From Propionibacteriaceae bacterium (GTDB lineage Bacteria; Actinomycetota; Actinomycetes; Propionibacteriales; Propionibacteriaceae), in contig JAISTC010000101.1 in assembly GCA_031272805.1 (NCBI GenBank), forward strand, positions 1 through 32,539: 32,539 nucleotides of DNA. Direction: 5' to 3'. A program made the translations under genes and the position numbers. A model generated the notes under the pieces. It ran no database searches. It was not told the DNA's origin and saw only the letters and a list, made by a program, of their open reading frames with translations. This document shows, one piece after another, positions 1-32,539 of this stretch. Each line of letters begins with the position of its first letter. The first letter of the stretch is position 1.

Positions 1-10
1 CGGTGAAGTC

Positions 11-137
11 GGCGGATTTGCCTGGGTGAGGAGGCGTGGGGGCGGCCGCGGTATCAGGTGCCGCCGCCCGGGCTCGTGCCTCGCCAAGGCCGCGGCGCCT
101 GACACCTCAGCCTGGCGGATTTGCCTGGGTGACGAGG
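11..137. repeat. Direct repeat flanking a GC-rich palindrome
   Basis: A 24-bp near-identical direct repeat (GGCGGATTTGCCTGGGTGA followed by SGAGG) occurs at 11-34 and 114-137. Between the copies lies an imperfect palindrome: a TATCAGGTGCC-like left side faces GGCGCCTGACACC on the right. The GGTGTCAGGC-type edge resembles the edge of the 71-bp hairpin family found elsewhere in the window. No gene is visible in 1-483; the ORF-track entries there are chance frames in GC-rich repeat DNA. Confidence 0.6.
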
Positions 138-156
138 CCGTTGTCCTCGCGCTCGT

Positions 157-303
157 CTTCTGACCCCAATAGGATCCCGGCTTTCGCCGGGATGACAACG
201 GTTCTTGTTATACCCCTGTCATCCCGGCGGAAGCCGGGATCTTCTGACCCCATAAGATCCCGGCTTTCGCCGGGATGACAATGGTTCGCCGGGATGACGA
301 CGG
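157..303. repeat. ATCCCGGCTTTCGCCGGGAT palindromic repeat cluster
   Basis: Three copies of a palindromic unit (GATCCCGGCTTTCGCCGGGA plus TGACA, next to CTTCTGACCCC) lie at about 157-197, inverted at about 217-251, and again at about 254-280. A broken fourth copy (TTCGCCGGGATGAC) follows to 303. Each unit is a short stem of CCCGGC and GCCGGG. Copies one and two are in opposite orientation, so a larger hairpin is possible. The sequence resembles the widespread 'CCCGGCGAAAGCCGGG' type of dispersed repeat, but this is from memory and not checked. Confidence 0.75.
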
Positions 304-316
304 TTTGACTGGGGGC

Positions 317-470
317 GGCCACGGTGTCAGGCCCTGTGGCTGTCGCTCGTTCCTCGCTCCGTAGCCACAGTGCCCGACCCCATGGCCTCACGCCACACGC
401 CCGACCCCATGGCCTGACGCCACACGCCCGACCCCATGGCCTCACGCCACACGCCCGACACCTCGGCCTG
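317..470 (+). repeat. 71-bp hairpin repeat (family 2) plus 27-bp tandem tail
   Basis: A full family-2 copy runs 317-387, from GGCCACGGTGTCAGGC to GTGCCCGACCCCATGGCC, with the inner stem CTGTGGCT/AGCCACAG around a loop of about 21 nt. Its last part (about CACGCCCGACCCCATGGCCT) is repeated in tandem with a 27-bp period to about 470, giving roughly three extra partial units. The block ends just beyond the guaB stop codon, on its 3' side. Confidence 0.8.
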
Positions 471-483
471 GGCGACAATGGGG

Positions 484-2211
<1,728 letters not shown>

Positions 2212-2219
2212 GCGGGTCT

Positions 2220-5200
2220 CTACTCCTCCTTGCGGGAACGGGCTAGTAGGGCTGTGCCGGCGGCCAGCAGTAGCAATGCCAATGCGCTGACGGCTATGGC
2301 TGTGCCTTGGGTCAAGGGCATACCCAAGGGGCCGATTGGCGGGGCGCTCGGCTGCGCCGTCGCGGTCCCGGCCGGGGTCGGCTCCGGGGTGGCGCTGGCC
2401 TGCGGCGTCGCGCTGTCGGTCGGGGACGGGCTCTCCGCTGGAGTCGGGCTCGGAGTCGGGGACTCGGCCGGGGTCGGGCTCGGGCTCTCGCTAGGTGTTG
2501 GGCTCGGCGTGGGCGTCGGGCTCTCGGCCGGGGTTGGGCTTGGGCTCGGCGTCGGGCTTGGACTCGGCGTCGGGCTTGGACTCGGGGACTCTGCCGGAGT
2601 CGGGCTTGGGCTCGGCGTTGGGCTCGGGCTTGGGCTCGGCGTCGGGCTTGGGCTCGGGGACTCAGCGGGAGTCGGGCTCGGGCTGGCCGTCGGGGTCGGG
2701 GACTCCGTTGGCGTCGGGCTCGTTGTCGGCGTCGGGCTCACCGTGGGCGTCGGCGTTACCGTCGGCGTCGGCGTTACCGTCGGCGTCGGCGTCACGGTCG
2801 GCGTCGGGCTGGCCGTCGGGGTCGGAGACACCGTCGGCGTCGGAGACACCGTCGGCGTCGGGGTTACCGTCGGCGTCGGGGTTACCGTGGGCGTCGGGGT
2901 CACTGTTGGCGTCGGGGTGGGGCTTGGTGTGACTACCGGGGCCTCTACCTCGACTGTGGCTGCGTCCCTGTTGTTGGACGAGTCGGAGTCCTGCTGCGTG
3001 TGGCCGACGACGCCGACCAACGTCAGGGTGGCCGGCGCGGACGGCGCCTTACCCGTAATCCGATACGTCACGCTGGCGCCGGCCGGGAACGCGCCGATCG
3101 GGCACGTCACCAGGCGGCCGACCACGCCGCAGGTCGTGGCGGGGCTGACGTCGCCGACGTGGCCTGAGACGGCCACAACCGGGTTCTGGAGCCCCTCGGG
3201 GAGCTGGAACGTGGCGAAGGCACCCGTCGTGGCGAACGGCCCGTCATTCGACGCCACGGCCGTGTAGCCGACCGCCGCGCCCACCTCGACCGGACTGGCG
3301 TCCGCCGTGACCGCGATCGCCACGTCCACCGCCGGGGCCCCGACGTCGACCGAGGCCGAGGCATCGTCGTTGGGCGGGTAGGCGTCCGTGTGGTCGTGGG
3401 CCGAGTGGGCAGTCAGAACCAGGGTGGTCAGGCCGGCCGCCGGGGCCGTCCCCGTCACGCGGATCGTGACCGACGCCCCGACCGGGAAGTCGCCGACCGG
3501 GCACAGGGCGGTCGTTCCGGAGATAGCGCAAGGCCCAGGGGCTGCCCCACCGTCAGCCGCCGAGATCGTCGCCGCCGCGCCCCCCAAGGCAGGCGGGAGA
3601 TCGATCGAAACGACCTCGCCGGTGGTCGCCACCGGGCCTACGTTGACCAACCCTACTGTGTACCCCACCGCAGCGCCAGCCGCGACCGGAGTTTGGTCGG
3701 CCACGACCGTCACGGCGACGTCGGTCGGCGGCGTCAACTGGCCGCGCACCGTCACCGTGGCCGACGCCGTGTCGTTGGCCGGATCGGGGTCCGGCAAGGT
3801 GTGACTCGTCACCGCCGACAAGGTCAGTTGGGCGGAGCCGCCGTCGGGCGCGCGACCCTTGACGTGGTACGTGACGGACGCGCCGAGCGGCAGGTCGCCG
3901 ATCGCGCAGGTCGCGGCCGAACCCTCAACCGGGCAATCAGACGGCGCCGCGCCGCCCGTGGCGCCCGTGACCGTGACCGTGACGCCCGTCAAGGCCGGGG
4001 GCAGGTCCAGCGTCACGGTCGCCCCCACCGTCGGGTCCGGCCCGTGGTTCGTCACGACCACCGCGTAGCCGACGGGCGCGCCCGCGTCCACGACCGGCGC
4101 GTCCGGCGTCACGACGACGCCCACGTCCGCGGTCGGCGGCGCGGCCTCGTTGACCGTGGCGACGGCGAGGTCGTTGGCGGGGTTCGTGTCGGCCTTGGCG
4201 TGGGTGACGACGGCCGTCAGCGATAGCCGGGCCGACGCGCCGTCGGGCGCCGCGCCGGTAATCCGGTAGGTCGCCGTCGCGCCGACCGGCATGTCCCCGA
4301 TCGGGCACGTCACGGTCAGCTCGTCGGCCGAGCAGGTGACGTCCGGCGCCGCCCCGCCCGTCGCGCCGGACCACGTCACGGTCGCGCCGGCCAGGTTGGC
4401 CGGGAGCAGGAACGTCACGACCGCGCCGGTCGTCGGCTCCGGCCCGTTGTTTTCGACCACGGCCGTGTAGCCGACGGCACCGTCCGGGCCGACCTCAGGC
4501 GCGTCGGCCGCCACGGTCACGCCGACGTCGGTCGGCGGCGGGGCGACGGTCCGGTCGCAGGTCTGGGAGACGTTGTCGGCCAGGTCCGGGTCGTTCGGGG
4601 CCGTGTCGACGGTCGCCGTATTGCACAGGTCGCCCGCGACGTCCGGGCCGACCGCGAAGACGACGTCGACCACGACCGACGCGCCGGGCGCCAGGTCAGG
4701 CACCTCGCAGCGGACCGGGTTGCCCGCCACGGCCGGCGCCGGGCAGGCCGTGCCGTCGGCCAGGGTCGCCGAGACGAACGTCAGGCCCGCCGGGATGGCG
4801 TCGGTCAGGACGACGCCGGTCGCCAGGGACGGGCCGGCGTTGGTCGCCGTCAGCTTGTAGGTCACGTTCGCCCCCGCCTGGACCGGCGTCGGGCCGACCA
4901 GGGTCTTGACGACCGTGACGTCGGCGGCCTGGCCGACCGCGACGGAGACGTCCGCCGCGTTGTTGATCAGGGTCGTCTCGGTCGTCGGGGTGGCGGTCGC
5001 AAAGTGGGCCGTGGCCACGCCGTTCGGCGCGTCGGGCGGGATGGCGGCCTGGAACGTCCCGGTCAGACTGGCGCCGGGGGCGAGGGTGACGCCCGCCGCC
5101 GTGACACAGTGGACGTGCTGGGCGGCGCCTTCGGCGGGCGCGTCGGCCGAGCAGGTCAGGCCGGGGATCTGGGCGGCCGCGAAGACGAAGCCGACCGGCA

Positions 5201-8200
5201 GGTCGACGTCGAGGACCGGCTCGCGGGCGCTCGACGTCCCCTGGTTCTTGATGGTGACGCCGTAGGTCACGGTCGACCCGGCGGCCGGAGTGACATCGCC
5301 CGCCGTCGCCGTCGTGGCCGTGATCGCCAGGTCAGTGTCCTGGATGGCGTCGACGACCGCGTGGGCCTGCTTGTCGACGGGCGAGCCGTCGCGGGCCGGC
5401 GTGGCCGCCGTCACGACCGCGACGTTGTCCAGCCCCGTGCCGTCGGCGATCTCGCCGACGACGTCGGGCGCGACCGTACCGTAGACCTGGAGGGTGACCG
5501 GCTGCGGCGTCATCGACTTGAGCTCGTACTGGTAGCCGTGGAGCGTCCCGACCTGGCACGTCACGACCGTTCCGGCCGCGCTGATCGAGCACGTGCCCTG
5601 GCCCGCGTTGACGGTCGTGGCGACGAGCCCGGCGGGCAGGGTGTCCGTGACGACGACGCCGGTCGCGTCCGCGCCCAGCTCCGTGACGTCGAGCGGCGCG
5701 GTCGAGGCCGCGTCGAGCGGGACGGCCCAGACCTGGATCTCGTAGCCGAACGTCCCGCCCGCCAGGAACGCGGCGTGGCCGTCGGCGTTGGGGAGGGTGT
5801 CGAGGGCGATCTTCGTGATGTCGACGTCGGCGCGCGGCGCGTCGACCGTCATGCCGACGTCTTTCTCGTTGTTCGTGTAGTCCGACTCGGGCGTCGTCGT
5901 CGTGACCTTGAGGTACGCGCCGGGCGGCGTCCCGTTGGCCGGGTAGTCGCCGGCCTGGACGTAGGCCAGGAGGTAGCTCGGCAGGCCCTCCAGGACGACC
6001 TGGGCGCCGGGCGGCAGCGAGCCGTCGGACGTCCCGGTTGCGACGCCGTTGACGATGAGCGGCGCGCCCACGATCGTGCAGACGATCTCGTTGCCAAGGT
6101 TCTGGCAGTTGGGCGTCCCGTCGCCCCGGTCGGCGATCATCCAGGCAGGCACATGGTCCTTGTCCATGATGTTGTCGACCGCCGTCTTGTAGCGGAAGAC
6201 GACATTGTCGGCCGTCGAGGGGCCGTTGTTGCCGATCGTGATGTCGTTGGTCCACTTCGAGCCCGCGCCCGTGTAGGCGTCGACGGGCGTCATGGCGAAC
6301 GCCACGGCCGCCACATCGGCGACGTCCTGGCTCGTGTCCGTGACCGTGGCCCGGTTGTTGGACGTGGTCGGGTCGTGGGTGGCCGCGGCCACGACCGCCA
6401 CGTTGGTCAGGAGCGTCCCCTCGGGGACGGTCAGGGCGACCGCGACGGTCACGTCGATGGTCCAGGTGGCGCCGTTGGCCAGCGTCGCGCCGGGCTGGCA
6501 GGTCAGCGACTGGGCGTCGCCGGCGATGGCGCAGGTCCCCTGGTCCGCCGTGGCGGCGGTTGCCGTCACGCCGTCCGGCAGCGTGTCCGTCAGCGTGACG
6601 TCGGCCGCGGGGTCGGGCCCGTGGTTGGTGACGACGAGGTGGTAGCTGGCGGTCGAGCCCGCTACGAAGGGGCCGGTCGAGGTCTTGACCACGGCCAGGT
6701 CGGCCGACAGGTCGCCCGTGTTGGTCCAGTGGCCCTCGTTGTTGTCGGGGGTCGGGTCGGGCGTGTCGGAGCCGACCTTGGCGACCTGGTCGAACGAGTC
6801 CGGCGGGTCGGGCCAGGGGTCGGGCGCGGCCAGGACGACGGTCCAGACGGCGCTGGCGCCGGGGGCCAGAGAGGCCAGGGAGCAGGTCAGGTTGCCGCTG
6901 TCTTCTTGGCAAGTCCCCGGCCCATTGGCGGAAACATAGGTCAATTCGGACGGCAACGTATCGGCCAAGCCGACGTTCTTGGCTGTGGAAGGACCGTTGT
7001 TCTTGACCGTGACCGTATACGTCACCTGGTCGCCCGGGTTCGGCACCTTGGTCGTGTCCGCCACCTTCGTCACGGCCAGGTCGGCCGAGGTCGTCAGCGT
7101 GGTCGTGGCCGACGCCGTGTTATTCGAGGTGTCGGGATCGCCGGGCGCGCTGGCCACGGCGTTGTTGACCAGGGTCGTGGCCGAGCCCGGGTCGGCGTTG
7201 ACGGTCCCGCGGATGTTGACCGTGACGGACGCCCCGACGGCCAGGTTGCCGAAGCCGTCGCAGGTCACGGTCCGGCCGTTGGCCGACACCGCGCAGGTCC
7301 CGCGGTCGGCCGTGGCGGACGACGCGGTCACGAGGTCGGGCAGCGTGTCGGCGATGACCACGTCGGCCGCGTCGGACGGCCCCTGGTTGACCGCCGTGAC
7401 CGTCCAGGCGATCGCCCCGCCGGCCACGGCCGTGGCCGGGCCGGTCTTGGTCAGCGCGATGTCCGCCACGCGGTCGCCGACAGTGACATCGGCCTCGGAC
7501 TGGTTGTTGTCCGGGTTGGGGTCGAGGGTCGTCGTCGTGACGGCGGACTGGTTGACGACGGTAGCGCCGGGCGCGACCGACTCGTTGACCAGGGCCGTGA
7601 CAGTGACGCCGAGCGAGCCCCCGGCGGCCAGCGTGTCGACCGTGCAGCGGGCGGACGAGCCGGAGCTGACCACGGCGCAGTCCAGGCCCGGACCCGCCGC
7701 CGATAGCAACGTCAGTTGCGACGGGTCGGCGACCGTGTCCGTGATGACGACGCCGGCGGCGTCGGAGCCCGCGCCCGGGGTCAGGACGAGGTTGGAGACG
7801 GCCAGAGTGTAGGTCACGGTCTGGCCGGGAGTGACGGTCGCCGGATCGGCCGTCTTGGTAATGGAGAGGTCCGCCGCCCGGCCCAGCGGGACCGTGGCGG
7901 TAGCAGTGTTGTTGGACTTGTCCGTGTCGTAGGAGGTCGTCGTGACCGTGGCCGTGTTGGTCAGGGAGGTCGCCGTGGAGCCCGCCACCGTATGGCCCGT
8001 GACCGTGACGACGACGGACGACCCGGCCGCCACCGTACCGAGGTCGCAGTTGAGCGTCCCGCCCGCGCCCGGCGTGACACAGGCGGCGCCGGACGAGACC
8101 TGGACCGACTCAGCGACGTAGCCGTCGGGCAGCGGATCGTTGACGACGACCCCGGCCGCGTCCGCCGGGCCGGCGTTGGCGACGGTCAACGTGACCGTCT

Positions 8201-11200
8201 CAGCCGCGCCCGCGACGGCCGGGTTGGGCGTCATGGCTTTCTGGATCGACACGTCGACCCGGTCGGACAGGACGTCGTGGCAGGCCTCGGACTCGTTGTC
8301 GGACGAGTCGGGGTCGAGCGCGTCGGAGCCGACCAGGGCCTTGTTGCAGAGGTTGCTGCCGGAGAACCCGGCGTCGACGTCGAACGTCACCGTCACCGAG
8401 ACCGACTGGCCGGGCTCGAGGTCGCCGACCGGGCAGTTGAGGACCGCCTGGCCGTTGACGTCGACGGGCGCGGGGCAGTCGGCGCCGCCGTCGACCGTCG
8501 CCCCCACGAACGTCATGCCCTCGGGCACCGTGTCGGAGACGACGACGTCGCGGGCGACCGACGGGCCGACCGGGTTCGACGCGGTCAGCCGGTACGTCGC
8601 GGCGCTGCCCGCCTGGAGCGGGTTGGGCTCGACCAGGGTCTTCTCGACCTTCGTGTTGGCGACGACCTGGACGGACACCGTGACGGGCGCGCGGTTGTTG
8701 GAGTAGTCGGACTCGCAGGTCCCCGCGCCGACGGCCGGGCACTCGACGGGGTTCTGGGAGTACGTGTAGCTGGTGGCCGTGTACTGGCCGGACGGCGTGT
8801 CGGCGGGAATGTGGACGGTCACGGTCCCCGGGATCGTGAAGCCCGGCAGGAACGAGTCGCGGTAGTCCGTCTCGGGCCGGCCGACGCAGTGGATCGTGGC
8901 GACGGCCGGGTCCGTCCCGGGCTTCGTCCCCGTCGTGCACTCCATCGTCGGGATGTTGTAGGAGACGATCGTGAAACCGGGCGGGAACTCGGCGTCGGTC
9001 GTCGGCCGGTCGGCGGTCGACGGGCCGAGGTTGACGCCGGTCAGCGTGTACGTCAGGTCGCCGCCGGCGGCCGGGGTCGTCGTCGTGACCGTCGCGGTCA
9101 CGGCGATGTCGGCCAGGCGGTCGAGTTCGGTATCGACCGTGGCCGTGTTGTTGGCTGGGACCGTGTCGGGGGCCGAGGAGCCGACGACAGCTTGGTTGTG
9201 CAAGGTCCGCGGGATGGGTTCGGAGGTCGACTGGCCGCCGACGCTCGCGCCCAGGTCCGTCGGCGGCAGCTCCTCCGGGCACTGGACGCCGACGACGCCC
9301 GATTGGCCGGGGCACCAGTAGGGCCGGAGGTCCCGCGGGTCGGTCGTGGCGACGAGGCGGACGTTGACCGACTTGCCCGCCTGGATGGTCCCGGCGGGCT
9401 GGCCCGCGGCCTGGGGCACGCACGTCACGACCTGCTGGCCGGTCCCGAGCGCGGCCGTCGCGGGGCCGTCGACCGAGCAGCCGGGTGAGTTGGCCGGGTC
9501 GAGGGTCAGGCCCAGCGGCAACGTATCCGTCACGACGGCGTCGGCCACGTCGGACGGGCCGTTGTTCAGCGCGGTCAGCGTATAGCCGACGGTCGCGCCG
9601 GCGTAGGCCACCGGCGCGTCGGCCAGCTTGGCCAACTGGAGGTCGGCCTGGGCCACGACATCGACCGTGGCGGTCGCCTGGACCGTCGAGCCGTCGCCGT
9701 CCGTCTCGTCATTGCTGAGGCCGTCCGTGTCCGTGTGCGCGGAGGCCGTGTTGACGGCCCCGCCGCCGCCCGTGATCTCCGCCTCGGCCGAGGCCGCGAT
9801 GGAGCCGTAGACGAACACCGTGACCTTCTGGGGGGCGGCCGGGTCGGTACTGGCCCGGACCGTACCGAGCTGGCAGGTGATGCTGGCGCCCGTCGTGACG
9901 GAGCAGGAACCCTGGGACGGGTTGACCTGCGTCGCCGTGAACCCGGCGGGCAGCGTATCCGTCAGGACGACGTTGGCGGCGTCGGCCGGGCTGACCGTGA
10001 CGTGGGCCGTACTGTCGGTCGTGGCCGGCACCCACAGGTCGATCTGGTAGCCGAACTTGTCGCCGGCGATGTACGTCGAGTGGCCGTCGCCGTTGGGGTT
10101 GGCCACGGTCGACAGCGCCGTCTTGGCGATCTTGAGGTCGGTCTTGGCCGCGGGGATGACCAGGGCGGCCGTGTCGTAGTTGTCCGTGTAGTCGGTTTCC
10201 GTGACGCCGGACGAGACCGACGCCCAACCGCCCGGCTGGCCCTGGCAGACCTGGCTGCGGCCGCAATCGGGGAAGTCCTGCGGGGCGGCCGTGTCGGGCG
10301 TGATCGTGAACGGGAAGTAGAACGAGACCGACTGGCCGGGCTGGAGGACCTGGGCGGCCGGATCCGGGTTGTCGGCCAGGTCGCAGACGAGCTGCTGGTT
10401 GACCGAGTGGCACCAAGCCGGGAACGACGCCTGGTCCGGGGTCGCCGTGACGGCGACGTTGGAGAGGATCTGGACGTGCGTGGCCGTCGACGGGCCGTCG
10501 TTGCGGACCGTGATGACGGCGTAGCGGAGGGAGCCGGGGCCCGTGTACGTCGACGGGACGGCCGTGTCGGCCAGGTACGGGTCCGTGGGCGTGCCGGCGC
10601 CCGTGACGGCGTAGCCGATGCCGTAGTCGATGGCCAGGTTGTTGGCGGCCGTGACGTTGTCCGTGACGCTGGCTTCGTTGTTCGCCCAGGTCGGGTCGTC
10701 GGTCCCGGCGCCGGAGCCGTCGGGGTTGTTGGCAGAGCTGACCATCGCCGTGTTCGTCAACTGGGTCCCGTCCGGCAGGCCCGCGTCGGCCGTGAACGGC
10801 AGAGTGATGGCCCAGACGTCGCCCGGCTCCATGTTCGCGCCCTTGAGGCAGGTCACGTCCTGGCCGCTGGCCGTGCACTCGGCGGGCCACGCCGGGTCGC
10901 CGGTCGCCGGCGTCAGGCCGTCCGGGAAGTTGTCGGCCACGACCGGGTAGAGCGCCTCGTCGGGGCCGTAGTTGTTGACGGTCAACGTGTAGGCGCCGCT
11001 GGCGCCCGCCGTGACGCCGTTCGACAGCTTGGCAATCGCCAGGTCGGCCTGGGCGTTGCCCGAGTTGGTCCAGGTCGTCGTGTTGTTGCCGGGGTTGGGG
11101 TCGGGCGTCGGGCTGTCGACGCGGACGCTCTGGGTCGCCGACGTCGGCTCGGGGTCGGGGACGGTCATGACGACATGGATGGTCGCCGTCGCCCCGGCCG

Positions 11201-14200
11201 CCAGGTCGCCGACCGGGCACGTCAACGTCGAGCCGCTGTCCTGGCAGCCGCCGTCCGCCGACGTGAAGGTCAGTTCCGGCGGCAGGGTGTCGGTCACGGT
11301 CGCCTGCTTGGCGGCGGACGGGCCCTTGTTCGTGACCGTGATCGTGTACTCGATCGTGTCGCCCTTGTTGGGCACCTTGCTGGTCGAGCCGGACTTGGCG
11401 ATCACGAGGTCGGCCGAACCCGTCACGTCGGTCGTCACGGTCGGCGTATCAGGGTGGGGGTCGTCGCCGGGCGGCGGGTCGTTGGTCTGGGTCGTCTGGG
11501 CCGTGTTGGCCAGCGTGCCCGTAAACGCCGGGTCGATCAGGACGCCCTGCAGCGTGACGCGGGCCGTCGCGCCCGTCCCGCCGGGCGCGTTCGGGCCGGG
11601 CAGAGTTCCAATGGCGCACGTCACCGTGTTGGTCGCCGTCACCACCTGGCACGTCCCCCGGTCGCTCGACACGGTCGTGGCCGCGTCGGCGCTGAGCCCG
11701 GCCGGCAAACTGTCGGCCAGCGTGACGCCGGTCGCGTCGGAGGGGCCGAAGTTCGTCACGGTCATCGTGTAGCTGACGCGGTTGCCCGCGATGGCCGTGG
11801 CTGGGCCGGTCTTGACCGTCTGGAGGTCCGACTGGGGCGCGCCGGTCGTGACGTAGGCGACAGCCTGGTTGTCGGCCTGGTTGGGGTCGAACGTGGCGGA
11901 CGTGACGGCGGCGTTGTTGGCGATGCCGTCCGTCCCGGCCGGGACGTTGCCCGGCACGTACGCCGTGACCACAACCTTGGCCGTCTGGCCGGGCTTGAGC
12001 GCCGCGTCGGCCGTGCACTGGGCGGACGTGGCGGAGACCTGGCCCGCGGGGCACGTGACCGCGACGTCGCCGCCGCCGTCCGTGGCCGACTGGAGGATGA
12101 GCTGGGCCGGGTTGGCGACCTTGTCCGTGATGACGACGGCGGTCGCGTCGGAGAGGTTCGTGCCGGTGGCGGGGCTGGGATCCTGGTTCGTCACGGTCAG
12201 CGTCCACGTCACGAGGCTGCCCGGCGTCACGGTCTGCGGCGTCGGCGTCTTCTCGACCTTGAGGTCGGCCTGGTGGGTCAGCGGGATCGAGACCGTGTCG
12301 ACGTTGTTCGTCATGTCCGGGTCGAACGAGGTCGTCGCCACCGAGGCGATGTTCGAGAGCGTCGTGTCGGGGTCGTCCGAATCGGGCACGCCGTTGATCG
12401 TGACCGTGACCGTGGCGCCGTCGGCCAGATCCTGGAGGGCGCAGGTGACGGGCTGGCCGGCGGCCGGGAGCTCACAGGCCGAGCCGTCGGAGGCCTGGAT
12501 GGCCGTGGCCGTGTAGTGGGCCGGGATCGGGTCGCTGACGACGACGCCGGTCGCCGTGTTGGGGCCGTGGTTCGTCACCGTCAGGACCGTCTGGCCGGGC
12601 TGGCCGGCGATGGCCGGGTTGGGCGTCATCGTCTTGTCGATGGCCACGTCCGCCTTGAGGCCGACGGGAGTCGAGACCGGGGGCGGCGTGTACGTGCCGG
12701 AGGTCCGGGTCGTCCCCGTCAGGTACGTCAGGTTGGCCTGGTTCGTCACGGTCGTGCCGCCGGCGTCGTCGTCGATCGTGACCTGGAACTGGTAGTACGT
12801 CGCATCGCCGACGTTGATCGTGCCGCCCTGGGACGGGGTCGCGCCGCGGCCCAGGTTGACGCAGATGGTCCGGCCGTCGAACGACGCCAGGCCGGAGCCG
12901 TCGTCCGGCAAGGTCACGGGGGTCGTGACGTTCGGATCGGGGGTGGCGACCAAGGTCAGGGAGCCCGGGACGTATGTGACGCCGGCCGGGAGAGTGTCGC
13001 AGGACTGGGAGTTGACGGCCGGGTCCTGGCCCGTGTTGGCGTACATCAGCGTGTACTGGAGCTTGTCGCCGGGGTTGGCCGTGCCGGTGCCGGTCAGGTT
13101 GACGACGGACTTCGTCGAACTCGAAAAGTCGGGGGCGTAGAGGTTGATGGCCAGGCCGAGGACGCCCGGGTAGTAGACGTCGCCCTCGGAGGAGAAGGTG
13201 AAGCTGGCGGAGGTCGCCCCGTTGGGGATGACGCCGGACGCGCCGAAGTTCTTCAGGTCGTAGCCGAGCATGTTCTGGTCGGCCGGGTAGCGGCAGGAAT
13301 ACGGGGCGTCGGCCCAGTCGCCGGACGCGGGGCAGGCGGGGACAGAGTTGCCGTTGAAGGTATTGACGGAGTCGAAGAAGTTCGAGCCGGGCGAGGACGT
13401 CGTCGCCAACTGGGCGTTGTTGAGCTTGACGTAATCGCCGGTCAGCGTCAGGTCGCCCTCGTAGGCGACGACGCTCAACTGGGCGTCGACGGTCCCGGAC
13501 AGGGGGGCCAGGAAGCCCGACACCTGGACCGTCTGCGGGGCGCCCTTCTTGATCATGTTGAAGCCGTCGAAGACGGTCAGGTTGCGCAGCGGCAAGCCGG
13601 GGGCCGTGTAGACGACGGTCAGCGACCAGCCGGCGTACATGTCGATCTCGCCGGTCGCGGCCGTCACGTTCGCCCCCCAGTAGGCGCCGTTACCGGCCTG
13701 CTGGACCAGCGTCGTGACGTCGGCGAAGCCCTGGTAGGCGAGGGCGGAGGACGTGTTGGGGCCGAAGATGGCGTCGGCCTCGATGTCCAGGTAGGAGTCA
13801 CTGCCCGGGAGTTTCAGGCTCATCTCCCGCCAGGCGCCGGTCGTGTACTGCCCCGTCGTCAGGCGGGCGCCCCAGTACAGGCCGGCCCAGAGGACGCTGG
13901 AGCCGGCGGGGAGGTTGAGGGTTGAGGAGGAGGAGTCGAAGGTCGAGGAGTCCTGGTCGGCGTCGCGGTAGACAATGTTGAAGTTGTTGTTGTCGTACTG
14001 GGCGCCGGCGCGGGCGTTGAGGCAGTTCGTCGGGTTCGAGATGGCGTCGTTGCAGCTCGTCAGGTTGTTGCCCAGCGTCACGATCGCGCCGTTGGCGTTG
14101 ACGGCGAAGCGGGGCTGGAAGGGGACCGTGTTGGCCGCCTCGGATGGCTCGGGCGCGCTCACCGCCCACACCATCGCGCCAACCAGCGCCACCGCCGTGG

Positions 14201-14228
14201 CGACCGCGACCAACCGTTGACCACGCAT
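2220..14228 (-). CDS. Giant exported DUF11-repeat surface protein (about 4002 aa)
   Basis: No function beyond a cell-surface or adhesin-like role can be supported. The ORF track starts at 14267; I prefer ATG14228 because AAGGGG lies just upstream and it opens a classical signal peptide ([18 protein letters not shown], cleavage near PSEA-A). Residues about 32-370 form a non-repeated head ([19 protein letters not shown]). From about 370 to 3760 I count 24 DUF11-like modules of the pattern ADLxxxK...V.YT.TV.N.GPS.A..V.V.DTLP. Most have two closely spaced cysteines (such as [14 protein letters not shown]), consistent with a disulfide in an exported protein. Residues about 3763-3965 are a Pro/Thr/Ser stalk ([10 protein letters not shown]). 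The C-terminus is MPLTQG, a hydrophobic segment and RSRKEE, which looks like a wall-sorting or membrane-anchor signal without a canonical LPXTG. Modules 2-11 and 12-20 are a duplicated block. Confidence 0.92.
2340..2945 (-). repeat. Pro/Thr/Ser stalk-encoding low-complexity repeats
   Basis: Within the giant gene, short in-frame repeats of 12-18 bp on the coding strand encode [10 protein letters not shown] and ESPSPTPA units. Plus-strand examples are GGCGTCGGGGTTACCGT and GGGCTCGGCGTC. Such tracts usually form an extended wall-spanning stalk in Gram-positive surface proteins. Copy number is likely to vary by slippage between strains. Confidence 0.85.
4540..12660 (-). repeat. Segmental duplication of a ~10-module DUF11 block
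   Basis: Two collinear halves are recognisable at protein level: about 8263-12660 (modules 2-11) and about 4540-8262 (modules 12-20). Matching landmarks in the same order include [56 protein letters not shown] and [16 protein letters not shown]. Further pairs are [62 protein letters not shown] and [28 protein letters not shown]. The second half lacks the equivalent of module 9 ([17 protein letters not shown]). Confidence 0.85.
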
Positions 14229-14378
14229 CAGGACACCCCTTATCGCTCCGTGTGACTCACCCCACACTTGTGACCCCAGACACTAGCAAGTCCCACCAAG
14301 CCCGGCCCAGCCTTTTGGGGCCGAAAAGGGGTTGTCTCACCAAAGGTTCGCCAGATCACCACAGAGCCAACACACGGC

Positions 14379-14480
14379 GTGACATTGGGGACGGTTCCTT
14401 TTGTCACACTCTGGCTACGGCCACGGTGTCAGGCCCCGTGTGACATTGTGTGACATTGGGGACGGTTCCTCTTGTCACAC
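14379..14480 (+). repeat. Two tandem R arms (unpaired), 71-bp period
   Basis: R arms lie at 14379-14409 and 14448-14480. The first R plus the following TCTGGCTACGGCCACGGTGT stretch is repeated with a 71-bp period, so R and the left edge of family 2 were duplicated together. An extra partial terminus (GTGTGACATTG) sits directly before the second arm. No R' partner is present here. The block lies in the roughly 500-bp divergent space between the giant gene and the small secreted protein. Confidence 0.85.
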
Positions 14481-14489
14481 TCTGGCTAC

Positions 14490-14576
14490 GGCCACGGTGT
14501 CAGGCCCCGTGGCTGTCGCTCGTTCCTCGCTCCGTAGCCACGGTGCCCGACCCCATGGCCTTCCGACCCTATGGCC
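14490..14576 (+). repeat. Family-2 hairpin repeat (CCGTGGCT/AGCCACGG variant)
   Basis: A full 71-bp copy runs 14490-14560, with a short partial right edge (TTCCGACCCTATGGCC) to 14576. Compared with the copies at 317 and 2094, the stem has changed from CTGTGGCT/AGCCACAG to CCGTGGCT/AGCCACGG, a compensatory T-A to C-G pair. The rest of 14229-14732 holds the two R arms, a possible CCTTTT/AAAAGG stem near 14312-14331, and no gene that I can see. Confidence 0.8.
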
Positions 14577-14732
14577 TGTTCTTGTCTGAATTTTCACCAA
14601 AATGTGCGTGCTTCCTCACAATCGCGACGTATGCTCCTGCCTGTCCGCGCGGCCGGGACCTCCGGTCGATAGGGGAAGTCGCGGGCGACTGACAAGTTCA
14701 AACGAACATCAGACAACAACATGGGGTGTTTC

Positions 14733-15356
14733 ATGACAACAACTTCCCTGGACTCTGCCTATCCGCGGACGGCCACGGGCCGGACATCGGCGCGGGTCCT
14801 CGTGACCCTGGCCCTCCTCGGGCTGGCGCTGGCGGCGCCGCCGCAGACGGAGGCGTCGCCGAGCGTGGACGTGTGGCTGGAGGCGCAGCCCGCCGACGGC
14901 AAGCTGCCTGTCTGCCCGGGCGAGACCTACACGCTGACCGTCGCGGCCCTCGACCGCGTGACCGGCCCGATCCCGGACGAGGAGGTTCTGTTCAGCTCGA
15001 ACTCCCTCGTCACGTTCAGCCCGCCGAGCTGCGTCACGGGGCCCGACGGCCGCTGCTCGGTCGCCGTCACGACAACCCAGGCCACGGGCGGGACGTGGGT
15101 CGTCCACGCCACCCTGGACGGCGCGCCGATCACGGCGACGCGGGCGTGGACGGACCACAGCACGGTCGGCGGCGTGACCTACGAGGCGCCGGACCCGCCG
15201 AAGCTCAAGTTCTGGGCCGAGGGCGACTGCCCCGGGACGCCGCAGGACATCGGGGTCGTCGACCTGCCGGCGTTCGTGCAGACCATCCAGGCGATGCTGG
15301 CGCAGATCCTGGACCTGATCCGGGCGTTGGTGGCCAGCCTGACCTTCCCCGTGTGA
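14733..15356 (+). CDS. Small secreted protein with one Ig-like (Big_1-type) domain
   Basis: The product is about 207 aa and its function is unknown. The second in-frame ATG (14733) is preferred over 14721 because it has a GGGG-type Shine-Dalgarno and 14721 has none. A twin-arginine-free signal peptide (ARVLVTLALLGLALAAPPQTEA) is followed by a single beta-sandwich-like domain at about residues 45-135 (GETYTLTVAALDRVTG, PDGRCSVAVTTTQATGGTW). This resembles invasin/intimin-type bacterial Ig-like domain 1. After a linker (EAPDPPKLKFWAEGDCPGTP) the C-terminus is an amphipathic or hydrophobic helix (VQTIQAMLAQILDLIRALVA) ending at FPV, with no positively charged anchor tail. It is divergent from the giant DUF11 gene across a repeat-rich spacer, so a shared cell-surface role is possible but unproven. 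Confidence 0.75.
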   Translation: MTTTSLDSAYPRTATGRTSARVLVTLALLGLALAAPPQTEASPSVDVWLEAQPADGKLPVCPGETYTLTVAALDRVTGPIPDEEVLFSSNSLVTFSPPSCVTGPDGRCSVAVTTTQATGGTWVVHATLDGAPITATRAWTDHSTVGGVTYEAPDPPKLKFWAEGDCPGTPQDIGVVDLPAFVQTIQAMLAQILDLIRALVASLTFPV

Positions 15357-15390
15357 CGCGCGGGCGCGCGGTCGATGACAGAATGGGCCC

Positions 15391-16923
15391 GTGCTGGACA
15401 CCTTGCGGCGAATGCGTGACCGACTCCAGGGGACTGGGTGGCTGTGGTGGCCGGCGTGGGCGATCGCGGCCCTCTGTACGAGCTTGTACCTGACGCTCTC
15501 CCTGGCGCGCTGGCACCGCATGTCGACGCCGTCGTGGGACAACGCGATCTTCGAGGAGGCCATCAAGGGCTACGCCCACCTCTCCCTGCCCGTCGTCGAC
15601 ATCAAGGGCGAGGGCTTCGTCCAACTGGGCGACCACTTCTCGCCCCTCCTCGCCGTCATCGCGCCGTTCTACGCCATCTGGCCGTCCGGCGTGACGCTGC
15701 TCGTGGCGCAGTGCGTCGCCCTCGGGCTGTCCATCCTGCCGCTGACCCTGGCCGCGCGCCGCCACCTCGGCCCGGTGCCCGGCGCGGCCATCGGCCTGGC
15801 GTACGGCCTGTCGTGGGGGCTCCAGTCCGGGGTCGACGTGCAGTTCCACGAGTACTGCCTGGCCGTGCCGCTGCTGGCGTTCGCGCTGGCCGCGCTGCTC
15901 GACGCGCGCTGGCGGGCGGCGGCCGTCTGGAGCGCGCTGCTGCTCGGCGTCAAGGAGGACCTCGGGCTGACCGTGGCCGTCATCGGGCTCGTCATGTGGG
16001 TCGAGGGCTGGCGGCGGGAGCGGCGCCGCCTCGGCGCGCCCGGCCGGGTCGGGGACTATTCCGGCGCGGACGCCCGGCGGGAACTGCGGACCGGGCGGAA
16101 CCTCGTCATCGCGGGCAGCGTGACCTTGGTCGTGGTCCTCCTCATCATCATCCCCGCGTTCAACCCCGGCCACCACTGGGACTATTGGGGCCGGCTGGAG
16201 GGCGACGGCGGCTCGATGACGGGCGAGGGCGGCATCGCCGCGGCGCTCGGCAACCTGCCCGAGCTGGCCCTCAACTTCTTCCAGCCGTACCAGAAGGTCA
16301 ACACGCTCGTGCTGGTCGTGGCGCTGACCGTCGGGGCGGCGTGTGTGTCGCCGTACGGGCTGATCGCCGTGCCGACGCTGGTGTGGCGGTTCATCTCGCC
16401 CAACTACGGTTTCTGGGGCTCGGGCTGGCACTACTCGCTCGTGCTCATGCCGATCGTGTTCGGCGCGGGCATCGACGCGCTGCGGCGCCTGAAGACGTCG
16501 GAGTCACGCGCGGTGCGGCGTTACGCGGCCGCCGTGCCGTCGCTGGCGTTGGCCTTCGCGCTGGTGGCGGCGTCGCAGTTCCCGTTCCGCGACCTGGTCA
16601 AGCCGGAGACGTACGACCCGCCGGGGCGCGCGGACCAGGTCGCGGCGGTCATGGACCTGATCGACGACGATTGCACGATCGGGACGGACGTCGGGCTGAT
16701 CGTGTACCTGCCGAGTCGCTGCCGCGTGTTCTGGGTCGCGGACCTGCCGGCCGAGCCACTGGACTACCTCGTGTTCGACCCGACGAGCGGCTGGAGCGGC
16801 GACCCCGGCAACCCCGTGGACTGGGCGCAGAGCACCTACCCGGACGCGACCTACGAGCTGGTCTACGGCGAGGCCCAATCCGGCGACCCCGAGGGCCTGC
16901 GGCTGGCCAAGCGCGTGGGGTAA
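15391..16923 (+). CDS. DUF2079-family polytopic membrane protein
   Basis: The product is about 510 aa and starts at GTG15391. It has many hydrophobic segments: WWPAWAIAALCTSLYLTLSL near the N-terminus, VTLLVAQCVALGLSILPLTLA, NLVIAGSVTLVVVLLIIIPAF and VNTLVLVVALTVGAACVSPYGL. The signatures STPSWDNAIFEEAI and GDHFSPLLAVIAPFYAIWPS at about residues 45-95 are those I associate with DUF2079, a family of uncharacterised membrane proteins that resembles GT-C-type glycosyltransferases in layout. The conserved acidic and histidine residues in the first loops (WDNAIF, GDHFS) fit that idea, but enzymatic function is inference. It ends 27 bp before the response regulator and could be read through into it. 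Confidence 0.8.
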   Translation: MLDTLRRMRDRLQGTGWLWWPAWAIAALCTSLYLTLSLARWHRMSTPSWDNAIFEEAIKGYAHLSLPVVDIKGEGFVQLGDHFSPLLAVIAPFYAIWPSGVTLLVAQCVALGLSILPLTLAARRHLGPVPGAAIGLAYGLSWGLQSGVDVQFHEYCLAVPLLAFALAALLDARWRAAAVWSALLLGVKEDLGLTVAVIGLVMWVEGWRRERRRLGAPGRVGDYSGADARRELRTGRNLVIAGSVTLVVVLLIIIPAFNPGHHWDYWGRLEGDGGSMTGEGGIAAALGNLPELALNFFQPYQKVNTLVLVVALTVGAACVSPYGLIAVPTLVWRFISPNYGFWGSGWHYSLVLMPIVFGAGIDALRRLKTSESRAVRRYAAAVPSLALAFALVAASQFPFRDLVKPETYDPPGRADQVAAVMDLIDDDCTIGTDVGLIVYLPSRCRVFWVADLPAEPLDYLVFDPTSGWSGDPGNPVDWAQSTYPDATYELVYGEAQSGDPEGLRLAKRVG

Positions 16924-16950
16924 AGGCCGTCACCGCCGTGTTCTTCTGGT

Positions 16951-17640
16951 ATGCCTCCCAGCGACCGGTATGACGTCCTCATCGTCGATGACGAGGCCGC
17001 GTTATCGGAGTCGACGCGCGAGTACTTCAGCCTGTTCGGCGTGCCCACGGCCTGGGTCTCTTCCGGCGAGGCCTGCTTCGAGTTCCTCGAAGGTCACGTG
17101 GTCCGCCTGATCCTGCTCGACGTCAACCTGGGCGGGGCGACGGGTTTCGCCGTCTGCCAGCAACTGCGCCGGACGACGGACGTGCCGATCCTGTTCATCT
17201 CGGCCCGAGGCTCGGACGACGACGTCCTCCTGGCCCTCGGCGCCGGCGGCGACGACTACATCCAGAAGCCCTACTCGCTCTCCGTCCTGCTGGCCAAGGT
17301 CCAGGCCGTCCTCAAGCGCTACGGGTCACGCGCGGCGCCGGGCCCCGACCGTGACGTCGCGTTCGGCGGCCACACCCTCCGCCTCGGACAAGAACGCCTG
17401 TTCGGCCCGGCCGGCGAGGTCGGGCTGACCGCCCTCGAGTACAAGCTCCTGGCCTACCTCGCCACCCACCAGGGCCGCGTCATCCCCAAACTTGAATTGT
17501 TCACGAACGTCTGGGGCCACGCCATCACGGGCGACGGCACCCTCAACGTCCACATCCGCCGCCTGCGCGAGAAGCTGGGGCCCGACGCCGCGTGGATCCG
17601 GACGCAGTGGGGCACGGGCTACCTGTTCGAGGCGCCGTGA
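16951..17640 (+). CDS. OmpR/PhoB-family response regulator
   Basis: The product is 229 aa. The receiver domain (about residues 8-120) has the acidic pocket VDDE (Asp13/Asp14), phospho-acceptor Asp57 in LILLDVNLGG, a Ser in LFISARG and Lys106 in YIQKPYS. A winged-helix output domain follows (about 130-226), ending in NVHIRRLREKLGPD and WIRTQWGTGYLFE, typical of OmpR/PhoB regulators that bind tandem direct repeats. There is no obvious Shine-Dalgarno sequence before ATG16951. The stop overlaps the kinase start by 4 bp (GTGA), so the pair is translationally coupled. The likely target is the ABC exporter immediately downstream, where an 11-bp-spaced TTAAGGA direct repeat precedes the ATPase gene. 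Confidence 0.95.
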   Translation: MPPSDRYDVLIVDDEAALSESTREYFSLFGVPTAWVSSGEACFEFLEGHVVRLILLDVNLGGATGFAVCQQLRRTTDVPILFISARGSDDDVLLALGAGGDDYIQKPYSLSVLLAKVQAVLKRYGSRAAPGPDRDVAFGGHTLRLGQERLFGPAGEVGLTALEYKLLAYLATHQGRVIPKLELFTNVWGHAITGDGTLNVHIRRLREKLGPDAAWIRTQWGTGYLFEAP

Positions 17641-18896
17641 GGGTCCGCGGCCTCCTCGTCACGCTGGCGCTGATCCTGGCCGCCGGCGTCGCCGCGGTCT
17701 GGCTCTGGCCGCCGCCGGAGCAGCGGGCCGTCGACATCGTCACGGTCAACGACGTCGTCCAGACGCTGACCGCGGGCTACCCGGGCTCGCTGACCGCCCC
17801 GCTGCCCCAGCCCGGCGGAGTCGACTACGCGGTCCTCGACGCCGCCGGCCACGCGCTGGCCGCGACGGCGGACGGACTGGCGGCGAACGTGACGCAGGCC
17901 TACCGCCAGCGGGACACGGTCGTGCCGCTCCTCCAGGGCGAGACCCTGGTCGGCTACGTCGTCTTCCCCAACGACCTGGCCGCCGCCCAGGCCGCCTACT
18001 CGGCCCGCCTCCGCGTGCTCCTCGTCGTCCTCCTGGCCGCCGGGGTGGCCGCCACGGCGCTCGTCCTCTGGCGCGTTGAGGCCCGCGTCCTCAAACCCTT
18101 CCGCGACCTCCAGGGCTTCGCCCGCCGGGTCGCGCTGGGCGACCTCGACGCGCCCCTGGCGATGGACCGCGGCCACACGTTCGGCGCCTTCACGGAGTCC
18201 TTCGACCTCATGCGGACCGAGCTGGCGGCGGCCCGGGAGCGCGAGCGGGCGGCCGAGCTGTCGAAGAAGGAACTGGTGGCGTCGCTCAGCCACGACATCA
18301 AGACGCCGGTCGCCTCGATCAAGGCCGTGGCCGAGGTCATGGCCGTGAAGACCGCCGACCCGGACGCCCAGGCCCGGCTGGCGACGGTCGTGACGAAGGC
18401 GGACCAGATCGACGCGCTCGTGACGAACCTGTTCCACGCCACGCTCGAGGAGCTCGACCAGCTCGCCGTCACGCCGGCCGAGATCGCCTCGACCGACATC
18501 GCGGGCTTCGTCGCGGCGGCCGACGTGCGGGGGCTGGCCGGGCCGGTCACGCTGCCCGGCTGCCTGGTCCGGGCCGACCCCCTGCGCCTGGCGCAGGTCA
18601 TCGACAACGTGTTCTCCAACTCCTACAAGTACGCCGGCACGCCGATCACGGTGACGGCGGCGGTCGACCGTGACGGGCTCACGCTGACCATCGCCGACAC
18701 GGGCCCCGGCGTCCCGCCCGCCGAACTACCGCTCGTGGCCCAGAAGTTCTACCGCGGCCAGGCCGCCGCGGGCCTCCCCGGCGCGGGCCTGGGCCTGTAC
18801 CTGGCGGCCCACTTCATGACGGCGATGGGCGGGGCCTTGGAGGTGGCCGACAACCACCCAGGTTTCGCCGTCACGCTGACCCTGCCCCTGGCGTGA
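17637..18896 (+). CDS. Membrane sensor histidine kinase
   Basis: The product is about 419 aa. I start it at GTG17637, overlapping the regulator stop as GTGA, rather than the upstream track start; this puts the first membrane segment (GLLVTLALILAAGVAAVWLW) at the N-terminus. An extracytoplasmic sensor of about 95 residues follows, then TM2 (LRVLLVVLLAAGVAATALVLW, about 125-145), a HAMP-like linker and the dimerisation helix with phospho-acceptor His219 in SLSHDIKTP. The HATPase domain has the N box (NVFSNSYKYA), G1 (DTGPGVP) and G2 (GAGLGLYLA). All catalytic motifs are intact. The real extracellular domain sets it apart from the short intramembrane-sensing BceS kinases. A perfect R/R' hairpin starts three bases after the stop codon. 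Confidence 0.95.
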   Translation: MRVRGLLVTLALILAAGVAAVWLWPPPEQRAVDIVTVNDVVQTLTAGYPGSLTAPLPQPGGVDYAVLDAAGHALAATADGLAANVTQAYRQRDTVVPLLQGETLVGYVVFPNDLAAAQAAYSARLRVLLVVLLAAGVAATALVLWRVEARVLKPFRDLQGFARRVALGDLDAPLAMDRGHTFGAFTESFDLMRTELAAARERERAAELSKKELVASLSHDIKTPVASIKAVAEVMAVKTADPDAQARLATVVTKADQIDALVTNLFHATLEELDQLAVTPAEIASTDIAGFVAAADVRGLAGPVTLPGCLVRADPLRLAQVIDNVFSNSYKYAGTPITVTAAVDRDGLTLTIADTGPGVPPAELPLVAQKFYRGQAAAGLPGAGLGLYLAAHFMTAMGGALEVADNHPGFAVTLTLPLA

Positions 18897-18899
18897 CGT

Positions 18900-18980
18900 G
18901 TGTGACATTGGGGACGGTTCCTTTTGTCACACCGAGTGTGACAAAAGGAACCGTCCCCAATGTCACACCCAATGTCACAC
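18900..18980. repeat. Perfect R/R' hairpin after the kinase gene
   Basis: R (18900-18932) and R' (18936-18968) are perfect 33-bp inverted repeats separated by only CGA. The outer terminus of R' is partly repeated (CCAATGTCACAC, 18969-18980). It starts 3 bp after the kinase stop and would form a very stable RNA hairpin. There is no U-tract, so read-through to the exporter may be reduced or the upstream mRNA protected, rather than classically terminated. Confidence 0.9.
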
Positions 18981-18998
18981 TTAAGGAACATTTAAGGA
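18981..18998 (+). promoter_or_regulatory. Candidate response-regulator binding site (TTAAGGA direct repeat)
   Basis: TTAAGGA occurs at 18981-18987 and again at 18992-18998, an 11-bp period, in an AT-rich island about 55-70 bp upstream of the ABC ATPase start. OmpR/PhoB-family regulators typically bind direct repeats one helical turn apart. The site lies between the two-component genes and the exporter, so it is a reasonable operator. I see no convincing -10/-35 pair nearby. Confidence 0.5.
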
Positions 18999-19051
18999 TC
19001 TTGTAGGCGACCGGTCGAGACCTGTTCAGGGAATCTGACGAGGCTTGAGCC

Positions 19052-19811
19052 ATGACCGCAACCATCATCGCCGCCACCAAGTTGACGAAGACCTTCTCGA
19101 CCGAGGGGCGTCAGCAGCATGTGCTCCGGAACATCGACCTGGAGCTTTACCAAGGTGACTTCACCGTCATCATGGGCGCCTCCGGCGCCGGCAAGTCCAC
19201 CCTCCTACGCCCTGTCGGGCATGGACCAGCCCTCCCTCGGCGACGTCAGGTTGGCCGGCCAGTCGATCACCGGCCGGTCCGAGTCCGACCTGGCCCGCTT
19301 CCGCCGCCGCCACGCCGGCTTCGTCTTCCAGCAGATCTACCTGCTCGACAACATGTCGCTGCTGGACAACGCGCTGGCCGCCGGCCGGCTGCTGACGACC
19401 GACCGCAAGGCCATCGCCGCCAAGGCCAACGGGCTGTTCGACCGCGTCAAGATCGGCCCCGACACCCGCCTCAAGTTCCCCGCCCAGGTCTCCGGCGGCG
19501 AGGCCCAGCGCGCCGGCATCGTCCGCGCGCTGATCAACGACCCCGTGGTCCTGTTCGCCGACGAGCCGACCGGCGCCCTCGACCAGAGTTCCGGCACGGC
19601 CGTCCTCGACGTGTTGACCGAGGTCAACCGGACCGGCCAGTCGATCGTCATGGTGACCCACGACCTCAAGTCGGCCCGCCGCGGCAACCGCGTCCTGTTC
19701 CTGCGCGACGGCCAAATCACGGGCGACCTCGCCCTGGCCCCCTACGAGTCGGACGCCGACCAAGCCCGCAACGACACCCTCCGTTCCTACCTCATCGAGA
19801 TGGGGTGGTGA
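19052..19811 (+). pseudogene. ABC exporter ATPase (MacB/LolD type), frameshifted after Walker A
   Basis: ATP-binding subunit of the exporter formed with the next gene. It starts at ATG19052 (LTKTFSTEGRQQHVLRNIDL) and reaches Walker A, MGASGAGKSTLL, in one frame. The remainder (YALSGMDQPSLGDVRLAG, Q-loop FVFQQIYLLDNMS, signature SGGEAQRAGIVRAL, Walker B VVLFADEPTGALD, switch VTHDLKSARRG) is in another frame from about 19206 to the stop at 19811. The join is CCACCCTCCTACGCC. An intact gene would probably read CTC-CTC-TAC, so two bases (a CT step) appear to be missing. The result is either a pseudogene, a sequencing error or recoding. The 1036-aa track ORF 19052-22162 arises because the wrong frame happens to stay open into the permease. 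Confidence 0.8.
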
Positions 19812-19813
19812 CG

Positions 19814-22162
19814 ATGACCCGCCTCGCCAAGATCGCCTGGGCCAATGTCCGCCGGCATCAGGGCCAGACCGCCAGCCTCCTCGCCATGATGCTGATCGCC
19901 GGCCTCGTCGCCAGCCTCGGCCTCCTCCTCATCCTCCGCTACGCCACCGAGTTCGACCGCCAGGCCGCCGCCCAGAACGCCCCCGACCTCAGCTTCGCCG
20001 AGCCCGACACGCTGTACGACGCCAGCCACGCCGCCAGCGCCCGCGCGCTCGGCGCCGCGACCGTCGAGACCGAGCCGGTCGTCCTCCTCTCGGGGGAGGT
20101 CGCCTTCAACGGCGCCGACGTGACCGCGACCGCGATGTACTCGTCCGTCACGACCGACGCCACGATGGACGTCCTGACGCTGCTCGACGGGGCCGAGCCC
20201 CTGACCGACACCAGCGTCTACGCCCCCCACCTGCTGGCCGACCTGGGCGGCTACCGGATCGGCGACCGGCTGACCGTGCGCGCCGCCGACGGCCCGGTCC
20301 TCGGCTACACCATCGCCGGCTTCTACAACGCCGTCTACTTCGTGTCCCCCACCAGCCAGTGGTACCACCTCTACCTGACTGCGGCGGCCTTCGCCGACCT
20401 GCAGGCCGAGCTGCCCGCAGATCAGTGGACGCTGCTCAACCTCCAGGTGGCCGACGGCGTCGACGCCAACCGGCTCTACCTCGACTACGTCAAGGCCAAC
20501 TGGGTCGACAATCCGCTCAACACCGGCGACATCGTGGCCTACTCCACCAGCCTGGACGCGGCCGTCGGCGGCCGGACCTTCATGGCCACGATCGTGGCGC
20601 TCATCATGGTCACGTTCGCCGCCCTCCTCGTCATCCTCGCCCTGTTCGTGGTCCGCTTCCGCGTGCGCACGGCCATCGAGGACTCGACCAAGGACATCGG
20701 CGCGCTCAAGGCGGTCGGCTACACGTCCGGCCAGGTGGCCGGCGCCCTCATCCTCCAGTACGTCGGCACGGCCTTCGCGGGCGCCGCCCTCGGCGTGGCC
20801 CTGTCCTATGCCGCCGTGCCCGCCGTGGCCGCCGTCCTCAAGCGCCAGTCCAGCATCGACTGGCGGCCCGGTTTCGACGCCGCCACGGCCCTCCCGACCG
20901 TCGTCGTCCTGACCGGCGCCATCCTCCTCGTGACGGCCGCCGCCGCCCGCCGCGTCCGCCGCCTCAGCCCGTTGGCGGCCCTGCGCTCCGGCCTCTCCGC
21001 CCACTCCTTCCGCCGCAACTGGTTCCCCCTGGACCGCTCGCGCGGCCCCCTCGCCTGGCTCCTCGCCGCCAAGCAGACCCTCCAGACCACGGGCCAGGCC
21101 GCCATGGTCGCCGCCATCACGGCCGTGGTCGCCTTCACGTCCGTCGCCCTGGTCTCGACCTACCACGTGACGGCCGTCGACACCGACCGCTTCGTCGGGC
21201 TGATCGCCGGCGAGCTGACCGACGCGCAGGTCACGGCCACACCCGAGGCCGCCGACGCCGTGTTGGCGGACCTCCAGACCCGGCCCGGCGTGCGCAAGGC
21301 CTTCCCCTACGTCGGCGGCCTGGCCATGACGCTCGACGGCGACTGGGCCCTGGCCACGGCGACCGCCGACTACGCCCAGCTCGAGGGCTCGGCCCTCTAC
21401 GACGGCCGCTACCCGGTCCACGCCAACGAGGTCGCCATCGGCGTCGTCACCGCCCGGACCGCCGGCCTCGGCATCGGCGACACGGTCACGCTGGCGGCCG
21501 GTGGCGCCGCCGCCGAGTACCTCGTGACGGGGCTGACCCAGGTCTACGGCGACGGCTCCGGCTACCACGTGGCGCTGACGCTCGACGGCCTCGGCCAACT
21601 GTTCCCCGGCTACCACTGGACGCTGATCGACGTCTACCTGGACGACTCCGCCGACGTCACGTCGTTCGCCGACGCCGTCACGGCCGAGTACGGCGACGCG
21701 GTCACGGTCACGGACACGCGGCGCGCGTGGCAGGCCACCCTCGGCATGTACGGCGACATCTTCGGCGCCGTCGCCGTGGCCATCCTCGCCATCACGGTCA
21801 CCGTCATCGGCCTCGTCCTCTACATGGTCCTCTCGACCACCATCCGGCGCCGCCAGCGGGCTTACGGCATCCAGAAGGCCGTCGGCTTCACGGGCGCCCA
21901 GCTCATGCGCCAGGTGACGCTGACGCTGCTCCCGGCCGTGGCCCTGGGCGTGGCCGCGGGTGCCGCCCTGGGCTACCTGGCCTTCCCCGCCCTGATGGAC
22001 GCCCTGTTCGCCAGCATGGGCCTGCCGTCCGCGGCCATGACCGCGTCCGCCCTGTTCACGGCCGGCGTCGCCGTCCTCCTGGTGGCCGCCGCCACGGCCA
22101 TCGCCTGCCTCGTGGCCCGCCGCATCCGCCGAGTCAGCGCCTACACCCTGGTCTCCGAATAG
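19814..22162 (+). CDS. ABC exporter permease, FtsX/MacB type, duplicated
   Basis: The product is about 782 aa. ATG19814 follows the ATPase stop (19811) by 2 bp, with GGGGTGG upstream; GTG19808 is an in-frame alternative. The layout is two FtsX-like halves. TM1 at about 20-41 is followed by an extracytoplasmic domain, then TM2-4 at about 255-382 with the coupling motif STKDIGALKAVGYT. TM5 at about 430-452 is followed by a second extracytoplasmic domain, then TM6-8 at about 646-768 with RRQRAYGIQKAVGFT. This 1+3+1+3 pattern fits MacB/FtsX-superfamily exporters rather than ten-TM BceB. Substrate is unknown; antimicrobial peptide or envelope lipid or lipoprotein handling are family possibilities. 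Control by the adjacent two-component system is inferred. It is convergent with the POT transporter, with an R/R' element between the stops. Confidence 0.92.
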   Translation: MTRLAKIAWANVRRHQGQTASLLAMMLIAGLVASLGLLLILRYATEFDRQAAAQNAPDLSFAEPDTLYDASHAASARALGAATVETEPVVLLSGEVAFNGADVTATAMYSSVTTDATMDVLTLLDGAEPLTDTSVYAPHLLADLGGYRIGDRLTVRAADGPVLGYTIAGFYNAVYFVSPTSQWYHLYLTAAAFADLQAELPADQWTLLNLQVADGVDANRLYLDYVKANWVDNPLNTGDIVAYSTSLDAAVGGRTFMATIVALIMVTFAALLVILALFVVRFRVRTAIEDSTKDIGALKAVGYTSGQVAGALILQYVGTAFAGAALGVALSYAAVPAVAAVLKRQSSIDWRPGFDAATALPTVVVLTGAILLVTAAAARRVRRLSPLAALRSGLSAHSFRRNWFPLDRSRGPLAWLLAAKQTLQTTGQAAMVAAITAVVAFTSVALVSTYHVTAVDTDRFVGLIAGELTDAQVTATPEAADAVLADLQTRPGVRKAFPYVGGLAMTLDGDWALATATADYAQLEGSALYDGRYPVHANEVAIGVVTARTAGLGIGDTVTLAAGGAAAEYLVTGLTQVYGDGSGYHVALTLDGLGQLFPGYHWTLIDVYLDDSADVTSFADAVTAEYGDAVTVTDTRRAWQATLGMYGDIFGAVAVAILAITVTVIGLVLYMVLSTTIRRRQRAYGIQKAVGFTGAQLMRQVTLTLLPAVALGVAAGAALGYLAFPALMDALFASMGLPSAAMTASALFTAGVAVLLVAAATAIACLVARRIRRVSAYTLVSE

Positions 22163-22199
22163 CCCGCCCCACCGTCACGCTCGGACCCACCGTGACACC

Positions 22200-22273
22200 G
22201 TGACATTGGGGACGGTTCCTCTTGTCACACCCCACCGAAAGTGTGACAAACGGAACCGTCCCCAATGTCACAC
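22200..22273. repeat. R/R' element between convergent genes
   Basis: R (22200-22230) and R' (22241-22273) are separated by 10 nt. The arms match except in the variable bases before GTCACAC (CTCTT against CGTTT). The element lies between two converging stop codons (22162 and 22290), the usual position of a bidirectional terminator, but again there is no T-tract. Confidence 0.9.
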
Positions 22274-22289
22274 TTCCCAGGGGGTGGCT

Positions 22290-23762
22290 CTAGAGGGCAC
22301 CCCGGCCCATGGTCACGAGGCGGCGGCGCGTCGCCAGCAGCGCCAGGCCGGCCAGCAGCGCCACGGCGCCGTAGGCCAGGAAGAAGTTGTGCGGCTGGGT
22401 GGGGTCGAAGGCGTGGACCGTGATGGCGTTGATGCCCTGGCCGAGCGCGTCGGCGATGAACCACAGGGCCATCATCTTCGACAGGTGGACGGTGGGCGAC
22501 AGTTGGCTCGTCACGGCCAGCCCGGTCGGCGCCAGCAACAGCTCCCCCAAGGTCATGAGGACCATCGCCGCGACGATCCACCAGGCGGAAACCTTCTCCT
22601 GGCCGGCCAGGTAGGGCAGGGACAGGACGACGAAGCCGAGGCAGGCCACGATCAGCCCGGCGCCGATCTTGGCCACGGGCGACGGCTGGCGGTGGCCCAA
22701 CCGGGTCCACAGCCCCGCCAACAGCGGGCTCAACACGATGATGACGAGCGGGTTGATCGACTGGTACCACGAGGCCGGGATCGTGAAGCCGCCGACGGCC
22801 GACGTGACGCTCTGGTCGATCAGGAGCGCCATCGTGGAGCCCTGTTGCTCGGAGATGGCGAAGAAGCAGGTCCCGGCCACGAACAGCGGCGCGTACGCGG
22901 CGATCCGCGAGCGCTCGTCGGACTCCAGCCGGACGTCACGCAGGAAGTAGGCGAACAGCGCCGCGGCGATGGCCACGCAGACGGCCGGCATCGCGTTCGC
23001 CACGACCTGCAGGCCCTCCTCGCCGTGGCGGGTGGCCGACACGAGGAGCGAGACCACGGCGACGAGCCCGACCCCGCCGATCGCCACCCAGCGCCGCCTC
23101 TCCGCCGGGTCCAGGGGCTGGGCCACGGCCCGGCCGACGCCCTTGAGCGTCTGCCGGCTGAGGCCGACGTAAATGGCCAGGCCGACCCCCATGAGGAGGG
23201 CCGGGACGAGGAAGCCGGCGTGGTAGCCCGACCGGTCCGAGACCCAGCCGACGATGATCGGCGAGAAGAAGCTGCCGATGTTGATCGACAGGTAGAGGAG
23301 CGAGAAGCCGGCCTGGCGGCGCGGGTCGCCGGCGGCGTAGAGCTGGCCGACCATGACCGACACGTTCGGCTTCAGCAGCCCCGTCCCGATGACGATCAGG
23401 TCGAGCGCCACGAGCGTGCCCGACAGGCCGAGGGGCAGGCCGAGGACGACGTGGCCCGCGGCGATCGTGACGCCGCCGATCAGGACGGCCCGGTACGGCC
23501 CCAGCAGGCGGTCGGCCAGCCAGCCCCCCACGATCGACGTCAGGTAGACGAGCGACCCGAACAGGCTCATGAGGACCATGGCGTCGGTCTCCGTCAGGCC
23601 CAACCCGCCGGCCGCGACCGAGTCGTACAGGTAGAAGACGAGGATCGCCTTCATGCCGTAGAACGAGAACCGCTCGCACAGCTCGGTCGAGAACAGGTTG
23701 AGCAGCCCGAGGGGATGCCCGAAGAACGTGCGAGGCTTGGCCTCGCCAACCACCACAGCCAC
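22290..23762 (-). CDS. POT/PTR-family proton-coupled oligopeptide transporter
   Basis: The product is about 490 aa. The track starts at 23843, but GTG23762 is preferred because AGGAAAGG lies six bases upstream and the removed N-terminus is not family-like. It is a major-facilitator-type inner-membrane symporter for di- and tripeptides. The POT signature (ExxERFxFYG: TELCERFSFYGMKAILVFYLY) is near the N-terminus. DRLLGPYRAVLIGG matches the A-loop, and LLKPNVSVMVGQLY plus SINIGSFFSPIIVGW match the PTR2 region. QQGSTMALLIDQSV and SINPLVIIVLSPLLAGLW follow, then further membrane helices to the C-terminus. Length and motifs agree with DtpT/YjdL-type transporters. It is a single gene with hairpin repeats at both ends. 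Confidence 0.93.
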   Translation of the reverse strand: MAVVVGEAKPRTFFGHPLGLLNLFSTELCERFSFYGMKAILVFYLYDSVAAGGLGLTETDAMVLMSLFGSLVYLTSIVGGWLADRLLGPYRAVLIGGVTIAAGHVVLGLPLGLSGTLVALDLIVIGTGLLKPNVSVMVGQLYAAGDPRRQAGFSLLYLSINIGSFFSPIIVGWVSDRSGYHAGFLVPALLMGVGLAIYVGLSRQTLKGVGRAVAQPLDPAERRRWVAIGGVGLVAVVSLLVSATRHGEEGLQVVANAMPAVCVAIAAALFAYFLRDVRLESDERSRIAAYAPLFVAGTCFFAISEQQGSTMALLIDQSVTSAVGGFTIPASWYQSINPLVIIVLSPLLAGLWTRLGHRQPSPVAKIGAGLIVACLGFVVLSLPYLAGQEKVSAWWIVAAMVLMTLGELLLAPTGLAVTSQLSPTVHLSKMMALWFIADALGQGINAITVHAFDPTQPHNFFLAYGAVALLAGLALLATRRRLVTMGRGAL

Positions 23763-23846
23763 AGCGACCCTTTCCTGTCGCGGAGGCTGGGGGTCATCGT
23801 AGACACACTGCGACGCCAGGTCTACCGGCGCGAGGCCGGGCACTCA

Positions 23847-23960
23847 GGCCATGGGGTCGGGCACGCTGGCTACGGGGTCGGGCACGCCGGCCATGGGGTC
23901 GGGCACGCTGGCTACGGAGCGAGGACCGAGCGACAGCCAGCGGGCCTGACACCGGGGCCG
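23847..23960 (-). repeat. Family-2 hairpin repeat, inverted, GCTGGCT/AGCCAGC variant
   Basis: A complete copy in reverse orientation runs about 23889-23960, preceded by a partial tandem copy (23847-23888, GGCCATGGGGTCGGGCACGC twice). The inner stem is GCTGGCT/AGCCAGC where other copies have TGTGGCT/AGCCACA, so two pairs have changed together. Only repeats are visible in 23763-24042, the space upstream of the POT transporter. Confidence 0.8.
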
Positions 23961-23967
23961 GCCCACC

Positions 23968-23996
23968 GTGACATTGGGGACGGTTCCTTCGTCACG
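23968..23996 (+). repeat. Single R arm upstream of TauE/SafE gene
   Basis: GTGACATTGGGGACGGTTCC is followed by TTCGTCACG, with the inner terminus GTCACGC instead of GTCACAC. The next arm downstream is R' at 24766, which also has GTCACGC, so the two could be seen as bracketing the TauE/SafE gene. Alternatively it is an orphan arm. Confidence 0.85.
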
Positions 23997-24042
23997 CTGA
24001 ACGCCGGGCCGGTGGGTCACGCCGGCGCGCTACTGTGGGCAC

Positions 24043-24765
24043 GTGGGACTCGGGGCGGTGGCGTGGGCGGTCATGGCGGTGGCCGCCGTGGTCATGGGCT
24101 TCTCCAAGACGGCGATCGGCAACGTCGCGCTCCTCGGCGTCGTCGCCCTGGCCCAGGTCCTGCCGGCCAAGGACTCGACCGGCGTCGCGCTCCTGCTGCT
24201 CTTGGTCGGCGATGCCGTCGCCACCGTGACCTACCGGAAATCCGCCGACTGGCCTGTCATCGGCCGGCTCATCCTGCCCGTCGCCGTCGGCCTCGGCCTC
24301 GGCGCCGTCTTTCTCCACGTGACGTCGGACTCGGTCCTCAAGAAGACCATCGGCGCCATCATCCTCGCCCTGCTGCTCCTCGGGCTGCGGCCGGACAAGC
24401 TCGGCGTCCAGCGCCCGGCCGTGGCCGCGGGCTACGGCGGCCTGGCCGGCTTCACGACGATGGTGGCGAACGCCGGTGGCCCGGCCATGAGCCTCTACCT
24501 GCTGGCGGCCCGGTTCGACAAACTCCGCTTCCTCGGCACGTCGGCCTGGTTCTTCGCCGCGGTCAACGTGACGAAGCTGCCGATCTCCATCGGCCTCGGC
24601 CTCGTCCGGCCCGACACGGCCCTCATCGCCCTCCCGCTCGCCCCCGCCGTGCTCCTCGGCACGGCCATCGGCCGCCGCGTCGTCCAGCGCCTCGACCAGA
24701 AGACTTTCACCGCGCTGATCATGATCTTCGTGGCGATCTCGGCGCTGTACCTGATCGCCAGCTAG
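24043..24765 (+). CDS. TauE/SafE-family membrane permease
   Basis: The product is 240 aa with GTG start 24043. The family exports or takes up small anions such as sulfite, sulfoacetate or related organosulfur compounds; the substrate here is unknown. The two-fold repeat of the family is visible: VMGFSKTAIGNVALLGVVAL near the N-terminus and GGLAGFTTMVANAGGPAMSL at about residue 130. GTSAWFFAAVNVTKLPISIGLG and the C-terminal LDQKTFTALIMIFVAISALYL follow. About seven to eight hydrophobic helices are visible, matching a typical length of about 250 aa. The stop TAG is immediately followed by an R' arm with no gap, and an R arm lies 46 bp before the start. No metabolic partner gene is adjacent. Confidence 0.9.
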   Translation: MGLGAVAWAVMAVAAVVMGFSKTAIGNVALLGVVALAQVLPAKDSTGVALLLLLVGDAVATVTYRKSADWPVIGRLILPVAVGLGLGAVFLHVTSDSVLKKTIGAIILALLLLGLRPDKLGVQRPAVAAGYGGLAGFTTMVANAGGPAMSLYLLAARFDKLRFLGTSAWFFAAVNVTKLPISIGLGLVRPDTALIALPLAPAVLLGTAIGRRVVQRLDQKTFTALIMIFVAISALYLIAS

Positions 24766-24843
24766 GCGTGACAAAGGAACCGTCCCCAATGTCACACACG
24801 GGCGTCACGCGGTGTGACATTGGGGACGGTTCCTTTGTCACGC
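24766..24843. repeat. R'/R inverted pair (reverse order) at the transposase 3' end
   Basis: R' (24766-24797) and R (24812-24843) are identical 32-bp inverted copies around a 14-nt loop that contains GGCGTCACGCG, also found in the loops of the ordinary pairs. The order is R' then R, opposite to most pairs. R' abuts the TauE/SafE stop codon, and the transposase stop codon (24838-24840) lies inside R. Confidence 0.9.
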
Positions 24844-25687
24844 TGGGGCCGAGTCGGCCGACTCGGGCGTGACGCTGCGCCAGACCACGCCGCGGTTCAG
24901 GCCGGTCAGCCGCGCCAACTGGCGCACGGACGCGCCACGCTGGAACGCCTCCGCCAGCGCCGCCTGCTGCAGCGGCCGGCCGAGAGCCTGGAAAGCCGTC
25001 GCCTGGCCGGCGCCGCTGACAGCCGCCAGGACGCTCCAGGCCTGCTCGTCAGAGGGCCGACGGCCCTGCACGGCCGACGGGGGGCGGGCGGCGGCCTCGT
25101 CGACCTCTCCCCGCAACTCGGCCCAGTCGGCCACGCCGGTCAACTCCTTGACGCGCCGCGCGTCCACGACGCGGTCGGGGCCCGCCGCGCTGCTCCACTC
25201 GTACTCGGCCGGGGTCGCGCACAGGCCGGCCTCGACCGGATTGCCGTGGACGTAGCGGATCACGTTGATGAGATCCTCGGTCTCCACCACCGGCCGGCTC
25301 TTGAACCGGTCTTGCCACAGGTGGCCGACCCGGTCGTACTTGTGGTTGAACCACCACACGTACCGCGCGCCCAACCGGCGGAAGAACTGGCCGACCGGCT
25401 CCCGCGTGACCTCAACCACCAGGTGGACGTGGTTCGACATCAGGCAGTACGCCAGCACGCGGACGCCGCTCAGGTCCGCCGCCGCCACGGCGCAGTCGAG
25501 GAACCGCCGCCGATCGGCGTCATCCTCGAAAATGTTCTGCCGGTTGATGCCGCGCAGGAACGCGTGATGCACGCCGACCTCGCCGTGAATCCGCTGGCTT
25601 CGTGACATGGGAGGCCCCTCCGTTCGTTGAGGACCAACTCAATTCCACCAGCAAGTGTGACAGAAAGAACCGTCCCCCATGTCACGC
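24812..25687 (-). mobile_element. RAYT unit bounded by R and R' arms
   Basis: The Y1 transposase gene is bracketed by R (24812-24843) on its 3' side and R' (25655-25687) on its 5' side, giving an interval of about 876 bp with the same R...R' polarity as the small elements. Further arms lie directly outside at 24766-24797 and 25713-25744. RAYT genes in other bacteria are characteristically flanked by the REP sequences they are thought to mobilise. Whether this interval moves as a unit is inference. Confidence 0.7.
24838..25608 (-). CDS. REP-associated tyrosine transposase (RAYT, Y1/IS200-like)
   Basis: The product is 256 aa with start ATG25608. It is a single-strand DNA transposase of the HUH/Y1 superfamily. 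The metal-binding HUH motif is CLMSNHVHLVVE (His60, His62), and the catalytic tyrosine is most likely Tyr119 in INVIRYVHGNPVEAGL, the typical RAYT YxxxNP arrangement. Other family landmarks are HAFLRGINRQNIFEDDADR near the N-terminus and GHLWQDRFKSRPV. The C-terminal 80 residues carry a helix-turn-helix (ASVRQLARLTGLNRGVVW), probably for recognising the repeat. No catalytic residue appears lost, so it may be active. R/R' arms flank it, and its own stop codon lies inside an R arm. It is the only transposase in the window and the obvious candidate to have spread the R elements. Confidence 0.93.
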   Translation of the reverse strand: MSRSQRIHGEVGVHHAFLRGINRQNIFEDDADRRRFLDCAVAAADLSGVRVLAYCLMSNHVHLVVEVTREPVGQFFRRLGARYVWWFNHKYDRVGHLWQDRFKSRPVVETEDLINVIRYVHGNPVEAGLCATPAEYEWSSAAGPDRVVDARRVKELTGVADWAELRGEVDEAAARPPSAVQGRRPSDEQAWSVLAAVSGAGQATAFQALGRPLQQAALAEAFQRGASVRQLARLTGLNRGVVWRSVTPESADSAPA

Positions 25688-25744
25688 CGTCACATGTCAC
25701 GCCGTCACGCCCGTGTGACATTGGGGACGGTTCCTGTGTCACAC
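25655..25744. repeat. R'/R inverted pair (reverse order) upstream of RAYT
   Basis: R' (25655-25687) and R (25713-25744) are separated by about 25 nt made of degenerate copies of the CATGTCACGC terminus. As on the other side of the transposase, the order is R' then R. Together with the family-2 copy and the next R' they fill the roughly 300-bp non-coding space 25609-25914 between RAYT and the sigma factor. Confidence 0.85.
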
Positions 25745-25747
25745 CTA

Positions 25748-25815
25748 GCCATGGGGTCGGGCGCCGTGGCTACGGAGCGAGGAACGAGCGATTCCACGGG
25801 GCCTGACACCGTGGC
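25748..25815 (-). repeat. Family-2 hairpin repeat nested between R and R'
   Basis: A reverse-orientation family-2 copy has the stem CCGTGG/CCACGG but has lost the two innermost pairs. It starts 4 nt after an R arm and ends about 25 nt before an R' arm (25840), so it occupies the position that a short loop has in the ordinary R/R' elements. Confidence 0.75.
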
Positions 25816-25839
25816 GCCCCGCCAGAACACCCCGCCAGA

Positions 25840-25871
25840 GTGTGACAAAGGAACCGTCCCCAATGTCACAC
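25840..25871 (-). repeat. R' arm upstream of the ECF sigma gene
   Basis: GTGTGACAAAGGAACCGTCC then CCAATGTCACAC, a complete R' arm 43 bp upstream of the sigma-factor start. It pairs in polarity with the R at 25713 across the nested family-2 copy. The 43-bp gap would have to hold the sigma promoter unless transcription starts within the repeat. Confidence 0.85.
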
Positions 25872-25914
25872 ACAGGCCGGCGACATTTCGCGGGTTGTCG
25901 TCGTTTACTGAAGT

Positions 25915-26445
25915 ATGGAGACCGTGACCGAGAGCGCTGCCGCCGAGCTCTATCGGCGCCACGTCGGCGCGGTCTACCGCCTCTGCTACGCCTGGCTGAA
26001 GCACCGGCCGGACACCGAAGACGCCGTCCAGGAGACCTTCGTCCGGCTGATCCGCTCGGGGCCTCAGTTCGAGTCGGAGGCGCACGCCGAGGGCTGGTTG
26101 ATCCGGACCGCCGGCAACATCTGCAAGGACATGGCCAAGCGGACCTCGCGGCGGCGTGAAACGACGCTGGCAGAGGATCAGGTAGGTCTGGGTGCGGTCA
26201 GCGCGGCAGGCGAGTTGCCTGGGTCGCCGCCCAGCCTGTCGGTCGCGCTCAACCCAACCCTGGCCGCCGTCCTGGCGCTACCCGACCACTACAAGGCGGT
26301 CGTCTACCTCTATTACTACGCCGGCTACAGCACGGCCGAGATCGCCGAGCGGCTGCGATTGAGGCCCTCAACTGTCCGCAATCGGCTGGCCGATGCGCGC
26401 GCCCGGCTGCGTCGGGCCTTAGGAGACGAGTTCGATGAGGAATAG
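25915..26445 (+). CDS. ECF-type RNA polymerase sigma factor
   Basis: The product is 176 aa with start ATG25915. Region 2 (about residues 8-75) includes ELYRRHVGAVYRLCYAWL and the core-binding/-10 segment DTEDAVQETFVRLIR, followed by AEGWLIRTAGNICKDMAKR. A loop of about 40 residues leads to region 4 (about 118-170): LALPDHYKAVVYLYYYAGYS, then the helix-turn-helix TAEIAERLRLRPSTVRNRLADARARL, which reads the -35 element. It lacks extra C-terminal domains. There is no strong Shine-Dalgarno sequence; TTTACT five bases before the ATG could be a -10 for a leaderless mRNA, which is weak evidence. Its last 11 bases overlap the start of the next gene (ATGAGGAATAG), so the pair is coupled, as expected for a sigma/anti-sigma operon. 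Confidence 0.95.
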   Translation: METVTESAAAELYRRHVGAVYRLCYAWLKHRPDTEDAVQETFVRLIRSGPQFESEAHAEGWLIRTAGNICKDMAKRTSRRRETTLAEDQVGLGAVSAAGELPGSPPSLSVALNPTLAAVLALPDHYKAVVYLYYYAGYSTAEIAERLRLRPSTVRNRLADARARLRRALGDEFDEE

Positions 26446-27292
26446 CCAAATCATGGCGGCCTGGGACGAGGTCACGCCCGACCTGACAACCAGGGACCGG
26501 CTGTGGGGCGCGATCGTGGCGGCGACCGACAGCGTGACCGCCGCCAGTCCAGCTCAGCCCATTCACCCGGCTGAGCACGCCCGCCCGACTCGTCGCCGTA
26601 CCCGTCGGCGCTGGCTCTGGGCGCTGGCCCCGGTCGGCGCCGTCCTGTTGGCCGCCGCCCTGGTCATCCCCCGGTGGGCCGACTGGGGCCGCGCGGTGTC
26701 CTTGACCGACTCGCACGGCGTCCGCGTCGCCTACACCGACCCGCCATCCGGCAGCTTGGCCGCCGACCTGGTCCCGATGACCGAGGCGGAACTGCTGGAC
26801 GGCGCGGACATCTTCGCAGGCACGGTCGTCGGCATCCAGGGCATCAAGGTCACGTTTTCCGACTACGACACCGCGATGAGCCTGCTGACCGTCCGTGTCA
26901 GCGAAGTTGTCAGCGAAGCTGTCAGCGGCGAATTGAGTCCGGGCGACGACGTGACCATCCTGGTCTCCCCGGCGGTCGGCCTGACCTGCTCGATTTGCCA
27001 GGTCAGCGGTCAACTAGCGGTTGGTGCGGCCGCCGTCTTTGTGGCCCACCCGGCGGCCGAGGGCTGGGCCGCCGCACTCGACGGGTCGGAGGTCTTCTAC
27101 TACTCCGATGTGGCCGGCTACTACCTACCCGACCCGGTGCGCTACGTCTTCCTGGACACCGACGCCGGCGTCGCCTTCGCGACCAGCGGCTGGCCCAGCC
27201 TGGCGCCCCTGAGCACCCCCCTCGACAACAACCTCTCCCTGGCCCCCAACCTGGCCACCGTGGTCGCCTTCCTGCGTACAGCCGCCGGTTAG
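26435..27292 (+). CDS. Membrane protein, probable anti-sigma partner of the ECF factor
   Basis: The product is 285 aa. It overlaps the sigma stop by 11 bp. About 60 N-terminal cytoplasmic residues (WDEVTPDLTTRDRLWGAIVA) are followed by an arginine-rich stretch (RRRTRRR) and one membrane segment (WLWALAPVGAVLLAAALVI). An extracytoplasmic domain of about 200 residues completes it. The zinc-binding HxxxCxxC motif of ZAS anti-sigma factors is absent, so the anti-sigma role rests on topology and operon position. The external domain contains one CxxC pair (LTCSICQ, near residue 185) and a small internal duplication, VSEVVSEAVSGEL. No homologue is recognised for the outer domain. An R/R' element begins 3 bp after the stop. 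Confidence 0.7.
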   Translation: MRNSQIMAAWDEVTPDLTTRDRLWGAIVAATDSVTAASPAQPIHPAEHARPTRRRTRRRWLWALAPVGAVLLAAALVIPRWADWGRAVSLTDSHGVRVAYTDPPSGSLAADLVPMTEAELLDGADIFAGTVVGIQGIKVTFSDYDTAMSLLTVRVSEVVSEAVSGELSPGDDVTILVSPAVGLTCSICQVSGQLAVGAAAVFVAHPAAEGWAAALDGSEVFYYSDVAGYYLPDPVRYVFLDTDAGVAFATSGWPSLAPLSTPLDNNLSLAPNLATVVAFLRTAAG

Positions 27293-27295
27293 GAC

Positions 27296-27404
27296 GTGTG
27301 ACATTGGGGACGGTTCCTCTGTCACGCTGTTGCGGCGCATCCGAGCCCACCCGACGTCACGCGGCGTCAAAGTGTGACAAAAGGAACCGTCCCCAATGTC
27401 ACAC
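27296..27404. repeat. R/R' element (REPIN-like), type I loop
   Basis: R (27296-27327) and R' (27372-27404) flank a 44-nt loop containing GCGGCGCATCCGAGCCCACC and CGTCACGCGGCGTCAAA. The element at 31984-32091 has nearly the same loop, so these two are copies of one 109-bp unit and not independent arms. It starts 3 bp after the anti-sigma gene. Confidence 0.92.
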
Positions 27405-27436
27405 ACGCGTGACCGATACAGATCTCTCCAACAGAC

Positions 27437-27474
27437 TTGACAAGCGCTATCTAGATAGAGTATCTATCTAGATA
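27437..27474 (+). promoter_or_regulatory. padR promoter with overlapping tandem-palindrome operator
   Basis: TTGACA (27437-27442) and TATCTA (27461-27466) are spaced 18 bp, a good sigma-70 promoter, and predict transcription starting at about the ATG (27474), so the mRNA is probably leaderless. The palindrome 27448-27474 has perfect 12-bp arms (TATCTAGATAGA/TCTATCTAGATA) around GTA and contains TATCTAGATA twice. It covers the -10 and the start codon and is strikingly AT-rich here. It is a likely PadR autorepression site. Confidence 0.75.
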
Positions 27475-27881
27475 TGAAGTCAGACACCGCATGGCCGAGC
27501 GAATGGCTCCGAGGCGTGACGGAACTCTGCGTCCTGAAGATCATGAGCGCCGGGCCGACCTACGGCTACGCCATCGCGTCCGCCCTGGGCGACGCCGGGC
27601 TCGGCACTCCCAAGGGCGGGACCCTCTACCCCCTCCTCGGCCGGTTCGAGGAGGCCGGCTGGGTGACGACCGAGTGGCGCGCCGGCGACGGCGGCCCCGG
27701 CCGCAAGTTCTACTCCCTCACCTCCGCCGGCCGCGCCGCCCTGGACGAGCAGCTTCCCCAATGGCAGGCGTTCACGGCGGCCGTCGGTTCCCTGCTGAGC
27801 CCCGTCACCCCGGTCGCCCCGTCGACTCCGGCCGCCCTGACCACCCCAACCACCCCCCACCCCGAAAGGGCACTCTCATGA
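27474..27881 (+). CDS. PadR-family transcriptional regulator
   Basis: The product is 135 aa with start ATG27474. The winged helix (about residues 12-90) shows the PadR pattern LRGVTELCVLKIMSAGPTYGYAIASAL, then PKGGTLYPLLGRFEEAGWV and the wing GPGRKFYSLTSAGRAAL. The usual C-terminal dimerisation helix follows (LDEQLPQWQAFTAAVGSLL). A low-complexity tail (TPVAPSTPAALTTPTTPHPE) may be unstructured. No Shine-Dalgarno sequence precedes the ATG; the promoter geometry predicts a leaderless transcript. The stop overlaps the next start (ATGA). Pairing with a HAAS-type membrane protein is a recurring arrangement in which PadR represses the operon. The ligand or signal is unknown. Confidence 0.93.
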   Translation: MKSDTAWPSEWLRGVTELCVLKIMSAGPTYGYAIASALGDAGLGTPKGGTLYPLLGRFEEAGWVTTEWRAGDGGPGRKFYSLTSAGRAALDEQLPQWQAFTAAVGSLLSPVTPVAPSTPAALTTPTTPHPERALS

Positions 27882-28639
27882 CCGAGAAGTACAGCCTCGA
27901 ACGCGAACTCGCGCCCCACGTCGACCCCCACTGGGCCGAGTGGTTCCTCGTCACCCTGCGCCTCCAGGAGGTCCCCGGCGACCGCATCGGCGCCGCCCTG
28001 GCCGAGGTCGAGGCCCACGTGGCCGAGTCCGGCGAAACCGCCGAAGAGGCGTTCGGCGAACCCGTCGCCTACGCGCGCAGCCTCCGCCTCAAGGCCGACC
28101 CCATCGGCACCAAGGGCCAACTCCTGCGCAACCTGCTCGTCGTGCCGTCGCTCCTCGGCCTGGACCTGGTCGTGGAGTCGGTTCAGGGGCTGTCGGATGA
28201 GGTCTTCCCCGTTCGGACGGGCCTCCTCGTCACGCTCGGCCTCTACTGCCTCATCCTCGTCACGCTGGCCGCCGCCAGCAGGGCGTTGGTCGCATCGCTG
28301 GTGCGCCGCCGGGGCGCGGCGGTCGCCGTCTACGTCGCGGCCGTGGCCCTGCTAGTCGTCCCCGTCGTGCTGTGGCGCGGGACGGCGTTCACGCTCCCGG
28401 CGTGGCCGGCGCTGTTGGCCGGCGTCGTCCTGCTCGTCGCCATGATCCCCGTCAACTACCGCCTGATGGCCGGGAACGCCGACCCGGTCACGCCGCCGCT
28501 GCCCTCCCCGGACGACCCGGACGGGTCGGTGGCAGCCGCTCGCGCCGCCCGGTCCAACCGCCGCACCGCTTGGGCGTTCGCGCTGATGTTCCCCGTCGTG
28601 ACGGCCGTCCTGGCCGGCCTGTGGCTCCTGCTGGGCTGA
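27878..28639 (+). CDS. HAAS-domain membrane protein co-transcribed with padR
   Basis: The product is 253 aa. ATG27878 overlaps the padR stop (ATGA) and has GAAAGGG upstream; the longer track ORF from 27491 is a shadow in the padR frame. Residues about 1-70 (LRLQEVPGDRIGAALAEVEA, ESGETAEEAFGEPVAYARSL) resemble the HAAS/DUF1700 helical domain commonly paired with PadR regulators. Three or four membrane helices follow (GLLVTLGLYCLILVTLAAAS, VAVYVAAVALLVVPVVL, ALLAGVVLLVAMIPV, AFALMFPVVTAVLAGLWLLL). A linker, PLPSPDDPDGS, precedes the last helix. The exact role is unknown; in this gene arrangement the protein is thought to sense or transmit a membrane signal. Confidence 0.8.
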   Translation: MTEKYSLERELAPHVDPHWAEWFLVTLRLQEVPGDRIGAALAEVEAHVAESGETAEEAFGEPVAYARSLRLKADPIGTKGQLLRNLLVVPSLLGLDLVVESVQGLSDEVFPVRTGLLVTLGLYCLILVTLAAASRALVASLVRRRGAAVAVYVAAVALLVVPVVLWRGTAFTLPAWPALLAGVVLLVAMIPVNYRLMAGNADPVTPPLPSPDDPDGSVAAARAARSNRRTAWAFALMFPVVTAVLAGLWLLLG

Positions 28640-28664
28640 GCCGCGACCGACGGACGGAGGGCGG

Positions 28665-28774
28665 GTGTGACATTGGGGACGGTTCCGTTTGTCACACCGC
28701 GGGGGCGCAGTCGAGCCCAGCGAACGTCACGCGGTGTCAGAGTGTGACAGAAGGAACCGTCCCCAATGTCACAC
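28665..28774. repeat. R/R' element (REPIN-like), type II loop
   Basis: R (28665-28697) and R' (28742-28774) surround a 44-nt loop with GGGGGCGCAGTCGAGCCCAG and CGTCACGCGGTGTCAGA. The half element at 29647 has the same type II loop. The element begins 25 bp after the HAAS gene. Confidence 0.92.
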
Positions 28775-28888
28775 GATCCGGAGAACTTCGAGATCGTGTT
28801 GGGTGGTGGAAGGCTGGAATTGGATCGCCGCCAGGTAATGCGTTTTGCCCAGCGAATGGCGTCGCGCGCATCGCCTTGCGCCGGTTAG
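28766..28888 (+). other. Possible 40-codon ORF starting inside an R' arm
   Basis: ATG28766 within the R' terminus (AATGTCACAC) opens a 40-codon frame, MSHDPENFEIVLGGGRLELD through MASRASPCAG, ending at TAG28886-28888. AAGGA of the same arm lies 10 nt upstream. The peptide has a natural-looking composition and may be the remnant of a gene interrupted by the repeat. It could equally be chance. It is not in the ORF track. Confidence 0.2.
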
Positions 28889-28907
28889 ACTCCTTGCTGT
28901 GGGCACG

Positions 28908-29165
28908 ATGTATGCAACGGTGACCGGCAAAGGTCAGATCACCCTGCCGGCGCCGGTTCGCCGGGCGCTGGGGATTGAGGCAGGCCAGCGGATCGAGGTG
29001 CGTCTGGAGGAACGGCGGGCCGTCATTGAGGCGCCGGCCCCAGTCGCGCATCTGCGGCAGGCGCTCGAGCGCGAAGCCCGTGAGCGGGGAACCTGGGGCA
29101 AGGCATACTCATCCGGAGACGGGTGGGCGGCTCGGGTGCGCGAGGCCGGCGATGCCGAGTCTTGA
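28908..29165 (+). CDS. AbrB/MazE-type antitoxin (VapB-like)
   Basis: The product is 85 aa with start ATG28908. GTG28899, two codons longer on the same frame, is possible, since TAGACT at 28886-28891 would be a -10 for a leaderless message there. The N-terminal swapped-hairpin DNA-binding fold is clear: MYATVTGKGQITLPAPVRRALG then IEAGQRIEVRLEERRAVIEA. The C-terminal part (AHLRQALEREARERGTWGKA) is the expected toxin-binding tail. It overlaps the downstream PIN gene by 14 bp, the standard antitoxin-first arrangement. It should bind and neutralise the toxin and repress the operon, although I see no clear palindromic operator. Confidence 0.9.
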   Translation: MYATVTGKGQITLPAPVRRALGIEAGQRIEVRLEERRAVIEAPAPVAHLRQALEREARERGTWGKAYSSGDGWAARVREAGDAES

Positions 29166-29541
29166 CACGAACGGCGTGCTCCGCTGGCTCATGGGCGACG
29201 TGCCGGACCAGGCTGCCGCAGTAGACGCGGCACTGGCCACTGGAACCAAGTTCCATCTGGACGACATCGTCTTGGTCGAAGTGGTCTACGCGCTGGAACA
29301 CCACTACCTGCTGTCCCGGCCAACTACTGCCGCGTCGTTGCAGACGGTCATGGGCCAGGCCGGGTTCCTCCTCGACCGGCCACTGTGGAGCGAAGTCTTG
29401 CCGGTCTACATTGCGAAGCCGAAGCTGTCGCTGGTCGACATCCTGACCGTCGAACGCGCCCGCCGCACCGGTCGAACCCCCGTGGCGATATTCGACCGCA
29501 AGATGGCCAGCCAGCTCAAGGACGTGGAACTGCTGTCGTAG
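29152..29541 (+). CDS. PIN-domain ribonuclease toxin (VapC-like)
   Basis: The product is 129 aa with start ATG29152 inside the antitoxin gene; the track ORF from 28975 is extended upstream artificially. PIN nucleases cut RNA with Mg2+ held by conserved acidic residues. Candidates here are Asp5 (SLDTNGVLRWLM), Glu43 (DDIVLVEVVYAL), Asp96 (KLSLVDILTVERAR) and Asp115 (VAIFDRKM). All four positions are filled, so it looks functional. Length matches VapC toxins. Together with the AbrB-type protein it forms a type II toxin-antitoxin module. The specific RNA target cannot be predicted. Confidence 0.9.
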   Translation: MPSLDTNGVLRWLMGDVPDQAAAVDAALATGTKFHLDDIVLVEVVYALEHHYLLSRPTTAASLQTVMGQAGFLLDRPLWSEVLPVYIAKPKLSLVDILTVERARRTGRTPVAIFDRKMASQLKDVELLS

Positions 29542-29646
29542 TGACGGCGCCGCCGCGCGGTCAGGTGGTGTGGTTTTCAGTTGGGCCCCCGTAGGAAGGG
29601 CACGGGCTCCGGGTGTCGTCGGTCAGGCCAGTTCCGATCGCGCGCA

Positions 29647-29718
29647 TGTGACATTGGGGACGGTTCCGTTTGTCACACCGCGGGGGCACAGTTGAGCCCA
29701 GTGAACGTCACGCGGTGT
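29647..29718 (+). repeat. Half REPIN-like element: R plus type II loop, R' lost
   Basis: R (29647-29678) is followed by the type II loop (CGGGGGCACAGTTGAGCCCA to CGTCACGCGGTGT), which then breaks off where R' should begin (GCAACTCGTCACGCG). The loop proves it was once a full element like 28665-28774. It lies between vapC and the 3' end of the B3/B4 gene. Confidence 0.85.
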
Positions 29719-29745
29719 GCAACTCGTCACGCGTTCGCCGCTGGG

Positions 29746-30471
29746 TCACGCTGTCACCAGCCGTCTGGACACCTGTACGTTCTCCCCCAAGCTCGTCAGC
29801 ACGCTGGCGAGGGCGTCACCGGCGGCGTGCAACTCGTCATCGGTGACGGGGGCGAGCGCGTCGAACACGAAGAACGCGGTCCGGGTTTGATCGGTCAGGC
29901 CGGTGCGCCGGCACTGCCGCCAGTTCCACCGCCGACACGTCACCCCGGTCCCGTCGCACCAGACGACCTCGCCGGGTTCGGGGTACTCGACTGCCACCTC
30001 GCCGTGCGCGGTCGTGTCGAACGGCTCCATGCCCGTGGCGCGAATCAGACGCGCCGGACCGTCGTAGCGTTCGTAGTCCTCCCCGCCGAGGGGAATCTGG
30101 CGCAACACCGAGATTGCGTTGTAGGCGTCGGTCAGCGCGTTCACCCGCGGCAGGCCGGTCTCGGCGCGGCGGGTGAGGGCTTCGAGGCTGTTGCGGGTGC
30201 GCTGCGGCTTCGCCCCGAACGCCCGGTACGCCTCCCGCCACGACGCGACATGGGGCAGCTCGTCCACGGACGTGACGGCCAGCAGGTCGTGGGCGTGGGC
30301 CTCGGCCGCCGACACGAGCCCGTCGACCGTGCTGTTGCCCTCGCCGGTCACGCCCGGAGCGAGGCCGTCGATGACGAGCAGCAGGGCACGGTAGTCCGGG
30401 CGCAACTCGAATACGGCCGGCTCGACCTGGCAAGCCGCCAAGAACGCCTCGGGAGTCATGGTTTCAGGCAT
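29746..30471 (-). CDS. B3/B4 (tRNA-binding-like) domain protein
   Basis: The product is 241 aa with start ATG30471 preceded by GGAGAGGAG. It matches the stand-alone B3/B4-domain family, the domain found in the beta subunit of phenylalanyl-tRNA synthetase. Landmarks are PHVASWREAYRAFGAKPQRTRN, SLEALTRRAETGLPRVNALTDAYNAIS, LPLGGED-like QIPLGGEDYERYDGP and EVVWCDGTGVTCRRWNWRQC. The domain fills about residues 65-225. Members are suspected of editing mischarged tRNA or acting on amino-acid derivatives, but the function of stand-alone forms is not settled. It stands alone, with R/R' elements on both sides. Confidence 0.88.
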   Translation of the reverse strand: MPETMTPEAFLAACQVEPAVFELRPDYRALLLVIDGLAPGVTGEGNSTVDGLVSAAEAHAHDLLAVTSVDELPHVASWREAYRAFGAKPQRTRNSLEALTRRAETGLPRVNALTDAYNAISVLRQIPLGGEDYERYDGPARLIRATGMEPFDTTAHGEVAVEYPEPGEVVWCDGTGVTCRRWNWRQCRRTGLTDQTRTAFFVFDALAPVTDDELHAAGDALASVLTSLGENVQVSRRLVTA

Positions 30472-30514
30472 TCAGAGTCTCCTCTCCGCAGTCGGCTCTC
30501 GCCCCCTGGCCGGC

Positions 30515-30619
30515 GTGACATTGCGTGACATTGGGGACGGTTCCGTTTGTCACACCGCCCCGCATTCACGCCCAGAGCGGTGTCAGAGTGTGACAGAGGG
30601 AACCGTCCCCACTGTCACA
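30515..30619. repeat. R/R' element with terminal duplication
   Basis: R (30525-30555) and R' (30588-30619) enclose a short 32-nt loop ending in GCGGTGTCAGA. An extra GTGACATTG (30515-30523) sits just outside R. R' contains the stop codon (30615-30617) of the small minus-strand ORF. Confidence 0.88.
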
Positions 30620-30839
30620 AGACCAGCGCAACCACGGTCGCCGCCGCGCGTCGCCGCCTCTTGGGTTTCGCCGCGCCGGTCCCGGGGTCGGGCGCGTCCC
30701 AGGCCGGCGCGGCCTCCACCGCGCCGTCCTTGGGCTCATACGGCAGATACGGCGCCGCCACCGGCATCTGTGCCGGGGTCACGCTCTCCGCCGCCGCCGT
30801 CACGCGCAGTCCGCCCGGTTGCTCTTCTACCTCGGCCAT
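30615..30839 (-). CDS. Small hypothetical protein, probably truncated by a repeat
   Basis: The product is 74 aa with start ATG30839 preceded by GAAGGAGCC at reasonable spacing, so translation is plausible. No family is recognised. The sequence is acidic to proline-rich (MAEVEEQPGGLRVTAAAES, PYLPYEPKDG), then a basic patch (AAKPKRRRR), then hydrophobic AAATVVALVL, where it stops. The stop codon is supplied by the R' arm of an adjacent repeat. A basic patch followed by the first ten residues of a membrane helix suggests that the original protein continued as a membrane protein and was cut short by the repeat. If not truncated, it is a short cytoplasmic or membrane-associated peptide of unknown role. 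Confidence 0.5.
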   Translation of the reverse strand: MAEVEEQPGGLRVTAAAESVTPAQMPVAAPYLPYEPKDGAVEAAPAWDAPDPGTGAAKPKRRRRAAATVVALVL

Positions 30840-30891
30840 GGGCTTGGCTCCTTCACGCCGCCGGTTGTCGTGGAGGCCAGTCTACGCTGGC

Positions 30892-31020
30892 GTGACATTG
30901 GCGTGGCGTGACATTGGGGACGGGTCCGGTTGTCACACCAGTCCGCTGGGCAGGTCCGGTGCCACCCCGCCGTCACGCGGTGTCAGAGTGTGACAAAAGG
31001 AACCGTCCCCAATGTCACAC
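30892..31020. repeat. R/R' element with diverged R arm and terminal duplication
   Basis: R (30908-30938, with GGGTCCGGTT in place of GGTTCC) and R' (30988-31020) enclose a loop of about 49 nt ending in CGTCACGCGGTGTCAGA. A partial extra terminus, GTGACATTG, lies at 30892-30900. It separates the 5' side of the small ORF from the 3' end of the hydrolase. Confidence 0.88.
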
Positions 31021-31059
31021 GACCCGGCGCGCCCGCTACGACCAGTTCTTGGCCCACGC

Positions 31060-31962
31060 CTAGGCGGCGGCGATGGCGGCCTGGTAGAAGGCGTCGACCC
31101 GCTCCCAGAACGCCTCGTCGATGAAGTTAGCGTGGCCGTTGTAGGGCGGCTGGTCATAGATCAGGAACTCGGCCCGCGGGTTCGTCACCTGGTCACGTCG
31201 GCCGGCGATCGACACCTCGGCGAACGGTGTCATCGGGTCGTCCGTCCCCTGCGCCACGAGGACCGGCCCGTCGAAGGCGTTGATCGCGTCGATGGCGTTG
31301 ACAGCGCCGTAGCGGCCAAGACTCAGCTTGGCGTCGAGCCAGACATACGGCCGGGAGACCGCCGCCAGGACCGGGCCGGCGGACTGGCGCCAGTTGTAGT
31401 CGAGCTTGGCCAGCGGCGAGTACGCCCCGGCGACGGACACGACCGCCGTGACATCGGTCCGGCCGAGCGTGGCGCCGACCACGCCGCCACCGCCATAACT
31501 GACCCCCCACAGGAGCCGGGGAAGGCCCGCCGCCTCGGGCTGTGCCGCCAGCCAGTCGAGCGCCGCCGCCACGTCGACCGCCGACCGTGCCGGATGGCCG
31601 GTGTGGCGCCCGTCGGACGTGCAGCAGCCCATACCGTTGGCGAACAGGATCTGGTAACCCCGGCTCAAGAACTCGCGCGCCAGCGAGGCGTCGAAACAAC
31701 CCGGCATGCCGTGGGCGATCACGACCACGCCGGTCGCGTCCGCCGGACCCCCAAACCAGCCCCGCAACGTCGTACCGTCGGACTGGAACTCGATCTCGCG
31801 CAGGTCGTAGCCGGTGTACGTCGTGCTCTGGACCTCGACGTGACTGAACGGCCGGGTCAGGTAGTGGGCCACGGGCAGAGGCGCCAAGACGAGGGCCACG
31901 ACCACCACGCCGAGAACGATCAGGCGCCGCCGCCGGACGGGCTTCGCTGTCCGAGCTACCAC
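31060..31962 (-). CDS. Membrane-anchored alpha/beta hydrolase
   Basis: The product is 300 aa with GTG start 31962. A basic N-terminus and one hydrophobic segment (RRRRLIVLGVVVVALVLAPLP) indicate an uncleaved membrane anchor or signal peptide with the enzyme outside the cytoplasm. The fold is seen in the oxyanion region VVVIAHGMPGC, nucleophile elbow WGVSYGGGG (Ser155), acid VAQGTDDPMTP (Asp241 or Asp242) and base YNGHANF (His277), so the triad is complete. Two adjacent cysteines (GMGCCTSDG) lie near residue 113. The substrate is unknown; esterase or dipeptidyl-peptidase-like are family possibilities. TAGGCT six bases upstream of the GTG and no Shine-Dalgarno sequence suggest a leaderless message. 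An R/R' element fills the divergent promoter space. Confidence 0.88.
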   Translation of the reverse strand: MVARTAKPVRRRRLIVLGVVVVALVLAPLPVAHYLTRPFSHVEVQSTTYTGYDLREIEFQSDGTTLRGWFGGPADATGVVVIAHGMPGCFDASLAREFLSRGYQILFANGMGCCTSDGRHTGHPARSAVDVAAALDWLAAQPEAAGLPRLLWGVSYGGGGVVGATLGRTDVTAVVSVAGAYSPLAKLDYNWRQSAGPVLAAVSRPYVWLDAKLSLGRYGAVNAIDAINAFDGPVLVAQGTDDPMTPFAEVSIAGRRDQVTNPRAEFLIYDQPPYNGHANFIDEAFWERVDAFYQAAIAAA

Positions 31963-31983
31963 GCCAGCAGCCTATTGGACACC

Positions 31984-32091
31984 GTGACACTGGGGACGGT
32001 TCCTTTTGTCACACTGTTACGGCGCATTCGAGCCCGCCCGACGTCACGCGGTGTCAAAGTGTGACAAAAGGAACCGTCCCCAATGTCACAC
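31984..32091. repeat. R/R' element (REPIN-like), type I loop, in a divergent promoter region
   Basis: R (31984-32014, with CACTGGGG instead of CATTGGGG) and R' (32059-32091) enclose a 44-nt loop nearly identical to that at 27296. It occupies 108 of the roughly 168 bp between two divergent start codons, leaving little room for promoters. Confidence 0.92.
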
Positions 32092-32129
32092 GCACGGCCG
32101 TTCGCGGGCCGGGTGGGAGGATGGTGTTC

Positions 32130-32539
32130 GTGATCCGCAGGGTGTGCGTCGTGGGGAATGCGGCCAGCGGGAAGAGCTGCCTGGCCGACCGGATCGGCCT
32201 GGCGCTGGGTGTGCCCGTGCATCATCTGGACCGGGTGTACTGGCGGGCCGACTGGACGCATGTCAGCCGGGCCGAGTTCCTCGCCGCGCAGAAGGCTCTC
32301 GTCAGCGGTGAGGCGTGGGTAATCGACGGGTGTTTCTCGGAATACGGCCTGCGGGAACGGTTCGCCGCCGCCGACCTGGTGGTGTTCCTGGACGTGCCCG
32401 CGCTGGCCTGTGTGCGCCGGGCCGTGGCGCGGCGGGGCGGCTCTCATGTCGGCCTGCCGGACGGGGCCGACGATTCCCGGATGGCTCTGGGGCGCACGGT
32501 GGCGTTTCTCGCGGAGATGCTGCTGTTCCCTGTGCTGGA
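32130..32539 (+). CDS. P-loop kinase-like protein (partial, runs off the window)
   Basis: About 136 codons are visible with no stop; it is not in the ORF track. GTG32130 is preferred over ATG32121 because GGGAGG lies directly against the ATG but nine bases before this GTG. Walker A is at the N-terminus (VCVVGNAASGKSCLADRIG), followed by LGVPVHHLDRVYWRADW, WVIDGCFSEYGLRERFAAAD and VVFLDVPALACVRRAVARR. This is the pattern of adenylate-kinase-like 'topology modulation' (FlaR-type) P-loop proteins, nucleotide-binding proteins of uncertain function. The lid and C-terminal part lie outside the window. Confidence 0.8.
   Translation, partial: MIRRVCVVGNAASGKSCLADRIGLALGVPVHHLDRVYWRADWTHVSRAEFLAAQKALVSGEAWVIDGCFSEYGLRERFAAADLVVFLDVPALACVRRAVARRGGSHVGLPDGADDSRMALGRTVAFLAEMLLFPVL

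Follow-up and report, generated by a model that had tools for sequence, protein, structure and literature searches.

Genes and repeats in the window

The window, meaning the whole stretch of 32,539 nt analysed here, contains a RAYT gene next to a tauE/safE-type transporter gene, both set among copies of a 33-base imperfect hairpin, GTGTGACATTGGGGACGGTTCCTTTTGTCACAC, termed R, and its reverse complement, R' (Table 1). R and R' arms begin at approximately 18900, 18936, 22199, 22241, 23968, 24766, 24812, 25655, 25713 and 25840 in the first part of the window and at approximately 27296, 27371, 28665, 28741, 29647, 30523, 30587, 30906, 30987, 31982 and 32058 in its later part. Their order is R, R', R, R' from 18900 to 32091 with one R' missing after 29647, exactly as the first-pass annotation had described it. 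Elsewhere in the window, an ABC transporter ATPase gene (19052-19811) shows an apparent frameshift just past the Walker A motif, with the ATG at 19052 in one frame and the remaining domain in the frame of an ORF at 19119-19811, which reflects either a mutation or an assembly error. The window's final 119 bases (32421-32539) and the opening 119 of contig JAISSX010000003.1 (L205:1-354) are the same sequence; that contig is filed under a Bifidobacteriaceae MAG (Md513_bin114) and has another 44-nt-loop doublet at 245-354. Its title contains k119, the same number as the length of the overlap in bases, so this contig is probably the next one of the window's genome, binned elsewhere.

Table 1. Positions of the genes and repeats discussed in the text
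Feature	Position	Strand	Remark
Family-2 repeat copy	23838..23963	.	Just outside arm R(23968); blastn copies across genome
R arm	23968..23997	+	Solo, left of tauE
tauE/safE-type transporter gene	24043..24765	+	Pfam TauE, E 6.8e-28; interpreted as a bystander
R' arm	24766..24797	-	Starts straight after tauE stop codon; same sequence as arm 24812
R arm	24812..24843	+	Left terminal inverted repeat of RAYT unit; overlaps RAYT stop codon
RAYT gene	24838..25608	-	Y1_Tnp, 256 aa; HUH H60/H62, Tyr Y119
R' arm	25655..25687	-	Right terminal inverted repeat of RAYT unit
R arm	25713..25745	+	Arm of R-family 2-R' composite doublet
Family-2 repeat copy	25746..25838	.	In loop of R-R' doublet
R' arm	25840..25871	-	Arm of R-family 2-R' composite doublet
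R-R' doublet	27296..27404	.	44-nt loop
Related R-R' doublets	28665-28774, 30906-31020, 31982-32091
Solo R	29647
Shorter R-R' doublet	30523-30619

The genome of the window was searched at 2.96 Mb in 239 contigs, 88.8% complete. With up to 1 mismatch allowed, it contained 170 R cores against 2 matches to a reversed control pattern, far over chance. We placed 159 of the 170 arms and read them in context, leaving 11 unplaced; the neighbours of some arms were lost at contig ends. Among the arms read, 55/159 were solo, and 26 R-R' doublets had arms no more than 160 nt apart. Arm pairs within 150 nt outside the window comprised 20 R-R, 9 R'-R' and 18 R-R', and no R'-R pair was present. Cut-down outer ends (GACATTG) were not enriched just outside full arms (19/159, against 15 just inside). 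R was found in none of the relatives searched (0/57) and in none of the other genomes of the phylum sample (0/396). The exact 19-mer TGACATTGGGGACGGTTCC occurred in MAGs labelled Bacteroidales, Ruminococcaceae, Syntrophomonas, Olsenella and others (L196-L213), several of them from gut samples, so that the repeat core was found across phyla.

A naive shuffle gave a probability of 0.0002 for the alternation of arms in the window. Since an inverted arm pair reads R-R' on both strands, short doublets in a row are bound to alternate; with the 8 doublets of the window held fixed and the other 7 arms taken in all combinations of orientation, alternation this good had P = 0.22. Outside the window, neighbouring arms alternated in 31/84 cases, and direct R-R and R'-R' neighbours combined outnumbered R-R' neighbours. 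The alternation in the window is a by-product of short R-R' doublets, unremarkable once these are fixed, and it therefore provides no evidence for cargo; as a genome-wide rule, strict alternation was not borne out.

The RAYT gene and its probable repeat

The RAYT matches PF01797 at E 1.1e-11, and H60, H62 and Y119 were invariant across 10 aligned RAYTs. The genome carries 4 Y1_Tnp genes, and R arms adjoin only the one in the window. At 9 homologous RAYT loci from the same genus and family (33-46% identity; L214, L215, L216, L217, L218, L219, L081, L083 and L085), inward-facing GGGGAC(A/G)G was present on both sides of the gene, supporting the proposal of the first-pass annotation that R(24812)-RAYT-R'(25655) forms a unit. 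A 10th homologue, on contig C29 of the window's genome, is accompanied by palindromic GGGGACAGTCCCC repeats (motif GGGGACAG) whose orientation is not assignable. On C30, inverted copies of family 2 lie on either side of the RAYT (L082:1373-1447 and 2356-2430, G000:C30), so that family 2 likely has an enzyme of its own, and the RAYT on C191 is bracketed by a third repeat, of the AGTACCGGTACC type, also inverted. Because these two RAYTs have their own repeats and the 9 homologues carry the inward-facing core, this comparison of sequences makes it most likely that R pairs with the window's RAYT. In G014, a genome of the same genus in which the exact R core is absent, a sister repeat, GACAATTGGGGACGGTACTTTTTGTCAC, brackets RAYTs (L083, L085 and L086).

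We consider it very probable that R/R' is the terminal-inverted-repeat family of this RAYT, forming a TIRtron/REPtron with REPIN-like doublets, and that tauE is a bystander. R(24812)-RAYT-R'(25655) would then be the TIRtron/REPtron itself, a single-copy Y1/HUH-type tyrosine transposase between inward-facing copies of the repeat that it recognises, and the scattered short R-R' doublets would be its REPIN-like substrates, cut and rejoined in trans as single-stranded hairpins. The outcome would be the approximately 170 arms seen as doublets, tandem arrays and solo arms, and hairpins of other families would often have entered the loops of doublets or had loops built around them. Direct observation covers the number and orientation of the arms, the conserved arrangement of RAYT and repeats and the catalytic residues; that the RAYT recognises, cleaves and spreads R is suggested by analogy with related enzymes described in the literature. 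The 18 same-genus genomes contain no syntenic relative, and each unit is at most a putative insertion. Two features of the locus argue against this explanation, namely the outward-facing arms 24766 and 25713, which are unmatched in the homologues, and the inward orientation of R(23968) and R'(24766) around tauE.

Alternative readings of the arms

Arms 24766 (R') and 25713 (R) point away from the RAYT, which permits a reading in which the gene is bracketed by two reverse-order (R'-R) hairpin doublets, 24766/24812 and 25655/25713, and R(23968) and R'(25840) are left as orphans. Arms 24766 and 24812 are identical over the full arm and fold into a strong hairpin (-46.6 kcal/mol, z -12.8), so that one probably arose from the other locally, and tail-to-tail REP dimers are known from other species (PMC3733652). 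However, the 136 arms read elsewhere in the genome included no R'-R pair within 400 nt, all 9 homologous RAYT units have inward-facing flanking repeats and none has outward arms like these, and 25713/25840 forms a regular R-family 2-R' composite, with similar ones at C123 and C127. We consider this reading unlikely; 24766 and 24812 are probably recent relatives, copied locally. The first-pass annotation had correctly noted that the two arms around tauE share the rare inner end GTCACGC (10/153 arms with a readable inner end), but the feature is not specific to that pair, being common to the three consecutive arms 23968, 24766 and 24812. It gives no preference to the tauE pair because the full variant of 24766 matches that of 24812, not 23968; this variant is carried by 4 arms in the genome, the other two being C152:993 and C223:12287.

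The ordinary 44-nt-loop elements had been suggested to be internally deleted derivatives of a longer R-cargo-R' unit. The inner ends of 27296, 28665 and 31982 match one another, that of 30906 partly, and also match arm C61:15540; they have no sequence in common with the inner ends of the RAYT or tauE intervals, leaving the suggestion unsupported. These doublets are a local subfamily adjoining the RAYT, and an earlier report describes repeats accumulating near a rayt gene (PMC2817692). In a narrower version, the short doublets would be internally deleted remains of R-RAYT-R', as MITEs are of a parent transposon. Doublets and RAYT unit share the inward topology, and at the solo arm C152:993 the match to the RAYT-side inner flank extends about 18 nt past the arm (prefix score 10.4, 99% null 7.6). 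Yet this match is one-sided, the second arm being absent, the 44-nt loops resemble the RAYT unit at neither of its inner ends, and 0 doublet loops scored above the 99% null, which makes a deletion origin very unlikely.

R(25713)-family 2-R'(25840), also put forward as a cargo unit, proved to be a real and recurring structure, with similar composites at C123:2352-2605 and C127:12313-12642, but it consists of two nested repeat families and holds no gene cargo. Hairpins of other families occupied the loops of 19/71 close arm pairs, including TGTCATCCTGAGCGCAGCG... and TGTCATCCCGGCG..., which resemble CGTC-type REPs, as well as family 2 and a third family. Such composite doublets were found in G000 at C19:6701, C76:1436, C153:27548, C222:15678, C222:17256, C43:19966 and other sites; several have identical junctions, and the composites may have spread as units. 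A more general version, in which R/R' are general ends and the RAYT in trans moves whatever lies within an inward-facing pair, mostly hairpins of other families, appears highly improbable to us. If it were true, the content moved would include CGTC-type repeats, which have no known transposase, and occasionally a whole gene such as tauE.

For tauE itself, the cargo reading holds that the RAYT in trans brought the gene between two R ends. R(23968) and R'(24766) face inward with the rare inner end on both, and the closest tauE homologues belong to another genus, g9 (up to 69% identity, against no more than 54% within the same genus). Against this, tauE is single-copy, so that no second locus with tauE and arms was found, and its GC3 of 0.967 equals that of the adjoining POT gene, a native base composition. 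Homologues were present in 75/199 genomes of the family (E<=1e-45), and the R core was missing from 16/17 neighbourhoods of the closest ones (54-69% identity); none of the window's flanking genes lay near these 17 homologues, bar one distant response-regulator paralogue in L235. Gene-sized gaps (400-4000 nt) between neighbouring arms were of the R...R' type in 3/31 cases genome-wide, namely tauE, RAYT and 1/22 outside the window, so the R-gene-R' intervals sought across the genome show no excess. A solo pair taken at random faces inward 1/4 of the time, and because one in three arms is solo, a stray R on one side of a gene and a stray R' on the other call for no particular explanation. The POT-sigma neighbourhood of the window was shared by 0/18 same-genus genomes and thus gave no syntenic empty site; the POT gene has a counterpart of 77% identity in G017 and the sigma/anti-sigma genes of 44-59% in G008, G004 and G011, and these and tauE lie at different places. 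The R-tauE-R' unit of the first-pass annotation is accordingly not supported, and we regard it as very unlikely. Instead, tauE appears to be a normal gene with a solo R arm on its left and an R' arm on its right. Its closest homologues lie in another genus, and it may have been acquired horizontally, with no sign of the arms having served as the vehicle.

Relation to known systems

Our preferred reading, a RAYT with its own terminal inverted repeats and REPIN-like doublets, falls close to units published as REPtrons, or as TIRtrons where the repeat carries no GTAG tag (PMC2817692, PMC3733652, PMC6006769). TIRtron/TIRYT (Di Nocera et al. 2013, PMC3733652) probably corresponds to subclass 2.1 of Quentin et al. 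2018 (PMC6006769). Shared with it are a Y1/HUH tyrosine transposase within terminal inverted repeats, a GGGGAC core, repeats that also occur singly, as dimers and clustered across the genome, and a repeat that overlaps the 3' end of the gene. In contrast, the R core, GGGGACGG, has one mismatch to the published GGGGWSAS (PMC3733652), and the C-terminal helix-turn-helix of subclass 2.1 is only weakly detected in the window's RAYT (HTH_23, E 0.1), while 4/10 homologues match it (best 6.1e-5). The main text of the TIRtron papers (PMC3733652, PMC6006769) does not name Actinobacteria, and a search of the published literature for the core sequence found no related report.

Like REPtrons and REPINs (Nunvar et al. 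2010, PMC2817692; Bertels and Rainey 2011, PMC3116915), the locus has a RAYT with an inverted repeat on each side and a build-up of repeats near that gene, and the dispersed copies are commonly inverted doublets alongside solo arms; in contrast to them, the R arm consensus has a GTAG tag at neither end. The protein also departs from classical RAYTs, with 65.7 bits against the NCBIfam model for REP-associated tyrosine transposases, below the cut-off of 80. As in composite transposons and IS-mediated cargo, inverted copies of a mobile repeat stand on both sides of a gene, but tauE has no second copy, an empty site was not found and the gaps show no excess.

Here, one repeat family is probably paired with one RAYT, and the high-GC genome around them has 4 RAYTs in all. 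At least 2 of the others have their own inverted repeats, so a single cell would allow comparison of how different RAYTs recognise repeats. In addition, the doublets that enclose hairpins of other families, some resembling the CGTC type that is said to have no transposase, offer a testable idea for how CGTC-type repeats may spread.
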